DNA from: Oryzomonas sagensis
GTDB taxonomy: Bacteria; Desulfobacterota; Desulfuromonadia; Geobacterales; Pseudopelobacteraceae
Direction: 5' to 3'
DNA length: 64,000 nucleotides
NCBI RefSeq assembly: GCF_008802355.1
Contig: NZ_VZRA01000001.1
Span: forward strand, 256,980-320,979
The notes beneath the pieces were generated by a model, which saw only the letters and a list, made by a program, of their open reading frames with translations, was not told the DNA's origin and made no database searches. Each line of letters starts with the position of its first letter. Positions within the stretch are counted from its first letter, which is position 1. The translations under genes and the position numbers were made by a program. Shown in pieces: positions 1 to 64,000 of this stretch.

Positions 1-218
1 TTGCCGTCCTCGATGGCCGTCTTGATCTTGTCCTGGGCGTCCTTGGCGTATTCCTTGATCTTGTCGACCGCATCTTCGGTCAGATCGGCGATGGTCTCAC
101 GCATCTCCTTGCCGCTCTTGGGCGCGTACAGCAACGCCAGCCCGGCGCCGAGAGCCGCCCCGGCCAGAAATGACACCATCACCGTTCCCGCGGAAATTCC
201 TTTTTCGTCGTCAGACAT
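1..218 (-). CDS. YtxH domain-containing protein, C-terminus cut by window edge
   Basis: About 72 residues are visible from the ATG at 218, and the frame is still open at base 1, so the C-terminus lies outside. After a short charged start there is a Gly/Ala-rich hydrophobic segment ending in the motif LLYAPKSGKEMRE, then a charged amphipathic helix rich in D/K (DLTEDAVDKIKEYAKDAQDK). This is the typical YtxH build of one membrane anchor followed by a coiled helical tail. The ATG lies 2 bp beyond the stop codon of the DUF948 gene, so the two are surely co-transcribed. YtxH and DUF948 proteins often pair and are thought to act at the envelope or in stress. No enzymatic role can be assigned. Confidence 0.8.
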   Translation of the reverse strand, partial: MSDDEKGISAGTVMVSFLAGAALGAGLALLYAPKSGKEMRETIADLTEDAVDKIKEYAKDAQDKIKTAIEDG

Positions 219-220
219 GG

Positions 221-616
221 TCATTTTCCTCCCCGTTTTTTGAGATAGCGTTCAAGCAGATATTTCCCCGCCACCTTGGCGCCGACCACCCAGGTCGAGG
301 TGGCGTTGAGCACCCCGGCAACCATCCCTACCGATCGGTTTATGGTGTTAAGGTTGTCGCCGGTCTCGCCCAGCGCCGTCATGAAACGCTTGACATCGTC
401 CGCATGCTCGGCCACGTCGCTGCCAACGGCCCGCAACTCGGTCAAAGCCGCGGTCAGTTCCTGGAGGGCCGGTTTCAACTCCGTATGCACCATTTCCGAC
501 AGCGCCCCCAAGGAGATCGCCGCCCGCTTCACGGCCAGCAGCGTCGGAATAAAGGCGAGCACCATGATGCAGAGCGCCGCCGAGATGATGATCAGCACAA
601 TTCCGGTCAGGGTCAT
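221..616 (-). CDS. DUF948 family membrane-anchored protein
   Basis: 131 residues. One N-terminal transmembrane helix (about residues 4-27, rich in I/L/V/A) is followed by a long helical region with heptad-like hydrophobics (residues 35-100). A second mildly hydrophobic Gly/Ala segment and a basic tail (YLLERYLKKRGGK) close the protein. Size and layout match DUF948 proteins, usually found next to YtxH-domain genes as here. The helical part probably sits in the cytoplasm or periplasm as a coiled coil. Function is unknown in the family. The ATG at 616 follows the purine-rich stretch GAGAAAAAAA. Confidence 0.8.
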   Translation of the reverse strand: MTLTGIVLIIISAALCIMVLAFIPTLLAVKRAAISLGALSEMVHTELKPALQELTAALTELRAVGSDVAEHADDVKRFMTALGETGDNLNTINRSVGMVAGVLNATSTWVVGAKVAGKYLLERYLKKRGGK

Positions 617-694
617 TTTTTTCTCCGGCTCACGTTTTCAGGCCTTCCAAGGTACGTCACAGTATAAAACAAAATCGGAATAATTCAATCTGTT

Positions 695-1654
695 TCAGTC
701 CCGGCGTGGGCCGATTTTGTCCAGAATCCCCGCCGCCAGGAGCGGAATCATGATTTCGTGGTGACCCGTAATCGCCAGACCGCGGCTGTCGCCGGCGGTC
801 GGCCGCTTGACCACGTTCTGCAGCGGGCGGTAATGCTGCTGCATATCGAAGTTGGCGGTGGTGAAATGGTCCACGTGAAAGCCCATGTTCTGGACGATGG
901 AGAGAGCCTTGAGAAACACCTCCGGCATGATCACGGCACTGCCGATGTTGATGAAGACCCCGCCGTCCCCCAGGGTCGCCACCACAGAGGCGAAGAGCCG
1001 GAAATCGGTGAACGTGGCCTGTCCCAGCACGGCGCCGTCGGCCTCCGGGTGCTGGTGGATGATGTCGGTGCCCATGGCCACATGCACCGTGGCGGGAATC
1101 CCCTTGGCGCGGCAGGCCGCCAAAAGGCTGGCCCCGGCGTGGGGATTGCGGTTTTCGGCGATGAAGCGCCCGAGGGACTCGCCGTAGCCCATCCCCTCGG
1201 CGACCCCGGCCTTGAGCGCCCGGTTGATGTCGCGCCCGGTCTCCTCGGCCATGCCGAAGGTGCCGCAGTGCAGCACAGCGCCCACATCCTCGCTGGTCTC
1301 GCCGATCAGGGATATCTCGTAATCGTGGATCGAGGCGGAACCATTCATGGCCACCGCCGTCACGACGTCGGCGTCAATGAGGGCCTTCAGCACCGGTTGC
1401 AGGCCGCATTTGATCACGTGGCCGCCAATGGCGATCACCACCGGCTTCCCCTTGCGGCGGGCCGCAACGACTGCGTCGATGGTCGCCTTGAGGTTCTCGG
1501 CGCCCAACTGGTTGGGCATGGCCGCCAAAAGGCCGGCAACGGTCATTCCGGGGGTGACGGCAGCGGCAAAATCACGTTCGAGCGAGACCTTGTTCCTGCG
1601 CTCGGCGATGGGGTAGGTCTTGACGGCGGCGAGATCGATAGGCTGGAGTTTCAT
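695..1654 (-). CDS. conserved protein of unknown function, possible deoxyhypusine-synthase-like fold
   Basis: 319 residues, soluble, with no signal or membrane segments. The start ATG at 1654 has GGAAGG upstream. Conserved-looking motifs are IAIGGHVIKCGLQPVLKALI (about 74-93), VAMNGSASIHDYEISLIGET (about 101-120), HVAMGTDIIHQHP (about 194-206) and INIGSAVIMPEVFLKA (about 238-253). The pattern of glycine-rich strand ends followed by helices suggests a Rossmann-like NAD-type fold. The order of motifs loosely recalls deoxyhypusine synthase, but the lysine region typical of that enzyme is not evident, so this is only a hint. The gene sits 3' of gmhA on the same strand, so a role in sugar or envelope metabolism is possible. 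I cannot assign a reaction. Confidence 0.6.
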   Translation of the reverse strand: MKLQPIDLAAVKTYPIAERRNKVSLERDFAAAVTPGMTVAGLLAAMPNQLGAENLKATIDAVVAARRKGKPVVIAIGGHVIKCGLQPVLKALIDADVVTAVAMNGSASIHDYEISLIGETSEDVGAVLHCGTFGMAEETGRDINRALKAGVAEGMGYGESLGRFIAENRNPHAGASLLAACRAKGIPATVHVAMGTDIIHQHPEADGAVLGQATFTDFRLFASVVATLGDGGVFINIGSAVIMPEVFLKALSIVQNMGFHVDHFTTANFDMQQHYRPLQNVVKRPTAGDSRGLAITGHHEIMIPLLAAGILDKIGPRRD

Positions 1655-1710
1655 TTCGGAACCTTCCGTGTTGGTCGTGTTCCCCCTTTGTCAAAGGGGG
1701 AAGAAAACGA

Positions 1711-2280
1711 TTATCCGAACAGCGACCGTTCCACCAGGTCGCAGATGATGTGAATGATGGTGATGTGCCCCTCCTGGATGCGCGGGGTGTCATCGGAGGG
1801 GACCACCAGCGCCACGTCGGAGGCGGCCTTGATGCTCCCGCCGTCGCGCCCCAAGAGACCGACGGTGCGGCAGCCGCGCTCCCGCGCCGCCTGAAAGGCC
1901 TTGAGCACATTGGGGGAGTTGCCGCTGGTGGAAATGCCGACCACCATGTCGCCCGCCGCCGCAAGGGCCTCGACTTGGCGGCTGAAGATCGCCTCGAAAC
2001 CGTAATCGTTGCCGATGGCGGTCAGGATGGAGGTGTCGGTGGAGAGCGCCACGGCGGGCAGGGCGCGGCGCTCCAACTTGAAGCGCCCGACGATCTCGGC
2101 CGCGAAATGCTGGGCATCGGCGGCCGATCCTCCGTTGCCCATCACCAGCAGCTTTCCTCCGCTCTTGAGGGTATGGGCAAGCAGGCCCGCCGTCTCGGCG
2201 ATCAACGGGGCCATATCCCGCTCCATTGTCTCTAACAAAGCGCGATGGGCCTGCAACTGCGCCTTCACATCTCCAACCAT
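1711..2280 (-). CDS. gmhA: phosphoheptose isomerase (sedoheptulose-7-phosphate isomerase)
   Basis: 189 residues from the ATG at 2280, chosen because GGAGGTGG lies 3 bp upstream and the extra N-terminal codons of the longer frame are not conserved in style. A single SIS domain carries [21 protein letters not shown] (sugar-phosphate loop), [32 protein letters not shown] and the C-terminal metal/active-site stretch [15 protein letters not shown]. It converts sedoheptulose 7-phosphate to D-glycero-D-manno-heptose 7-phosphate in the cytoplasm, the first step to the LPS core heptose. Length is normal for the family. The genes for later steps (hldE, gmhB) are not in the window but may lie upstream or elsewhere. 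Confidence 0.93.
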
Positions 2281-2335
2281 GAACCACCTCCGCTCCGTGC
2301 CAGACGGCACGGCACTGGGTATTTCCCGTTATTCG

Positions 2336-3370
2336 TCATACATCCCCGAGTGCGGCGGCTACGTCGGCGAATGGAATGGACATCTCCATGCCGGCGACAG
2401 ACGCATCATCCTGCCAACGCACCATGATCATCTCAGGGACACTCCCCCTGAGCGCTCCGATCTTGCGCACCAAGTCCCGGTGCGGCATGATCATGGACAA
2501 CCGAACCTGGTCTATGCCGGTATGCAGGCAATTCCAGCCGCAACGGCGAAACTCCCGGGCCTGGCGGTGATGCAGCAACAGGGTGAAGCGATGCCCCCGG
2601 CGGGCCCCCTCTCGGATGGTTTCCATGGCGTCGGCAAGAGCGGCCGCATCCGTATCGGCACCGAAATAAACGCCGTAATGGCGGCTGATGCCCCACTGTT
2701 CCCGATAGTGTTCCCAGCTGATATGAGCCTGGCTCTTCCGCCGCGCGTCCGAGCCGAAAACCGGCTCCTGGCTGCAAATCAGGTGAGAGCGCGACGTAAC
2801 ACCGGTGCGATACCCCTTGCTCCAGGCGCGGCGAATATAATCGATCAGGCACCATTCGCCGCTATCCAGCCCCTCGTCGAAGCAACCGATCTGCACCCGC
2901 ATCTCGCTCTTCAGCAACAGGGCCGAAAACGACACCGAGAAGGTCTCGATGAACGGGCAATCGTGCCTGCTGTTGACGGCAAGGCGTTGCGAAGCCCCGC
3001 TGCCGCTGAAAACCGGCGAGACAATACCGACCGAAGCGTCCCGGGCGGCCTCCCTGAGGGCGTCGAGCCATCCGGGGGTGACCAGGACATGCGGCCGGAC
3101 AACGATGGCAAGATCGCCATCGGAACGCGCCAGCCCCCTATTGATGGCCGGCACCAGCCCGATGTTGCGCTCGGACTTTATGAACAGGCCCTGTTCCCCC
3201 AGCGGCTCGGAGAACTCCTCCATCATCAGCTCGGTTTCCCGGCTGCTGCCGTTGTCGACGACGATCATGCGCGCCCCGGGGGAGTGCCTGAGGATCGCGG
3301 CCAGGCAGGCGCGGGTTTCGAAGGGACTGTTCCAGACCGGGACGATTATGTCGATGGAGGGATTTGTCAT
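2336..3370 (-). CDS. glycosyltransferase family 2 protein
   Basis: 344 residues. The N-terminal GT-A fold is clear: IDIIVPVWNSPFETRACLAA (residues 6-25), the nucleotide-binding VVDNGSS, ERNIGLVPAINRGLARSDGD, and VVRPHVLVTPGWLDAL in the place where DxD-type residues normally sit. The canonical DxD is replaced by RPH, which is odd for a GT2 and may alter metal use. The C-terminal 150 residues are His/Arg-rich and unassigned. It lies between gmhA and mreB on the same strand, so an LPS or surface glycan target is plausible. No Shine-Dalgarno is obvious ahead of the ATG at 3370. Confidence 0.75.
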   Translation of the reverse strand: MTNPSIDIIVPVWNSPFETRACLAAILRHSPGARMIVVDNGSSRETELMMEEFSEPLGEQGLFIKSERNIGLVPAINRGLARSDGDLAIVVRPHVLVTPGWLDALREAARDASVGIVSPVFSGSGASQRLAVNSRHDCPFIETFSVSFSALLLKSEMRVQIGCFDEGLDSGEWCLIDYIRRAWSKGYRTGVTSRSHLICSQEPVFGSDARRKSQAHISWEHYREQWGISRHYGVYFGADTDAAALADAMETIREGARRGHRFTLLLHHRQAREFRRCGWNCLHTGIDQVRLSMIMPHRDLVRKIGALRGSVPEMIMVRWQDDASVAGMEMSIPFADVAAALGDV

Positions 3371-3391
3371 ATCAGCACAGTAAGACGAAAA

Positions 3392-3457
3392 CAGGGATAA
3401 ACAGGATGAGCAGGAACGACGATTCGCGGCGCATCCTGACTGTCCTGTTCATCCCCG
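3392..3457. repeat. imperfect inverted repeat between mreB and the glycosyltransferase gene
   Basis: Two 24-base arms (3392-3415 and 3434-3457) are inverted copies matching at 18 of 24 positions around an 18-base loop. The arms contain the words AACAGGAT and CCTGTTCAT. The transcript could form a long hairpin between the mreB stop and the next gene, acting as a processing or termination signal. A typical T-tract is missing, so intrinsic termination is not certain. Confidence 0.5.
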
Positions 3458-3497
3458 CTCATGGAGAGTTTCTTCACACCCCTTGGGACCGGCACGG

Positions 3498-4580
<1,083 letters not shown>

Positions 4581-4597
4581 TCAGGAAAAGGCTAAAT

Positions 4598-4626
4598 ATG
4601 CTAGCAGAGGGAGGCGGCAAATGCAA
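4598..4626 (-). promoter_or_regulatory. candidate sigma-70 promoter for mreB
   Basis: On the minus strand TTGCAT (4626-4621) and TAGCAT (4603-4598) are separated by 17 bp, ending about 57 bp ahead of the mreB ATG. It shares the 4542-4875 divergent spacer with the ileS promoter. The rest of that spacer shows nothing else recognisable. Confidence 0.45.
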
Positions 4627-4801
4627 GGGGGAATCTGGTTCCTCAGACTTCAATCATGAATTCGGCACCCCCTCCACATTGCGGGCCAGAAGGCGACCGC
4701 CCATGTTGTACACGATGATGACGTTGGATTGTAACACCGATACCTTCACTGACAACCGACGCGCGGTATTTGCCATCTGCCCGGCAACCACAGGGCATTC
4801 C

Positions 4802-4830
4802 TTGACATTTCTCTGCTATCACGATACTTT
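4802..4830 (+). promoter_or_regulatory. candidate sigma-70 promoter for ileS-lspA
   Basis: TTGACA (4802-4807) and TACTTT (4825-4830) are separated by exactly 17 bp, with the ileS ATG 45 bp further on. No T-box or long leader fits in the remaining space. Confidence 0.65.
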
Positions 4831-4875
4831 TGTAAAATTTGCACAATCAGCAGAAGCCTGTGAGGAGACAGCACC

Positions 4876-7650
4876 ATGGATTATAAAGACACACTCAATC
4901 TGCCCCAAACCGATTTTCCCATGAAGGCCAACCTGAACCAGCGGGAGCCGGAAATCCTGAACAAGTGGGAAACCGAGGGATTGTATACCCGCATGGAGGA
5001 AAACGGCAAGGACAAGCCGCTCTACATCCTGCACGACGGCCCCCCCTACGCCAACGGCCATATTCATATCGGCCACGCCCTGAACAAGATCCTCAAGGAC
5101 GTGATCCTGAAAAGCAAACGCATGGAGGGGTTCCGCGCCCCCTACGTTCCGGGCTGGGACTGCCACGGCCTGCCGATCGAGCTGCAGGTGGAAAAGAACC
5201 TGGGGTCGAAAAAACACGAGATCTCCAAACTGGAGATGCGCCGCGAGTGCCGGAAATATGCGGAGAAATTCATCGCTATCCAGAGGGATGAGTTCAAGCG
5301 CCTGGGCGTGCTGGGGGACTGGGACACCCCCTACCTGACCATGAACTACGCATACGAAGGGCAGACCGCCCGGGAACTGGCCAAGTTCGCCAAGAGCGGC
5401 GGACTGTACCGCGGCAAGAAACCGGTCCACTGGTGTTCCTCCTGCGTCACAGCCCTGGCGGAGGCGGAGGTGGAGTATGCCGACCACACCTCGCCGTCGA
5501 TCTACGTCCGTTTCGCCCTGCGGGACGACGTTTCCGCCGCCATCCCGGCCCTGGCCGGCAAGCAGGCCTACGTGGTGATCTGGACCACGACCCCCTGGAC
5601 CATCCCGGCCAACCTGGCCGTGGCTCTGCACCCCGAATTCGACTACGTGGCCCTGGAAACGGAAAAAGGCATCCTGATCGTGGCAGAGGGGCTCAAAGAC
5701 ACGTTCCTGCAAGCCGTCGGCCTGACGGGAAAGGTCGTCGCCACCTTCAAGGCGGCCGCCCTGGAGCGCAAGCGCTGCAAGCACCCCTTCTACGATCGGG
5801 ATTCCGTCGTCCTTTTGGGCGAGCATGTGACCCTGGAGGCCGGCACCGGCTGCGTCCACACCGCCCCCGGCCACGGCCAGGAGGACTACGAACTGGGCCT
5901 GAAAGAAGGGCTTGACATCTACAACCCGGTGGACAACCACGGCAGGTACCTCCAGAACGTGGAGTTCTTCGGCGGCCAGTTCGTCTTTGCCGCCAACCCC
6001 GCCGTGATCGAGAAACTGACCGAGGTGGGGGCGCTGCTCGGGCAGGCCGACATCGTCCACTCCTACCCCCACTGCTGGCGCTGCAAAAAACCGATCATCT
6101 TCCGGGCCACCGAGCAGTGGTTCATCTCCATGGAGGCCGATGACCTGCGCACGAAGTCGCTGAAGGCCGTCGACCAGGTGCAGTGGATTCCCAAATGGGG
6201 CAAGGAGCGCATCCACGGCATGATCGAAAACCGCCCGGACTGGTGCATCTCCCGCCAGCGCACCTGGGGGGTGCCGATCACCGCCTTCTCCTGCAAGACC
6301 TGCGGCGAATACCTGGCCGACGGCGCCGTCATGGACCATGTGGCCGACCATTTCACCCAGCACAGCGCCGACGTCTGGTTCGACTGGGAGGCCGCCCAAC
6401 TCCTCCCCGAGGGGACAAAATGCCCCAAATGCGGGGCAACGGAATTCGAGAAGGAGATGGACATCCTGGACGTGTGGTTCGATTCGGGCGTCTCCCATGC
6501 CGCCGTGCTGGAACCCAACCCCAGGCTGGCCTCGCCGGCCGACATGTACCTGGAGGGGAGCGACCAGCACCGCGGCTGGTTCCACTCCTCGCTGCTGGAG
6601 AGCGTCGGCACCCGCGGCCGCGCACCCTACAAGAACGTCCTGACCCACGGTTTCGTGGTGGACGGTTCCGGCCGCAAGATGAGCAAGTCGGTGGGCAACG
6701 TGGTGGCCCCGGAAGAGATCATCAAGAAGTACGGCGCCGAAATCCTGCGCCTGTGGGTGGCTGCCCAGGACTACCGCGACGACATCCGCATCTCCCAGGA
6801 GATCCTGAGCCGCCTGTCCGAGTCCTACCGCCGTATCCGCAACACCAGCAAGTACATCCTGGGGAACATCAACGACTTCGACCCGGCCCGGGACAGCGTG
6901 GCATACGCGAACATGCCGGAGATCGACCGTTGGGCCCTGCACCAGTTGGAACTGCTCAAGGAAAAGGTGCTGACCGCCTACGACGAGTACGAGTTCCATG
7001 TCCTCTACCATGCCGTGAACGGCTTCTGCACCGTGGAGATGAGCTCGTTCTACCTGGATATTCTCAAGGACCGGGTCTACACCAGCAAGAAGGACTCCCT
7101 GGAACGGCGCAGCGCCCAGACCGTCATGTACCGCATCCTGGATACCCTGCTGCGCCTGATCGCACCGGTACTCTCCTTCACCGCCGACGAGGCCTGGCAG
7201 TACCTGCCGGGCGAGCGCGAGGCCAGCGTCCATTTGGCCGCATTCCCCACACTCCAGCCCGAGGTGAAGGACGACAAGCTGGTGGAACGCTGGGAGCGGC
7301 TCATGAAGGTGCGGGCCGAGGTTTCCAAGGCCCTGGAACAGGCCCGAGTAGCCAAGACCATCGGCCACTCCCTGGATGCCGGGGTAACCATCGGCGCCGA
7401 ACCGGAACTGTTGGCCTTCCTCCGGGAATACGCCGCAGAGTTGGCTGCGATCTTCATCGTTTCCAAGGTCACCCTGGTTGACACCATGGCTGGCGACAGC
7501 TATGCGGCTGAAACCCTCCCCGGCCTGCGGATACAGGTGTCCGCCGCTCCGGGCGAGAAGTGCGACCGTTGCTGGTGCTACAGCGAGGAACTGGGACAGG
7601 ATACATCGCACCCAACCATATGTCCCAAATGCACCAAGGCGGTGGTCTAG
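4876..7650 (+). CDS. ileS: isoleucyl-tRNA synthetase
   Basis: 924 residues, class Ia synthetase charging tRNA-Ile, with editing of valine. The HIGH motif is in GPPYANGHIHIGHALNKI (about 55-72) and KMSKS is in DGSGRKMSKSVGN (about residue 600). The editing domain contains WTTTPWTIPANLAVALHP and GTGCVHTAPGHGQEDY. The anticodon-binding region follows, and a C-terminal zinc finger has CDRCWCY and CPKC cysteine pairs. Full-length bacterial type. AGGAG precedes the ATG at 4876. Its 3' end is followed after 2 bp by lspA, a common pairing. Confidence 0.97.
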   Translation: MDYKDTLNLPQTDFPMKANLNQREPEILNKWETEGLYTRMEENGKDKPLYILHDGPPYANGHIHIGHALNKILKDVILKSKRMEGFRAPYVPGWDCHGLPIELQVEKNLGSKKHEISKLEMRRECRKYAEKFIAIQRDEFKRLGVLGDWDTPYLTMNYAYEGQTARELAKFAKSGGLYRGKKPVHWCSSCVTALAEAEVEYADHTSPSIYVRFALRDDVSAAIPALAGKQAYVVIWTTTPWTIPANLAVALHPEFDYVALETEKGILIVAEGLKDTFLQAVGLTGKVVATFKAAALERKRCKHPFYDRDSVVLLGEHVTLEAGTGCVHTAPGHGQEDYELGLKEGLDIYNPVDNHGRYLQNVEFFGGQFVFAANPAVIEKLTEVGALLGQADIVHSYPHCWRCKKPIIFRATEQWFISMEADDLRTKSLKAVDQVQWIPKWGKERIHGMIENRPDWCISRQRTWGVPITAFSCKTCGEYLADGAVMDHVADHFTQHSADVWFDWEAAQLLPEGTKCPKCGATEFEKEMDILDVWFDSGVSHAAVLEPNPRLASPADMYLEGSDQHRGWFHSSLLESVGTRGRAPYKNVLTHGFVVDGSGRKMSKSVGNVVAPEEIIKKYGAEILRLWVAAQDYRDDIRISQEILSRLSESYRRIRNTSKYILGNINDFDPARDSVAYANMPEIDRWALHQLELLKEKVLTAYDEYEFHVLYHAVNGFCTVEMSSFYLDILKDRVYTSKKDSLERRSAQTVMYRILDTLLRLIAPVLSFTADEAWQYLPGEREASVHLAAFPTLQPEVKDDKLVERWERLMKVRAEVSKALEQARVAKTIGHSLDAGVTIGAEPELLAFLREYAAELAAIFIVSKVTLVDTMAGDSYAAETLPGLRIQVSAAPGEKCDRCWCYSEELGQDTSHPTICPKCTKAVV

Positions 7651-7652
7651 CG

Positions 7653-8141
7653 ATGCGGCGCTGGGCTATTTTCGGCAGTATCGCCATCGTCGGACTGATC
7701 GTCGATCAGATCACCAAGTTGTACATCGACCGGAGCATGCAGATGTTCCAGTCGATCCCGGTGATCGACGGCCTGTTCAACATCACCTATGTGCGCAACA
7801 AAGGGGCCGCTTTCAGTTTTCTCTCCCACGCCTCCTGGCGGCTCCCTTTTTTCATCGCCATCTCAGCCATCGCTGCGGTGGTGATCGTGATCGCCTTCAA
7901 CCGCCTGCGCAACGACCAGCAATTGGCCCAGGTCTCCCTGGCCATGATCTTCTCGGGCGCCGTGGGCAACCTCATCGACCGGGTCCGCCTGGGCGAGGTG
8001 ATCGACTTCCTCGATGTGTACTGGAAAGCGCACCACTGGCCGGCCTTCAACGTCGCCGACTCGCTGATCTGCGTCGGCGTAGCCCTGCTGGCGCTGGACA
8101 TGCTGCGGGAGGAACAGCGGCAGAAACGGATAAAAAGCTAG
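7653..8141 (+). CDS. lspA: lipoprotein signal peptidase (signal peptidase II)
   Basis: 162 residues, inner-membrane aspartyl protease that cleaves the signal peptide of prolipoproteins after lipidation. Four transmembrane segments are visible. Catalytic aspartates lie in GNLIDRVRLGEVIDFLDVYW and FNVADSLICVGVAL, and the N-terminal signature includes VDQITKLYIDRSM and NKGAAFSFL. The ATG at 7653 is used because it lies 2 bp after the ileS stop and gives a normal N-terminus; an upstream in-frame start would run deep into ileS. Likely co-transcribed with ileS. Confidence 0.95.
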   Translation: MRRWAIFGSIAIVGLIVDQITKLYIDRSMQMFQSIPVIDGLFNITYVRNKGAAFSFLSHASWRLPFFIAISAIAAVVIVIAFNRLRNDQQLAQVSLAMIFSGAVGNLIDRVRLGEVIDFLDVYWKAHHWPAFNVADSLICVGVALLALDMLREEQRQKRIKS

Positions 8142-8371
8142 TCCTGAATCCGTAATGCCGGAATACCGCAGTGTCAGGAAGAGCCGGGGCCAGCCCGCCG
8201 CCATGCCGTAACAGCTCACTCACTCCACCGGTCCTCCGCCTGATGGCTGCAAACTCTTCAGACGCAAAGGCAGAGGCCTGCCGGACCAGCGAAGGCGGAT
8301 GGTGTCACGGATTCAGGTTGGACTGACTGCGTCAGGGGCGTCAGGGCCCGATGGGGGGGGGAGACTTACAT

Positions 8372-9169
8372 ATGATGACCTACTGGCTTTCATACGTGGC
8401 GCTGGGCGGCTTTGCCGGCATCCTGGCGGGGCTCCTGGGCGTGGGGGGCGGCTTGGTGATCGTACCGATACTCACCTTCCTGTTCACGGCCCAGCAGTTG
8501 CCGGCCGCCTATATCCTGCACCTGGCGCTGGGCACGTCGCTGGCCACCATCATGTTCACCTCGGTCTCCAGCATGCGGGCCCACCATGGCCGCAAAGCGG
8601 TCGACTGGGGGGTCGTCCGGCGCATAACCCCCGGTATCCTGGCCGGGACCTTCCTCGGTTCCTGGCTGGCGTCACACCTCTCCACCGGTTTTCTCAAGGG
8701 TTTCTTCGTGGCGTTCCTGTACTACGTGGCGCTCCAGATGCTGTTGGACATCAAGCCCAAGGCCCAGCGGCAACTCCCCGGCACGGTCGGCACCTCCGGC
8801 GTCGGCAGCCTGATCGGCGGCGTTTCCAGCCTGGTCGGCATCGGCGGCGGCACCATGACCGTGCCGTTTCTGTTGTGGTGCAACGTCCCCATGCGCAACG
8901 CCATCGGGACCTCCGCTGCGGTCGGTTTCCCCATCGCCTTCGCCGGGGCGGTCGGCTATGCGGTTAACGGCCTGGCGGCCACGGCGCTGCCCAGCTTCAG
9001 CATCGGTTTTGTCTACCTCCCGGCGCTGGCCGGGGTGGCATGCGCCAGCTTCGCCACGGCCCCCCTGGGCGCCAAACTGGCCCACACCCTGCCGGTGCCC
9101 CGCTTGAAAAAATTCTTCGCCCTGCTGCTGGTAGCCATGGCCACCAAGATGCTGGTGAGCCTGCTCTGA
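8372..9169 (+). CDS. sulfite exporter TauE/SafE family membrane protein
   Basis: 265 residues with about eight transmembrane helices. It has the duplicated glycine-rich hallmark of the family: GFAGILAGLLGVGGGLVIVP near the N-terminus and GSLIGGVSSLVGIGGGTMTV in the middle. Family members move organic sulfur anions or sulfite across the inner membrane, but the substrate here cannot be told. The G-run (GGGGGGGGAGAC) before the ATG may serve as ribosome site; a second ATG follows immediately. The 230-bp gap after lspA shows no promoter I trust. The gene stops 2 bp before a dispersed repeat (9172-9309). Confidence 0.85.
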   Translation: MMTYWLSYVALGGFAGILAGLLGVGGGLVIVPILTFLFTAQQLPAAYILHLALGTSLATIMFTSVSSMRAHHGRKAVDWGVVRRITPGILAGTFLGSWLASHLSTGFLKGFFVAFLYYVALQMLLDIKPKAQRQLPGTVGTSGVGSLIGGVSSLVGIGGGTMTVPFLLWCNVPMRNAIGTSAAVGFPIAFAGAVGYAVNGLAATALPSFSIGFVYLPALAGVACASFATAPLGAKLAHTLPVPRLKKFFALLLVAMATKMLVSLL

Positions 9170-9171
9170 CA

Positions 9172-9309
9172 AGTTGTTGAAAGCTCAGGTTGTTCAAAAA
9201 TAGTCAGATCGTCGCACCCGCTAGACAAGCTCTGAGGAGGCGTAGCAGCGCTACGCCGCACGAAAGGGCCTTCGAGGATGAAGGCCTGATGGCTGTTTTT
9301 CAACAACCT
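9172..9309 (-). repeat. dispersed inverted-terminal repeat, copy 1 (about 138 bp)
   Basis: Ends are related inverted repeats (AGTTGTTGAAA at the left, TTTCAACAACCT at the right). The interior has a palindromic core GTAGCAGCGCTAC and the words CAGATCGTCGCACCCGCTAG. Copies 2 (12575-12790) and 3 (20176-20315) share the same order of words, copy 3 in the opposite orientation. Here the element fills the gap between two convergent genes and its last base is in the stop codon of the minus-strand gene. No ORF is present, so it would be a non-autonomous, MITE-like element or a mobile terminator. Confidence 0.85.
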
Positions 9310-9713
9310 CACAGATCGCCGGTCATCTCCTGCAACAGGTAGAGCTTGGGATTCAGGCCGCTGACGCAGGCGATCACCTCTTTCAGCCGTTCCTCATCCA
9401 ACCCGCACTCCTCGTCGATCCCCTGGAAATAGTCGAAGCCCTTGGGCAGGCTGGTATAGCTGCCCGCACGCAGCAGCGATACGTCCACCATATCGTTGAT
9501 CCTCCCCTGGGCCTCCCAGGGGTCGCGGTAGTTAAACTGGCGCGCCACCACATGCAGCCCCATGCCGTTGGGAAACGTGGCCTTGACCTCGAAGGAGAAC
9601 TCCCGCGGGGCGCCATAGCTCTCGCTCCTCCCGGAGCGCACCAGTACCTCGGCTCCCGCCTCTTCCAGCAGGCTCCCGACCGACTCCGCGGTCATCGGTT
9701 TGAATTCGTCCAT
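9309..9713 (-). CDS. conserved hypothetical protein
   Basis: 134 residues, acidic and soluble, without signal or membrane segments. It starts at ATG 9713 with AAGGATGG just upstream. Notable stretches are SFEVKATFPNGMGLHVVARQ and a C-terminal LYLLQEMTGDL. No catalytic motif is evident and I do not recognise the family. It stands alone, flanked by two dispersed repeats, and the stop codon overlaps the edge of one of them. Confidence 0.6.
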   Translation of the reverse strand: MDEFKPMTAESVGSLLEEAGAEVLVRSGRSESYGAPREFSFEVKATFPNGMGLHVVARQFNYRDPWEAQGRINDMVDVSLLRAGSYTSLPKGFDYFQGIDEECGLDEERLKEVIACVSGLNPKLYLLQEMTGDL

Positions 9714-9735
9714 ACCATCCTTTCATAAAAATAAT

Positions 9736-9856
9736 TCTGCCACAGAGACACAGAGAAATACGGGAGTAAGGCAAGCACAACCTGACGACTTTTGTTTGTT
9801 CCAAAAATGTTTTGCTTTTCTCTGTGAACCTCTGTGTCTCCGTGTCTCTGTGGCAG
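9736..9856 (-). repeat. second dispersed repeat family, copy A
   Basis: A 121-bp element with inverted ends built on TCTGCCACAGAGACAC and GTGTCTCTGTGGCAGA. Between them are ACAGAGGTTCACAGAG-type words (read on the minus strand) and TTGCCTTACTCC near one end. The same order is found at 37884-38006 in the opposite orientation, with weaker copies at 51445-51617 and 55226-55318. No coding potential. Confidence 0.8.
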
Positions 9857-9901
9857 ATGTTGATTTTAAAGCTTCCCTGTTTCTATGGCGGACTTTTCCG
9901 A

Positions 9902-11080
9902 TCACACATCCAACCGCAACTCTACCCCCCACGGTACCGGCCGTTCCCCTTCGCGGGTCAGCACCCACAGGGTGGGGAACGGCATCGTTTCAGGGGCCGG
10001 GCCGATGCCGTCGGTCAGGTAGATGATCGCAGCCGGTAACGGATGCATCCCCCTGGCATACTCGAAGACCGGCCGCAGGTCGGTGAAGCCGCCGCCGTCG
10101 TACCGCAGGGCCACGAACGACGAGCCGTTGAACGCCTCTACGCGCTGGATGCGGCTGTTGGCGTACAACACGGTGATGTGGGCGTCCCGCCCCCGGGCGA
10201 TCTGCACCAACTCTCGGGCAAAGGCCTCGCGCAGCTCCACGATATTGGTGGAGTCGCTGACATCGATGCCCACCAGCAGGTTGAGCCGCCGCCGCTTGCG
10301 AATCCCGGGGGTGCCCGTGCCGAAACGGCGATGTTCCCGCGTCCAGGTGCTCTTCCGCCCCACCCGCCCGGCCGTGGCGACGAACTGCCGCAGCAGTTGA
10401 CGCCAGGGGATGGGCGATGGCCGCAGCAGCCCCTCCACCACCGCCCGGATATCTCCCGGCGCCTCGCCATCGCTCCCCCGCAGGCTGTCCCGCGTGATGC
10501 TCCGCACCATCTCCTCGCCCAGGGGCAGGGGGGTGCTGTCGGCATCGCTCCAGATCTCGTGGTCGTCCAGGGTTGCCCCGTCCTGCACGGCGGCCCGCCC
10601 CTGCCCGGCAGCCCCCCGGTCATCCCGTTCTCCATCGCCGTAGCCGCTGCCGTCCAGGTTTCCAGTATCGAAGGGGGGCACCAGCAACCCGTAATACTCC
10701 TCCGCCGCCAACCCCGCTTCCAGGCCGTACTGTTCCGGTACGAGCGCATCGTCCGGCAGCCCCTCGATGCCGGGGTTGATGGCCAGATCGCAGGCAATGT
10801 CCCAATCGTGGTTGTTGCGCTGTTTGCGCCGCAGGGGATGGAGATGGAGGAGATGCTTGACCAGGTGTTCCAGCAGGGCCTGCTGCCCCTTGTGGGACAG
10901 GGCGGCAAACAGCGGGGGATTCAGGGAGAGGGTCGGCACGCCGTCCCGGATGGTCACACCCGCGGCGCGGTTGGACGAGGGCAGTTCCGCACGGCGCAGG
11001 TTGAGGATGAAATGGCCGTAGAACGGTTTATCCCGCAGCAGGCGGACGATGGCGGTTTCAAGGGTGTTCATGGTCGGCAT
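9902..11080 (-). CDS. DUF2201-type putative metallopeptidase with C-terminal VWA-like domain
   Basis: 392 residues from the ATG at 11080; another ATG lies at 11071, and neither has a strong ribosome site. The N-terminal half has the DUF2201 layout, with LLEHLVKHLLHLHPLRRKQR where the family carries an HExxH-like helix. Here the pattern is EHLVKH, so metal binding may differ. The C-terminal half is a VWA-like domain with LLVGIDVSDSTNIVELREAF (the MIDAS-like DxSxS) and IIYLTDGIGPAPE. Such proteins usually work with a MoxR-type AAA ATPase encoded beside them, but none is in this window. The function is probably chaperone-like assembly, by inference only. Confidence 0.75.
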   Translation of the reverse strand: MPTMNTLETAIVRLLRDKPFYGHFILNLRRAELPSSNRAAGVTIRDGVPTLSLNPPLFAALSHKGQQALLEHLVKHLLHLHPLRRKQRNNHDWDIACDLAINPGIEGLPDDALVPEQYGLEAGLAAEEYYGLLVPPFDTGNLDGSGYGDGERDDRGAAGQGRAAVQDGATLDDHEIWSDADSTPLPLGEEMVRSITRDSLRGSDGEAPGDIRAVVEGLLRPSPIPWRQLLRQFVATAGRVGRKSTWTREHRRFGTGTPGIRKRRRLNLLVGIDVSDSTNIVELREAFARELVQIARGRDAHITVLYANSRIQRVEAFNGSSFVALRYDGGGFTDLRPVFEYARGMHPLPAAIIYLTDGIGPAPETMPFPTLWVLTREGERPVPWGVELRLDV

Positions 11081-11151
11081 GATCGGTAGTGTGCCACAGG
11101 GGCTTGGAAAATTCAAAGTATTGCCTCAAAGACGGCGGACAAGAGGCCCTC

Positions 11152-12411
11152 TCAGCCGGCAGAGCCCGCATACCGTTCCCCGCCCGCATAGACCTCCTGA
11201 ACCGCACCCTCGCCCACAAGCCGTTCCAGCACCTTCTCCGCCTCTGCCCCACCGTTCCCCGCCACCTGAAAATCAGCGCGCTTTCCCGGTTCCAGCGAAC
11301 CGCAGGATGAGGCCATACCGAGGGCAGTAGCCCCCCCGACCGTAACCATGCGGAAGGCTTCGGCCGGGGACAGGTCGTGACGGAACAGATCAAGGGCGAA
11401 GCGCATCTCCTCCCACAGGGAGAGGGAGTCGTTGCTGGCCAGGGAATCGGTGCCCAGGGCCAGCGGAATGCCGAGCTTCTTGAACAGATGCAGCGGGGCC
11501 TTTCCCACATCGAGACGTTCGTTGCTGCGTGGGCAGAGCACGACTGAGCAGCCGCGCTCTTTAAGGGTTTCCCCATCCGATGGGGTGACGTGGACGCAGT
11601 GGATGGCCAGGGTGGTGGGGGTCAGCAGGCCGAAGCGGCCCAGGAGTTCGGTGGAGCTGCAATGGCGGGGCGGCATCAGCAGTCCCTCCCACCCCACGAA
11701 GGGATAGAACTGCTCCGCCAGGGGACCGGCGGTGTCGAAGATGAAATCGGCCTCCTCCCGGGATTCGGAGATGTGGATCGCCAGGGGGAGGGATCGGGAA
11801 GATGCCGCCTCGCGGATCTGCGCCAGGCTTCCCTCGCCCAGGGTGTAGGGGCTGTGGGGCGACAGGCCGCTGGCTAGCCGGTCGGTGTCCTCTCCACAGG
11901 CGGCAAGCGCCTTGTCCAGCATGCCGCGGAACCGGTCAGGGTCGTGGCCGAGCAGTTCGAAGAAGAGACGCCCCCCAAGGGGAGATGTTTGGTAGCGCGG
12001 CGCCAGGGCGGGGTTGGTGACGATCTCCCCCACGGCTGTGGTGCCGGACTCCAGGCACATGCGGACCCCCTCCCGCAGGGAGGCGAGGATATCCTCGTCC
12101 TTGAGGCCGCGCCTGATCTTGATCAACTGGATGATCCAGTCCACGAAGCGGCGCGGATTGTACTCCACATGGGTACGCAGGCGCCAGGAGGCGAAATGGG
12201 TCAACTCCAGGTGGGTGTGGGCATTGACGAAACCGGGGATGATGGCGCTGCCGGGAAATTCCACCACCGGGGCGGCATGGGCGCTCCGCAGCTCGGCGAG
12301 CGTACCCACGGCGGCCACCGTACCATGGCGCACCAGGAGCGCGCCGCCGGCAACGGGGGGGGCGTCGGGGTTGATCAGCCATGAGGCGGCGTAGATGGTA
12401 GATTCAGACAT
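11152..12411 (-). CDS. amidohydrolase family protein (TrzA/deaminase type; possible aminofutalosine deaminase)
   Basis: 419 residues from the ATG at 12411; a TTG two codons earlier is less likely. The TIM-barrel metallohydrolase signature is complete: PGFVNAHTHLELTHF (HxH), LAIHISESREEADF, LAIHCVHVTPSD and LALGTDSLASNDSLSLWEEM. An N- and C-terminal beta-sandwich is present. The family deaminates purine-like rings or hydrolyses chloro-triazines. In bacteria with the futalosine menaquinone pathway a member deaminates 6-amino-6-deoxyfutalosine, which would fit a Geobacter-type host but cannot be shown here because no mqn gene is nearby. Confidence 0.82.
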   Translation of the reverse strand: MSESTIYAASWLINPDAPPVAGGALLVRHGTVAAVGTLAELRSAHAAPVVEFPGSAIIPGFVNAHTHLELTHFASWRLRTHVEYNPRRFVDWIIQLIKIRRGLKDEDILASLREGVRMCLESGTTAVGEIVTNPALAPRYQTSPLGGRLFFELLGHDPDRFRGMLDKALAACGEDTDRLASGLSPHSPYTLGEGSLAQIREAASSRSLPLAIHISESREEADFIFDTAGPLAEQFYPFVGWEGLLMPPRHCSSTELLGRFGLLTPTTLAIHCVHVTPSDGETLKERGCSVVLCPRSNERLDVGKAPLHLFKKLGIPLALGTDSLASNDSLSLWEEMRFALDLFRHDLSPAEAFRMVTVGGATALGMASSCGSLEPGKRADFQVAGNGGAEAEKVLERLVGEGAVQEVYAGGERYAGSAG

Positions 12412-12499
12412 GTTCAACCCCCAGCGCGGTGTCCGCCCTGAAGGCGGGAATCCGTCATGAAACGGGACGGCGGTGGTTAATTATACCCACAACCCGTAC

Positions 12500-12536
12500 A
12501 AAAAGAAACAGGCAGAAAGCCTTTGCCCCCTGCCTG
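12500..12536 (-). terminator. intrinsic terminator, likely end of panBCD transcript
   Basis: On the minus strand a CAGGCAG/CTGCCTG stem (12536-12530 with 12515-12509) is followed by a run of Ts interrupted by one C (12508-12501). It lies beyond the panD stop and the repeat element, before the amidohydrolase gene, and would separate the two transcripts. Confidence 0.65.
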
Positions 12537-12574
12537 AATCCCTCTCATCCTACCCACCAGTCTTTAACTTTCGG

Positions 12575-12790
12575 AGGTTGTCAAAAAACTCAGGTTGTTC
12601 AAAAATAGTCAGATCGTCGCACCCGCTAGACAAGCCCTGCGGAGGCAGCCCTCTCTCTATCTCTCCCCCAGAGGGGGAGAGCATGCCTTGCCCTCTCCCT
12701 CCGGGAGAGGGATTGGGTGAGGGACCGCAGCGCTACGCCGCACAAAGGGCTTTCGAGGATGGCGGCGAGATGGCTGTTTTTCAACAACCT
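12575..12790 (-). repeat. dispersed inverted-terminal repeat, copy 2, carrying a nested insertion
   Basis: Same element as at 9172-9309, with ends AGGTTGTCAAAAAAC and TTTTTCAACAACCT and the shared words CAGATCGTCGCACCCGCTAG and GCAGCGCTACGCCGCAC. It is longer because about 77 bases (roughly 12647-12725) sit inside the core. The insert consists of CCCTCTCCC/GGGAGAGGG palindromic words, itself a common short dispersed repeat. The element ends 1 bp from the panD stop codon. Confidence 0.82.
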
Positions 12791-12791
12791 T

Positions 12792-13187
12792 TTAGTGCAC
12801 GCACTTCAGTTTGGACTGCCCCGCATCTTCCTTACGGGTCGGCAGCATGCGGTTCTGCTCGTCCACGAAGACCAGTTTCGGCTCGTGGGTGATGGCCGCC
12901 TCGTTGTCCATGTTGACGAAGCTGGCGATGATGACCAGATCCTTGGGGGCCACCAGGCGGGCGGCGGCGCCGTTGAGGCAGATGACGCCGGAGCCGCGCT
13001 CGCCTTCGATGGCATAGGTTTCCAGGCGGCTGCCGTTGGTCACGTCCCACACCGCCACCTTTTCGTAGGAAACGATGTCGGCCGCATCCATCAGGTCGCG
13101 GTCGATGGTGACGCTCCCCTCGTAATGGAGGTCGGCTCCGGTCACGGTGGCACGGTGGATCTTGCTCTTCAACATGATTCTCTGCAT
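12792..13187 (-). CDS. panD: aspartate 1-decarboxylase
   Basis: 131 residues. It makes beta-alanine for pantothenate synthesis by decarboxylating L-aspartate with a pyruvoyl group. The self-cleavage site is intact: HYEGSVTID places the Gly24-Ser25 bond exactly where the family processes itself. Other conserved parts are [14 protein letters not shown] and the ending [10 protein letters not shown]...GDLVII-like stretch (here [11 protein letters not shown]). It starts 3 bp downstream of the panC stop, last in a panB-panC-panD operon. Its stop is directly followed by repeat copy 2. Confidence 0.96.
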
Positions 13188-13189
13188 GG

Positions 13190-14041
13190 TTACAGCTCCT
13201 CTCCCACTATGGTGTTATCGATCAGTCGCGTCTGTCCAACTTTGACCGCCAGCGCCACGAGCGTACCGCTGTCCACGGTCTGCAACGGTTCCAGCGTGGC
13301 GCCGTCGCGCACTTCCAGATAGTCTATTGCGGCCAGGGGCTCCTGGGCGATAACGGCCAGGGCCTCGTTTTTCAGGGCTGCTGCGGAGCGTTCCCCGGCG
13401 GCGTACCGATCCCTTGTCCGCGCCAGAGCGCGGGAGAGACAGAGGGCAGCCTGCCGCTCCGCCGGCGACAGGTAGCTGTTCCGCGAGCTCAGGGCCAGGC
13501 CGTCCGCCTCCCTGACGATCGGCATGCCGACCACCTGCACCGGCAGGTTCAGGTCGGCCGCCATACGCCGGATGACGGCCAATTGCTGGTAATCCTTGCG
13601 CCCGAACAGGGCCACGTCCGGCTGGACGATGTTGAACAACTTGGTCACCACCGTGGCCACGCCGTCGAAGTGTCCCGGACGGCTGGCGCCGCACAGGGGT
13701 TGGGAAAGTTCCCGCACCGCCACGCCGGTCTGAAACCCGGACGGGTACATGCCGGCGCTCATAGGGGTAAAGACGATGTCCACGCCGCACGCCTCCGCGG
13801 TACGAAAGTCCCGCTCCCGGTCCCGGGGATAGCTGTCCAGGTCCTCGTTTTGGCCGAACTGGATCGGGTTGACGAAGATGGAGAGCACCAGGATATCGCC
13901 CCGTGTACGCCCCTCCCTGAGCAGCGAGGCATGCCCCTCGTGCAGGTAGCCCATGGTGGGAACGAAGGCGATGGTCTTGCCCTGGCGCTTGAGACCCAGG
14001 GCGGTTTGCTGCATTTCCTCTATGGCGGAGATGATCTTCAT
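13190..14041 (-). CDS. panC: pantothenate synthetase (pantoate-beta-alanine ligase)
   Basis: 283 residues, ATP-dependent condensation of pantoate and beta-alanine in the cytoplasm. The nucleotidyl-transfer motifs are [20 protein letters not shown] (HxGH, residues 27-46) and [20 protein letters not shown] (KMSKS-like SSRN). [19 protein letters not shown] binds pantoate and [15 protein letters not shown] is family-specific. AGGAAA precedes the ATG. Length matches the family. Middle gene of panB-panC-panD. Confidence 0.97.
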
Positions 14042-14092
14042 GGATTTCCTGATTTCCTCGATTTTACTTTCCCCATTTTAAAGGGATAGATT

Positions 14093-14893
14093 TCAATTGA
14101 ACGAATGCTCGGCTGTCGGGAACTCCCCGGCCCGGACCTCATCCACGTAGGTTTTGACCGCCTCGGTGATGATCGGCGTCAGTTCGGCGTAGTGCTTGAC
14201 GAATTTGGGGGAATACTTTTCGCACAGCCCCAGGATGTCGTGGATCACCAGCACCTGGCCGTCGCAATCCGGCCCCGCGCCGATGCCGATGGTCGGGATG
14301 GAGAGTTCGGCCGTGATGCGGGCCGCCAACTGTGCCGGTATCCCTTCCAGGACCACCGAGAAGGCACCGGCCTCCTGAACCGCCCGGGCATCCTCCATGA
14401 TCCGCTCGGCCTGGTCCTTGCGCCCCTGCACCTTGTAGCCCCCCATGCGGTGGATCGACTGGGGGGTCAGGCCGATGTGGGCCATGACCGGGATGTCGAT
14501 GGCGGATACTGCGCGGATGACGGAGGCCATATTCACGCCCCCCTCGATCTTCACCGCCTCGGCGCCCCCCTCCTTGATCATCCGGCCGCAGTTGCGGCAG
14601 GCATCCTCGATGCCGGTCTGGTACGACATGAACGGCATGTCGGCCACCACCAGGGCCTTGGGGTCGGCGCGCCGAACCGACTTCGTATGGTACAGCATCT
14701 CATCCATGGTAACCGGCAGGGTCGTTTCGTGACCGGCTACCACGACGCCGGCCGAATCCCCCACCAGAATCATATCCACCCCCCCCTGGTCCACGAGGCG
14801 GGCAAAGGGGAAATCGTAGGCGGTCAGCATGGTGATGCGCCGCCCTTCCCGTTTCATCTGGAAGATGTCCGGTATGGTCGTTTTCTTCTGCAT
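14093..14893 (-). CDS. panB: 3-methyl-2-oxobutanoate hydroxymethyltransferase
   Basis: 266 residues, TIM-barrel enzyme adding a hydroxymethyl group from 5,10-methylene-THF to 2-oxoisovalerate to give ketopantoate. Motifs include [58 protein letters not shown] and [20 protein letters not shown], all standard. First gene of the pantothenate operon; panE is not in the window. A terminator-like hairpin lies only about 24 bp upstream of its ATG, after a leader with unusual hairpins, so expression is probably controlled in the 5' untranslated region. Confidence 0.97.
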
Positions 14894-14916
14894 ATCGTCC
14901 CTCCGTCCCCAAGAAA

Positions 14917-14940
14917 CAAAAAACGCGCCGGAAAGGCGCG
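14917..14940 (-). terminator. intrinsic terminator or attenuator just upstream of panB
   Basis: On the minus strand the stem CGCGCC/GGCGCG with loop TTTCC is followed directly by TTTTTTG. It ends about 24 bp before the panB ATG. It can terminate read-through from the chemoreceptor gene, but any panB promoter would have to lie upstream of it, so it more likely works as an attenuator in the panB leader. Confidence 0.7.
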
Positions 14941-14986
14941 ATATCGTTCAGTGCAAAGTCATGCCCGCACTGTCGGGTATTCCCTT

Positions 14987-15029
14987 CCGTCCCGGTTCGT
15001 TGCCGAATCCTGGCGGTATATGATCCTGC
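14987..15029 (-). ncRNA. pan-motif-like leader RNA upstream of panBCD
   Basis: On the minus strand 15016-14987 folds into a hairpin with a GCAA tetraloop, a TTCG/CGAA stem, then a bulged A, two GG:CC pairs, a second bulged A, two CC:GG pairs and an outer CCG/CGG. An adjoining short hairpin (15029-15013) repeats the same core: GC, bulged A, GG, bulged A, closed by CC and GC. The two overlap by four bases. The pan RNA motif, known from leaders of pantothenate genes including those of deltaproteobacteria, is defined by stem-loops with two bulged adenosines, which fits. The assignment rests on hand folding. Confidence 0.5.
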
Positions 15030-15187
15030 TCTCCGGTCCCGTGGCTGATCGACCCCCTGCTTGGGTAGCCGTCATAAGAACCGAACATCTATTTATACCA
15101 AAAGGCCTATAAAAGGGCTACAAAAAAATACCCTGTTTGTCTGGTGCCGCTGGAAATCCCCAAGGGAGACCGCATCTCACCAGGCTT

Positions 15188-17176
15188 TCAGGCGTTCTGG
15201 CTCCTCAGGGACTCCAACTCCTTGATCACCTCCGCGCTCTGGTCGCGACGGGTTTCCATGTTGTCGAACATCTCCTTCACCATGCCGCCGACCGACTCGA
15301 CGATCCGGCTGATACGGAGGCCGTCTTCCACCTGATGGGAGGTGGAATCCACCATCTCGTGGGCCATCTCCTTGATGGTTTCGATGGAGCGGGCGATACT
15401 CCTGGTGGCCTTGGACTGGTCGGTGGAAGCGGCAAAGATCTGGGTGGTCATGGCACTGATGTCTTCCATGGACTTTGCCACCAGGTGAACGCTCATGGCC
15501 TGCTCTTCCGTAGCCTGCTTGATCTGCTGGGTCATGTCCATGGAGCAGACCGAGCGGTCGAAAATGGCCTTGAGGGTTTCCCCCGTGGAATTGCCCAACT
15601 CGACGCCGCGCTGCACCAGGCCCTTGGTGGCGGTGATATTGCTGGCGGCGGTCTTGGACTCGGTCATGATCTGTTCGATGATGGAAGTGATCTCGCTGGT
15701 GGAATGACCGGTCTGGAGCGAAAGGGTGCGGATCTCCTCGGCCACCACGCCGAAACTTTTGCCGTATTCGCCCGCCTGGGCGGCAATGATCGAGGCGTTC
15801 AGGGCCAGCAGGTTGGTGCGCTTGGTGATATCGTTAATCACATTGACGATATTCTCGATCCGGTTGCTGTTCTCGGACAGCCGGGTGATGGCCTCGTAGG
15901 AGAGTACGACCGAGGTCTGAATCTCGGCCAGGGAATTGATCGTCTCGGCAACCACGGCGCGGCTCTCGTCCGCATTGGACTTTACCTGGCTGGAGACCTC
16001 GTGGGAGATGGCGGCGCTTTGCTCCACGCTGCTGATGGTGTTGCTGATCTGTTCCATGGCCGATGCGGATTGCAGCACGATGCCGGTCAGGTGATCCAGG
16101 TTGCGGGTAACCTGTTCGATGGTTACGGAGATTTCACTGACGGCGGTGCTGGTTTCATCCACCGAGGCCATGACCCCCTCGGCGGCCGAGGCGATGACGG
16201 CCGATCCGTCGGCAACCGACTCGACGCTTTCCTCCAGGTTCTTGACGTTCTTGAAATGCTGCTCCCGGCTGCTCAGCAGGAAGGCAAAGGAGTTGTCCAT
16301 CTCCGACGTCAGGGTGTCGATGGAGGCCAGGAGATTGATACGGGTGATGGCCGACGCCACCTGATCGGCGAAGAGCATGATCGTATCCACGTCGGAATCG
16401 TTCAAGGAGCGGCGGCTGGATTTGTTGTCGATGCCGAAGACGCCGACGGCCTCGCCCTTGACCGCGATGGGACAGAGGATGAAGCTCCGGGAGCGGAGCG
16501 GCTCCAGGCTGTTGTAAGGGGCTTGCAGGTGGTACTCTTCGGGATAGCGGGAGATGTCGTCCACCAGGAAGACCTTTCTCTCGGCCAGACACTTGTGGAT
16601 CACGCCGATCCTCCCGTCGAGGGGCAGCGTCACGCCGGCGGCGTCGAAACCATCCGTGCCGGCGGTCGTGACGAAACGGAGCTCCGTGCCATTCTGGACC
16701 ATGAGGATGTTGACCCGTTCATAGCCCAGCACCTCGTGAAGCCCCGCGGCGCACAGCCGCAGGATTTCATCCAGGTCGAGGGACATCTGCAGCTTGCTGC
16801 TGATCTGGTGGAAGTTTTTGATGTTGTTGTCCAAGACCTTGTAACGGTTCTCGAATATCTCCTTCTGGGAGGCGACCTCCCTGTGGAGGGCATCCAGTTC
16901 CGTGGCCCGCTCGCGCAGTTCGTCGTCGTTCTGGCCGATCAGGTAGCCCAGGCCGGCCAGGACGATGGCGGTCCCGAGCCCCATGTAGTTGTACATGGCG
17001 AGGTGTTCGGGCGAAGCGAAGATATCGGCGGAAATCTGCCCCAACAGCGGCTTCCCGCTATCGTAAAACAAGAGCATGCGGATGATGATCCAGCCGATAG
17101 GGGCACTGCTGCCGAGCAGGAAACCGGACAGCGCCAATGCCTTGGAGCGTTTTTTCGCGATGAGTTCTTTACGCAC
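15188..17176 (-). CDS. methyl-accepting chemotaxis protein with GAF sensor domain
   Basis: 662 residues from a GTG start at 17176. Two hydrophobic segments (about 15-36 and 62-82) flank a short loop. A coiled linker follows, then a GAF domain (about 120-290, with [20 protein letters not shown] and [18 protein letters not shown]), then a long helical signalling domain. The conserved hairpin tip reads [20 protein letters not shown] with EEIRTLS after it, the CheA/CheW-binding signature. No HAMP domain is clear. The GAF domain lies on the cytoplasmic side, so it senses an internal signal. It follows the PilZ gene by 12 bp, so both are probably one transcript. Confidence 0.92.
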
Positions 17177-17188
17177 GATGGTTGTCTC

Positions 17189-17566
17189 TCACTTTTCCGC
17201 GGCAAACTTTTCGTCGATGGAGTGGTAAATCTCCTCCATTGCCTTCTCGGCATCGTCGCTGTTATAGGCAATGATATTCTTGAGGTGGGTATAGGAATCC
17301 AGATCTATCTTCTCGAAGGTGAACGCGATACCGTTCTCGGCCTCCCGGCTTACCTTGCCGCTGAAGCCGACAAACAGTTCGGGGGACGTCCCCGTCAGGA
17401 CGATGGTGATTTCCACCGGTTCCCCTTCCGGCAAACGCTCCTCGGTGATGAGCAGCATGCCGCTCATGCTGAGGTTCTCCACATTGCCGTAAAACTGGCG
17501 GTCCGCCGTCTTGACGGTGGCATTGACCCGAAAAGGGACGCGGGAAAACTTTCTCGTACTACTCAT
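17189..17566 (-). CDS. PilZ domain protein
   Basis: 125 residues from the ATG at 17566, chosen for AGGAGA 8 bp upstream; longer frames lack a ribosome site. The c-di-GMP-binding signature is present: an RKFSR stretch near the N-terminus (RxxxR) and ENLSMSGMLL in place of D/NxSxxG. The rest forms the PilZ beta-barrel, followed by an acidic helical tail. Probably a single-domain c-di-GMP receptor in the cytoplasm. It lies just before the chemoreceptor gene, suggesting it couples c-di-GMP to motility or chemotaxis output. Confidence 0.85.
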   Translation of the reverse strand: MSSTRKFSRVPFRVNATVKTADRQFYGNVENLSMSGMLLITEERLPEGEPVEITIVLTGTSPELFVGFSGKVSREAENGIAFTFEKIDLDSYTHLKNIIAYNSDDAEKAMEEIYHSIDEKFAAEK

Positions 17567-17658
17567 GGGAGTGTCTCCTGAATTCGTGCCGACGCGGCCG
17601 GCGCATCCACAGCTACCGACCGCACCCGGCATGTCGTTGTGCCGAACGGCTCCTTCGG

Positions 17659-18939
17659 TCAGTCCTCGAAGTTGCCTTCCGGCCCCTTGTCGCCGGCAAT
17701 GGATTTCGCCCGCTCCACGATCTGCTCCCTGGTCCAGTGGGCGGGGTCCTCCACCTGGCTCCCCTTGGGGCCGAGGTCGTGGGAGCCGGCCTTGAGGATC
17801 GCCTCCAGGGCCAGCGGCGCCGTATCCCGACTGTTGAGCACCTCGGTCATCATCTTGTAGGCGAACTCCTCGACCCGTTTGGCCATGCGTTCCCTGATCG
17901 CCTTCGGCTGTGCCAGGAGTTTGTTCTCAAAGGGGAGGTTCAGGTTCTTGTAGTCCCCCTTCTTCCACCCTTTGGAGTCGGCATAGGCAACCATCTCGGC
18001 CCACAACTCCTCGGTCACCCCCTCGCCCGGCACCTTGATGAAGTTGCCGTTTCCGTCCAGTTGGGCGTTGCCGTAGTCGTTCACCTCCAACCCCCAGGAG
18101 ATCATCTGCAGGGCGGTGGCCACATTGGCCTTGGTGGTGGCGGTCTTCTGGGCGATCTCCCGCAGGCGCTCGGAACTGTTGCCCGAGGTGCCGTGCTGGG
18201 CGCCGCTCAACTTGTAGGGGGCCAGGGCGTGGTGGATGTCGGCGGTAAGAGCGACCTGGATGCCGGCGTCGCTCGCTTCCAGGCCGTGGGTGGTCCCGTT
18301 GTTCAGGGCGATCCAGTCGGGGAAGATCTCATGGGCGTTCAGCCCCTGGATCAGGAACTTGGCCTCGGGGACGGTGGAAAGCCCCTCTTTCCCTTTGATC
18401 TCGCCCACCTCGGTCTCAAGCCCGGCCCATGCGGGGATAAACGGGTTGATCTCCAGGTTGGCCAGCAGATTCTGATCGTCGGGGAGATGGGAGGCGTCGA
18501 TGGCGATGGAGGTGATCCCCGCCTCGAACATGGTCGGGACCTCCACCTTGGCTGCCGTCAGGTCCTTGTCGTTCTTGATCCCGTAGTGGTCGGCGTGGAT
18601 GGCGACTGGCACGGTGATCCCCAGTTCGTTGCAGAGGGCATCGACGATACGGGCTATGTTCCAGTAGTTGACGGCGCAGTAGGCTTTCTGCCCACCCTCG
18701 GACTTGGCGATCTCGATGATAAGCGGTGCATTGGCGCGCTGGGCGGCGGCAAGTGCTCCGCGGATGACGAAGTAGTTGCGGCCGTTGGCGGCCAGCGCCA
18801 CCGCCTTGCCCTTGGCGAGCATGGCCCGGTCAATGACCTTGCCGCTGACGATCAGTGCCTTGGAGTTGGGAAAGAGACCACAGATAGTGGGGGGACGCCC
18901 CACCTGAAGTGCTTTTTCGAAATCTGCCGCGTAAGCCAT
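17659..18939 (-). CDS. fba: class II fructose-bisphosphate aldolase
   Basis: 426 residues, zinc-dependent aldolase of glycolysis and gluconeogenesis. The catalytic segment VPVAIHADHYGIKNDKD carries the HxDH motif. Other signatures are ALNNGTTHGLEAS and KLSGAQHGTSGNSSERLREI (glycine loop that holds phosphate). The protein is longer than the 350-residue E. coli type because of a C-terminal extension of about 90 residues, as in the long bacterial branch. Ribosome site GAAGGAGG precedes ATG 18939. The gap to the PilZ gene is 92 bp, so linkage to it is uncertain. Confidence 0.88.
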   Translation of the reverse strand: MAYAADFEKALQVGRPPTICGLFPNSKALIVSGKVIDRAMLAKGKAVALAANGRNYFVIRGALAAAQRANAPLIIEIAKSEGGQKAYCAVNYWNIARIVDALCNELGITVPVAIHADHYGIKNDKDLTAAKVEVPTMFEAGITSIAIDASHLPDDQNLLANLEINPFIPAWAGLETEVGEIKGKEGLSTVPEAKFLIQGLNAHEIFPDWIALNNGTTHGLEASDAGIQVALTADIHHALAPYKLSGAQHGTSGNSSERLREIAQKTATTKANVATALQMISWGLEVNDYGNAQLDGNGNFIKVPGEGVTEELWAEMVAYADSKGWKKGDYKNLNLPFENKLLAQPKAIRERMAKRVEEFAYKMMTEVLNSRDTAPLALEAILKAGSHDLGPKGSQVEDPAHWTREQIVERAKSIAGDKGPEGNFED

Positions 18940-19142
18940 ACCACCCTCCTTCTATCGATAGTGTCAGTACTTCTGTCATTGCATGCCAGTGCTGTATTAA
19001 TTTGAAATAACGGTGTTTTTCAGCCAGTATACAGCGCTTTATAAATATCATGTAACCGCCCCGGAATCAAGGAGTAAACAGTGCACTTCCCTGTTGCCAG
19101 ACCGGGATACATCACCTATAATCGGCCATTCGGAGTAAAACC

Positions 19143-20174
19143 ATGCCCCATGTCATATCGTTCACCCCTTCGTTGTTGGACACGCACTGCATCATCGACG
19201 TCCGCACCCCCTTGGAATTCGCCGAGGACCATCTACCCGGCGCCGTCAACGTCCCGATCCTGACCAATGAGGAGCGTGTGGAGATCGGTACGCTCCACAA
19301 GCAGGCAGGCCCCCGAAAGGCACGCATGCGCGGCCTGGAGCTGACCTGCGGCCGCTTTGCCGCCATGGTGCATGAGGTGGTTGACTACGCGGCAGGCAGG
19401 CAGGTCCTGGTCTACTGCTGGCGCGGCGGCCTGCGCAGCCTTTCCATGGCCATACTGCTGGAGATGAGCGGCTACCCGGTGGTACAGCTCAAGGGGGGGT
19501 ACCGGGCTTTCCGTAATCAGGTCGTTTCCTACTTTGAGGATTTCACCCCTCCGGGACCGTTGGTCGTCATCCACGGCATGACCGGCACCGGCAAAACCAC
19601 GTTCATCAACGGCCTGGACCGGGAAGCGTGGACCCTGATCGATCTCGAAGGGTTGGCCTGCCATCGCGGCTCCGCCTTCGGCGAGGTCGGGCTCGTCCAG
19701 GCGATCAGCCAGAAGCGCTTCGACACCCTCCTGTGGGACGCTTTCCGCACAGCCCCCGACGGCCGCCCGGTTATTGTGGAGGGTGAAAGCCAGCGCATCG
19801 GCAAGATATCGCTCCCCGGAAGGGTCTATGAGGCCATGGGCGACGGGTGCAAGGTCTGGTGCCACGCCTCCCTGGAAACCAGGGTACACCGGTTGTCCGC
19901 GGAGTATGCGTGTGAGGAGTACCGGGAAGCCATGGCTGTGGCCTTGGAGCGGATCAAAAAGAAACTGGGGGGCGTGCGCTACACCGAGATCAAAACGCTC
20001 CTGGAGTGTTGGGACGTGGAAGGGGTCGCCCGTGGGCTGATAGAACACTACTACGACCGGCTCTACTACAAAAATCGCCCCTGGACCCCGGACGTAGAGA
20101 TCGACCTGGAGGATTTCGGCCGGGCCGGACAACGCTTGGCCGAGTTCTGGAGCGAGCGGCAGGGCCGCCCGTAG
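19143..20174 (+). CDS. mnmH: tRNA 2-selenouridine synthase
   Basis: 343 residues. It replaces the sulfur of 2-thiouridine at the tRNA wobble position with selenium, using selenophosphate. An N-terminal rhodanese domain ends in LVYCWRGGLRSLSMA with the active cysteine at residue 92. A P-loop domain follows, with Walker A GMTGTGKT (145-152). The pair rhodanese plus P-loop is diagnostic. Its presence implies the cell makes selenophosphate (selD elsewhere). The stop codon is followed after 1 bp by repeat copy 3. Confidence 0.94.
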   Translation: MPHVISFTPSLLDTHCIIDVRTPLEFAEDHLPGAVNVPILTNEERVEIGTLHKQAGPRKARMRGLELTCGRFAAMVHEVVDYAAGRQVLVYCWRGGLRSLSMAILLEMSGYPVVQLKGGYRAFRNQVVSYFEDFTPPGPLVVIHGMTGTGKTTFINGLDREAWTLIDLEGLACHRGSAFGEVGLVQAISQKRFDTLLWDAFRTAPDGRPVIVEGESQRIGKISLPGRVYEAMGDGCKVWCHASLETRVHRLSAEYACEEYREAMAVALERIKKKLGGVRYTEIKTLLECWDVEGVARGLIEHYYDRLYYKNRPWTPDVEIDLEDFGRAGQRLAEFWSERQGRP

Positions 20175-20175
20175 C

Positions 20176-20315
20176 AGGTTGTTGAAAAACAGCCATCAGG
20201 CCTTCGTCCTCGAAAGCCCTCTTGTGCGGCGTAGCGCTGCTACGCCTCCGCGGGGCTTGCCTCGCGGGTGCGACGATCTGACTATTTTTGAGCAATCTGA
20301 GTTTTTCAATAACCT
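20176..20315 (+). repeat. dispersed inverted-terminal repeat, copy 3 (about 140 bp)
   Basis: Opposite orientation to copies 1 and 2. It starts AGGTTGTTGAAAAACAGCC and ends TTTTTCAATAACCT, with the shared words GCGTAGCGCTGCTACGCC and GGGTGCGACGATCTGACT. It lies between the convergent mnmH and gluQ genes, directly after the mnmH stop. A short stretch after it (20316-20335, CCGCGTCTCTGCGGCTCCG) resembles an end of the other repeat family. Confidence 0.85.
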
Positions 20316-20349
20316 CCGCGTCTCTGCGGCTCCGTAGCTATCTCCGGGT

Positions 20350-21291
20350 TCAACGTCCCGGTGAAACAACCAACTCCCTTCCGGCGTCCGGCAGGCGGGT
20401 AATGTCGAAACAACCGGCGGCCCAGCGGAGAATCTCGTCACAGGGTGCGCCGACCAGGTCATGGGGCGGGTCCTGCCCCAGAAAACGCAGCACAGCCAGC
20501 AGCACCCCCCACTCCTTGCCGCGCCAACTCCCCAGATGATGGGAAACCAGATTATCCCGCTTGCTGAGCTTTGCCCCCTCCGGTCCGGTCACCAGGGGGA
20601 TGTGGCAGTAGGCGGGCCGCGCAAAACCGAGCAGCCCCTGGATGTAGACCTGCCGCGGTGTCGAGGGAAGCAGATCCTCACCCCGCACCACTTGGGTCAC
20701 CCCCGTAAGATGGTCGTCCACCACCACCGCCAACTGGTAGGCGATCTCCCCATCCCCGCGCCGTACGGCAAAATCCCCGCACCGCTCCCCCAGATGCTGA
20801 CAGATCATTCCCTTGTGCAGATCGTGGAAACAGACCTGCTCCGGCGGCACCCGCAGACGCCAGGAACGCACCGCCGCCCCCTCCCGCATCCCGTCCCGGC
20901 AAGTGCCGGGGTACGGGAGACAATCGTCGTCGGGATGGGGCGCCGAGGCGGCTTGGGCGATCTCCCGGCGAGAACAGCCGCAGGGGTAGACCAGGCCGGT
21001 GGCGAGCAGTTCGTTGAAACAGTGCTGGTATGCCTCCCGGTTGCAACTCTGGCGGGTGACCTCGCCATCCCACCACAGGCCGAAGAGTTCCAGAGCCCGC
21101 ATGATGTCGTCGGCCATGCCCGGCACCTGGCGCGGGGCGTCCAGGTCGTCGATGCGCAGCAGCCAGCGTCCTCCCGCACTCCGGGCCATGAGCCAACTGG
21201 CCACGGCCGTGGCCAGGGAACCGGTATGCAGAGCGCCGGTGGGTGACGGGGCGAACCGGCCCACGGGCGGTTTGGGGGTTTCATCAGGCAT
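20350..21291 (-). CDS. gluQ: glutamyl-Q tRNA(Asp) synthetase
   Basis: 313 residues from ATG 21291. This is a GluRS paralogue lacking the anticodon-binding domain; it attaches glutamate to queuosine in the tRNA-Asp anticodon. Motifs are GRFAPSPTGALHTGSLATAV (HIGH-like), LRIDDLDAPRQVPG, zinc cysteines YPCGCSRREI with a later cysteine (PGTC), and KLSKRDN (KMSKS-like). Length is right for the short enzyme. It needs queuosine, which agrees with queF further along the window. It is convergent with mnmH, across repeat copy 3. Confidence 0.93.
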   Translation of the reverse strand: MPDETPKPPVGRFAPSPTGALHTGSLATAVASWLMARSAGGRWLLRIDDLDAPRQVPGMADDIMRALELFGLWWDGEVTRQSCNREAYQHCFNELLATGLVYPCGCSRREIAQAASAPHPDDDCLPYPGTCRDGMREGAAVRSWRLRVPPEQVCFHDLHKGMICQHLGERCGDFAVRRGDGEIAYQLAVVVDDHLTGVTQVVRGEDLLPSTPRQVYIQGLLGFARPAYCHIPLVTGPEGAKLSKRDNLVSHHLGSWRGKEWGVLLAVLRFLGQDPPHDLVGAPCDEILRWAAGCFDITRLPDAGRELVVSPGR

Positions 21292-21583
21292 GGGGGTATT
21301 CCGTTTTTGAGGTTGTGCCGGGCAGGGCAGCGTCTGTTCCATCCATCCTGCCGGTCAGACAGTTCCCTTGTATCATATTTCCCCTCCCATGGCGAGATTC
21401 GCTGGCTCGCCATGACCTTTGTCTTCCCGATCGACGCAGATCCCGCCCCAATAAAGAATGTACCGCCGAAAAGCGGCCTTATGGCGTTTCGGTCACTGGG
21501 GGCTCAAGAAGCGCCCCCCATTTGGCCGAAATTACGTGTTTATTGTCATTGTGCCAGGCAGGTTCCTGCGCTAAGGTGTGGCC

Positions 21584-22594
21584 ATGAAACATCAGCCCCG
21601 CACATCCACCGACATGGACACGCCGCTGCTCGTGACGATGGCCGCTTACGACGGTGCCGAGATCCTGGACATAACCGGCCCCCTGGATGTTTTTGCCCTT
21701 GCCAACGCCGTACATCGGGAAAATGGCGGCAAGGGACCACTCTATCGGGTCGAAATTGCGGCCGGGGCAAAAGACGCCGTGGTGGCGACGTCGTCCGGCA
21801 TCAGGCTGGTGGCCGACACGGCCTGGTCTGCCTGTTCAGGAACGGATACGCTGCTGGTGGCCGGCGGCCCCGCAGCAGAACAGGCGCCGGAAGAGCTGGT
21901 GAACTGCCTGCGCCGGACGGCGCCCCTGGCGCGGCGGGTCGGGTCGATATGCACCGGCACCTTCATCCTCGCACAGGCGGGACTGCTTGAAGGACGGCGC
22001 GCAACGACCCATTGGTCCAGGGCCGCACTGCTGCGCCGCCTCTATCCGCACATCGATGTCCATGAGGATGCCATCCATATCAAGGACGGTTCCGTCTACA
22101 CCTCGGCCGGGGTAACGGCGGGAATCGATCTGGCGCTGGCGCTGCTGGAGGAGGATTTCGGCCGCGCGCTGGCGCTGGATGTCGCCCGGCTGATGGTGCT
22201 GTATTTCAAGCGGCCGGGAGGACAGTCCCAATTCAGCACCGGCCTTTTGGCTCAGCTTCACGAGGGAGGCTCCCTCGCTCCGACCATTGAGTGGATACGC
22301 GACAACTATCGACACAACCTGGGCAATGAAGCGCTGGCCGACCACGCATCCATGAGCCTGCGCAATTTCGCCCGCATCTTCAAGCGGGAGACCGGCACCA
22401 CGCCGGCCCATTTTATCGAACGAGTTCGCCTTGAAGCAGCGGTCAAGCGCCTTGAAGAAACGAGCCAGACACTGGGAACCATCGCCCGGGAGTGCGGTTT
22501 CCAGTCTGGTGAACACTTCAGGGTGGCTTTTGTGCGCTTCTTCAGGATCACCCCCGGTCAGTACCGGGAACGGTTCCGATCAGGAACCGAATAA
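21584..22594 (+). CDS. GlxA-like AraC-family transcriptional regulator with DJ-1/PfpI domain
   Basis: 336 residues from ATG 21584 (AAGG upstream). The N-terminal DJ-1/PfpI-type domain (about 10-190) has YDGAEILDITGPLDVFALAN, LLVAGGPAAEQAP and SICTGTFILAQAGLLEGRRA, so a nucleophile-elbow cysteine is present. The C-terminal AraC DNA-binding domain (about 235-330) has SLRNFARIFKRETGTTPAHF and ECGFQSGEHFRVAFVRFFRI. GlxA-type regulators sense small molecules through the DJ-1-like part. The next gene is a DJ-1/PfpI protein 18 bp downstream, its likely target or partner. Confidence 0.9.
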   Translation: MKHQPRTSTDMDTPLLVTMAAYDGAEILDITGPLDVFALANAVHRENGGKGPLYRVEIAAGAKDAVVATSSGIRLVADTAWSACSGTDTLLVAGGPAAEQAPEELVNCLRRTAPLARRVGSICTGTFILAQAGLLEGRRATTHWSRAALLRRLYPHIDVHEDAIHIKDGSVYTSAGVTAGIDLALALLEEDFGRALALDVARLMVLYFKRPGGQSQFSTGLLAQLHEGGSLAPTIEWIRDNYRHNLGNEALADHASMSLRNFARIFKRETGTTPAHFIERVRLEAAVKRLEETSQTLGTIARECGFQSGEHFRVAFVRFFRITPGQYRERFRSGTE

Positions 22595-22612
22595 TCAGCA
22601 ATGGAGGATACC

Positions 22613-23413
22613 ATGAAACAGATACGCCTTCGGGGTATCGCTATACGCTTGTTGATCATGTCGGCGTTCATTGCCACGGCTTTGCCCGCCGCGGCCCGGA
22701 CGGACAAACCGCCGACAGCGCAGGAGACGCTGTATGAACGGCAACCTGCACCCGCCACCCGGCAGATAACCGTCGGGGTGCTCATTTTCCCCGGCTTCGA
22801 GATGCTGGATGCCTATGGCCCCATGGAGATGTGGGGCACCCTGAAGCACGCGCCGGCCAAGATATGGGGCGGCGAGGAGAAAAGGGTCGGTGTGCGGTTG
22901 GTCACCATCGCCGCCAAACGGGGCGAAATTCCCTCGAACCAAGGGCCGAAAACCATGGCCGATTTCAGCTACGACAATGCCCCGTCGCTGGATTTTCTGG
23001 TGGTGCCGGGTGGCTTGGGGGTATTCCCCCTGCTGAAGGACCCGGCAACGATGAATTGGCTACGGGCGCAGGCGGGGAAGGCCGGAATCGTCATGTCGGT
23101 CTGCAACGGCGCCTCTCTGCTGGCTGCTGCCGGCATTCTTGATGACCGGCCGGCAACGACCAACAAGATGGCCTTTCACCCTTCGACCGCGCCGGGACCC
23201 AAGGTGAAATGGGTCAAAAAAGCACGCTGGGTGGACGACGGCACGGTGGTCACTTCTTCCGGCGTCTCGGCAGGGATGGATATGAGCCTGGCGGTCATCT
23301 CGCGTCTGTACGGCAAGGATATTGGCGCTTGGCTTGAACGCGTCACCGAGTACGATGCCCACCGCGACCCGTCGTGGGACCCTTTTGCGGCAAAGGCCGG
23401 CCTGGTGGAGTAG
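22613..23413 (+). CDS. exported DJ-1/PfpI family protein
   Basis: 266 residues from ATG 22613, chosen for GGAGG upstream. A Sec signal peptide is visible (basic start, hydrophobic core LLIMSAFIATALPAAA, predicted cut near ARA/ARTD). The mature domain has GVLIFPGFEMLDAYGPMEMW, FLVVPGGLGVFPLL and the elbow VMSVCNGASLLAAAGILDDR, which holds the reactive cysteine. The pattern resembles isonitrile hydratase/InhA-like DJ-1 proteins, but those are cytoplasmic; here export to the periplasm is predicted. Substrate unknown. Likely one operon with the GlxA-type gene. Confidence 0.87.
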   Translation: MKQIRLRGIAIRLLIMSAFIATALPAAARTDKPPTAQETLYERQPAPATRQITVGVLIFPGFEMLDAYGPMEMWGTLKHAPAKIWGGEEKRVGVRLVTIAAKRGEIPSNQGPKTMADFSYDNAPSLDFLVVPGGLGVFPLLKDPATMNWLRAQAGKAGIVMSVCNGASLLAAAGILDDRPATTNKMAFHPSTAPGPKVKWVKKARWVDDGTVVTSSGVSAGMDMSLAVISRLYGKDIGAWLERVTEYDAHRDPSWDPFAAKAGLVE

Positions 23414-23485
23414 CCGCCTGCCACGATACGGCTACGGGGGCTGTCCACCCATACGGCGGCGGCAGACCAGTGGCCCAGAAACAAC

Positions 23486-23512
23486 GAGGCCGTTCCCGGA
23501 AGGAACGGCCTC
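23486..23512 (-). terminator. intrinsic terminator after the binding-protein gene
   Basis: An 11-bp perfect stem (GAGGCCGTTCC with GGAACGGCCTC) with a five-base loop. On the minus strand the bases after it are T-rich (GTTGTTTC). It lies between convergent genes and may also slow plus-strand transcripts. Confidence 0.65.
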
Positions 23513-23540
23513 GCCTGGTGCTGCCGATGAATGTTGTACC

Positions 23541-24299
23541 CTAGTTGCCGCTTGCCGTCTTGAAGGCGTCCATAACCTTCTGCATCGGAGCGGACGGCGC
23601 GCCGATGGTGATGAAGCCCAGCGGCCGTTCGATCTTCTTGGTGGCGACGATGGTCACCTGGGCCGGATCGACGAACCCCAGACCGAGGCCGCCAATGCCG
23701 CCGGCATCCACAGCCACCCTGTCGTTTACCTCTTTCACGAAACCTACCGCCTTGGCGCTGGCCGCATATTCCCCGTTAGCCATGACGACCTGCTTGATCA
23801 GCCCACGGGTGGCGCTGGCCTTGGCATCGGTATAAACGGTAATCGGCAGGTCCCTGCCCCCCACCGCCTTCCAGTTGACGATCTTGCCGGTGTGGATGTC
23901 CTTGATCTGCTCCCAGGTGAGGCTCTTCACCGGGTTGGAGGGGTGCACGACAAAAACCACCTCGGATTTTGCGATGACATGCATCTTCAGGTCCGGCACC
24001 GCCTTGGTGAGACCGGCCGATTTGGCCGCCTTCACGGTGGCGTCCAGGGATGCCGACGCCATGGCGGCGTCGCATTTCCCGTCGATGAGGTCGATCAACC
24101 CCTTGCCGGCATTGCTCTTGTCCACGACCAGCTTGTAGCCGGTGGCCTTTTCCACGGCGGCCCGGTGCGGCGCGACCAGGTCGGTGACGACGCTGGCCGC
24201 CCCATTCAGCCTGACCTCCTGGGCCAAAGCCCCCTGTGCCAGGCAGAAGGTCATGGCCGCGGCCAGGATGCTGCCCTGCAACCCGAACATACGTTTCAT
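23541..24299 (-). CDS. PstS/PBP-like periplasmic substrate-binding protein
   Basis: 252 residues from ATG 24299 (GAGGAG upstream). The signal peptide ends near AQGALA-QEV. The mature part begins VRLNGAASVVTDLVAPHRAAV and continues with LVVDKSNAGKGLIDLIDGKC and LTWEQIKDIHTGKIVNWKAV, the pattern of phosphate/anion-binding PstS-like proteins. No ABC permease genes follow, so it may be a stand-alone sensor or delivery protein. It is the last gene of the hydroxyacid dehydrogenase-cytochrome set. Confidence 0.85.
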   Translation of the reverse strand: MKRMFGLQGSILAAAMTFCLAQGALAQEVRLNGAASVVTDLVAPHRAAVEKATGYKLVVDKSNAGKGLIDLIDGKCDAAMASASLDATVKAAKSAGLTKAVPDLKMHVIAKSEVVFVVHPSNPVKSLTWEQIKDIHTGKIVNWKAVGGRDLPITVYTDAKASATRGLIKQVVMANGEYAASAKAVGFVKEVNDRVAVDAGGIGGLGLGFVDPAQVTIVATKKIERPLGFITIGAPSAPMQKVMDAFKTASGN

Positions 24300-24346
24300 G
24301 GGTAGTTCTCCTCTCTGAGTTGGATAGCGTTGCAACTGACCCGGCA

Positions 24347-24646
24347 TCAAAGTTTCCGGTGGCACTTCTCGCAATCGTTGAACACCTTCGTGCCGTCGTG
24401 GCAGGTGAAGCATGCCACGGCCTTGAAATGGTCATCCATGGTCATCAGGGCCTTCTTTTTCGTATCGAAGATGGCGCTGTGGCAGTCCTTGCACACCAGC
24501 CCCCTGGAGGCATGGAGCCTTCCGTCAAATATAACCCTGCCCTGTCCCGCTCCTCCGTACAACAGCGCCTTGTCGCTGGTGGCGAACACGACGCTGCCCA
24601 GGGTGCAGAGGGTCAGGGCGATTACACCTACTAACACGTTTCGCAT
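24347..24646 (-). CDS. exported triheme c-type cytochrome (c7-like)
   Basis: 99 residues. A signal peptide (residues 1-22, ending VVFA) is followed by three CXXCH heme motifs (CKDCH, CFTCH, CEKCH) and distal histidines in DGRLHASRG and DDHFKAV. The layout GRVIFDGRLHASRGLVCKDC and MTMDDHF fits the c(7)-type triheme domain found in many Geobacter cytochromes. It probably moves electrons in the periplasm. It lies between the FMN dehydrogenase and the binding protein on the same strand, so it is a natural electron acceptor for the dehydrogenase. Confidence 0.92.
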   Translation of the reverse strand: MRNVLVGVIALTLCTLGSVVFATSDKALLYGGAGQGRVIFDGRLHASRGLVCKDCHSAIFDTKKKALMTMDDHFKAVACFTCHDGTKVFNDCEKCHRKL

Positions 24647-24734
24647 GTGGTATCTCCGGACAACGGGCCTGGCGGGGGGCAGCCACAGGGTGCCTCCCGA
24701 TGCTCCCCCGCCACGCCCATCAGGTAATGAGTGA

Positions 24735-25955
24735 TTATGCCAGAATGTTCCTGCTCACCTTTTTCACGTCGGCGGTGCCGGTGATGGTCATGGCCACGAC
24801 CAACTCGTCCTGCAGCTTCTTGAGCATGAGCGCCACACCTTCGGCGCCGCCCCCCACCGAACCCCGGACCAGCGGCCGGCCGACCAGCACCGCATTGGCG
24901 CCCAGGGCCAGCATCTTCAGGACGTCGGCACCGTAGCGCACCCCGCCGTCGGCCAGGATGATCATCCGTCCCTTGACCTTGTCCGCAATGGCGGGCAGCA
25001 CCTGGGCCGTCCCCGGCGTATGGTCCAGGACCCGGCCGCCGTGGTTCGAGACGACGATGCCGGCGGCACCGGCCTCAAGGGCCATGAGCGCCTCTTCGGG
25101 GGTCATGACCCCTTTGATCAGAAACGGCAATTTGGTGGATTTGGCGATCTCCCGGAGTTGCTTCAGGGTCTTGGGCTCGACGGTCTTGCCCGGCAGGGCG
25201 CGCCCCGCACGGCCGGCGGAATCGATATCGATGGCAAAAAACGGCGCGCCGGTCTGCTCGATCAGGCGGATGCGCTCGATGATCTCGGCCTGGGTACGCG
25301 GCTTGATCTGGGCCACGGCTTTCCCGCGGTACTTGGCCACGGTCTTCAGCCTGGTCTCGTAGACCGAGAGCGGGTCGCCGATGCCGTCCGCCGCAAAGCC
25401 CAGGGTGCCGGCCAGGACACAACCGCCGATGATCCCTTCGGCGTACTCCTCTTCGCCGACCTTGCCTCCCAAGCCCATGTTGTAGGTCACGCCGCCGGTT
25501 ACGCCGGAGAGGATCGGCATGGACAGCTTGGCGCCGAACAGGGTCAGGGTGGTGTCCGGCTTTTTCACATCGTGGAAGGTGCGCATCTTCAGGTCGTATT
25601 TGGCAAGGGCCTGGAGATTGTTCCTGAAGGCCCTGCCCGAATCGATGCCGCCCATGCCCGGCACCTCACCGGAACAGGCAACCCCGTCGCACTCGGGGCA
25701 GACCCGGCAGCGGGGGTACATCTTCTCGCGGGCGACCTTGAGCACGTCGGAAAGCTTCTTGGCGCCACCGCCGGCAGCTGCTGCCGAGGCCGCCTTGGCT
25801 TCCTTCTTCGCATCTTCGGCCGCGTGGGCCTCGGTGCGGCCGACGGCCTGCACCGCCAGCACGCTGGCCCCCACCACCGCCGCTGTTTTGATGAAATTGC
25901 GGCGGCTTACCCCTGCGCCTTCCTGTTCTGCGGATTCGATCAACTCTTCAGACAT
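24735..25955 (-). CDS. Tat-exported FMN-dependent alpha-hydroxy acid dehydrogenase
   Basis: 406 residues from ATG 25955 (GAAGGAGG upstream). A twin-arginine signal (SRRNFIKTAA, residues 17-26) and hydrophobic core end near AHA-AED. An Ala/Lys-rich linker follows, then a four-cysteine cluster (Cys83, 86, 89, 94: CRVCPECDGVAC). The TIM barrel has ILSGVTGGVTYN, IVVSNHGGRVLDHTPGTAQV (catalytic His, FMN phosphate) and IILADGGVRYGADVLKMLAL. Family enzymes oxidise L-lactate, glycolate or similar acids. Folded FMN protein export by Tat puts the reaction in the periplasm. The Cys cluster is shared with some anaerobic members; its role is unknown. Confidence 0.88.
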   Translation of the reverse strand: MSEELIESAEQEGAGVSRRNFIKTAAVVGASVLAVQAVGRTEAHAAEDAKKEAKAASAAAAGGGAKKLSDVLKVAREKMYPRCRVCPECDGVACSGEVPGMGGIDSGRAFRNNLQALAKYDLKMRTFHDVKKPDTTLTLFGAKLSMPILSGVTGGVTYNMGLGGKVGEEEYAEGIIGGCVLAGTLGFAADGIGDPLSVYETRLKTVAKYRGKAVAQIKPRTQAEIIERIRLIEQTGAPFFAIDIDSAGRAGRALPGKTVEPKTLKQLREIAKSTKLPFLIKGVMTPEEALMALEAGAAGIVVSNHGGRVLDHTPGTAQVLPAIADKVKGRMIILADGGVRYGADVLKMLALGANAVLVGRPLVRGSVGGGAEGVALMLKKLQDELVVAMTITGTADVKKVSRNILA

Positions 25956-26063
25956 ACCTGCCTCCTTCAATGTGTGGTGACGGAGTCCCGGCCGGTGACC
26001 GTTCCTCCAACAAACCCCTCGTTGTTTGAGACAATAGCCGACTGTAGCGTTGCGGATAAGGTA

Positions 26064-26120
26064 ATTATAGCGAATGGCACAAATTGACAGATGAATGGCA
26101 GAAATCAGGGTTGAATGGTT
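26064..26120 (-). promoter_or_regulatory. candidate LytTR operator (three direct repeats) and -10 box
   Basis: The word GAATGGCA occurs at 26072-26079 and 26093-26100, and GAATGG at 26113-26118, spaced 21 and 20 bp, two helix turns. LytTR regulators bind such pairs of direct repeats. On the minus strand TATAAT (26069-26064) lies beside the first repeat, about 109 bp ahead of the FMN dehydrogenase ATG, with no good -35, as expected for an activated promoter. The regulator genes lie immediately upstream. Confidence 0.5.
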
Positions 26121-26173
26121 CTCCCCCGGGATACGGGCACAGGCATCACGCGAGCGCCCGGAGACGAAGAGTG

Positions 26174-26944
26174 CTATTTGCTTAAAATAAGCCGTTGTTT
26201 CAGTTCCTTGGCGTTGTATCGGCTGACCAGCACCTCGCTGCCGCTGTTGTCGCTCATTACCAATTTACAGCTGCCGTTGAACCAGGGGATGATCTCGATG
26301 ATGCAGTTCAGATTGACCAGGGAGTTGCGGTGGACCCTGACGAAGGAGTACGGTTCCAGGACGTTTTCCAGGGTACTGAGGGTGCTCTTCGAGGTAAAGA
26401 CGCCGTCCGTCGTATGGACCTGGGCTTCGCCTTCCGTGGCCCGTATGAAGACGATGCTCTCGGGCGGCACGGGAATCATCTTGCCCCCCTTATGCACGAT
26501 GATCCGCTTGATCTCGGGTTTCTCGGAACTATGAGGCGCCTCCTGGGGAACGAGGGGTTTCCGGGCCGTTACCCGGGTGTCAAGGGCCTTGCCGGCCTTG
26601 TGGACTGACTTGGCCACCCGCTCCAGGGTGAACGGCTTGAGGATGTAGTCGAAGGCGTCCACGCTAAAGGCCTGCACGGCAAACTGCTCGAAGGCGGTGG
26701 CGAATACGACCAGCGGCTTGTCGGGCAACTCCCTGATGACCTGGGCCAATTCGATCCCACTCAGGCCGGGTAGTTGAATGTCCAGGAATACGAGGTGGGG
26801 CTTGGTCTCCCGAATCCCCTGCAACCCCTGGGAAGGATTGGACGCCTCACCGAGGATAGCCACATCGCCCACCTGCTCGAGCAGGTAGCGCAACTCCCTG
26901 CGGGCCGGAGCCTCATCGTCGATGATGAATACGGTGATCGTCAT
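26174..26944 (-). CDS. LytTR-type response regulator
   Basis: 256 residues. An N-terminal receiver domain (1-120) has the phospho-acceptor Asp55 in LVFLDIQLPG, the acidic pocket IIDDEAPARRELRYLL and the conserved Lys in ILKPFTLERV. The C-terminal LytTR DNA-binding domain (about 147-250) has IKRIIVHKGGKMIPVPPESI, FVRVHRNSLVNLNCI and the ending RYNAKELKQRLILSK. The ATG overlaps the stop of the kinase gene (ATGA), so the two are translated together. Likely targets are the repeats at 26072-26118 next door. Confidence 0.94.
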   Translation of the reverse strand: MTITVFIIDDEAPARRELRYLLEQVGDVAILGEASNPSQGLQGIRETKPHLVFLDIQLPGLSGIELAQVIRELPDKPLVVFATAFEQFAVQAFSVDAFDYILKPFTLERVAKSVHKAGKALDTRVTARKPLVPQEAPHSSEKPEIKRIIVHKGGKMIPVPPESIVFIRATEGEAQVHTTDGVFTSKSTLSTLENVLEPYSFVRVHRNSLVNLNCIIEIIPWFNGSCKLVMSDNSGSEVLVSRYNAKELKQRLILSK

Positions 26945-28656
26945 GCGTTCACCGGTACGCGGAAGTAAACAGTGGTGCCTTCACCCGGGTCGCTCTCGAT
27001 CTTCAAACCATTCTCCTTGCCGTACAGGGTTGCCAGGCGGCTGTTGACGTTTCGAAGCGCCAGTCCCAGCCCGCCGCCTTCATGGGGCGCCACCGCCTCC
27101 GACAGCAAGCTGCGGACACGCTCCCGGGACATGCCCACGCCGTTGTCCTTGATAGAGATGAGCAGACCACCCGCCCCCTTTCTGGCTCCGATATGAATCA
27201 CGCCGCCCCCCTCCTTCGGCAGGATGCCGTGGCGCACGCCGTTTTCCACCAAGGGTTGCAGGATCAGCGAGGGAACGTTGCACGACAGGGCCTCGGCGTC
27301 GATCTCGTAGACGATGGAAAGCCGTTCCTCGAAACGGGCCTTTTCGATGGCGATATAGGCCTCGCAGTGTTCCAGCTCGACCGACAGCGGCACCTTGTTG
27401 GCGGTGGGGCTGATGTTCTTGCGGAAAAACTCGGCCAGCTTCACCAAGAGGCAGGAAGCGGTCTGGGGATCGGTTCGGGTATAGCTGATGATCGTGGAGA
27501 TGGCATTGAACAGGAAGTGGGGATTGATCTGGGCTTGCAGGGCCTTGATCTCCGCCTCGGCCACCAGCTTGCGCTGGAGTTCGATCTCGCCCAGTTCGAG
27601 CTGGTTGGAGAACAGGTGGGCAAGGCCGTTGGCCAACTCCACGTCCAGCCGGCTGATGGCGTGCTCCTTCTGGCGGTACAGCTCCATGACCCCTACGGTC
27701 TTGTCCCATTTTTTGAGCGGCACCACGATGGCCGAACCGAGCCGGCCCGCCTGACTGGCGCAGCCGATGGCCTCTTTCGTGGGCGCGATCACCACCGTGC
27801 CCGTTTCAAAGGCGCGGCGCGCGGCAGGCGGCAGGGAATGTCCGCCCGGCGTGTGCTGGTCGCCATCCAGCCCTTCATGGGCCAGGATTTCATGCTCGCT
27901 GGAGATGGATACCGCATCCAGACCGGTCATCTCCCGGATAATGTGCGACGCCTCCATGGCCGAACCGCGGTTCAACCCGTGGCGCAGATGGGGCAGGGTC
28001 CTGAAGGCGATATTGAGCGTGGTCTGCGCCTGTTGCGCCATGGCCCGCTCCTGCTCGCGGGTGACGGATGCGAGCACCTCCACGAGCACCGCGATGCCGA
28101 AGGCGTTGGAGAGGATGCTGGGGAGGCCTATGGCATGCACCACGTTCAGGGCTGCCTCCTGGGGATGGGCCAGGAGCAGGATCAGCCCCATCTTGATCGA
28201 CTCGGCCACGATGCCGATGAAAAAGGCCATCAACGGATCGAAAGCCCGCCGGTGCAGCCAGCGGTAGAGAAGACCGGCCACAACCCCCGCCAGGGGCGTC
28301 GCAATGGCGCAGGAGACGGAGGTCACCCCGCCGATATCGTAGAAGTAGCGATGCGCTCCAGCTATGATGCCGGCGGACAGACCGACCAGGGGCCCACCCA
28401 GGATGCCGCCGATCACGACCGGAACCGTACGCAGGTTGGCGATCGCTCCGTGCACCGGAAAGCCGTAGTAGGTTGCAAAAATACCGGCCGCCCCGAAATA
28501 AACGGCATGGAACAGCTTCTCGCGGCTGCTCGCCGTGGCGACCTTGCCGGTCAGAAGCCGTCGGAACAGTTCGAACCTCATCATGAGGAAGAAGAGAACC
28601 GCTAGAATCCCCAATCGCTCGAAGAGATCAAGGGACAGGCCGACCATTTCATCCAT
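26941..28656 (-). CDS. LytS-type sensor histidine kinase (5TMR-LYT, GAF)
   Basis: 571 residues. An N-terminal 5TM-5TMR_LYT sensor (residues 10-195) is built of several membrane helices with ATYYGFPVHGAIANLRTVPV and IAGAHRYFYDIGGVTSVSCA. A GAF domain (about 215-350) and the LytS kinase core follow, with His380 in INPHFLFNAIST, the N-box LQPLVENGVRHG and DNGVGMS. Kinases of this class (BtsS and YpdA in E. coli) respond to pyruvate. A small organic acid signal is therefore plausible, matching the hydroxyacid dehydrogenase nearby. It forms an operon with the LytTR regulator. Confidence 0.93.
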   Translation of the reverse strand: MDEMVGLSLDLFERLGILAVLFFLMMRFELFRRLLTGKVATASSREKLFHAVYFGAAGIFATYYGFPVHGAIANLRTVPVVIGGILGGPLVGLSAGIIAGAHRYFYDIGGVTSVSCAIATPLAGVVAGLLYRWLHRRAFDPLMAFFIGIVAESIKMGLILLLAHPQEAALNVVHAIGLPSILSNAFGIAVLVEVLASVTREQERAMAQQAQTTLNIAFRTLPHLRHGLNRGSAMEASHIIREMTGLDAVSISSEHEILAHEGLDGDQHTPGGHSLPPAARRAFETGTVVIAPTKEAIGCASQAGRLGSAIVVPLKKWDKTVGVMELYRQKEHAISRLDVELANGLAHLFSNQLELGEIELQRKLVAEAEIKALQAQINPHFLFNAISTIISYTRTDPQTASCLLVKLAEFFRKNISPTANKVPLSVELEHCEAYIAIEKARFEERLSIVYEIDAEALSCNVPSLILQPLVENGVRHGILPKEGGGVIHIGARKGAGGLLISIKDNGVGMSRERVRSLLSEAVAPHEGGGLGLALRNVNSRLATLYGKENGLKIESDPGEGTTVYFRVPVNA

Positions 28657-28882
28657 AGAACCACCGAAGAGCCCAATGCGGCATTCAGTACCAAACCGAT
28701 TGACTTATAGCACAAATCCTGCTGCCGCAGCGAGTAAAAAGCCTGCCGGAGCAGACCGGTTGCCCCCCGACACCCCGCGCATCCTGCGTTTCGCGCCCCC
28801 TGGCACCACCGAGGGTGGCGCCAGGTTCGCGTACCAGCCTTGTCCGGCAATTGACCAGGGAGCCGTCAACATGGCCGACGGT

Positions 28883-29512
28883 TCAGGGCTTTCGCTTGCC
28901 CACCATTGCAGCATACTCGTCCGGCGTGTTCACGTTACAAAACGAGAGTTCCGCGCCGGGGATGGAGGCACGTTCCTCTGGCGTAACATATCGCGTCCTT
29001 ACACGATCCAGCAGGATCAGGAGCCGCCGGTCGCCCTGGCGGATGACCTGCTCAATCTCCGCCAGGCAGCGCCGCCCGTACAGGGCGTGCAATGGCTCCT
29101 TGCCCCCCTCGCTGATCGGCACCACCGCATCATACCCTGCGGAAACGGCGGACAACATGCGTATCACATCCGGGTTGATGAAGGGCGCGTCGCAAGCCGC
29201 AACGAAAATCCATTCCTCGGAACTGGCCGCAAGGCCGGCGTGCAGGCCGGCAATGGAGCCAAAGCCGGGATAAATATCCGTCACCGTGCGGCACGGCAGA
29301 AAGGCATACACCTCCGGCGTATTGGTAACCAGCACCACATCCCGGAAGAGCTGGATCATGGTGCGATGAATCTTCTCGATCAGCGGCATGCCGTCCACCA
29401 TCAGCAGGGCCTTGTTTCTGCCCATGCGGCTGGATGCTCCGCCGGCAAGGATCACACCGGTTATGCCGTCGAGCGGCCCTCTCGTTTCCTGCATGCAGGG
29501 GGATCTGTCCAT
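28883..29512 (-). CDS. mobA: molybdenum cofactor guanylyltransferase
   Basis: 209 residues from ATG 29512, preceded by AGGAGA. GTP is joined to molybdopterin to give the bis-MGD cofactor. The nucleotide-binding signature GVILAGGASSRMGRNKALLM is complete, with IYPGFGSIAGLHAGLA and FVAACDAPFINPDVI (metal-binding DxP). Last gene of a moaC-mog-small ORF-mobA set. Its start overlaps the stop of the upstream small ORF (TAATG). Confidence 0.92.
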   Translation of the reverse strand: MDRSPCMQETRGPLDGITGVILAGGASSRMGRNKALLMVDGMPLIEKIHRTMIQLFRDVVLVTNTPEVYAFLPCRTVTDIYPGFGSIAGLHAGLAASSEEWIFVAACDAPFINPDVIRMLSAVSAGYDAVVPISEGGKEPLHALYGRRCLAEIEQVIRQGDRRLLILLDRVRTRYVTPEERASIPGAELSFCNVNTPDEYAAMVGKRKP

Positions 29513-29736
29513 TATGTCTCCTGACGGCCCGGGCACCACAAGCGAGGGTTTGGCGCGACGCGGGAAAGCAGGCTGAAGCCGCTATTGGCCGGGATCACGA
29601 TCTCCCCGTTTTCATTCACCACGATGCGGGCCGGGATGTACGCAGGGAGGCTCTCCCCACCACTCTGGACCTCCTCGGTCACCTCCAGGCAGGATTCGCC
29701 CCCCCCCATTTTATCAACGCTGCTTCCGTTCGCCAC
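29512..29736 (-). CDS. small hypothetical protein in the molybdenum cofactor operon
   Basis: Up to 74 residues from GTG 29736, or 65 from ATG 29709; neither start has a strong ribosome site. The stop TAA overlaps the mobA ATG (TAATG), and the frame fills the gap between mog and mobA, which supports a real gene. The readable core is LPAYIPARIVVNENGEIVIP, with a cysteine near each end. No family recognised. It could be a Moco-related accessory factor, by position only. Confidence 0.45.
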   Translation of the reverse strand: MANGSSVDKMGGGESCLEVTEEVQSGGESLPAYIPARIVVNENGEIVIPANSGFSLLSRVAPNPRLWCPGRQET

Positions 29737-29766
29737 CCTATCCCGGCCAGAGTTGCAGAACCGGCA

Positions 29767-30264
29767 TCAGTGCGAAAATTTTCCTCCGCAATCGCTCTCG
29801 TCGCCGCGGATCTTTTCCACGGCGTGGCCGATAACGGGCCAGGCCGCCTCCAAGTTTTCCCGAGCTCCCTTGGGGCTGCCCGGCAGGTTGATGATCAGCG
29901 CTTGGCCGCGGATTCCTGCCATCGCCCGCGACAGCGATGCCATGGGGGTCTTCTCCAGGCTCCTCAGGCGCATCAATTCGCCGATGCCCGGAATCTGGCG
30001 TTCAACGACCTTCATGGTGGCTTCCGGGGTTACATCCCGGGGCGAGACTCCGGTACCTCCCGTGGTCAGGATCAGATCGGCCGTGTCGGCATCGGCCCAT
30101 GCGCTCAACACGGCCACGATCCGGTCAAAATCGTCGGGGATGATCTCGGTCTGCACCGTGGCTACGCCCCGCTCCGCCAGCCAGGCGGCCAGCGCCGGGC
30201 CACTCTCGTCAATGCGCTCGCCCCGCGATCCCTTGTCGCTCAAGGTCAGAATGGCCGCTCTCAT
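29767..30264 (-). CDS. mog: molybdopterin adenylyltransferase (MogA/MoaB family)
   Basis: 165 residues. It activates molybdopterin with AMP before molybdate insertion. Signatures are ILTLSDKGSRGERIDESGPA, DLILTTGGTGVSPRDVTPEA (nucleotide and MPT site) and ALIINLPGSPKGARENLEA. MogA and MoaB are hard to separate by sight, so the symbol follows the usual use in this arrangement. The ATG overlaps the moaC stop (ATGA). Confidence 0.9.
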   Translation of the reverse strand: MRAAILTLSDKGSRGERIDESGPALAAWLAERGVATVQTEIIPDDFDRIVAVLSAWADADTADLILTTGGTGVSPRDVTPEATMKVVERQIPGIGELMRLRSLEKTPMASLSRAMAGIRGQALIINLPGSPKGARENLEAAWPVIGHAVEKIRGDESDCGGKFSH

Positions 30265-30743
30265 TGTCCCTCCTCCCGACGGTACACGCCACTTTTACCA
30301 CCTTCCTTGTACAGGAGCCGGATATCACCGATGCTGATTGATTTATCGCTCCCCTTGCACATGTCGTAGATGGTCAGGGCGGCCACGGCCGCGCCGGTCA
30401 TGGCCTCCATCTCGACGCCGGTGCGCTCGAAGGCGCGGACGGTGCACTGCACCTCGATCTTGCCGGCAGCGCTGTCCTGCTCAAATTCCACCGCCACGGA
30501 ATGGAGGGAGAGCGGGTGGGAAAGCGGGATCAGGTCCGGTGTCCGCTTTGCCGCCATAATTCCCGCCAGCCGTGCAACGCCCAGCACATCGCCCTTGGCT
30601 ATCGCGCTGTTTTGGATGGCGGCCAGCACCTTGCCGGACATGTGCACCTCCGCCGCGGCCGTGGCCGTTCGCAACGTTTCCCGCTTGCCGCTCACATCCA
30701 CCATGACGGCATTGCCATGATCGTCGAAATGGTTGAAATTCAT
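30261..30743 (-). CDS. moaC: cyclic pyranopterin monophosphate synthase
   Basis: 160 residues from ATG 30743, with AGGTGAGGA upstream. It converts the MoaA product into cyclic pyranopterin monophosphate, the first molybdopterin precursor. Conserved parts are MVDVSGKRETLRTATA, AGIMAAKRTPDLIPLSHPL and ERTGVEMEAMTGAAVAALTI, then DMCKGSDKSI, all textbook MoaC. moaA is not in the window. Confidence 0.96.
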   Translation of the reverse strand: MNFNHFDDHGNAVMVDVSGKRETLRTATAAAEVHMSGKVLAAIQNSAIAKGDVLGVARLAGIMAAKRTPDLIPLSHPLSLHSVAVEFEQDSAAGKIEVQCTVRAFERTGVEMEAMTGAAVAALTIYDMCKGSDKSISIGDIRLLYKEGGKSGVYRREEGQ

Positions 30744-30772
30744 GGTCCTCACCTGTGCTTGAATTTTAGACA

Positions 30773-31402
30773 TCAAAAACGTCGCGCCGTGGCCAGTTTG
30801 ATGGCAAGGCCGGCAAAGATGGTACCTGCAACGCGGTTCAATAGCAGCTGCGCCCGGGCGGACTGCCTGAGTTTGTCTCCCAGCGCCCCGGCCAGGAGGC
30901 TGACCGTCCCGAACACCAGAATGGTGGCAACGATGAACAAGCAGCCCAACAGCAGGAATTGCATAGCCAGAGGCCCCCTGCGCGGATCGACGAACTGGGG
31001 GAGAAACGCCAGAAAGAAGATGGATACCTTGGGGTTGGTGACATTCATGATGATGCCGCGCCGGAAGAGCTTGCCCGGGCTCAACCGATCCACCCTGTTT
31101 GCCGGCCCGGTCTGGGCGTTGGCCCGGAACGCCTGCCAGGCCAGGAAGAGCAGGTATCCGGCGCCGGCAAATTTCAGAAGAGCGAAGGCGGTGGCAGATG
31201 CCGCAAAAACCGCCGCCAGCCCGAAGGTGACGGCGGTGGTATGAACCACCAGCCCGCCGCAGAGCCCGAGCGTAACCAGAAACCCGGCCTTTACCCCCTG
31301 TTGCGCCGCCTGCGCCAGGACGAACAGGTTGTCAGGGCCGGGCGACAGTGACAGGAGAAGTGATGTTGTGAAAAAGAGTAACAGCATATTTGCTTCAATC
31401 AT
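30773..31402 (-). CDS. LysE/RhtB family amino acid exporter
   Basis: 209 residues with six hydrophobic segments, a short inner-membrane exporter. Family signatures are SLSPGPDNLFVLAQAAQQGV at the N-terminus and GIIMNVTNPKVSIFFLAFLP in the middle. It exports amino acids or derivatives; the substrate is unknown. It ends 30 bp before moaC and runs in the same direction, so it may be the first gene of the Moco operon, an unusual placement without an obvious metabolic link. Confidence 0.88.
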   Translation of the reverse strand: MIEANMLLLFFTTSLLLSLSPGPDNLFVLAQAAQQGVKAGFLVTLGLCGGLVVHTTAVTFGLAAVFAASATAFALLKFAGAGYLLFLAWQAFRANAQTGPANRVDRLSPGKLFRRGIIMNVTNPKVSIFFLAFLPQFVDPRRGPLAMQFLLLGCLFIVATILVFGTVSLLAGALGDKLRQSARAQLLLNRVAGTIFAGLAIKLATARRF

Positions 31403-31521
31403 GGGGCACTCTCTCTTGCCGGCCCTTGTACTAGAGGCCGAGGAGTCGTTCGGGCTTTCCAGGTTTTTGAAAACCGGCTTCCAAGCTTATATTATAACAT
31501 CATTAAAATTTCGTTGAATGA

Positions 31522-32778
31522 TCAAGAGGCGTGCTGCTGCTCAAGATTGCGCTCCTTGTCGCGGGGCAGGAGGAGATTCAGCAGGATCGCGGCGATACCG
31601 CACAGGCTGACCCCGTGCAGGCTAAGACCGCCAAGCTGGAGCGTCAGGCCGCCGATGCCGAATACCAGCACCAGCGAAACGATGATGAGGTTGCGCGGGC
31701 GGTGCATATCGACCCGGGCTTGGATCAGCGTATTGAGGCCCACGGAGGCGATGCTCCCGAACAGCAGCATCATGATGCCGCCCATGACCGGGGCGGGAAT
31801 GGATTGCAGGATGGCGTTGAACTTGCCGAAAAAGGCCATCAGGATGGCGAAGCAGGCGGCCCAGGTCATGATGACCGGGTTGTAGTTGCGGGTGATCATT
31901 ACCGCCCCGGTCACCTCGGCATAGGTGGTCACCGGCGGCCCGCCGATCATGGCGGCGCAGCAGACCGCCAGGCCGTCGCCCAGCATGGTGCGGTGCAGGC
32001 CGGGGCGCTCCGTGTAGTCGTGCCCCGTAACGGCCCCGATGGCGACGATGTCCCCCACGTGTTCAATGGCGGGGGCCAGGGCGACCGGGATCATGAACAG
32101 CACGGCGGACCAGTTCCACTGGGGGGCCACCAGATGGGGAAGGGCGATCCAGGGGGCGGCGGCGATCTTGCTGAAATCCACCAGCCCCAGGGAGACGGAA
32201 ATGCCATACCCCACCGCCACGCCGGAAAGGATCGGCAGGAGACGGAAGATGCCCTTGGCCTTGGTCGCCACCAGTGCAGTGGTGGCCAGGGAGGCACCCG
32301 CGATCAGAAGGGCGGTGGTGTAATCCACCAGCACCGTCTTGCCGTCGCCGGTCTTGCCCATGGCCATGTTCACCGCCACACCGGCCAACCCCAGGCCGAT
32401 GATCATGATGATCGGCCCCACCACCACCGGGGGCATGATCTTATGGATGAAACCGACCCCCTTGAGGTAGATGACGGCACTCAAGGCCAGATACAGCCAG
32501 CCGGCGGCAAAGAGCCCGCAGAGCGTTGCCGGGAAGCCCCACGTCTGGGTGCTGTAGATGATCGGGGCGATGAAGGCAAAGGACGAGCCGAGATAGATGG
32601 GGACCGTACGCTTGGTGCAGGCCTGGAAGATCAGCGTGCCGATGCCGGAGCCCAGCAGGGCCATGCTGGGGCTCATCCCGGTAAGGATCGGGACCAGCAC
32701 CAGGGCGCCGAAGGCGACGAAGAGGATTTGGGCGCCGGCCAGCGCCTGGCGCCAGACCGGCTCGGGGGAATGGGACAT
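31522..32778 (-). CDS. uraA: uracil permease (NCS2 family)
   Basis: 418 residues with about 12-14 transmembrane segments. Signatures are FVAFGALVLVPILTGMSPSM at the N-terminus, YLGSSFAFIAPIIYSTQTWG, VALAPAIEHVGDIVAIGAVT (catalytic Glu-His region) and GGPPVTTYAEVTGAVMITRN. A proton-driven uracil importer fits best because upp and ppnP are the preceding genes on the same strand. The gap to upp is 45 bp. Confidence 0.93.
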   Translation of the reverse strand: MSHSPEPVWRQALAGAQILFVAFGALVLVPILTGMSPSMALLGSGIGTLIFQACTKRTVPIYLGSSFAFIAPIIYSTQTWGFPATLCGLFAAGWLYLALSAVIYLKGVGFIHKIMPPVVVGPIIMIIGLGLAGVAVNMAMGKTGDGKTVLVDYTTALLIAGASLATTALVATKAKGIFRLLPILSGVAVGYGISVSLGLVDFSKIAAAPWIALPHLVAPQWNWSAVLFMIPVALAPAIEHVGDIVAIGAVTGHDYTERPGLHRTMLGDGLAVCCAAMIGGPPVTTYAEVTGAVMITRNYNPVIMTWAACFAILMAFFGKFNAILQSIPAPVMGGIMMLLFGSIASVGLNTLIQARVDMHRPRNLIIVSLVLVFGIGGLTLQLGGLSLHGVSLCGIAAILLNLLLPRDKERNLEQQHAS

Positions 32779-32823
32779 ACGACTGCTCCTTTGACGGGAT
32801 GTAGAGAGTGAGCGGGTGGTCTG

Positions 32824-33453
32824 TTACTTCGTGCCGAAGATCTTGTCGCCGGCGTCCCCCAGGCCGGGCAGGATATAACCGCTCTGGTTGAGCCGTTCGT
32901 CGATGGCCGCCACATAGACATCCACTTCGGGGTGGGCCGCCGAGATGCGGGCGAGCCCTTCCGGCGCCGCCACCAGCGAGAGCACACGGATCTGCCGGCA
33001 GCCATTGTTCTTCAGCATGACGATGGTGGCGTCCAGGGAGCCGCCGGTGGCCAGCATGGGATCGATGATCAGGGCCAAACGCTCATCCAGTCGGCCGACG
33101 AACTTTTCATAATAGGTATGGGCCTCCAGGGTTTCCTCATTGCGGGCAAGCCCCACCACGCTGACCTTGGCGTTGGGGATCATGTCCAGCACCCCGTTGA
33201 GCATGCCGATGCCGGCCCGCAGGATAGGCACCACGGTGACCTTTTTCCCCTTGATCTGCTGAATCTGCACCGGGTTGCCATCCCACCCTTCGATGGTCTT
33301 GCCCTCCAGGGGGAAGTCGCGACAGGCCTCATAGGAGAGAAGAGAGGCGATCTCCGCCGTCAGTTCGCGAAACTTTTTGGTGCTGATGCCGGCCTCGCGC
33401 ATCAGGCCGATCTTGTGTTTCACCATGGGGTGATTGACTTCGTGGACGCTCAT
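32824..33453 (-). CDS. upp: uracil phosphoribosyltransferase
   Basis: 209 residues from ATG 33453, with AGAGGAAC upstream. It makes UMP from uracil and PRPP. The PRPP loop is [20 protein letters not shown], the uracil-binding C-terminus is [18 protein letters not shown], and the N-terminus has [20 protein letters not shown]. Length is the family norm. Middle of the ppnP-upp-uraA salvage set. Confidence 0.97.
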
Positions 33454-33505
33454 AGTAGGTGTTCCTCTGAGATGGAGTTCCCCGAAGGGGTGCCGCAATG
33501 ACCGG

Positions 33506-33820
33506 CTACGGCAAATAAGAACAGCAATAATCCACAACCGTTTCCATCCTCATCAGGAACGTGGAGTGGGCGGGCACGTTGAATGTCTGGCCGGCCGAAG
33601 CCTTTTTCCACACCTTTTCACCCTTCACCCGCCATTCCAGGTCACCGGCCAGGATCTCCATCTCCTCGGCCGCTCCGGTGGAGAATTCGTACTCCCCCGG
33701 TTGCATGATCCCCAGGGTCTTTTTACTGCCGTCGGGGAACAGCACCGTCCTGCTGACCACCTTGCCGTCGAAATAGACATTGGCCTTTTTGACTACCGTA
33801 ACGTTCGAGAACTGCGACAT
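33506..33820 (-). CDS. ppnP: pyrimidine/purine nucleoside phosphorylase PpnP
   Basis: 104 residues from ATG 33820 (GGGGGTG upstream), formerly DUF1255/YaiE. A small cupin fold with [39 protein letters not shown] and [15 protein letters not shown], as in E. coli PpnP, which phosphorolyses many nucleosides including uridine. The gene sits 52 bp before upp and the uracil permease, and with them it would convert nucleosides to uracil, then UMP. Confidence 0.9.
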
Positions 33821-33876
33821 GTACACCCCCCTGATTTTTTCGTGGTATTTACTCACAACCTGCCGAGGGACGCAAA

Positions 33877-33913
33877 GAAAAAAAACGCCCGTTGCAATTT
33901 TGCAACAGGCGTT
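33877..33913 (-). terminator. intrinsic terminator of the glycine-rich protein gene
   Basis: On the minus strand a long stem (AACGCC with GGCGTT, extended by GTTGC/GCAAC around one mismatch) is followed by TTTTTTTTC. It lies 42 bp beyond the stop of the 33955-34344 gene. A strong, clear signal. Confidence 0.85.
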
Positions 33914-33954
33914 GATTTTCGATTGCCATGAATCATGACATCAGCAGGCCATTA

Positions 33955-34344
33955 TCAGAAGGTTCCCCGCAACAACTCGGCCCGCCAGGTGATGGTTGTC
34001 TGGCGCGAGGCCGGCGAGTCTCCGAGATCGGGGAGGACGGTCGGCAGGGCGAACTTGATGCTGCCGTTGTCGATCTGTGCCAGGGAACGGGTCGATTTCA
34101 CCAAACCATAGGCGGAACCGACCAGAACGCCGGAAGCGGCCCCATAGGCCATGTAATCCAGATGATCGGCCGGTTTCTTGGCAAAGGCCATCAGGGCGGC
34201 GCCCACCAATGCCCCCGCCGCGCCGCCGTAAAAGGCATCCTCGAACACCTCCCGGAAGGCGTTATCTCCGGCAAGGGCCGAGGTCGCCGTGGTCAGAAGG
34301 ACACAACAGGTGATCAGAGAGATGAGACGCGCCATTGATTTCAT
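33955..34344 (-). CDS. exported glycine-rich protein of unknown function
   Basis: 129 residues from ATG 34344 (GAGGGG upstream). A Sec signal peptide (MKSMARLISLITCCVLLTTA, cut near SALA-GDN) is followed by two Gly/Ala-rich hydrophobic stretches, YGGAAGALVGAALMAFAKKP and YMAYGAASGVLVGSAYGLVK, like glycine-zipper helices that insert in membranes. The C-terminus is beta-like. Likely an envelope protein; no family name. Single gene with its own terminator. Confidence 0.7.
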   Translation of the reverse strand: MKSMARLISLITCCVLLTTATSALAGDNAFREVFEDAFYGGAAGALVGAALMAFAKKPADHLDYMAYGAASGVLVGSAYGLVKSTRSLAQIDNGSIKFALPTVLPDLGDSPASRQTTITWRAELLRGTF

Positions 34345-34505
34345 GCATTCCCCTCGCTGGGATGGATTTGTCATCTCGATAAAATGCAAGGATGACGCCA
34401 AAGAGTGCACCACCTTCCCATACATCGGAAATAGATCGCACTTACGGCAGGTTATGCGTGCAAAAGCGGCATGCCGCAGCAGAGGACCTGGGCCGCATCA
34501 ACAGA

Positions 34506-37178
34506 TCAGTGATGCATTTTTGCAACACTGGCTCCGCCATCTGACGCGATAAGCAGCAGCGCCAGGGCTCGCTCCTGCTCGTCATTGACGACCTCGCCAT
34601 CGAGCCGCGCCACCAACAGCCGGTCCATGATCGTGCGAAACCGGGGGCCCGGCGCCAATCCCAGTGCCGCCAGCCCGTCCCCATCCAGGGAGCAGCGGAC
34701 CTGGCGCAGACGAGAAACGTACTGGGAGACAAAACGTCTGACCTCCTCGCGGTTGGCGCGCGCGGCCAGGTAGAGGAGCATCTCCAGCGGCAGCCCGTGG
34801 AACCAGTCGTAAATCTCGCTGTTACGAACCTCGGGATTGCGGCGCAGGCGGCGTTGAATGGCATCCAGGGTTCCCAGCGCCTGCCGACGGTGGCTGAATA
34901 CCTTTGTCGAGATCCGTCCCGGCACCGCCAACCGGCGGCAGGCGTCATGGAACTCGTCGGTGGTGAGCCGGTCGCCCAGGGCCAGGAAGTAGACCTGCCA
35001 CTGTTCGCAGGCATCCGGCAGATACAACAGGCGGAACCAGGCCAGGACCCGCCCGGTTTCCTCCACGACCCGCCTGATCTCGGGAAGCAACTTGAGGGCG
35101 GGATGGACAAACGGCAGCAGGCCGAAGCCGGCCATGCGGACAATGGCCCCCACCGGCTCATTTTCCCGCAGGATCTGGATCAATTCGTTCAATAGACGCA
35201 GGCCACCGACCTTATTGAGGACGTTCATCCGCACCGCGCTGCGGATCAGGTTCTCGGTGTGAGGCGCGATATGGAAACCGAGGCGCTGTTCGAAACGGAT
35301 CGCCCGGAAAACCCGGGTCGGGTCCTCCACGAAGGAGAGGTTGTGCAGCACCCTGACCAACCGTTCCTGAAGGTCCTGCTGGCCGCCGAAGTAATCGGTC
35401 AGGCGCCCGAACGACGGGCCGTTGAGGCACACCGCCAGGGTGTTGATGGTGAAATCCCGCCGATACAGGTCGTGGCGCAACGAGGAGCGTTCCACGGTTG
35501 GCAGCACACCGGGGGACTCGTAGTATTCCAGGCGGGTGCTGGCCACGTCGATCTTGGCTCCGTCCGGGAAGATCACTACCGCCGTGCTGAAGGTCCGATG
35601 GCTGCGAACCCGGCAACCGTGGCGGGCGGCAAACTGTTCCGCGAAAAAGATGCCGTCCCCCTCCACCGTGACGTCGATGTCCAGGTTTGCCACCCCCAGC
35701 AGCAGGTCGCGTACGAATCCGCCGATGGCATACACCGCCAGCCCCAATTCGTCACCGACGGTCCCCAGGTCGTGCAGGAGCTTGCCGGCGGCAACGGGCA
35801 GCCGCTTGCCCAGCAGGCCGGCAATGGAACGATTTTTGGGGGAGAAGTCGAGGGCCCCCACGTCGTAGAGCGCCCCCGGTTCGCCCCGGCGGCCGCCGTA
35901 CATGTGGCGCAACAGATCGGTGCGCGTCACCGCGCCCGCAAGCTCTTCCCCTTTGAATACCGGCACGAAACGGCGGTTGCCCTCCACCATGTATTCCTGG
36001 ATGTCGGCGATGGGGGTGGTGGGAGCGGCCCGCATGAATTCGGTGTGCATGAAGTCGGTGGCCGGGGCTGCACCCAGATCGTGGTAGAGCGCCTTCTCCA
36101 CGATCTTGCGGGAGATGATCCCGATCATCCGGCCGGCGGCAATGACCGGCATGGCGTTGCAGTTGTAGCGGGTCAGCAGGTCCCGGGCGTAGGCTACGGT
36201 GACATCGTCCGGCATGGTCTTGACCGGTGCGGACATGATATCCCCGGCGCAGAACCGGGGACTGACCTCGACCCGCAGCTGCTCCTCCAGGCGTTGCAGT
36301 ACCTGGTGCAACGTCTGGTCACGCACCACGGCCGATGCGGCGGTGGCGTGCCCCCCCCCGTGGAAACGGCGCAGGATCTCCCCCACGTTGACCTCCAGGA
36401 TACGGCTGCGCGCCACCAGGTAAATGCGCCCCTCCATGGCGACCACCACGAAGAGGGTGTCCAGATTCTCCATGTCCCGCATCAGGTGGGCCAGGGCGGC
36501 GATGTCGCCCACGTACTGATCGCTCGTGGCGTGGGCGATGGAGATGTTGACGCCGTTGATGGCTGTGGTCTTGAGCGTGGTCAGCAGCCGTTTCAGGAGC
36601 CCCATCTGCTGACTGCTCAACTCCTGGGAGAGGGCCTCGGCCACCACGTTTACTCGCGCGCCCCGCTCCATGAGCCAAGCCGCCACGCGATAGTCGTCCC
36701 GCGTGGTCGAGACGAACAGCAGCCGGCCGGTATCCTCGTGGATGCCGAGCATGATCAGGGTGGCCTCTTCCGGCGTGAGTTCGACCGCCTGCTCCATCAG
36801 AAGCCCGCCCAGGATGGTGGATGACGAACCGCAGGGGCGGATCAGGCCGCCGGTCGGCCGGATGCTCTGTTCCGTGATCGGGTGATGGTCATAGATATGA
36901 ATCTCAAGGCCGGGACGTTCCAGGAGGCCGGCAAAACGCCCGATGCGCTCACTCTGCTGGCAATCGACGACGATCAGGCGGGTGATGGCGTCCAGGTCGA
37001 GGTCCCTGGCGCGAACCACGCCGGGCAGATACTCGGGGCGGACTGCCAGGAAGTCGCGCACCGCCTTTTCCTGGGAACCGGGAAAGGCGATCAGGGCGCC
37101 GGGATAGAGCCGGGCCGCGGCGACCATGGCGCCCAGGCAGTCGAAATCGGCATTGGTGTGGGTGGTTATGACATCCAT
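34506..37178 (-). CDS. DHH-CBS-nucleotidyltransferase fusion (tRNA nucleotidyltransferase or poly(A) polymerase family)
   Basis: 890 residues from ATG 37178; a TTG one codon earlier is less likely. Three modules follow in order. A DHH/DHHA1 phosphoesterase-like part (1-300) has HTNADFDCLGAMVAAARLYP, IVVDCQQSERIG, YDHHPITEQS and FHGGGHATAASAVV. Two CBS domains (about 310-440) follow. A class II nucleotidyltransferase head (about 475-620) has AIGGFVRDLLLGVANLDIDV (GGxxRD, DxD) and DLYRRDFTINTLAV, then the RNA-binding helices. Geobacter-type bacteria are known to split CC- and A-adding activities and poly(A) polymerase among paralogues, so this could be the A-adding enzyme or poly(A) polymerase. 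Confidence 0.9.
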   Translation of the reverse strand: MDVITTHTNADFDCLGAMVAAARLYPGALIAFPGSQEKAVRDFLAVRPEYLPGVVRARDLDLDAITRLIVVDCQQSERIGRFAGLLERPGLEIHIYDHHPITEQSIRPTGGLIRPCGSSSTILGGLLMEQAVELTPEEATLIMLGIHEDTGRLLFVSTTRDDYRVAAWLMERGARVNVVAEALSQELSSQQMGLLKRLLTTLKTTAINGVNISIAHATSDQYVGDIAALAHLMRDMENLDTLFVVVAMEGRIYLVARSRILEVNVGEILRRFHGGGHATAASAVVRDQTLHQVLQRLEEQLRVEVSPRFCAGDIMSAPVKTMPDDVTVAYARDLLTRYNCNAMPVIAAGRMIGIISRKIVEKALYHDLGAAPATDFMHTEFMRAAPTTPIADIQEYMVEGNRRFVPVFKGEELAGAVTRTDLLRHMYGGRRGEPGALYDVGALDFSPKNRSIAGLLGKRLPVAAGKLLHDLGTVGDELGLAVYAIGGFVRDLLLGVANLDIDVTVEGDGIFFAEQFAARHGCRVRSHRTFSTAVVIFPDGAKIDVASTRLEYYESPGVLPTVERSSLRHDLYRRDFTINTLAVCLNGPSFGRLTDYFGGQQDLQERLVRVLHNLSFVEDPTRVFRAIRFEQRLGFHIAPHTENLIRSAVRMNVLNKVGGLRLLNELIQILRENEPVGAIVRMAGFGLLPFVHPALKLLPEIRRVVEETGRVLAWFRLLYLPDACEQWQVYFLALGDRLTTDEFHDACRRLAVPGRISTKVFSHRRQALGTLDAIQRRLRRNPEVRNSEIYDWFHGLPLEMLLYLAARANREEVRRFVSQYVSRLRQVRCSLDGDGLAALGLAPGPRFRTIMDRLLVARLDGEVVNDEQERALALLLIASDGGASVAKMHH

Positions 37179-37378
37179 CAACGCTCCATCTCCCGAAGAC
37201 GTCGTGCCACTTCGGGGGTCGTCGTATCTGGCTAAGTATACACGCTGTTTATCCAGTTAGACATACTGATTGTGCATGTGCGGCCAATCCGCGGCAAATT
37301 CGGTGTGGGCATGCGCACCATCCGGGAACCGTACAAGTTGAACGCCACCGCGGGACCCGGCGAAGACGCTGCAAAAGG

Positions 37379-37407
37379 TTGCTTGAAACGTGGCGTAATG
37401 GTATTGT
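37379..37407 (+). promoter_or_regulatory. candidate promoter for queF
   Basis: TTGCTT (37379-37384) and TATTGT (37402-37407) are separated by 17 bp, 38 bp ahead of the queF ATG. No preQ1 aptamer was recognised between them and the gene. Confidence 0.4.
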
Positions 37408-37445
37408 ATCGCTCATTTCGGACCGATCGCAAGGGAGATAGAGTT

Positions 37446-37874
37446 ATGGCGCTTCACGAGAATCTGAAATCACTGGGGGCCGGGGCAACGGCCTACCGCT
37501 ACGACCGGCCCGACGCCGGGCTTCTGGAATCATTCCCCAGCCCCTTTGCCCAACCGGACATGAACCCGGCCAAGGCCGTGGGCACGTTGCACATCGAATG
37601 CCCGGAATTCACCTGCCTCTGCCCCATGACCGGGCAGCCGGACTTCGCCAAAATCGTCATCGACTACCAGCCGGACCGTCTCTGCGTCGAAAGCAAGAGC
37701 CTCAAGCTCTACCTGGGCTCCTTCCGCATGCACGGAGAATTCCACGAGGCCAGCGTCAACCGCATCTGCAACGACCTGGTGGCGCTGCTCGAACCGGTCT
37801 GGCTGACGGTGCGGGGCGAGTTCACCCCCCGGGGCGGCATCCCCTTCTGGCCCACGGCCGAGTACCGTAGGTAA
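37446..37874 (+). CDS. queF: NADPH-dependent 7-cyano-7-deazaguanine reductase (short QueF)
   Basis: 142 residues from ATG 37446 with AAGGGAGA upstream. It reduces preQ0 to preQ1 in queuosine synthesis, in the tunnelling-fold superfamily. The catalytic cysteine is Cys59 in FTCLCPMTGQPDF, with ESKSLKLYLGSFRMHGEFHE (QueF signature) and the C-terminal RGGIPFWPT. It is the short, single-domain type. queC/D/E are not in the window; the queuosine user gluQ is. Confidence 0.96.
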   Translation: MALHENLKSLGAGATAYRYDRPDAGLLESFPSPFAQPDMNPAKAVGTLHIECPEFTCLCPMTGQPDFAKIVIDYQPDRLCVESKSLKLYLGSFRMHGEFHEASVNRICNDLVALLEPVWLTVRGEFTPRGGIPFWPTAEYRR

Positions 37875-37883
37875 AAATGGTAA

Positions 37884-38006
37884 CATCTGCCACAGAGACA
37901 CAGAGGTTCACAGAGAAAAACATAACATCATCGAGCAAGCCAAGACCGGAATCGTTGTTTTTTTGTTTGCCTTACTCCTGATTTCTCCGTGTCTCTGCGG
38001 CAGATG
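37884..38006 (+). repeat. second dispersed repeat family, copy B
   Basis: Ends CATCTGCCACAGAGACAC and CCGTGTCTCTGCGGCAGATG form an inverted pair. Inside are GAGGTTCACAGAGAAAAAC and TTGCCTTACTCCTGATTTC, in the same order as in copy A read from the opposite strand. The element fills the gap between queF and the EF-P-like gene and holds no ORF. Confidence 0.8.
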
Positions 38007-38044
38007 TTGCTTTTGAAAGACTATCTATTAACAAGGAGAATACC

Positions 38045-38608
38045 ATGTTCACCACATCCGATTTCAAAAAAGGACTCGTCATCCAGTTGGACGGGGCGCC
38101 CTGCCTGATCCTCGACGTCACCTTCCAGTCCCCGTCGGCCCGGGGCGCCAACACCATGGTCAAGACCCGCTACCGCAACCTGATCACCTCCCAGGTGCTG
38201 GACAAGACCTTCCGTTCCGGCGACAAGGTGGACGAGGCCGACTACGGCCGCAACAAAGGACAGTTCCTGTATGCCGACGGTGCAAAGGGGGTCTTCATGG
38301 ATCTGGGGACCTATGAACAGTTCGAGGTTGACGAGGAGGCGTTCGAGGCGCTGGCCCCCTTCCTGCTGGAGGGGACCGAGGTGGTGCTGGGGCTCTTCGA
38401 GGGGCGTCTGGTCAATGTGGAACTGCCCATGACCGTGGAACTGGTTGTCACGGAAACCGCACCGGTGCTCAAGAATGCCACCGCCACGGCCCAGACCAAA
38501 GAGGCTATCCTGGAGACCGGCCTCAAGCTCCAGGTCCCGCCGTATCTGGCAACCGGGGAGAAGATCAAGGTGGATACCCGGGACGGCAGATTCATATCAC
38601 GGGCTTAG
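38045..38608 (+). CDS. elongation factor P-like protein (EfpL/YeiP type)
   Basis: 187 residues, three beta-barrel domains, binding the ribosome at stalled proline stretches. The tip loop of domain I reads FQSPSARGANTM, with Arg33 at the place of the modified Lys34 of EF-P, exactly the SPTARGA pattern of E. coli EfpL (YeiP). The rest (ELPMTVELVVTETAP, ATATAQTKEAILETGLKLQV, PPYLATGEKIKV) also matches EfpL better than canonical EF-P. It is the only EF-P family gene in this window. AAGGAG precedes ATG 38045. A terminator follows, overlapping the end of citG. Confidence 0.85.
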   Translation: MFTTSDFKKGLVIQLDGAPCLILDVTFQSPSARGANTMVKTRYRNLITSQVLDKTFRSGDKVDEADYGRNKGQFLYADGAKGVFMDLGTYEQFEVDEEAFEALAPFLLEGTEVVLGLFEGRLVNVELPMTVELVVTETAPVLKNATATAQTKEAILETGLKLQVPPYLATGEKIKVDTRDGRFISRA

Positions 38609-38629
38609 CATCGGAAAGACAGCGCCCTG

Positions 38630-39526
38630 TCAAGCGGCCCCGGAAAATCCCTCAGAAGGACTCCCGGGGCCGTTTTTGCGTTCAAAAGGGGGGTGCCGTT
38701 CCGGAAAACCCAAGAGGCATCCGCAGGCGAGCAGGTAGCAGTAGGAGAGCCCCAGCATGTCGGCCACCCCCCCCATGGTAAGATTCATCCTGATATACTC
38801 CCTGTTGAGACTGTGGAGAAACGGCTCGCAATCCTCCCCCATGGCGATGAGCCGCTCGATCTGCCGGCCATCCCTCCTGATGCGGGAGAGCCCCATGCTG
38901 CCGCACCGGTGGAGCGTGGTGGTGTCGTCGACGGTCTGCATCAGGCGGCCCAGCATGGCAAACGAGGCGATGTTGGGATGCCCGTGGATTTCCAGGGCCG
39001 CAAGGTAGGCCGGGACCGCCTCGTCGAAGAGCGCCGGCAGGCCGTTCATGGCCTCCCGCACGATCCCTCCCGCACCGTGCAGAGCCCTCTGCTGTTGCCC
39101 ATGGGTGGCCTGTTCCCCCTGGGCGGCAAAGAATTCCCCGGCCAGGGCGGCGACCTGTTTCCGAAAGCTCTGTTCGTCGGCCGATGGGGCATGCCAGGCT
39201 GCAACGAGCAGCAGACCGCTCAGAAAGAGATACCCCTTGTGGGTATTGGTGCCCAGGCTTGCCAGCATGGCCTGTTCGGCCCTCCTGCCGATGGCGGCCT
39301 GACGGGCGAACTCCTCGCCGGCAGCCAGGGAGCGGCAGAGCTGGTCGAGATAGTCGGCAATGATATGGATCGAACGCTCCATGGTGGCCAGGGACAGGTC
39401 GTGGTGGGAACCGCAGTCATCCAGGTCCACCAGCCCCGGCTTGGGGGTCAGGTACAGTTCCATGGCAACCCCCTTGACCAGAAACATGGCCAACAGTTCA
39501 ATATCTGAAGTGCGCGAGGAGTTCAT
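38630..39526 (-). CDS. citG: triphosphoribosyl-dephospho-CoA synthase-like protein (CitG family)
   Basis: 298 residues, all-alpha. Signatures are ELYLTPKPGLVDLDDCGSHH, LASLGTNTHKGYLFLSGLLL and MGGVADMLGLSYCYLLA, diagnostic of the CitG/MdcB family that makes the prosthetic group precursor of citrate lyase or malonate decarboxylase from ATP and dephospho-CoA. No lyase or decarboxylase gene is in the window, so its partner enzyme is unknown. The start at 39526 has GGAAAGGA upstream and lies just after a degraded reading frame (39539-39706). Confidence 0.82.
   Translation of the reverse strand: MNSSRTSDIELLAMFLVKGVAMELYLTPKPGLVDLDDCGSHHDLSLATMERSIHIIADYLDQLCRSLAAGEEFARQAAIGRRAEQAMLASLGTNTHKGYLFLSGLLLVAAWHAPSADEQSFRKQVAALAGEFFAAQGEQATHGQQQRALHGAGGIVREAMNGLPALFDEAVPAYLAALEIHGHPNIASFAMLGRLMQTVDDTTTLHRCGSMGLSRIRRDGRQIERLIAMGEDCEPFLHSLNREYIRMNLTMGGVADMLGLSYCYLLACGCLLGFPERHPPFERKNGPGSPSEGFSGAA
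38635..38677 (+). terminator. intrinsic terminator after the EF-P-like gene
   Basis: The stem CGGCCCCGG (38635-38643) pairs with CCGGGGCCG (38664-38672) and is followed by TTTTTG. The loop is long (20 bases). It lies inside the 3' end of the convergent citG gene. Confidence 0.6.
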
Positions 39527-39538
39527 CAGTCCTTTCCA

Positions 39539-39706
39539 TTAGCTACGTGCATGGTATGCCGCCCGCGCGCCGACGGCAACGAGTTCGTTGTTCTCGAGCA
39601 CGTTGGTCGCGTCGTCGCCCCCCTCCTCGAAGGCAAGGCCACTCTGCTCGATAACATGCCGGGCGCCCTGATATCCGCGGGGCAGTCCAGTCCCACAACC
39701 ATCCGG
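39539..39706 (-). pseudogene. possible gene remnant upstream of citG
   Basis: A 55-codon open stretch ends with TAA at 39541-39539, 12 bp before the citG start. It reads like a real C-terminus (GARHVIEQSGLAFEEGGDDA then TNVLENNELVAVGARAAYHA and RS). No start codon follows the upstream stop at 39709-39707, so the gene appears truncated or frameshifted. Family not recognised. It could also be chance. The rest of the 39527-39907 spacer holds only the tRNA promoter. Confidence 0.35.
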
Positions 39707-39868
39707 TCACATCATCAGGCGATATGCGTGAGCATAGCAGAATTCCCCAGCCTGTCCAGCCGGGTTGCGGTATACATGGGTATGGCAGGGTATACAATGG
39801 GGGAGCGATTTCCAACCAGGCCTTTGGAAAATAATGCCATCATGGCGGAAACCGCGATTCAAAAGTTC

Positions 39869-39897
39869 TTGACACTCCCGGCACACTTCCGTAGTAT
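39869..39897 (+). promoter_or_regulatory. promoter of the CAT tRNA gene
   Basis: TTGACA (39869-39874) and TAGTAT (39892-39897) are separated by exactly 17 bp, and the mature tRNA starts 11 bp later. Confidence 0.75.
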
Positions 39898-39907
39898 TAA
39901 CTCCTCC

Positions 39908-39984
39908 GGGCCTATAGCTCAGTTGGCTAGAGCCACCGGCTCATAACCGGTTGGTCCCAGGTTCGAGTCCTGGTGGGCCCACCA
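39908..39984 (+). tRNA. tRNA with CAT anticodon (elongator Met or Ile2)
   Basis: 77 nt with encoded CCA end. The cloverleaf folds fully: acceptor GGGCCTA/TGGGCCC (one T-G pair), D-stem GCTC/GAGC, anticodon stem ACCGG/CCGGT with loop CTCATAA, and T-arm CCAGG/CCTGG with TTCGAGT. Lacking three G-C pairs in the anticodon stem, it is not initiator tRNA. C4-G69 and C5-G68 pairs, favoured by the lysidine synthetase TilS, hint at Ile2, but methionine elongator cannot be excluded. Confidence 0.93.
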
Positions 39985-40099
39985 TTTCATTTACAAGGAA
40001 AACGCGCCGGATGCCGGCAATACTACGAACGGGACGCCCCGTACCATCAATTTCGCAAGAGTGCACACCGAAGGGTTGCACTCTTTTTGTTTGTACCCG

Positions 40100-41218
40100 A
40101 TGAAGACGCCAAAACTCTCCGACATACTTGGAATCATTAACAAAATAGCCCCTCCCGGTTTGGCGGAATCGTGGGATAACTCGGGATTGCAGGTCGGAAA
40201 CCCGGATGCCGGGATAGAGCGCATCATGATCGCCCTGGACGCCACCCCGGCCGTCATGGAAGCCGCCCGCACCAGTTCCTGCCACCTGCTCGTCACCCAC
40301 CACCCCCTGCTGTTCAAACCGCTTAAAACCATTTCAACCGCCACCCCCCAGGGAAAACTCGTACACGACGCCATCAGGTCCGATCTGGCGGTCGTCAGCA
40401 TCCACACCAGCTACGACGTGGCCGTGGGGGGGCTGAACGACCTGTTGGCCGAACGCCTGGGAGTCTCCGGTTGCCGGCCGCTCCAGGCAACTGCCGGGCA
40501 GGAGTTGGTCAAGCTGGCGGTCTTCGTGCCGGGCGACCACCTTGAACAGGTCCGTGGAACGCTCCTTCCCTGGGCCGAGGCTCTGGGCAACTACCGGGAC
40601 TGCTCCTTCAGCGCCCTCGGCGAAGGGACCTTTACCCCCCTGGCCGGCGCTACGCCGTTCATCGGCGCGGTGGGCAGCCGGGAACAGGTCTCTGAACAGC
40701 GCCTGGAACTACTCATGGACCGACGCAATCTGCCGCGGGCCGTCAAGGCGCTCCTGGCGGCGCACCCCTACGAAGAGCCGGCCTTCGACATCTATCCCCT
40801 GCTCAACGAGGGCAAACAACTCGGACTGGGCCGGGTAGGCTCCCTGGCGGAGCAGACGACCCTGGCCGACTATGCGGCGCGGATCAGGGAAATGTTGCAT
40901 GCCCCTGGGCTGCGCTATGTGGGCGACCCCGCGACTGTGATCAAAAAAGTGGCTCTGTGCAGCGGCAGCGGGGCGTCGCTCTTGCGCGATGCGGTCCGTT
41001 GCGGAGCCGACGTCCTGGTGACGGGCGATGTGAAATACCACGATGCCCGGGATGCGCACGACCTGGGCATCGCCCTGATCGATGCCGGGCATTTCCCCAG
41101 CGAGATCATCATGGTAGACGATGTGGCCGAACGCCTGGGCCGCATGCTATCCGAGGCGGGTTACGAAAACTGCCGGATACTACCCTGCCGTATCGAATCC
41201 GACCCATTGAGAGTCTGA
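40100..41218 (+). CDS. Nif3-like dinuclear metal center protein
   Basis: 372 residues from ATG 40100; no good ribosome site is visible. The metal-binding histidines lie in CHLLVTHHPLLFKPL, VVSIHTSYDVAVGGLNDLL and the C-terminal VTGDVKYHDARDAHDLGIA and LIDAGHFPSE. A YqfO-type insert of about 120 residues (residues 130-250) makes the long form. Proteins of this family form hexamers with two metals per site; often annotated as GTP cyclohydrolase I type 2, though the reaction is unproven. Followed by the zinc-ribbon gene, a frequent pairing. Confidence 0.9.
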   Translation: MKTPKLSDILGIINKIAPPGLAESWDNSGLQVGNPDAGIERIMIALDATPAVMEAARTSSCHLLVTHHPLLFKPLKTISTATPQGKLVHDAIRSDLAVVSIHTSYDVAVGGLNDLLAERLGVSGCRPLQATAGQELVKLAVFVPGDHLEQVRGTLLPWAEALGNYRDCSFSALGEGTFTPLAGATPFIGAVGSREQVSEQRLELLMDRRNLPRAVKALLAAHPYEEPAFDIYPLLNEGKQLGLGRVGSLAEQTTLADYAARIREMLHAPGLRYVGDPATVIKKVALCSGSGASLLRDAVRCGADVLVTGDVKYHDARDAHDLGIALIDAGHFPSEIIMVDDVAERLGRMLSEAGYENCRILPCRIESDPLRV

Positions 41219-41260
41219 TTACCATACACCACAATTTTTTGTACCGGGAGGAAGCTGATT

Positions 41261-41980
41261 TTGAAAAAGAAACTTGAGATGTTGGAACAACTCCAGGAGA
41301 TCGATTATCTGATCGACAACCTGAAAGCCACCCAGAACGGGCTGACGGAAGAGATGAGCGGGATCGAACAGGCCCTGATCGACGCCCGGCAGGAACTTTC
41401 CGGGCTGGAAGGCCGCGTGGTGCAGCTTGAGCAGGAGAAGGAAGAGCTGGAAAGCAGCCAGACCGTCGAACAGGAAAATATCCGGCGCTCCGAAACCAAC
41501 ATGAAAGAGATCAAGACCAACAAGGAATACCAGGCCGTTGGCCGGGAGATCGCCGCCGCCCGCAAGCAGGCCGCCGAGATCGATGAGCAGACCTTGCAGA
41601 AGGTGAGCCAGATCGAGGAGTTGAACACCGAGATCGCCACCCGCAAGGAGACCCTTGCCGAACTGGAGCAGAACACCTCGCAACGCCGCGACGAAAAGCA
41701 GACCGAGATCGGCAAAATCCAGCAGGATATCGATGCCGACGTCGCCCGGCGCGAAGCCATCACCAAGGAGTTGCCGCCCAACTTGGTCAAGCGCTACAAC
41801 GCCCTGCGCAAACAGCGGCGCGGACAGGCGGTCGCCGGCGCCCGGGATGGCTATTGCCTGGGCTGCAACATGAACCTTCCTCCCCAACTCTACAATAGCC
41901 TCTATAAGGGCGACGAACTTATCAGTTGCCCGCACTGCCAGCGGGTGTTGATCCTGAAGCTGCAACCGGCGGCCCAGTAA
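41261..41980 (+). CDS. C4 zinc-ribbon, coiled-coil protein (DUF164/zf-RING_7 family)
   Basis: 239 residues from a TTG start at 41261 with GGGAGGAAG upstream. Residues 5-175 form a long coiled coil rich in E/Q/L (for example VQLEQEKEELESSQTVEQEN). The C-terminus has a four-cysteine zinc ribbon, CLGCNMNLPPQ and SCPHCQRV. Family members are widespread in bacteria and usually follow Nif3-type genes, as here. Suggested to act on nucleic acids, but no activity is proven. Confidence 0.88.
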   Translation: MKKKLEMLEQLQEIDYLIDNLKATQNGLTEEMSGIEQALIDARQELSGLEGRVVQLEQEKEELESSQTVEQENIRRSETNMKEIKTNKEYQAVGREIAAARKQAAEIDEQTLQKVSQIEELNTEIATRKETLAELEQNTSQRRDEKQTEIGKIQQDIDADVARREAITKELPPNLVKRYNALRKQRRGQAVAGARDGYCLGCNMNLPPQLYNSLYKGDELISCPHCQRVLILKLQPAAQ

Positions 41981-42049
41981 CCAAGGTGACGATATAGCAT
42001 CAATAAGGGCTTCGTCCACCGCTCACGCGGGCTGCGGACGAGGCTGCAG

Positions 42050-42424
42050 TTTGGTTGAAGCAGGACAGATGGCCGCTCTTTTTCGAAAGGGAGGAAAGTC
42101 CGGGCTCCATAGGGCATGACGCTGGATAACGTCCAGCGGGGGCGACCCCAGGGCAGAGTGCCACAGAGAGAAGTCCGCCTGCCACGGCAGGTAAGGGTGA
42201 AAGGGTGAGGTAAGAGCTCACCGGGTCCGGCGGCGACGCCGGATGCCAGGTAAACCCCGTCAGGAGCAAGGCCAAATAGGGAGGCGCTAAGGGCTGCCCG
42301 CCCATGCCTCCGGGTTGGCTGCTTGAGGCTGCCGGTAACGGCAGTCCCAGATGAATGACCATCGCCCGGTGAGGGGTAACCCGCTCCGGGAACAGAACCC
42401 GGCTTATGGACTGCTTCAACCAAA
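42050..42424 (+). ncRNA. rnpB: RNase P RNA (class A)
   Basis: About 375 nt. The P4 region and its partner are unmistakable: GAGGAAAGTCCGGGCTCCAT at the 5' side and ACAGAACCCGGCTTATGGAC at the 3' side. Helix P1 forms from 14 paired bases, TTTGGTTGAAGCAG (42050-42063) with CTGCTTCAACCAAA (42411-42424). GGGTGAAAGGGTGAGGTAAG and AACCCCGTCAGGAGCAAGG also fit class A. The ends are set by P1 pairing and could be a few bases off. A possible hairpin (42010-42042) precedes it. Confidence 0.96.
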
Positions 42425-42443
42425 ATTTTCACGAGAACCGCCG

Positions 42444-42989
42444 ATGAACGACCAAGAGGCATGGGACCGGGGGGTACGGCTCATGGAGAGAATCCATGAC
42501 CGGCTTCCCCACGACCTGCGGCAGCAACTCGAAGCGGTGCTCGCAGGCTACCGGCGGCGCAAGGAAGAGATGCTGGCGCTGACCCTGGCCGGCGGCAGCG
42601 CCGGAATCTGCCGTGCATGCGGCGGGCAGTGCTGCCAGAATGGGAAATACCGTTTCAGCGGGCTTGACCTGCTGGCCCTGCTTGAGCAGCAGACGCCGCT
42701 GCCGGCGCCCGATTTCACCCAAAAACCGCTCTGCCCCTATGGCGATGCCGGCGGATGCCGCATGCCGGCGCCGTTCCGGCCGCTCGACTGCGTCCTGTTC
42801 ATTTGCGAGGCCATAGCAGACCGCCTGGAAGAGCCGGCCACCCACACCCTGGCCCGCCTGGAACAAGAGCTGCGCCAGAGTGTGGGACAGGCGGAGACCC
42901 TGCTGGGGCGGCGACTCGGCCAACCGCTCCTGCTGTTGGCCGGACATCCCGACGGCACGGACACGCCGCGGCGGAGAGCTGCCAATTAA
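42444..42989 (+). CDS. cysteine-rich hypothetical protein (YkgJ-like CxxCxxxCC motif)
   Basis: 181 residues from ATG 42444. An N-terminal helical region is followed by GICRACGGQCCQNGKYRFSG (C-x2-C-x3-CC) and later CPYGDAGGCRMPAPFRPLDC and FICE, eight or so cysteines that can bind zinc or an iron-sulfur cluster, as in YkgJ-type proteins. No signal peptide. Function unknown. It may be read together with the next small gene, 27 bp downstream. Confidence 0.6.
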   Translation: MNDQEAWDRGVRLMERIHDRLPHDLRQQLEAVLAGYRRRKEEMLALTLAGGSAGICRACGGQCCQNGKYRFSGLDLLALLEQQTPLPAPDFTQKPLCPYGDAGGCRMPAPFRPLDCVLFICEAIADRLEEPATHTLARLEQELRQSVGQAETLLGRRLGQPLLLLAGHPDGTDTPRRRAAN

Positions 42990-43016
42990 AAAAACAAAGA
43001 ATCGCGAGGATGCACC

Positions 43017-43361
43017 ATGGTCACCACCCACGATATCGTCCTGATCAACGTTGACAACAAACCGGGCTTCTATGCCCGCATCGAGGAGCTCACCCCCGAC
43101 GTAAAGCCGGGATGGTGGCAGGTGCGCCTGATGGTGTTCACCTTTCCGCTCCAGATGTTTACCTGGATACTGGACGAGTTCCAACTCGACGGCGCCGACT
43201 TCACCATGGGGGGCACCCCCATCCGTATGGAACAGGTCGTCCCGCCGGTTGAGCAGGAACAACTCCAGGAGGGACGGGGCGAAAAGGAACAACAGGAGCG
43301 TGCCGCGCATAACTCCGGCAACCCCAAGGTCATCTCCCTTTCGGACCGTCGGAAGAAATAA
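43017..43361 (+). CDS. conserved hypothetical protein
   Basis: 114 residues from ATG 43017 (GAGGAT upstream). The front two-thirds is a compact alpha/beta-looking region (ELTPDVKPGWWQVRLMVFTF, LDEFQLDGADFTMGG); the tail is charged and disordered-looking (EQEQLQEGRGEKEQQERAAH). No signal or motif recognised. A strong terminator follows, which isolates it from the dcw cluster. Confidence 0.6.
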   Translation: MVTTHDIVLINVDNKPGFYARIEELTPDVKPGWWQVRLMVFTFPLQMFTWILDEFQLDGADFTMGGTPIRMEQVVPPVEQEQLQEGRGEKEQQERAAHNSGNPKVISLSDRRKK

Positions 43362-43386
43362 CGGTTCCGACATGCCTGAGACTCTC

Positions 43387-43418
43387 GACCTCCCCCGGAA
43401 ACGGGGGAGGTCTTTTGT
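43387..43418 (+). terminator. intrinsic terminator upstream of the dcw cluster
   Basis: A perfect 10-bp stem GACCTCCCCC/GGGGGAGGTC with a six-base loop, followed by TTTTGTT. Confidence 0.9.
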
Positions 43419-43450
43419 TGAAGAAACCCACCGCAACCTCACGTTTTATC

Positions 43451-43479
43451 TTGACATACCCCTTGACCGCCGCTATAAA
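43451..43479 (+). promoter_or_regulatory. promoter of the dcw cluster (PmraZ)
   Basis: TTGACA (43451-43456) and TATAAA (43474-43479) are separated by exactly 17 bp, near consensus. Transcription would begin around 43486, just ahead of the MraZ-type repeats. Confidence 0.85.
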
Positions 43480-43490
43480 TTTCCCACAAG

Positions 43491-43520
43491 GTGGAAAAAA
43501 GTGGAAATTGGTGGCAGATG
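43491..43520 (+). promoter_or_regulatory. MraZ operator: three direct repeats with 10-bp period
   Basis: GTGGAA, GTGGAA and GTGGCA begin at 43491, 43501 and 43511, exactly 10 bp apart. MraZ proteins bind direct repeats of TGGGN separated by 5 bp, the same period; here the word is TGGNA. The repeats lie after the promoter and run into the mraZ ribosome site and start codon. Confidence 0.7.
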
Positions 43521-44015
43521 ACCGAAGCGATCGACATATTCGGGGGGGAAACCCCGAGCACCATCGACGGCAAAGGACGGACCTGTATCCCGGCAAAATT
43601 CAGGGATGCGCTCGTCGGCCTGTCGGGGGATGCGCGCTTCATCATCACCAAGGCCGCCCCCGTGGACCTGGGCGACGGCACCTTTGGCCGCGGCCTTTCC
43701 GTGTATCCCCTGGATGCATGGTCCGGGATAAAGAAAAAGATCCTTGCCAACGAGGGGGGGTTCACATCGGCGCAATTGAACAGTATCAAGCGCCAGATCA
43801 TCAACCCGGCGGAGGAGTGCAGCGCCGACAAGCTCGGGCGGGTGTTGATCCCCTCTGCACTGCGGCTGCACGCCGAATTGGAACGGGACATCTGGTTCGC
43901 CGGCATGGGACAACGCTTCGATATCTGGAGCAAGGGAACGTATAGCCGCATCAACGCGCAGGACGAGAAAAACTTCCCGCTGGATTCGGAAGCGCTCGCC
44001 GTACTGGGCATTTAA
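43518..44015 (+). CDS. mraZ: division/cell wall cluster transcriptional repressor MraZ
   Basis: 165 residues from ATG 43518; a GTG at 43491 would add nine odd residues and lies in the operator, so it is unlikely. Two SpoVT/AbrB-like halves carry [18 protein letters not shown] and [20 protein letters not shown]. MraZ forms a ring and represses its own promoter. First gene of the dcw cluster; its start overlaps its presumed binding site. Confidence 0.95.
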
Positions 44016-44016
44016 G

Positions 44017-44970
44017 ATGACCTCCTTCCATCACCTGTCGGTCATGCCGGACGAGGTCATCGCCCTGCTGCAACCCCGGCCGGGAGGGATCTACCTGGAC
44101 GGCACCCTGGGGGGCGGCGGGCATACGGCGCTGATCGCCGAGCAGTGCGGCCCCGATAACGGGATGGTGATCGGGATCGATCAGGACCAAGAGGCGCTGG
44201 AGGCGGCCGGCCGCAGGCTGGCTGAATTCGGCCCCGCGGTCCGCCTGGTTCACGGCAACTTCGCCGAGCTCGACCGGTACCTGGACGCAATGGGCATTGC
44301 CGCCCTGGACGGGTTCATCCTCGATCTGGGGGTTTCCTCCCACCAGCTGGACAGCGGGGCGCGCGGCTTCAGCTTCCAGCAGGACGCTCCGTTGGACATG
44401 CGCATGGATGCCGGCGGAGCGGAAACCGCCGCCGACCTGGTGAACGAGTTGCCGGAGCAAGAGTTGGAACGGATCATCCGGGACTATGGCGAGGAGCGCT
44501 GGGCCAAGAGGATCGCCGCTTTCATCGTCAAGGCCCGTGGCGAGCAGGCGATCCTGACCACGCTGCAGTTGTCGGATATCATCAAGGGGGCCATCCCCAA
44601 GGCCAAGTGGGAGGAACGCATCCACCCCGCCACCCGCACCTTTCAGGCCCTGCGGATCGCCGTCAACCGGGAGCTGGAAAGTCTGGAGCAGGGGCTGCGC
44701 GCCGCCCTCGACCGTTTGAAGCCGGGTGGACGGGCGGCGGTCATCTCGTTCCACTCCCTGGAAGACCGGATCGTCAAACATATCTTCCGGGAGTACGCCA
44801 CCGGCTGCACCTGCCCGCGCCAGTTCCCGGTCTGTGTCTGCGGACAAAAGCCACGGGTAAGGGTACTGACCGGCCGTCCGGTCACGGCGTCGGAGGCTGA
44901 AATCGACCGGAACCCGCGGGCGCGCAGCGCCAAGCTGCGGGGCGCGGAGAAGCTGAATTTAAGCGCGTAG
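44017..44970 (+). CDS. rsmH: 16S rRNA (cytosine1402-N4)-methyltransferase
   Basis: 317 residues. SAM-dependent methylation of C1402 in 16S rRNA. The SAM site is [20 protein letters not shown] with [14 protein letters not shown], and the motifs [39 protein letters not shown] and [15 protein letters not shown] are all present. The ATG is 1 bp after the mraZ stop, so it is translated with it. Confidence 0.97.
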
Positions 44971-45064
44971 TCAGCCCATTCTTCTTGCTAAACGGGGCCG
45001 TCGCTTCGAACAGACGCAGATTCAAAGTTAAAAGTTCACGATTCACAATGTAGGGAGGTACCGC

Positions 45065-45406
45065 ATGGCACAGGCAAGAACCGAATACGGCAAGGTCGTC
45101 GCTCCGCGCCCCTTGAGCGGAACCGAACTGGTCACCCAGCGGGTGGACATGTTCAAGTTCCTGATGATCTGCATGGTCCTTTTCACGATCGTCTCGGTTT
45201 TCCATGTCTGGTCGCGTTTCAAGCTGATCGACCTGAATCTGCGCATATCCGAGACCAACCGCCAACTGAAGGATGCGGAGGAGGAACAGAAACGGCTCAA
45301 ACTTGAGGCGGCATCCCTCAAGACACCTGAACGCATCGAGACCATCGCCAAAAGCGACCTTGCCATGGGCCTGCCCACCGAGCAACAGGTGATCGTCGTC
45401 AAATGA
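45065..45406 (+). CDS. ftsL: cell division protein FtsL
   Basis: 113 residues, a small bitopic membrane protein. One transmembrane helix (about 31-50, FKFLMICMVLFTIVSVFHVW) is followed by a periplasmic coiled coil (LNLRISETNRQLKDAEEEQK) that pairs with FtsB. The position between rsmH and ftsI is the classical one. Ribosome site AGGGAGGT. The upstream gap of 94 bp shows nothing special. Confidence 0.9.
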   Translation: MAQARTEYGKVVAPRPLSGTELVTQRVDMFKFLMICMVLFTIVSVFHVWSRFKLIDLNLRISETNRQLKDAEEEQKRLKLEAASLKTPERIETIAKSDLAMGLPTEQQVIVVK

Positions 45407-47376
45407 ATACCGACCGGGAAAAATGGGCCAGGGTCCGGATCGTCATGATCGGGACCATATTCGGCCTGTTGTTCCTGAGCGTCACCGGCAGGGCGTTCTA
45501 TCTCCAGATACTCCAGCACGAGGAGCTGGTGAAGAAGGCCGAGCGGCAGCACCAGCATATCGTCCAGCTCAACCCGGGGCGCGGCGTCATCATGGACCGC
45601 AACGGCACGCCGCTGGCCGTGTCCGTGGACATGGATTCATGCTATGCCGAACCGCGCCGCATCAAGGACATGGACGGCACGGCCGGGGTGCTGGCGCCGT
45701 TTCTCGGGACATCAAAGCAGGAACTGCTCAAGAAGCTCTCCAGCGACAAGGGGTTTGTCTGGATCGAGCGGCGCCTGACCCCCGAGGTAGCGGCCCGGAT
45801 CAAGAACCTCAAGCTGACCGGCATCGGCTTTGTCTCCGAGTCGAAACGCTTTTACCCCAATAGCGAGGTCGCTTCCCACGTGGTCGGGTTTACCGGCGTG
45901 GACCCGGTCGGGCTGGAAGGGGTGGAACGCAAATACGATTCCGTCATCCTGGGCAACACCGGCTACATGGTGACCGAGCGCGATGCCCTGGGACGCGATA
46001 TAGCCCTCAAGGATACGGTCATCAAAAATTCTTCGCCGGGCAAGAACATCGTTCTCACCCTGGACAAGAACATCGAATACATCGCGGAAAAGGAACTGGC
46101 CAAGGCGGTGACGGAGAGCGGCGCCAAGAACGGCATGGCCCTGGTCATGGAATCGGATACCGGCAGGGTTCTCGCCATGGCCAATTATCCCACCTTCAAC
46201 CCCAATGCCTATGCCCATTACCCCCAGGCCATACTGCGCAACCGCGTCGTCGCCGACAGTTTCGAGCCCGGTTCGACCTTCAAGATCTTCCTGGTCTCCG
46301 CGGCACTGGAGGAGCGGATCCTCAGGCCAAACGACGTCATCAACTGCGAGAACGGCCGCTATACCGTCGCCGACCGGACCATCCACGATACCCACAGCTA
46401 CGCCCGGCTGTCCGTGAGCGACATCCTCAAGTATTCGAGCAATATCGGCGCGGCCAAGATCGGCTTCAAGCTCGGCGATGAACGCCTGTTCCGCTATCTG
46501 AGAAATTTCGGGTTCGGCGAGCGCACCGGCGTGGACCTCCCGGGGGAGTCCCCGGGCAACCTGCGGGACAAGCACCGCTTGTACGGGGTTGATCTGGCCA
46601 CCATCTCCTTCGGCCAGGGGGTCTCGGTCTCGGCCATCCAACTGGTGAGCGCGGTTTCCGCCGTTGCCAACGGCGGCACGCTCATGAAGCCTTTCCTTGT
46701 GGAGCGCATCCTGGACGACAGCGGCCGCGAGGTGCAGAAATTCGAGCCCCAGGCGGTGCGCCGCGTGATCTCCACGGATACGGCCAAAAAGGTCACCAGG
46801 ATGATGGAGAGCGTCACCAGCGAAGGCGGTACCGGCCTCAACGCCGCCATAGACGGGTTCCTGGTGGCCGGCAAGACCGGCACGGCTCAAAAGGCGGACC
46901 CGGTGACCCACGGCTACTCCGCCACCCGGAGGACCGGTTCGTTTATCGGTTTTGTCCCGGCCGACAAGCCCAAGCTGACGATCCTGGTGGTGATCGACGA
47001 ACCGAAGACCAGCCCCTACGGCGGCGTTGTTGCGGCCCCGGCTTTCCGCTCCATTGCCGTGAATGCGCTGGCCTATCTGAAAATCATGCCCAAGGGCGAG
47101 ACCCAAAAGGCGCCCAAGGTCGTTGCCGCCCAGACCCCGCCCCCCCCGAAGACGGATGCCGCGTCGGAGGGAGACGCCCTGGATGCGACTACCGGGGTTG
47201 CCGTCATGCCGGATTTCCGAGGCATGAGCATGCGCCGGGTCATGCAGGTGATGGAAAAACGCGGTATCAATATCAAGCTGATGGGTAGCGGACGGGCCGT
47301 GGAACAGAATCCTCCCCCCGGTCAGACGATCCGAGGGGTAGACGAGGTTTGGATAAAATTCACACCTTCCGCATGA
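45403..47376 (+). CDS. ftsI: septal peptidoglycan transpeptidase FtsI/PBP3 with PASTA domain
   Basis: 657 residues. A membrane anchor (about 10-32), then the PBP dimer domain (RGVIMDRNGTPLAVSVDMDS), then the transpeptidase domain with Ser291 in STFK (291-294), SSN at 345-347 and KTGTAQ near 490. A single C-terminal PASTA domain (about 595-655) has MPDFRGMSMRRVMQVMEKRG. This resembles Spo VD-type septal PBPs. It overlaps ftsL by 4 bp (ATGA). A terminator-like hairpin follows. Confidence 0.96.
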   Translation: MNTDREKWARVRIVMIGTIFGLLFLSVTGRAFYLQILQHEELVKKAERQHQHIVQLNPGRGVIMDRNGTPLAVSVDMDSCYAEPRRIKDMDGTAGVLAPFLGTSKQELLKKLSSDKGFVWIERRLTPEVAARIKNLKLTGIGFVSESKRFYPNSEVASHVVGFTGVDPVGLEGVERKYDSVILGNTGYMVTERDALGRDIALKDTVIKNSSPGKNIVLTLDKNIEYIAEKELAKAVTESGAKNGMALVMESDTGRVLAMANYPTFNPNAYAHYPQAILRNRVVADSFEPGSTFKIFLVSAALEERILRPNDVINCENGRYTVADRTIHDTHSYARLSVSDILKYSSNIGAAKIGFKLGDERLFRYLRNFGFGERTGVDLPGESPGNLRDKHRLYGVDLATISFGQGVSVSAIQLVSAVSAVANGGTLMKPFLVERILDDSGREVQKFEPQAVRRVISTDTAKKVTRMMESVTSEGGTGLNAAIDGFLVAGKTGTAQKADPVTHGYSATRRTGSFIGFVPADKPKLTILVVIDEPKTSPYGGVVAAPAFRSIAVNALAYLKIMPKGETQKAPKVVAAQTPPPPKTDAASEGDALDATTGVAVMPDFRGMSMRRVMQVMEKRGINIKLMGSGRAVEQNPPPGQTIRGVDEVWIKFTPSA

Positions 47377-47381
47377 ACCGT

Positions 47382-47417
47382 CACAACCTGCACCCGTCGG
47401 CAGGTTGTGTCATTTTT
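47382..47417 (+). terminator. intrinsic terminator or attenuator between ftsI and murE
   Basis: A 10-bp stem CACAACCTGC/GCAGGTTGTG with loop ACCCGTCG is followed by TCATTTTT. It ends 12 bp before the murE ATG, next to its ribosome site. If it works, it lowers expression of the downstream genes relative to ftsI. Confidence 0.7.
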
Positions 47418-47428
47418 CGGAGAATAGC

Positions 47429-48958
47429 ATGAAACTTGCCCACATCCTTGCCCCGGTACCGGACGCCGAACTCCACGGCAGCGAAGCCATCGAGATCACG
47501 GCCCTGAGTTGCGACTCGCGCCAGATCAAGCCGGGCACGCTCTTCTTCGCCCTGCGCGGCACGGCGGCCGACGGCCACCGTTTCATCCCCCAGGCAGTGC
47601 AGGACGGTGCAGCCGCCGTGGTGCTGGAAGATGCCGCCTGTGCCCCCGCCGGCTGCACCTGGATCAGGGTGACTGACGGCCGTGCGGCCATGGCTCGCAT
47701 GGCGGCGGCGTTCTACGGCAATCCAACCGCGGACCGGCCGCTGATCGGCATTACCGGCACCAACGGCAAGACCACCACCACCTACCTGATCGAGGCGATC
47801 CTGGCGGCGGCGGGCCTGCCCGCGGCGGTGCTCGGCACCATCAGCTACCGCTTCGGCGCAACAACCATCGAGGCGTCCCGCACCACGCCCGAATCCACGG
47901 AATTGCAGGCCGCGTTCCGCCGGTTGGCCGATGCCGGCGCCCAGGCCTTCGTGATGGAGGTGTCGTCCCATGCCCTGGAACAGAAACGGGCCGACGGTTG
48001 TCACTTCGATGTGGGCATCTTCAGCAACCTGACCAGGGATCATCTCGACTATCACGGCACCATGGAGGAATACCTGCACGCCAAGCAGCGCCTCTTTGCC
48101 GAACTGCTGCAGCCCACCGCCGCCAAACCGCGCCGCCGGGCCGCCGTCAACATGGACGACAGCTACGGCGCCCGCGTGGCGGACAAGGCGGCCTGTCCGG
48201 TGATCGGTTACGGCATCGATTACCCCGGCGACGTCCGCCCGGTGGAGGTGGCCATCACCGTCAACGGCATCAGCGGGACCATCAGGACGCCCGCCGGAGA
48301 GTTCACCTTTGCCTCCAAACTGTTGGGCCGCTTCAACCTCTCCAACATCCTGGCGGCCGTTGCGGCCGGCGTCGCCCTGGACCTGCCGCTCACGGCCATC
48401 AAGGCCGGCATCGAAGGGCATGCCACGGTTCCGGGACGCCTGGAGCGGATTGGCAATACCTGCGGCGTCACCTGCCTGGTGGACTACGCCCACACCGGCG
48501 ACGCCCTGTACAACGTACTCGCGACCCTGAAGGAGATAGCAACGAACCGGCTCATCACCGTCTTCGGCTGCGGCGGCGACCGCGATCCGGGCAAACGTCC
48601 GATCATGGGGAAGATCGCCGCGGAGATGAGCGACCTGGCCATCGCCACCTCGGATAACCCCCGGACCGAGGACCCGCTCGCCATACTGGCCCAGGTCAAG
48701 GAAGGCATCACGCCCCTCGGCATACGGGAATACACGTCCGAGGAGTTGACGGCACGGCCGGCATTGGACGAGCGGGGCTTCGTCATGCTGGAAAACCGCC
48801 GTGCAGCCATCCGTTTGGCAACGCGCCTGGCACGGCCGGGCGACATCCTGCTCCTGGCCGGCAAGGGGCATGAGGATTACCAGATCATCGGCACGACCAA
48901 ACACCACTTTGACGACCGCGAGGAGGCCGCCGCGGCATTCGGGGAGAAAACAGCCTAG
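47429..48958 (+). CDS. murE: UDP-MurNAc-tripeptide synthetase (meso-diaminopimelate adding)
   Basis: 509 residues from ATG 47429 (GGAGA upstream); a start eight codons earlier is in the terminator. It adds the third residue to the peptide stem. The ATP site is [20 protein letters not shown], the carbamylated-Lys region lies near FSNLTRDHLDYHGTMEEYLH, and the DNPR motif (ATSDNPRTEDPLAI) marks the meso-DAP type. Last codon is 1 bp from murF. Confidence 0.97.
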   Translation: MKLAHILAPVPDAELHGSEAIEITALSCDSRQIKPGTLFFALRGTAADGHRFIPQAVQDGAAAVVLEDAACAPAGCTWIRVTDGRAAMARMAAAFYGNPTADRPLIGITGTNGKTTTTYLIEAILAAAGLPAAVLGTISYRFGATTIEASRTTPESTELQAAFRRLADAGAQAFVMEVSSHALEQKRADGCHFDVGIFSNLTRDHLDYHGTMEEYLHAKQRLFAELLQPTAAKPRRRAAVNMDDSYGARVADKAACPVIGYGIDYPGDVRPVEVAITVNGISGTIRTPAGEFTFASKLLGRFNLSNILAAVAAGVALDLPLTAIKAGIEGHATVPGRLERIGNTCGVTCLVDYAHTGDALYNVLATLKEIATNRLITVFGCGGDRDPGKRPIMGKIAAEMSDLAIATSDNPRTEDPLAILAQVKEGITPLGIREYTSEELTARPALDERGFVMLENRRAAIRLATRLARPGDILLLAGKGHEDYQIIGTTKHHFDDREEAAAAFGEKTA

Positions 48959-50353
48959 ATGTTTACCGCACACGAGATAGCCGCCGCCACCGGCGGCCGC
49001 ATCATCGGCAGCGCCGGGACCGGCGTATCGGCCGTATCCACCGACTCGCGCACTGTTGCGCCCGGAGAGTTGTTCGTGCCGCTCAGGGGCGACCGCTTCG
49101 ACGGACACGACTTCATCGCCGAGGTGGCCGCCAAGGGCATCACCATGGTACTGGCCGAAGAGAAATGGCTCGTCCATCACGTGCTCCCGGCCGGATGCTC
49201 GGGCGTTGCGGTCAAAGACACGTTGCGGGCGCTGGGCGACCTGGCAGCGGCCTATCGGCAACGCTTCGACATCCCGGTCATCGCCGTGACCGGAAGCAAC
49301 GGCAAGACCACCACCAAGGAGATGCTGGCCACCATCCTGGAACAGCTCGGGCCAGGCCTGAAAACCGAGGGGAACCTCAACAACCTGATCGGCATGCCCC
49401 AGATGCTGTTCCGTCTGCGTCCGGAACATCACTGGGCCGTACTGGAGATGGGCATGAGCGAACCGGGCGAGATCGACCGTTTGGCGGAGATTGCCCGCCC
49501 CCGGGTCGGCATCGTGCTGAACGCCCTGGCGGCGCACCTCCAGAGCATGGGCACGGTCGAGGCCGTGGCCAACGCCAAGGGAGAGTTGCTCCACCGCATC
49601 AGCGACGGCGGCCTGGCAGTCGTGAACGGCGACGATTCCCGGGTCAGCAGCCTGGGGCAGAATGCCTCGGCGCGGCGCATCAGCTTCGGCATCAGCCGCG
49701 GCGAGGTCAGAGCCAAGAACATCGAGCACCTGGGGCTGGAGGGGGAATCGTTTCTGGTCGTCACCCCCCGTGGGGAGTTCCAACTCCACCTCAGCGCCTT
49801 CGGCCAGCACAACGTATCCAACGCCTTGGCGGCCACTGCGGCCTTGCTTGACAAGGTGCCGCTTGACACCATAGCCGAGGGTCTTGCCGCATTCAGACCG
49901 TATAAGGGGCGTTTCCAGTTGGAACGGCTCGGGGCAATCACCCTGGTGGATGACAGCTACAACGCCAACCCGGCCTCCATGAAGGCGGCGCTGGAGACCT
50001 TGGCCCAGATCGCCCCCGAGGGGCACCGGGTCGCCCTGCTGGGGGACATGCTGGAATTGGGCGGGCACGAGGCCGAGGCCCACGAAGGGGTCGGCACGGT
50101 CGCAGGGCGAAACGTGGACCGGCTCTTCCTGCTGGGCAATCTGATGAATCGCCATGCCGCCCAGGCGGCCATCCAGGCCGGTTTGCCTGCCGAGTCGGTT
50201 CACTGCTGCCAGAGTCACGACGAACTTGCCGAAGGGGTGAAGCGGTCGCTTCTACCGGGAGACGTGATCCTGATCAAGGGCTCCCGGGGCATGACCATGG
50301 AGCGGTCGGCGGCGATCCTGAGGCAGTCCATGTCACACAACGAAAAGGGATAA
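48959..50353 (+). CDS. murF: UDP-MurNAc-tripeptide-D-alanyl-D-alanine ligase
   Basis: 464 residues. It adds D-Ala-D-Ala to UDP-MurNAc-tripeptide. The ATP loop is AVTGSNGKTTTKEMLATIL, with TEGNLNNLIGMPQMLFRL (substrate binding), VDDSYNANPASMKAALETLA and LLGDMLELGGHEAEAHE. Starts directly at the murE stop. Length standard. Confidence 0.97.
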   Translation: MFTAHEIAAATGGRIIGSAGTGVSAVSTDSRTVAPGELFVPLRGDRFDGHDFIAEVAAKGITMVLAEEKWLVHHVLPAGCSGVAVKDTLRALGDLAAAYRQRFDIPVIAVTGSNGKTTTKEMLATILEQLGPGLKTEGNLNNLIGMPQMLFRLRPEHHWAVLEMGMSEPGEIDRLAEIARPRVGIVLNALAAHLQSMGTVEAVANAKGELLHRISDGGLAVVNGDDSRVSSLGQNASARRISFGISRGEVRAKNIEHLGLEGESFLVVTPRGEFQLHLSAFGQHNVSNALAATAALLDKVPLDTIAEGLAAFRPYKGRFQLERLGAITLVDDSYNANPASMKAALETLAQIAPEGHRVALLGDMLELGGHEAEAHEGVGTVAGRNVDRLFLLGNLMNRHAAQAAIQAGLPAESVHCCQSHDELAEGVKRSLLPGDVILIKGSRGMTMERSAAILRQSMSHNEKG

Positions 50354-50356
50354 ACC

Positions 50357-51433
50357 ATGCTTTACCACATTTTCTACCCGCTGGCGGCGAATGTAAAACT
50401 ATTCAACATCTTCAAATACCTGACCTTCAGAACTATCTATGCCATGATCACGGCGCTCCTCGTCTGCTTCGTGCTCGGCCCCTGGATCATCCGCAAACTG
50501 GAGAGCCTCCAGGCCCGCCAGGTGATCCGCACCGACGGCCCGGAATCGCACCTGCAGAAACAGGGCACCCCCACCATGGGCGGGGTGATGATCCTGGCCG
50601 CCATCGTGATCCCCACGCTCCTGTGGGCCGATCTTTCCAATCAGTATGTCTGGACGGCGCTCTTCATCACCATCGGCTATGGCGTGATCGGGTTCGTGGA
50701 CGATTACAAGAAGGTGACGGAAAAGAACACCAAGGGGCTCTCCGCACGCCAGAAGATGTTCTGGCAGGTGCTTCTGGCCGTGGCCGTGGCGGTGTTCCTG
50801 TTCCTCAAACCCGGCTTCAGCGAGGAGCTCTACTTCCCCTTCTTCAAACGTTTCCACCCCGATCTGTGGATATATTTCATCCCGTTCGTGGCCCTTGTGA
50901 TCGTGGGCGCCAGCAATGCCGTCAACCTGACCGACGGGCTGGACGGGTTGGCCATCGGCCCGGTGGCCATCAATGCCGCCACCTATATGCTCTTTGCCTA
51001 TATTGCCGGCCACGCCACCCTGTCGGCCTACCTGCAGGTCCCCCGGGTGCCGGGGGCCGGCGAACTGGCCGTCATGTGCGGCGCCATGGTGGGTGCCGGG
51101 CTGGGGTTTCTCTGGTACAACTCCTACCCGGCCGAGGTCTTCATGGGTGACGTCGGCTCCCTTTCCCTGGGCGGCACCCTGGGTGTCATCTCCGTTCTGA
51201 CCAAGCAGGAGATCCTGCTGGTGATCGTGGGGGGGGTGTTCGTGGTCGAGGCGTTGTCGGTCATCTTCCAGGTGGGCTCCTACAAGTACCGGGGCAAGCG
51301 CATCTTCCGCATGGCGCCGATCCACCATCACTTCGAGTTGAAGGGGGTGGCGGAACCCAAGATCATTGTGCGCTTCTGGATCATCACGATCATCCTGGCG
51401 CTGGTGGCGATCTCGACGTTGAAGATGCGCTAG
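50357..51433 (+). CDS. mraY: phospho-MurNAc-pentapeptide translocase
   Basis: 358 residues, ten transmembrane helices, moving phospho-MurNAc-pentapeptide onto undecaprenyl phosphate to give lipid I. Signatures are [62 protein letters not shown] and [13 protein letters not shown] (the HHH motif). The ATG is 3 bp from the murF stop. Confidence 0.98.
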
Positions 51434-51444
51434 ATTCGATCCAA

Positions 51445-51617
51445 TCCGCCACGGAGCCTCAGAAACGCGGAGAAAGGCTGGAGAAAACCCTCGATTGAGC
51501 GCATGATAGGCAGAAGTGAAGATGAAGAATAACTATCCGCGTACAAGAGACGAGAAGAACAAAGGACGTATGAGTGATCTGCAAAGATTTTCTCCGGGCC
51601 GCTGTGGCTCCACGGCA
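51445..51617. repeat. diverged member of the second repeat family between mraY and murD
   Basis: The ends TCCGCCACGGAGCC and GTGGCTCCACGGC are inverted relatives of each other and of CCACAGAGACAC-type ends, with GCGGAGAAA near the left and TTTTCTCCGGG near the right. The 173-bp interior has no ORF. The element accounts for most of the 201-bp spacer. Confidence 0.5.
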
Positions 51618-51634
51618 AAAATGAAGGTCTCACT

Positions 51635-52975
51635 ATGGAACTGAATGACAACAACATCCTCGTCGTGGGCCTGGCCAAAACCGGCGTGGCCTGCGCCCGC
51701 TTCCTGGCCGCGCGGGGCGCCCGCGTCACCGTGACCGACATGCGTGATGAATCGGCCCTTGCCTCCCAACTTGCGGAGCTGGCGGCTTGTGACATCCGGA
51801 AGGTATTGGGCAGCCACGATGAGCGGGACTTCACCGGCGCCGACCTGATCGTGGTCTCGCCCGGCGTGCCCCAGGACCACCCCCTGCTGGTGAAGGCCGC
51901 GGCAGCGGGCCGGGAGATCGTCAGCGAGATCGAGCTGGCCTCACGCTTCATCGACGCGCCGCTGGCGGCCATCACCGGCACCAACGGCAAGACCACCACC
52001 ACGACCCTGGCCGGCGAGATCTTCAGGGCCAATGGCTACCGCACCTTTGTGGGGGGGAACATCGGCAATCCGCTGATCGAGCTGGTGGAGTCGGGCGAAC
52101 CGGTGGACCGGGTGGTTGCGGAGATCAGTTCGTTCCAACTGGAGTGGATCGGCACCTTCCGTCCCCGGGTGGCGGCCCTGCTGAACCTGAGCGAGGACCA
52201 CCTGGACCGCTATGCCAGCTACCAGGAGTATATCGACGCCAAGCTGCGCATCTTCGAGAACCAGGAAGCCACGGATTTTGCCGTGGTCAACCGGGACGAC
52301 GCACTGGTGTGGCGCTACGCCCAGGGGTTGCGGGCGCACCTGTTCCCCTTCAGCCGCAAGCTGGAGTTGACCGAAGGGATCTTCCACCGGGACGGTGTGA
52401 TCGTCTGCCGCCACAACGGCCGGGAGGAGCGTTTTCCCACCAGGGACATCCGCCTCCAGGGGGTGCACAACCTGGAGAACATCATGGCCGCCCTGGCCTG
52501 CGCGCTGCTCTTGGGGTGCCGGCCTGACGCCAGCTTCGAGGCCGTCCAGGGGTTTGGAGCGCTGCACCACCGCATGGAGTTCGTGGCCGAGAAGAACGGC
52601 GTCCGCTATTACGAGGACAGCAAGGCCACCAATGTGGGGAGCGTGGAAAAGGCGCTGGAAAGCTTCGACGCCATCACCCTGATCGCCGGAGGCAAGGACA
52701 AGGGCGGCTCCTACGCCCCGCTGGAGCCCCTGGTGCGGGACCGGGTGCGGCACCTGGTTCTGATCGGCGAGGCGGCCGGCCGCATGCAGGCCGAGCTGGG
52801 GTCCCTGACCGACACCCGCCGGGCAGCGACCCTGGAGGAGGCGGTCGCCCTGGCGGCCCGAATCACGGAGCCCGGGGGGACCGTCCTCATGTCGCCGGCC
52901 TGCTCCAGCTTCGACATGTTCAGCGGCTACGAAGAGCGGGCTCAGCGGTATATTGCAGCGGTAAAGGCTCTCTAA
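51635..52975 (+). CDS. murD: UDP-N-acetylmuramoylalanine-D-glutamate ligase
   Basis: 446 residues from ATG 51635 (GAAGGT upstream). It adds D-glutamate to UDP-MurNAc-L-Ala. N-terminal Rossmann: [23 protein letters not shown] loop [19 protein letters not shown]; then [20 protein letters not shown] and [17 protein letters not shown], and the C-terminal [18 protein letters not shown]. The 201-bp gap after mraY holds a dispersed repeat. Confidence 0.97.
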
Positions 52976-52978
52976 CCC

Positions 52979-54103
52979 ATGTTCAAAAAACTCGACGAAT
53001 ATGATCTGGTGATCATGCTGATGGCCATTGCCCTGACCTGCTTCGGGGTGGTGATGGTCTATTCGGCGTCGTCGGTCATGGCCGCGAAACGTTTTCACGA
53101 TGGCTTTTTCTTCCTCAAGCGCCAGGGTCTGTTCGCCCTGTTGGGCTTTGGCATCATGCTATCGGTGATGCGGGTCGATTACCATACCTGGAAACGGGTA
53201 GCCGTACCGGGGCTGCTGCTCTGCCTGGTGTTGCTCGGCCTGGTCCTGATACCGGGCATCGGCGGCAAGGCCGGCGGCTCGTCCCGCTGGATCAAGCTGC
53301 CCGGTTTCAACCTGCAGCCGTCGGAAATGGCCAAGCTGGCCCTGATCATGTACATGGCCTATTCCCTGGACAAAAAGCAGGACAAGGTCAAATCCCTGAC
53401 CGCCGGCTTCATCCCCTACATGATCGTGCTCATGTTCCTGATCAGCCTGCTGGTGCTCCAACCGGACCTGGGGGGGGCGCTGACCCTGGCGTTCGTGGCC
53501 ATGGTGATGCTCTTCGCGGCCGGCACGCGGCTGGTGTACATCTTCTCCATGCTGCTGTTGGCCATGCCCTTTCTGATGTACAAATTGAGCAGGGGCTACC
53601 ATAAAGGACGCATGGAGGCGTTCCTCAACCCCTGGAGCGACCCGGAGGGGAAAGGCTTTCAGATCATCCAGTCCTGGCTGGCCCTGGGGACCGGGGGCGT
53701 CTTCGGCCAGGGCCTGGGTGAGGGAAAACAGAAACTCTTCTACCTGCCCGAGGCCCACACCGACTTCATCCTCTCCGTGGTGGGGGAAGAGCTGGGGTTT
53801 CTGGGGGTGGTGGTCATCATCGGCATGTTCTTCCTGCTGGTGCAGCGCGCCATGCGCATTGCCGTGGCCGCGCCCGACACCTTCGGACGCTTTCTGGCCC
53901 TGGGGATCGCCGTGCTGTTCGGCATCGAGGCCACGGTCAACATGGGGGTCGTGACCGGCCTGCTCCCCACCAAGGGGCTGGCGCTCCCCTTTATCAGCTA
54001 TGGCGGCAGTTCGCTCCTGATCAGCCTGTTCGCCGTAGGCATCCTGCTCAACATCTCCTCGGGGCTGAAGATCGCACCGATCAGTCTGAAGGAGGAAAAA
54101 TGA
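52979..54103 (+). CDS. ftsW: septal peptidoglycan polymerase FtsW (SEDS family)
   Basis: 374 residues, ten transmembrane helices, SEDS glycosyltransferase polymerising lipid II with FtsI. Signatures are FGVVMVYSASSVMAAKRFHD, LPGFNLQPSEMAKLALIMYM, KLFYLPEAHTDFILSVVGEE and LPTKGLALPFISYGGSSLLI. The ATG is 3 bp from the murD stop and its own stop overlaps murG. Confidence 0.97.
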   Translation: MFKKLDEYDLVIMLMAIALTCFGVVMVYSASSVMAAKRFHDGFFFLKRQGLFALLGFGIMLSVMRVDYHTWKRVAVPGLLLCLVLLGLVLIPGIGGKAGGSSRWIKLPGFNLQPSEMAKLALIMYMAYSLDKKQDKVKSLTAGFIPYMIVLMFLISLLVLQPDLGGALTLAFVAMVMLFAAGTRLVYIFSMLLLAMPFLMYKLSRGYHKGRMEAFLNPWSDPEGKGFQIIQSWLALGTGGVFGQGLGEGKQKLFYLPEAHTDFILSVVGEELGFLGVVVIIGMFFLLVQRAMRIAVAAPDTFGRFLALGIAVLFGIEATVNMGVVTGLLPTKGLALPFISYGGSSLLISLFAVGILLNISSGLKIAPISLKEEK

Positions 54104-55215
54104 GACTGCTGATTGCCGGCGGCGGCACCGGCGGCCATCTCTTTCCCGGCATCGCCGTGGCCGAGGAGTTTCTCTCCCGCGACCCGGCCAACGAGGTACT
54201 GTTCGTCGGCACCGAACGGGGCATCGAAGCCCGCGCCGTCCCGGCGGCAGGCTACCGGCTCGAGCTGATCTCGGCGGCCGGCATCCGCGGCAAGGGGGGG
54301 CTGAGCCAGATCAGGGGGGCGGCCATGATGTTCTACGGGTACGCCCAATCCCGCAAGATCCTGAAAGAATGGCGCCCCGACATGGTGATGGGCGTGGGAG
54401 GCTACGCCTCGCTCCCCATGGTACTGGCGGCCCGCGGCATGCGGCTCCCCTGTTTCATCCACGAGCAGAACGCCATCCCGGGCCTCACCAACCGCCTGCT
54501 GGCGAAATTCGTCGACCGGGTGTTCATCACCCTGGACGAGTCGTCCCGTTTTTTCCCCAAGGGAAAGACGCTCTTGACCGGCAACCCGCTGCGGCGGCAG
54601 ATCCTGGAGATGGTGGCGGGACAGACGCCCCCCTCCATTGCGGAGATTCACCAACAGCAGTACGGAAACGGTGGGGGCGGCCCCTTTCGCCTTTTCATCT
54701 TCGGCGGCAGCCAGGGAGCCCACGCCATCAACATGGCCATGCTGGCGGCGCTGCCCCATCTGGAACGCTACGCCGCCAGACTGGAGATCACCCACCAGAC
54801 CGGCGAGAAAGACGCGGCCCTTGTGGCCGAGGCCTACCGCAACCACGGCTTCAACGCCAGCGTCATGCCGTTCATCCAGGATATGGCTGCGGTCTACCGG
54901 CGGGCCGATCTGGTGATCTGCCGCGCCGGGGCCACCACCATCGCCGAGGTGACGGCCTGCGGCAAGGCCTGCCTGTTCATCCCCTTCCCCTTTGCGGTGG
55001 ATGACCACCAGCGCAGGAATGCCGAGGCGTTCCTCAAGAAGGGGGCTGGTTTCATGCTGCTGGAACGGGAGTTGTCAGGGGAGCGGCTGGCCGGGATCAT
55101 CCACGAACTGGCCGAAAGCCCGGAGACGGTACAACGCACCGGGGCACTGGCCTTCGGTCTGGCCCGGCTGGACGCGGCCCGGATCATCGTGGACGAGATG
55201 ATGAAGACACTATAA
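54100..55215 (+). CDS. murG: UDP-GlcNAc:lipid I N-acetylglucosaminyltransferase
   Basis: 371 residues, a GT-B enzyme making lipid II at the inner face of the membrane. Signatures are LIAGGGTGGHLFPGIAVAEE, FIHEQNAIPGLTNRLLAKFV, FGGSQGAHAIN and LVICRAGATTIAEVTACGKA. Overlaps ftsW by 4 bp. Confidence 0.97.
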   Translation: MRLLIAGGGTGGHLFPGIAVAEEFLSRDPANEVLFVGTERGIEARAVPAAGYRLELISAAGIRGKGGLSQIRGAAMMFYGYAQSRKILKEWRPDMVMGVGGYASLPMVLAARGMRLPCFIHEQNAIPGLTNRLLAKFVDRVFITLDESSRFFPKGKTLLTGNPLRRQILEMVAGQTPPSIAEIHQQQYGNGGGGPFRLFIFGGSQGAHAINMAMLAALPHLERYAARLEITHQTGEKDAALVAEAYRNHGFNASVMPFIQDMAAVYRRADLVICRAGATTIAEVTACGKACLFIPFPFAVDDHQRRNAEAFLKKGAGFMLLERELSGERLAGIIHELAESPETVQRTGALAFGLARLDAARIIVDEMMKTL

Positions 55216-55225
55216 AAAAATATTA

Positions 55226-55318
55226 CATCCGCCACAGAGACACGCAGACACAAAGGGAAGCATTCCGGCAAAAGGCGCTGTTCGGATGGCTGCCATTCTC
55301 TCTGGCTCAATGGCAAAG
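55226..55318. repeat. partial copy of the second repeat family between murG and murC
   Basis: One recognisable end, CATCCGCCACAGAGACACGC, starts 11 bp after the murG stop; the opposite end is degenerate (about 55318). It fills the 114-bp spacer, otherwise empty. Confidence 0.45.
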
Positions 55319-55329
55319 AGGTGTTGACC

Positions 55330-56706
<1,377 letters not shown>

Positions 56707-56707
56707 T

Positions 56708-57598
56708 CTGAATCTGGAGAACATCAGCATACGGGGCCAACTGCTGTACGACGAGCCCATGAGCAGGCATACCTCCCTCAAGGTGGGCGGGGCGGCCGAC
56801 CTGTACGCCGAGCCGGAGGACGCGGACGACCTGCTGACGCTGGTGCGCAGCCTGAAGGAGCGCCAGGCGCCCTGGCTGACCATCGGCCGTGGCTACAACC
56901 TGCTGGTGCGGGACGGCGGCATCCGGGGAGCGGTGATCTCCCTGGCGCGCTTCAACCGCATCAGCGAGGCGGGCGAACGGTTGATCCGGGCCGAAGCCGG
57001 GGTGGAAAACCTGGCGTTGGTACGCTTCGCCCAGGAACGGGGCCTGGGCGGCATCGGCTACATCTCCGGCATCCCCGGCACGGTGGGGGGAGCGGTCAAG
57101 ATGAATGCCGGAGCCTATGGCTCGGGGGTCCTGGAACGGTTGGAATCCCTGACACTCCTCTTGGGGGACACGGTGGCCGAGTACCGCAGGGAGGAGTTGG
57201 ATTACGGCTATCGCCGCCTGACGCTGCCGGTGGGGGCAATCGTGCTGGCCGCCCTGTTCAGACTCGTGGAATACGACCCGCAGCAGACCGAGGAAGAGAT
57301 TCGCAAGGATACGGAATTGCGGCGCTCGAAGCACAACGTGGGCTTTCCCAGTGCCGGGTCGTTTTTCAAGAACCCTTCGGGCCAGGCCGCCTGGCGGCTG
57401 ATCGACCGGGCCAACCTGCGCGGTGTCACGGTGGGCGGGGCCCAGGTGTCGAAGGTACACAGCAATTTTCTGATCAACCGCGGCGGGGCAACGGCGGCCG
57501 ACTTCCTGGGACTGGCCACAAGGGTCAAGGAGGCGGTATTCGCGGCAACCGGCGTGCAGCTTGAGGAAGAGGTCAGGATCGTAGGAGAGGAACCATGA
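56708..57598 (+). CDS. murB: UDP-N-acetylenolpyruvoylglucosamine reductase, with unusual start
   Basis: 296 residues from a CTG at 56708. It reduces enolpyruvyl-UDP-GlcNAc to UDP-MurNAc with FAD and NADPH. Motifs: [59 protein letters not shown] and [12 protein letters not shown] (catalytic Ser). The conserved N-terminus ([15 protein letters not shown]) extends upstream of the first ATG in frame (56759), yet no ATG/GTG/TTG precedes it. GGAGG at 56697-56701 lies 6 bp from the CTG. An ATG at 56703 gives only M-I-stop. Either a CTG start or a one-base deletion. Confidence 0.9.
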
Positions 57599-58518
57599 AA
57601 GACAAAAGAATCGGCGTGCTGATGGGGGGGCTCTCGGCGGAACGGCAGGTGTCCCTGAACAGCGGCGCCGCCGTGCACAAGGCCCTGATTGCCCAAGGGT
57701 ACGATGCCGTGGCCATCGACGTGGGTCGCGACCTGGCGGCGGTGCTTGAACGGGAGGGGGTCCAGGCGGCCTTCATCGCCCTGCACGGACGCTACGGCGA
57801 GGACGGCTGTATCCAAGGGCTTCTGGAGCTGCTGCAGATCCCCTATACCGGTTCCGGGGTTCTGGCCAGCGCCCTGGCCATGCACAAGCTCTTCAGCAAA
57901 CAGACCTTCACGGCAAGCGGTATCCTGACGGCCCCCTTCCGCCATTTCCGCCGGGGCGAGGCGGTACGGCTCCCGGAGCTCCCCTTCGGCCTGCCCCTGG
58001 TGGTCAAACCGGTGCAGGAGGGCTCTTCGGTGGGGATCTCCATCGTCAGGGAGGAACGGCAACTGGTTCCCGCCCTTGAATTGGCCTTCCGCCACGACAG
58101 CGAGATTCTGGTGGAACAGTACATCAAGGGGCAGGAGGTGCAGGTCGGCATCCTGGAGGACCGCCCCGTCGGCGCCATCGAGATCGTGCCCAAGGGCGAA
58201 TTCTACGATTACGAAGCCAAGTATACCGACGGCATGGCCGAGCATATCTTTCCGGCCCGCCTGTCAGGGCCTCTGTACGAAAAGGCGTTGCAAACCGGCC
58301 TGGCGGCCCACCGCTCCCTGGGGTGCAGCGGTTACAGCCGGGTAGACCTGCTCGTCACCGCAGACGGGGAATGTTACGTCCTGGAGGTCAACACCCTGCC
58401 CGGCATGACCGCCCTGTCGCTGTTGCCGGAGATCGCCGCCAAGGGCGCCGGGCTTTCCTTTGAGGCGCTGGTGTCACGCATCATCGACGCGGCAACACTC
58501 TCGATCAAGGCAGACTGA
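57595..58518 (+). CDS. ddl: D-alanine-D-alanine ligase
   Basis: 307 residues, ATP-grasp enzyme making D-Ala-D-Ala for MurF. Signatures are [60 protein letters not shown] and [20 protein letters not shown] followed by TLPGMTALS. Overlaps murB by 4 bp (ATGA). GAGAGGA lies upstream. Confidence 0.97.
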
Positions 58519-58520
58519 AG

Positions 58521-59345
58521 ATGCGCGATTTCGCAGCCTCGCCATACCACCGTAAAAAGGTGGCCGTCAACAAGGTCAAGATTCAGCGCCAACCGCTGGA
58601 CCTGAAGAAATACCTGCGCCCGTTGGGCAAGGTTACCCTTGGCCTGAGCGGCGCGATGTTGCTCTGCGCACTGTTCTTCGGCATCTACCGGGCCGTTTCC
58701 TCCGCAACCTTCTTCCGCCTCAAGAATGTGGAGGTTTCCAATTCCAAGCGCCTGACCCGGGAGGAGATCCTGGCCATCGCCGGTGCCGAACCGGGCGGGG
58801 ACCTGCTGCGCATGAATCTTAAGCTCATGGGCGAGCACCTCATGCGGAATCCCTGGATCGAGTCGGTCCGTATCCGGCGCTACCTCCCGGACGGCCTTTC
58901 CATCGCCGTCACCGAACGCGAACCGCTCGCCGTGGTCAACATGGGCTTCATCTACTACCTGGATACCAAGGGCAACGTCTTCAAGGTACTCAACCAGGGG
59001 GACCGCCTGGATTACCCGGTCATCACCGGCTTCAGCGAAGAGGACCTGAACACCGACCCGGCCGGGACCCGGGAAGCCCTCAAAGCGACCTGCGACCTGC
59101 TCACGATTTTGCGTGAAAAAGGCGCATTTATCCTTGCAGATGTATCGGAGATTCATTACGATAAGGGCTACGGATTCACGATGTTTACCTCTTCCGGCGC
59201 ACTGCCGGTGAAGATCGGCTCCGGCGATTTCGCCGCCAAGGTGGATCGGTTTGCCCGCATCTACCGGGAACTCATGGCCCAGCGAGCCACGCTGCATTAC
59301 ATCGATCTCGATTACAACGACAAGATCGTGGTAAAAAAAGGTTAA
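58521..59345 (+). CDS. ftsQ: cell division protein FtsQ
   Basis: 274 residues, bitopic membrane protein of the FtsQLB complex. A basic cytoplasmic tail (residues 1-42), a transmembrane helix (about 43-66), the POTRA domain (FFRLKNVEVSNSKRLTREEI) and the beta domain (VTEREPLAVVNMGFIYYLDT) follow. Position between ddl and ftsA is classical. It starts 2 bp from the ddl stop. Confidence 0.93.
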   Translation: MRDFAASPYHRKKVAVNKVKIQRQPLDLKKYLRPLGKVTLGLSGAMLLCALFFGIYRAVSSATFFRLKNVEVSNSKRLTREEILAIAGAEPGGDLLRMNLKLMGEHLMRNPWIESVRIRRYLPDGLSIAVTEREPLAVVNMGFIYYLDTKGNVFKVLNQGDRLDYPVITGFSEEDLNTDPAGTREALKATCDLLTILREKGAFILADVSEIHYDKGYGFTMFTSSGALPVKIGSGDFAAKVDRFARIYRELMAQRATLHYIDLDYNDKIVVKKG

Positions 59346-59378
59346 TAATTACTATTTTCATATGAGGCAGGGGGGCGC

Positions 59379-60617
59379 ATGTCAGCAACCAAAAGAGATA
59401 ATCTGATTGTCGGTCTCGATATCGGCACCACCAAAATCTGTGCCATTGTGGGCAATGTCACGGAGGACGGCATCGACATCGTCGGCATCGGCACCAGCCC
59501 GTCCAGCGGTTTGCGCAAAGGGGTGGTGATCAACATCGAGAGCACGGTTGCCTCCATCCGCAAGGCCATCGACGAGGCCGAGCTGATGGCCGGCTGCGAG
59601 ATCAAGTCGGTGTATGCCGGCATCGCCGGCGGTCACATCAAAGGGATCAACTCCCAGGGGGTGATCGCCATCAAGAATCGCGAGGTGGCCCAGGAAGACG
59701 TGCGCCGGGTGATCGACGCCGCCAAGGCCATCGCCATCCCCATGGACCGCGAGGTGATCCACATCCTGCCGCAGGAATTCATCATCGACGAACAGGACGG
59801 CATCCGCGAACCGCTCGGCATGAGCGGCGTTCGCCTGGAGGCCAAGGTGCACATCGTCACCGGCGCCGTGGCCAGCGCCCAGAACATCGTCAAATCCTGC
59901 AACCGGGCCGGCCTGGACGTGGCCGATATCGTGCTGGAGCAGCTGGCCTCCTCCGAGGCCGTTCTGTCGGCCGACGAGAAGGAACTGGGTGTCTGCCTCG
60001 TGGATATCGGCGGCGGCACCACCGACATCGCCATCTTTGCCGAAGGGGCCATCAAATACACGTCGGTCCTCTCCCTGGGGGGCAACCACCTGACCAACGA
60101 CATCGCCGTCGGCCTGCGCACCCCCATGGCCGAGGCGGAAAAGATCAAACAGAAGTACGGCTGCTGTCTTTCTGCGTTGGTGGGCAAGGACGACAAGATC
60201 GAGGTGCCCAGCGTCGGCGGCCGCAAGCCGCGGGAGCTGTCCCGCAACGTGTTGTGCGAGATCCTGGGCCCCCGCGTGGAGGAGATGTTCACCCTGGTGA
60301 ACCGCGAGATCATCAAGTCCGGCCTGGAGGATTCCATCGCCTCGGGCGTGGTCATCACCGGCGGTTCCAGCATCCTGGAGGGAATGCCCGAACTGGCCGA
60401 GCAGATCTTCAACCTGCCGGTGCGCCGCGGCCTGCCCCAACGGATCGGCGGCCTGGTTGACGTGGTCAACTCCCCGGTCTATGCAACCGGTGTCGGCCTC
60501 ATCGTCTACGGCAGCCGCAACTTCGGCGCCCGGGAATTCCCCACCAGCAAGTCGGAGGACAGCATCTTCAGCAATGCCGTGCGGCGGATGAAGACATGGT
60601 TCAGGGAGTTTTTCTGA
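59379..60617 (+). CDS. ftsA: cell division protein FtsA
   Basis: 412 residues, actin-like protein tethering FtsZ to the membrane. Signatures are [40 protein letters not shown] and SGVVITGGSSILEGMPELAE. The C-terminal amphipathic membrane-targeting helix is NAVRRMKTWFREFF. GCAGGGGGGC precedes ATG 59379. Confidence 0.97.
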   Translation: MSATKRDNLIVGLDIGTTKICAIVGNVTEDGIDIVGIGTSPSSGLRKGVVINIESTVASIRKAIDEAELMAGCEIKSVYAGIAGGHIKGINSQGVIAIKNREVAQEDVRRVIDAAKAIAIPMDREVIHILPQEFIIDEQDGIREPLGMSGVRLEAKVHIVTGAVASAQNIVKSCNRAGLDVADIVLEQLASSEAVLSADEKELGVCLVDIGGGTTDIAIFAEGAIKYTSVLSLGGNHLTNDIAVGLRTPMAEAEKIKQKYGCCLSALVGKDDKIEVPSVGGRKPRELSRNVLCEILGPRVEEMFTLVNREIIKSGLEDSIASGVVITGGSSILEGMPELAEQIFNLPVRRGLPQRIGGLVDVVNSPVYATGVGLIVYGSRNFGAREFPTSKSEDSIFSNAVRRMKTWFREFF

Positions 60618-60926
60618 GACGCTGCCGTTAACGCGGAAAACCAGAATCGCCTTGTTGACCGAGGGGTTACGATGGCCGTTCGTCAACCACCACAGACCGC
60701 AGCTTCCGAGTGCCTCCACTCTCGTCTCCGTCCGATCCCGCGACGCCCTCCGAGATCTGCCCGGCGTGGGCAGCCATCCCTTTCAGAATCCGATAAACCG
60801 AATTTGATGACGGCGCATTTTTACGAAGATTTTAATGATTTTTCCTTTGATTCTTGCGGCAATTGCGGTTACATTTCAGTGTCAACGGGATAAGAAGTAT
60901 CTGCCATTTATTAAGGGGGAACCACA
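60618..60926. other. ftsA-ftsZ intergenic region (309 bp)
   Basis: No gene is credible here; a 73-codon plus-strand frame is low-complexity and lacks a ribosome site. An AT-rich stretch at 60805-60905 probably holds a separate ftsZ promoter. TTGATT (60848-60853) with TTACAT (60870-60875), 16 bp apart, is a weak candidate. Confidence 0.4.
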
Positions 60927-62096
60927 ATGTTCGAATTTGATGAAACGATTGAACAAAGTGCCATTATCAAAGTGATTGGCGTGGGCGGCGGCGGCGGCAA
61001 TGCCGTCAACACGATGATCGCCAATAACATACATAAAGTCGATTTTATCGTTGCCAATACCGACGCCCAGGCGTTGCGCCACTCCAAGGCGCCGGTCAAG
61101 CTGCAGCTGGGCGGGCAGCTGACCAAGGGGCTCGGGGCCGGCGCCAATCCCAACATCGGTCGGGATGCGGCCCTTGAAGACCGGGAAAATATGACAGAAA
61201 TGCTCAAGGGCGCCGACATGATCTTCATCGCCGCCGGCATGGGCGGCGGCACCGGCACCGGCGCAGCACCGGTCATTGCCGAGGCGGCCAAGGAAGCCGG
61301 GGCGCTGACCGTCGGCATCGTCACCAAGCCGTTCTCCCGCGAGGGCAAACAGCGCATGGCGAAGGCCGAAGAGGGCATCCGCGAGTTGAAAAAGCATGTG
61401 GACTCCCTGATCATCATCCCCAATGACCGCCTGCTCAATATCGCCCCCCGCTCGCTGGGCATCCTGGACGCCTTCAAACCGTCCGACGACGTCCTGCGCC
61501 AGGCCGTGCAGGGCATTTCAGACCTGATCACCACCTCCGGCTTCATCAACGTCGACTTTGCCGACGTCAAGTCCATCATGAGCGAACGCGGCATGGCCAT
61601 GATGGGCATCGGTATCGCCAAAGGCGAAAACCGCGCCGTGGAAGCGGCCAAATGCGCCATCTCAAGCCCGCTCTTGGAAGATATCGACGTTTCCGGCGCC
61701 AAGGGCGTACTGGTCAACATCACCGGCTCATCCGCCATGACCATGGACGACTTCGACGCGGTCAACAAGACCGTCCACGAGAAGGTCCACGAAGACGCCA
61801 ATATCATCATCGGCGTCGTCATCGACGAGAGCCTTGAGGATGAGATCAAGGTCACCGCCATCGTCACCGGTTTCGGCGACCGCTTCGACATGGAACGGGG
61901 CCGCGAATTGCGCCAAAATGTCACCCCGTTGGGTGAGAAAAGCACGGTCAACAAGAAGTGGCTGGACATCCCCACCCATATCCGCGACCGTCAGCAGACG
62001 GAGAACGCCACCCGCATCAGGCCGGCCGTTTCCTTTATCGAGGACGACGAGGACCAGTACGACATCCCGACCTTCCTGCGGAAATCGGTGGACTAG
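60927..62096 (+). CDS. ftsZ: cell division protein FtsZ
   Basis: 389 residues, tubulin-like GTPase forming the Z ring. The GTP loop GGGTGTG is at 106-112 ([20 protein letters not shown]), with [20 protein letters not shown] at the N-terminus. The C-terminal peptide [11 protein letters not shown], which binds FtsA and other partners, is intact. AAGGGGG precedes ATG 60927. It is followed by two terminators. Confidence 0.98.
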
Positions 62097-62112
62097 ACAG
62101 CGCACCAACAAC

Positions 62113-62142
62113 GAGGGGAGGCAGCGATGCCTCCCCTCTTTC
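62113..62142 (+). terminator. intrinsic terminator 1 after ftsZ
   Basis: Perfect 10-bp stem GAGGGGAGGC/GCCTCCCCTC with loop AGCGAT, followed by TTTCT. Confidence 0.85.
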
Positions 62143-62144
62143 TG

Positions 62145-62174
62145 CCCGGCTTCTTCTGAAGAACCGGGTTTTTT
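62145..62174 (+). terminator. intrinsic terminator 2 after ftsZ
   Basis: Stem CCCGG plus TTCTT with AAGAA plus CCGGG around a bulged C, loop CTG, then TTTTTT. It lies 3 bp after the first, giving a tandem stop. Confidence 0.85.
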
Positions 62175-62225
62175 GTACCCCAAAATCCTGCATTACAACG
62201 TCCCACGGCACGAAGGTTGACGCAC

Positions 62226-62534
62226 ATGGATTGGATCGAAACCGCACACGGCAGAAAGATGATTCCCGTTGCCACAGGTATTGTTGCCGTGGCGCTGCTG
62301 GCGGGCACGGCCTGCGCCGCCCCCGAAGTCATCCCCATGAAAAACGGGGTCACATTCAGGCACAAGGCCCACATGCTCGCCACCCACACCTGTAGGCCCT
62401 GTCACGAAGCTGGGCCGGGCAAGATCGAGGGTTTCGGCAAGGAGTGGGCGCACAAGAACTGCAAGGGGTGCCACGGGGAGCGGAATGCGGGGCCGTATCA
62501 CTGCGCCGGCTGCCATGCGAAGGTGTATGATTAG
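62226..62534 (+). CDS. exported triheme c-type cytochrome
   Basis: 102 residues from ATG 62226 (GAAGG upstream). The signal peptide (hydrophobic core IPVATGIVAVALLAGTACAA) is followed by three heme motifs CRPCH, CKGCH and CAGCH, with distal histidines in FRHKAHMLATHT and EWAHKN. It belongs to the short c7/c3-type triheme cytochromes of the Geobacter periplasm, used in extracellular electron transfer. It stands alone after the ftsZ terminators. Confidence 0.92.
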   Translation: MDWIETAHGRKMIPVATGIVAVALLAGTACAAPEVIPMKNGVTFRHKAHMLATHTCRPCHEAGPGKIEGFGKEWAHKNCKGCHGERNAGPYHCAGCHAKVYD

Positions 62535-62562
62535 CGGGACGCTGAAAGAAAGATAACCGGCT

Positions 62563-62742
62563 TTAAGTGTTATACTCCGGGCAGTACATCATCACCAGCC
62601 TGGCCCGGTTCTCGAGGCAGAGGGGGCACAGTTCTCCGGCATCCTGCCACACCTCGCCAGCCAGCCATTCCCCGGCCTCGGCGTATTCCGAACGCTCACC
62701 AGTCTCATCAAACTCCTGCTTGCAGATGCTGCATCGCTTCAT
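62563..62742 (-). CDS. small zinc-ribbon protein (59 residues)
   Basis: It starts at ATG 62742, overlapping the stop codon of the radical SAM gene (ATGA), with GGAGAGGA upstream. The sequence has two cysteine pairs, MKRCSICKQEFDE and ELCPLCLENRARLVM, spaced like a treble-clef or zinc ribbon, and ends MYCPEYNT. Being under 60 residues, it is easy to miss. Translation coupled to the radical SAM gene suggests a shared function, unknown. Confidence 0.75.
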   Translation of the reverse strand: MKRCSICKQEFDETGERSEYAEAGEWLAGEVWQDAGELCPLCLENRARLVMMYCPEYNT

Positions 62743-64000
62743 GGCGTCCTCTCCCCTCCCCCCATGGCTCGTTCGTACTCATTCCTCAGATGTTCCCGGT
62801 CCGCCGTGCCGATGACGCTCCAGGGCAGGATCGCATCTTCGGGGATCTCGCGGCACACATAGCCGTCCGTATCGATCCCGCACTGCTTGGCCGCCTTCTT
62901 GAGGGAACACCCCGCGGCCATGGCGGCCACCAGGGCCGAGAGCCGCCGGTCCCCCCGGGACAGCAGGGCCTGGAGGTAGGACTCCCGCAGGCTTTCCACC
63001 TTGAGGCGCACGTTGGGCATGGCACGCACGGCCGTTTCCAGGAGCTTCACCTTGCGCTCCAAGGAGGCGAGCGGCTCCATGCCGCACCACTGGAAGGGGG
63101 TGAACGGCTTGGGAATGAAGGGGTTGACCGACAGGATAATCTCGCCGATCCGCTTGTTGGCCCGCGCCCGCTCCAACACCCGCTCGCGGATGGCCGCCAC
63201 CAGCCGGAGCAGTTCATCCAGATCAGCCTCCGTCTCCGTCGGCAGGCCGATGATGAAGTACAGCTTCAGGTTCAGGATGTCCCGGGAGATCAGCATGTCG
63301 CAGGCATCCAGGATCTGCCCCTCGTTCAGGTTCTTGCGGATCAGGTCCCGCAGCCGCTGGGAGCCACCCTCCGGCGCCAGGGAGATGGTCTTGTGGCCGC
63401 TTTGCGTCAGGGCATCAAGCATGGCGCTGTCCAGCCGGTCGATGCGCAGGGACGAGACCGAGACCTTGGCCCCTTTTTCCACAATGTAGCTACAGAGGCG
63501 GCCGATATCCCGGTAGTCCGACACCGCCGCCCCCACCAGCCCGACCTTGGAGCGGTGCCTGAGCCCCTCGTCCACCGCAGCCGTGAGGTGCTCGAAGGGC
63601 TGCTGGCGAAAGGGGCCGTAGATGAAACCCGCACTACAGAAGCGGCAACCGCGCGGACACCCCCGGCTCACCTCCACCAGGAACATGTCGCCGAATTCCG
63701 TGTTGTCGGTCAGGATGAGGGACGCCGCCGGCCGATGCTGTTCCAGTACGGGGCAGGCGCGCACCACCGGCAGCGGGGCGCCCGGAGCACCCTCAAAGCC
63801 GGTCAGGCAGCCATCGGTATCGTACCGCGGTCGGTAGAGGCTCGGGACATAGAAGCCGGGCCGGGCGGCCAAGGCGGACAACAACCCTCCCCTCCCCCCC
63901 TGCTGGGGGGACATCAAGCACGACACCAGGGCCGGGATGAGCTCCTCCCCCTCGCCGATGCAGACGACGTCCAGGAAGTCGGCCACCGGTTCGGGATTGA
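62739..64000 (-). CDS. B12-binding-type radical SAM protein, N-terminus cut by window edge
   Basis: About 419 residues are visible, and the frame stays open to base 64000 (NPEPVADFLDVVCIGEGEEL), so the start lies outside. This visible beginning is the end of a cobalamin-binding-like domain. The radical SAM cluster is CPRGCRFC in LVEVSRGCPRGCRFCSAGFI. SLAPEGGSQRLRDLIRKNLN and LKLYFIIGLPTETEADLDEL complete the barrel. It belongs to the unclassified B12-binding radical SAM group; the substrate is unknown. Confidence 0.88.
   Translation of the reverse strand, partial: NPEPVADFLDVVCIGEGEELIPALVSCLMSPQQGGRGGLLSALAARPGFYVPSLYRPRYDTDGCLTGFEGAPGAPLPVVRACPVLEQHRPAASLILTDNTEFGDMFLVEVSRGCPRGCRFCSAGFIYGPFRQQPFEHLTAAVDEGLRHRSKVGLVGAAVSDYRDIGRLCSYIVEKGAKVSVSSLRIDRLDSAMLDALTQSGHKTISLAPEGGSQRLRDLIRKNLNEGQILDACDMLISRDILNLKLYFIIGLPTETEADLDELLRLVAAIRERVLERARANKRIGEIILSVNPFIPKPFTPFQWCGMEPLASLERKVKLLETAVRAMPNVRLKVESLRESYLQALLSRGDRRLSALVAAMAAGCSLKKAAKQCGIDTDGYVCREIPEDAILPWSVIGTADREHLRNEYERAMGGGERTP

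Follow-up and report, generated by a model that had tools for sequence, protein, structure and literature searches.

Organization of the locus

We analysed a 64,000-bp stretch of the genome of Oryzomonas sagensis Red100 (hereafter the window), in which the region 23541-28656 carries, on the minus strand, a set of five genes and three short repeats, identified by ORF prediction and Pfam searches. An earlier note on this DNA had placed a sensor kinase, a regulator, operator-like repeats, a flavoprotein, a cytochrome and a binding protein on one strand, and our re-examination of the ORFs and domains agrees with this layout. The features are as follows:

26941..28656, minus strand: LytS-type sensor kinase, BtsS/PyrS-like (Pfam 5TM-5TMR_LYT, GAF, His_kinase, HATPase)
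26174..26944, minus strand: LytTR-type response regulator (PF04397 and PF00072)
26112..26119, minus strand: operator repeat 1, ACCATTCA (direct repeat)
26092..26099, minus strand: operator repeat 2, GCCATTCA (20 bp after repeat 1)
26071..26078, minus strand: operator repeat 3, GCCATTCG (21 bp after repeat 2)
24735..25955, minus strand: flavoprotein of the FMN_dh fold, exported by the Tat system and containing a four-cysteine loop (PF01070, 215 bits; TAT_signal)
24347..24646, minus strand: exported triheme cytochrome c of the c7/nanowire_3heme type (PF14522 and TIGR04257, above cut-off)
23541..24299, minus strand: exported PBP-fold (PstS-like) binding protein (PF12849, PBP_like_2)

The regulator and kinase genes overlap by 4 bp. 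The best start codon of the flavoprotein gene is the ATG at 25955, which is preceded by a good ribosome-binding site (the listed ORF begins at a TTG at 25970), while that of the binding protein gene is probably the ATG at 24299, the listed ORF of 290 aa beginning too early and overlapping the cytochrome gene.

The sensor kinase and the response regulator

The kinase and the regulator, encoded in one operon, have the full 5TM-LYT/GAF/His_kinase/HATPase and REC-LytTR architecture, and the kinase is the only match to PF07694 (5TM-5TMR_LYT) in the whole genome. The kinase shares 33.5% aa sequence identity with BtsS and 35.5% with PyrS (YpdA) of E. coli, and the regulator 31.8% with BtsR and 33.3% with PyrR (YpdB). 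Pyruvate is contacted in BtsS by R72, R99, C110 and S113 (PMC10653868). Three of these four residues (R72, R99 and C110) are retained in the kinase, and their equivalents are present in all of the flavoprotein-linked and CstA-linked kinases compared; in the two MFS-linked Geobacterales kinases the same positions are occupied by K, R and S, respectively.

The position of S113 is occupied by Ala in the flavoprotein-linked kinases (Gly in L027), and the S113A substitution in BtsS weakens pyruvate binding (PMC10653868). We considered this replacement as a mark of a different ligand and abandoned the idea, because Ala is also found in those CstA-linked kinases of Geobacterales that fall in the same clade, and is therefore not diagnostic of another ligand. 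In the kinase tree, the flavoprotein-linked kinases form one clade, adjoining CstA-linked kinases with identical pocket residues.

The operator and the promoter

The pattern CCATTCRN{13,14}CCATTCR has two matches in the window (0.00 expected), and an exact pattern search of the whole 3.61-Mb genome (3,609,742 bp) found only the same two; the reversed control pattern gave no match in this genome. The spacing of the repeats (20 and 21 bp) is that of the E. coli btsT promoter (also named yjiY), from which a BtsR-binding oligonucleotide containing all three repeats has been described (PMC4847170). With 0-3 mismatches, the triple operator is present in 15 flavoprotein-linked, 8 CstA-linked and 3 ABC-linked promoters as well as in that of E. 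coli btsT, and none of 100 shuffles was as good as the real promoters. It was not found upstream of seven flavoprotein homologs lacking LytS/LytTR genes, where the best fits had 7-9 mismatches, i.e. chance level. The repeats recognized in the earlier note are, in summary, above chance, restricted to this promoter within the genome and co-vary with the regulator.

A TATAAT sequence directly behind repeat 3 was considered as a -10 box and rejected, as it is not conserved among relatives. Lower down, a candidate promoter (TTATCC-17-TATTGT) appears by eye to be a better fit; a promoter scan reported neither sequence.

In eight other genomes, a CstA/BtsT-type transporter gene is found downstream of close homologs of the kinase/regulator pair and of the same operator, and therefore the target of the switch appears to have been exchanged. 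Together with the conserved R72, R99 and C110, these sequence comparisons bear out the organic-acid sensor of the earlier note, and they support control of the promoter by a putative organic-acid (pyruvate-type) sensor and its regulator. In iron-reducing bacteria of soil and sediment, a relative of the E. coli pyruvate sensor, acting through a btsT-like switch, appears to govern not a pyruvate transporter but a flavin enzyme that is exported, together with a triheme cytochrome and a binding protein.

The flavoprotein

The PF01070 score of the flavoprotein (215 bits) lies far above the cut-off of 24.9, and its nearest solved folds are those of mandelate and glycolate oxidases (Z 29.7 to mandelate oxidase). 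The catalytic residues K230, H254, R257 and D157 (glycolate oxidase numbering) are retained. In two alignments, neither of the substrate tyrosines (Y24 and Y129 in glycolate oxidase numbering) has a counterpart: (i) the Y24 region is occupied by a cysteine loop (C-x2-C-x2-C-x4-C) and a PGMGG sequence, and (ii) the segment of strand 4 corresponding to Y129 (AVAQIKPRT) is tyrosine-free, with K164 as the best match; which residues pair exactly is uncertain between the two alignments, but the lack of a tyrosine is not. The position of R164 is ambiguously aligned; an Arg located close by is conserved only in the exported group. Since both tyrosines are missing, the reaction may differ from those of the characterized FMN hydroxyacid enzymes. 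The designation FMN alpha-hydroxyacid dehydrogenase, given in the earlier note, holds for the fold and the Lys/His/Arg/Asp set but not for the two active-site tyrosines, and we retain it only weakly.

With a Lys at the expected Tyr, an additional Asp and the four cysteines, the protein belongs to a separate branch of the FMN hydroxyacid-enzyme fold. This branch extends over Desulfobacterota-type genomes and also occurs in Clostridia, and most of its members are encoded by stand-alone genes and are cytosolic. DVU2784 of D. vulgaris, described as an LldD homolog (PMC4481167), may be a member of this cytosolic four-cysteine branch. The exported forms constitute a single clade, in which the triheme cytochrome is encoded by the next gene except in three enterobacterial cases, where the exported flavoprotein occurs without the cytochrome. 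The pairing of an exported flavoprotein with a triheme cytochrome, noticed earlier, is supported. Pfam searches revealed neither a b5-type heme domain nor an FAD-binding flavocytochrome c domain in the flavoprotein; PF01070 and weak TIM-barrel matches were the only hits. In an AlphaFold2 model built from a 14-sequence alignment, the cysteine loop has a pLDDT below 50.

The triheme cytochrome and the binding protein

The cytochrome contains three CXXCH motifs and only two further His (five in total), while three bis-His hemes need six; it does not reach the cut-off for PpcA-type c7 cytochromes (NF043011; 22.5 of 120 bits). By sequence it is related to GSU1996-type domains, the closest PDB sequences being 3ov0, 3oue, 3ouq and 1rwj.

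The closest PDB relatives of the binding protein are PstS proteins, which also ranked top for its AlphaFold2 model (mean pLDDT 65, good only in part). Its TIGR02136 (PstS) score is below the cut-off (87 of 206.6 bits), and, although its SGT motif occurs as SAT, the phosphate-site Arg four residues ahead of it is replaced by Asp and the SRD/SD site by SAS. No transporter genes adjoin the binding protein gene. In six relatives the two proteins are fused, with the binding protein C-terminal to the triheme domain.

Conservation of the gene order

In a survey of 147 related genomes, the flavoprotein was present in 16 (O. sagensis included). The complete unit, whose conservation the earlier note had proposed to check, occurs in 14 of the 147: eight contain the five genes in the same order, and six have the same order with the cytochrome-binding protein fusion. 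One of the remaining loci is cut by a contig end and the other comprises only the flavoprotein and cytochrome genes. The order is kept over several genera and families, and the genes are inherited together. We found no description of this arrangement in the literature outside subscription journals, an absence that is weak evidence.

Proposed function of the module

We propose, with a probability of roughly 0.5, that a pyruvate-type sensor switches on a periplasmic flavin-cytochrome module oxidizing a hydroxyacid, with a binding protein near the redox partners. The BtsS/BtsR-like pair would sense a small carboxylate of the 2-oxo or 2-hydroxy type outside the cytoplasm, pyruvate being the likeliest, and the LytTR regulator would bind the three repeats and activate the downstream genes. 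The FMN protein, exported folded by the Tat system, would most likely oxidize a small 2-hydroxy acid, probably other than lactate as a main growth substrate. Electrons would pass, probably via a cofactor in the four-cysteine loop, to the neighboring triheme cytochrome and from there to the periplasmic cytochrome pool. The PBP-fold protein would probably bind the acid or its product close to the redox partners and not serve an ABC importer. A bolder version, in which the sensor has been switched from carbon uptake to a respiratory module in the periplasm and is combined with a new Fe-S relay on the four cysteines and a cytochrome-tethered binding protein, so that the acid is oxidized outside the cytoplasm and its electrons go straight to the extracellular electron transfer chain with neither uptake nor the quinone pool involved, is tentative. 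The proposed module would give iron-reducing bacteria a route to the electrons of an organic acid that needs no import, and the locus would be a clear case of a metabolite sensor whose operator was kept and whose target changed. The locus also points to an uncharacterized four-cysteine branch of the fold and to the cytochrome-binding protein fusion.

Several known systems resemble parts of the module. BtsS/BtsR-btsT of E. coli shares the kinase and regulator domains, three of the four pyruvate contacts and the triple repeat, but it has S113 and its target is a CstA-family transporter, not a periplasmic redox module. PyrS/PyrR-yhjX is nearer by identity and has direct repeats 21 bp apart, but only two of them (GGCATTTCAT), and acts on an MFS-type transporter. 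Yeast flavocytochrome b2 also places an FMN_dh fold outside the cytosol and delivers electrons to cytochrome c, as proposed here, but it possesses the catalytic tyrosines and carries a b5-type heme domain in the same chain, whereas the module has the four-cysteine loop and encodes its triheme cytochrome separately. A different enzyme, of the FAD/Zn type and related to D-2-hydroxyglutarate dehydrogenase, oxidizes a hydroxyacid in the periplasm and uses cytochrome c as its acceptor (PMC12294151). The cytochrome of the module resembles the GSU1996-type c7 "nanowire" triheme domains in exceeding the TIGR04257 cut-off, but it is a single domain or, in the six relatives, fused to the binding protein domain.

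A Tat-exported flavoprotein beside a periplasmic multiheme cytochrome is also found in Geobacterales in the Mrd/Mcc system of G. sulfurreducens AM-1, which differs from the module in its FAD flavocytochrome c-type family and tetraheme cytochrome and which is a reductase (PMC4427408). Since such operons of Geobacter are known as reductases, electron flow in the module could run backwards, from the quinone pool through the triheme cytochrome to a terminal reductase of an organic acid, e.g. the 2-oxo acid pyruvate. A sensor for the acid itself would suit a reductase induced by its acceptor, and the substrate tyrosines of the oxidizing enzymes are absent. We nevertheless consider this direction rather unlikely: the fold family is known for 2-hydroxy acid oxidation and the base/arginine/lysine set is kept, the known reductases belong to another flavoprotein family, and the pyruvate/lactate couple (about -190 mV) offers a small driving force. 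It is similarly improbable that the flavoprotein modifies or scavenges another substrate, the sensor merely tuning it to the carbon state and the binding protein having a different ligand. The fold family does include a modifying enzyme, the pre-mycofactocin synthase MftD; the Lys, the additional Asp and the four cysteines mark a distinct branch, mostly of stand-alone cytosolic genes, and lactate use is not common to all carriers of the module. However, no partner genes, whether for a peptide, a maturase or anything else, lie beside the gene of the exported form, and the adjoining cytochrome suggests net electron transfer. That the genes are chance neighbors without a shared function is scarcely credible: the flavoprotein occurs in few of the surveyed relatives, but the conserved order, the exclusive co-varying operator and the cytochrome-binding protein fusion all speak for a unit.

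Lactate, the substrate implied in the earlier note, would yield pyruvate and so suit a pyruvate-type sensor; the flavoprotein shares 30.5% identity with LldD, and lactate is used by O. japonica and O. ruber (PMC7285026). Neither O. sagensis nor T. lovleyi, however, uses lactate as an electron donor, although both use pyruvate (PMC7285026, PMC13390470), and the module is present in O. sagensis as well as in T. lovleyi SZ, while P. propionicus uses lactate without it. Pyruvate oxidation in T. lovleyi has been described as unclear (PMC13390470). The NCBIfam equivalog cut-offs for LldD and L-lactate oxidase are far from reached (135.1 of 550 and 125.3 of 645.5 bits; 157.8 of 376 bits at a third cut-off), and the O. 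sagensis genome contains a separate cluster with a lactate permease and LutBC/LldFG-like and GlcD/GlcF-like genes. Lactate was dropped as the main substrate on the basis of the strain phenotypes and these separate genes; it is unlikely to be the growth substrate of the module, and a role as the main periplasmic L-lactate dehydrogenase is very improbable. A frameshift had been suspected in the lactate cluster, within its GlcF-like gene; this was dropped too, as another frame is open and intact.

Organization and conservation of the locus

Inspection of the window bore out the five-gene arrangement with three repeats described in the earlier note, and the starts of two genes were corrected:

28656 to 23541, minus strand: LytS-type kinase, LytTR regulator, three operator-like repeats, PF01070 FMN flavoprotein, triheme cytochrome, PBP-fold protein
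25955, minus strand: most likely start (ATG) of the flavoprotein gene
24347-24646, minus strand: triheme cytochrome
24299, minus strand: most likely start (ATG) of the binding protein gene
28883-30776, minus strand: MobA, MogA/MoaB-like and MoaC genes for the molybdenum cofactor, sharing the strand of the sensor gene and lying immediately upstream of it
21578-23413, plus strand: regulator of the AraC type that includes a DJ-1/PfpI domain, then a DJ-1/PfpI protein whose N-terminus is signal-like; the pair runs convergent to the module

The flavoprotein is present in 16 of the 147 relatives searched (own genome counted); that of O. japonica Red96 is 99% identical to the O. sagensis protein. The gene order, which was sought in up to 17 kb around each flavoprotein gene, is kept in eight of these genomes. 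In six further genomes it is the same, except that the triheme cytochrome makes up the N-terminal region of the PBP protein; these include T. lovleyi SZ and one Geomonas edaphica locus. One of the remaining loci ends at a contig edge and the other contains only the flavoprotein and cytochrome genes. The arrangement is thus confirmed and conserved, and we found no description of it in the open-access literature searched.

L029-L034, L041-L043 (e.g. L041:10327-11325): single exported protein combining a triheme c7 cytochrome and a PstS-like binding domain

This fusion argues that the cytochrome and the binding domain function jointly. Profile and sequence comparison identify the cytochrome as a triheme protein of the c7/nanowire type. 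It contains five histidines, i.e. those of three CXXCH motifs and only two others; bis-His ligation of all three hemes is therefore impossible, and one heme would need another ligand or be five-coordinate. The binding protein is PstS-like in sequence and fold; the phosphate-site Arg and Asp of PstS were not found in it, nor any adjoining transporter genes in the window.

Probable regulation by a BtsSR-like system

The paired-repeat pattern occurs twice in the window (overlapping, as one triple) versus 0.00 expected, and a whole-genome pattern search found it nowhere else in O. sagensis, which has only one detected 5TM LytS. Each of 15 flavoprotein-linked promoters has a best triple with 0-3 mismatches at 20/21 bp spacing, not equalled in 100 shuffles per promoter. 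The E. coli btsT promoter, an oligonucleotide of which carries these repeats (PMC4847170), scores likewise, with 20,21 spacing identical to that in the window. Upstream of seven flavoprotein homologues lacking LytS/LytTR no triple operator was found (7-9 mismatches, the same as shuffles). The motif was picked after viewing the sequences, and the weight therefore rests on the shuffles and negative controls, not on the fit.

The operator search of relatives also led to eight genomes (G085, G086, G089, G093, G098, G139, G016 and G117), all lacking the flavoprotein and all with a CstA-family transporter preceded by a LytS/LytTR pair (approx. 48-58% identical). Three more, reached via the kinase, carry the pair and a similar operator upstream of a branched-chain-type ABC uptake operon.

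L120-L124, L126, L186-L188, L194, L195 (Geobacterales): LytS/LytTR and triple operator before CstA-type or branched-chain-type ABC genes

The kinase tree places the 13 flavoprotein-linked rows in a single clade (100/100), with the CstA/ABC-linked rows next to it; the two E. coli rows sit on long branches. At the sequence level, control of the module by a BtsSR-like system is strongly supported, in line with the organic-acid sensor envisaged in the earlier note.

CstA/BtsT-family transporters are described as the pyruvate transporters of BtsS/BtsR (PMC10653868, PMC7730263). Pyruvate is contacted in BtsS by R72, R99, C110 and S113 (PMC10653868). Equivalents of the first three are retained in flavoprotein-linked and CstA/ABC-linked kinases, in both of which S113 is replaced by Ala, and are partly substituted in MFS-linked Geobacterales kinases. 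Given the CstA-linked homologous pairs and shared contact residues, our best guess is that the signal would be pyruvate or a close analogue.

The flavoprotein and its probable reaction

The flavoprotein matches the PF01070 profile, and structural superposition aligns its model with mandelate and glycolate oxidases (Z 29.7, rmsd 2.6, 267 residues). Alignments revealed that K230, H254, R257 and D157 of glycolate oxidase are retained; tyrosines Y24 and Y129 were not found. One alignment used the spinach glycolate oxidase sequence, and a PDB-based alignment gives the same residues. The relatives compared have in common a loop with four cysteines that surrounds a conserved CxG (three cysteines aligned in 27/27). 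This loop aligns immediately before the Y24 position, i.e. near the active site (pLDDT <50 in the model), which makes it plausible that it holds an electron-relay cofactor. The 23 exported four-cysteine flavoproteins form one clade (100/100); four-cysteine relatives in the phylum sample and Clostridia are mostly cytosolic and encoded by single genes. Outside Geobacterales, the flavoprotein-cytochrome pair stands alone or, in the case of Shewanella, next to a different two-component system with an SBP_bac_3 domain in its kinase. This system and the flavoprotein are also present at three enterobacterial loci, where the cytochrome is missing.

L056-L084 (phylum sample and Clostridia): FMN_dh-like proteins with four cysteines that make up a large cytosolic branch, partly annotated as alpha-hydroxy-acid oxidizing protein
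L044-L048 (e.g. L045:5201-8508; Shewanella, Symbiopectobacterium, Serratia, Brenneria; the enterobacteria without cytochrome): exported four-cysteine flavoprotein divergent from an SBP_bac_3-domain kinase and sigma-54-type regulator

The earlier note had proposed a periplasmic hydroxyacid dehydrogenase donating electrons to the cytochrome. Oxidation of a hydroxyacid is plausible, and the linkage suggests that electrons may pass directly from flavoprotein to cytochrome; the flavoprotein may instead catalyze a reduction. Lactate is unlikely as the growth substrate of the module, since strain phenotypes do not match its distribution and separate lactate genes exist. In O. sagensis pyruvate serves as electron donor and lactate does not, in O. 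japonica and O. ruber both do so (PMC7285026), and T. lovleyi SZ (G025), which has the module, is unable to use lactate as donor (PMC13390470). P. propionicus uses lactate (PMC7285026), and the module was not found in its genome. Minor lactate activity of the flavoprotein may nevertheless occur. The separate genes of O. sagensis encode a lactate permease together with LutBC/LldFG-like and GlcD/GlcF-like proteins; they are present even though lactate is reportedly not an electron donor for this strain:

L199:5308-13158 (own genome, contig C2, approx. 115-123 kb): lactate permease, LutB/LutC-like and GlcD/GlcF-like genes
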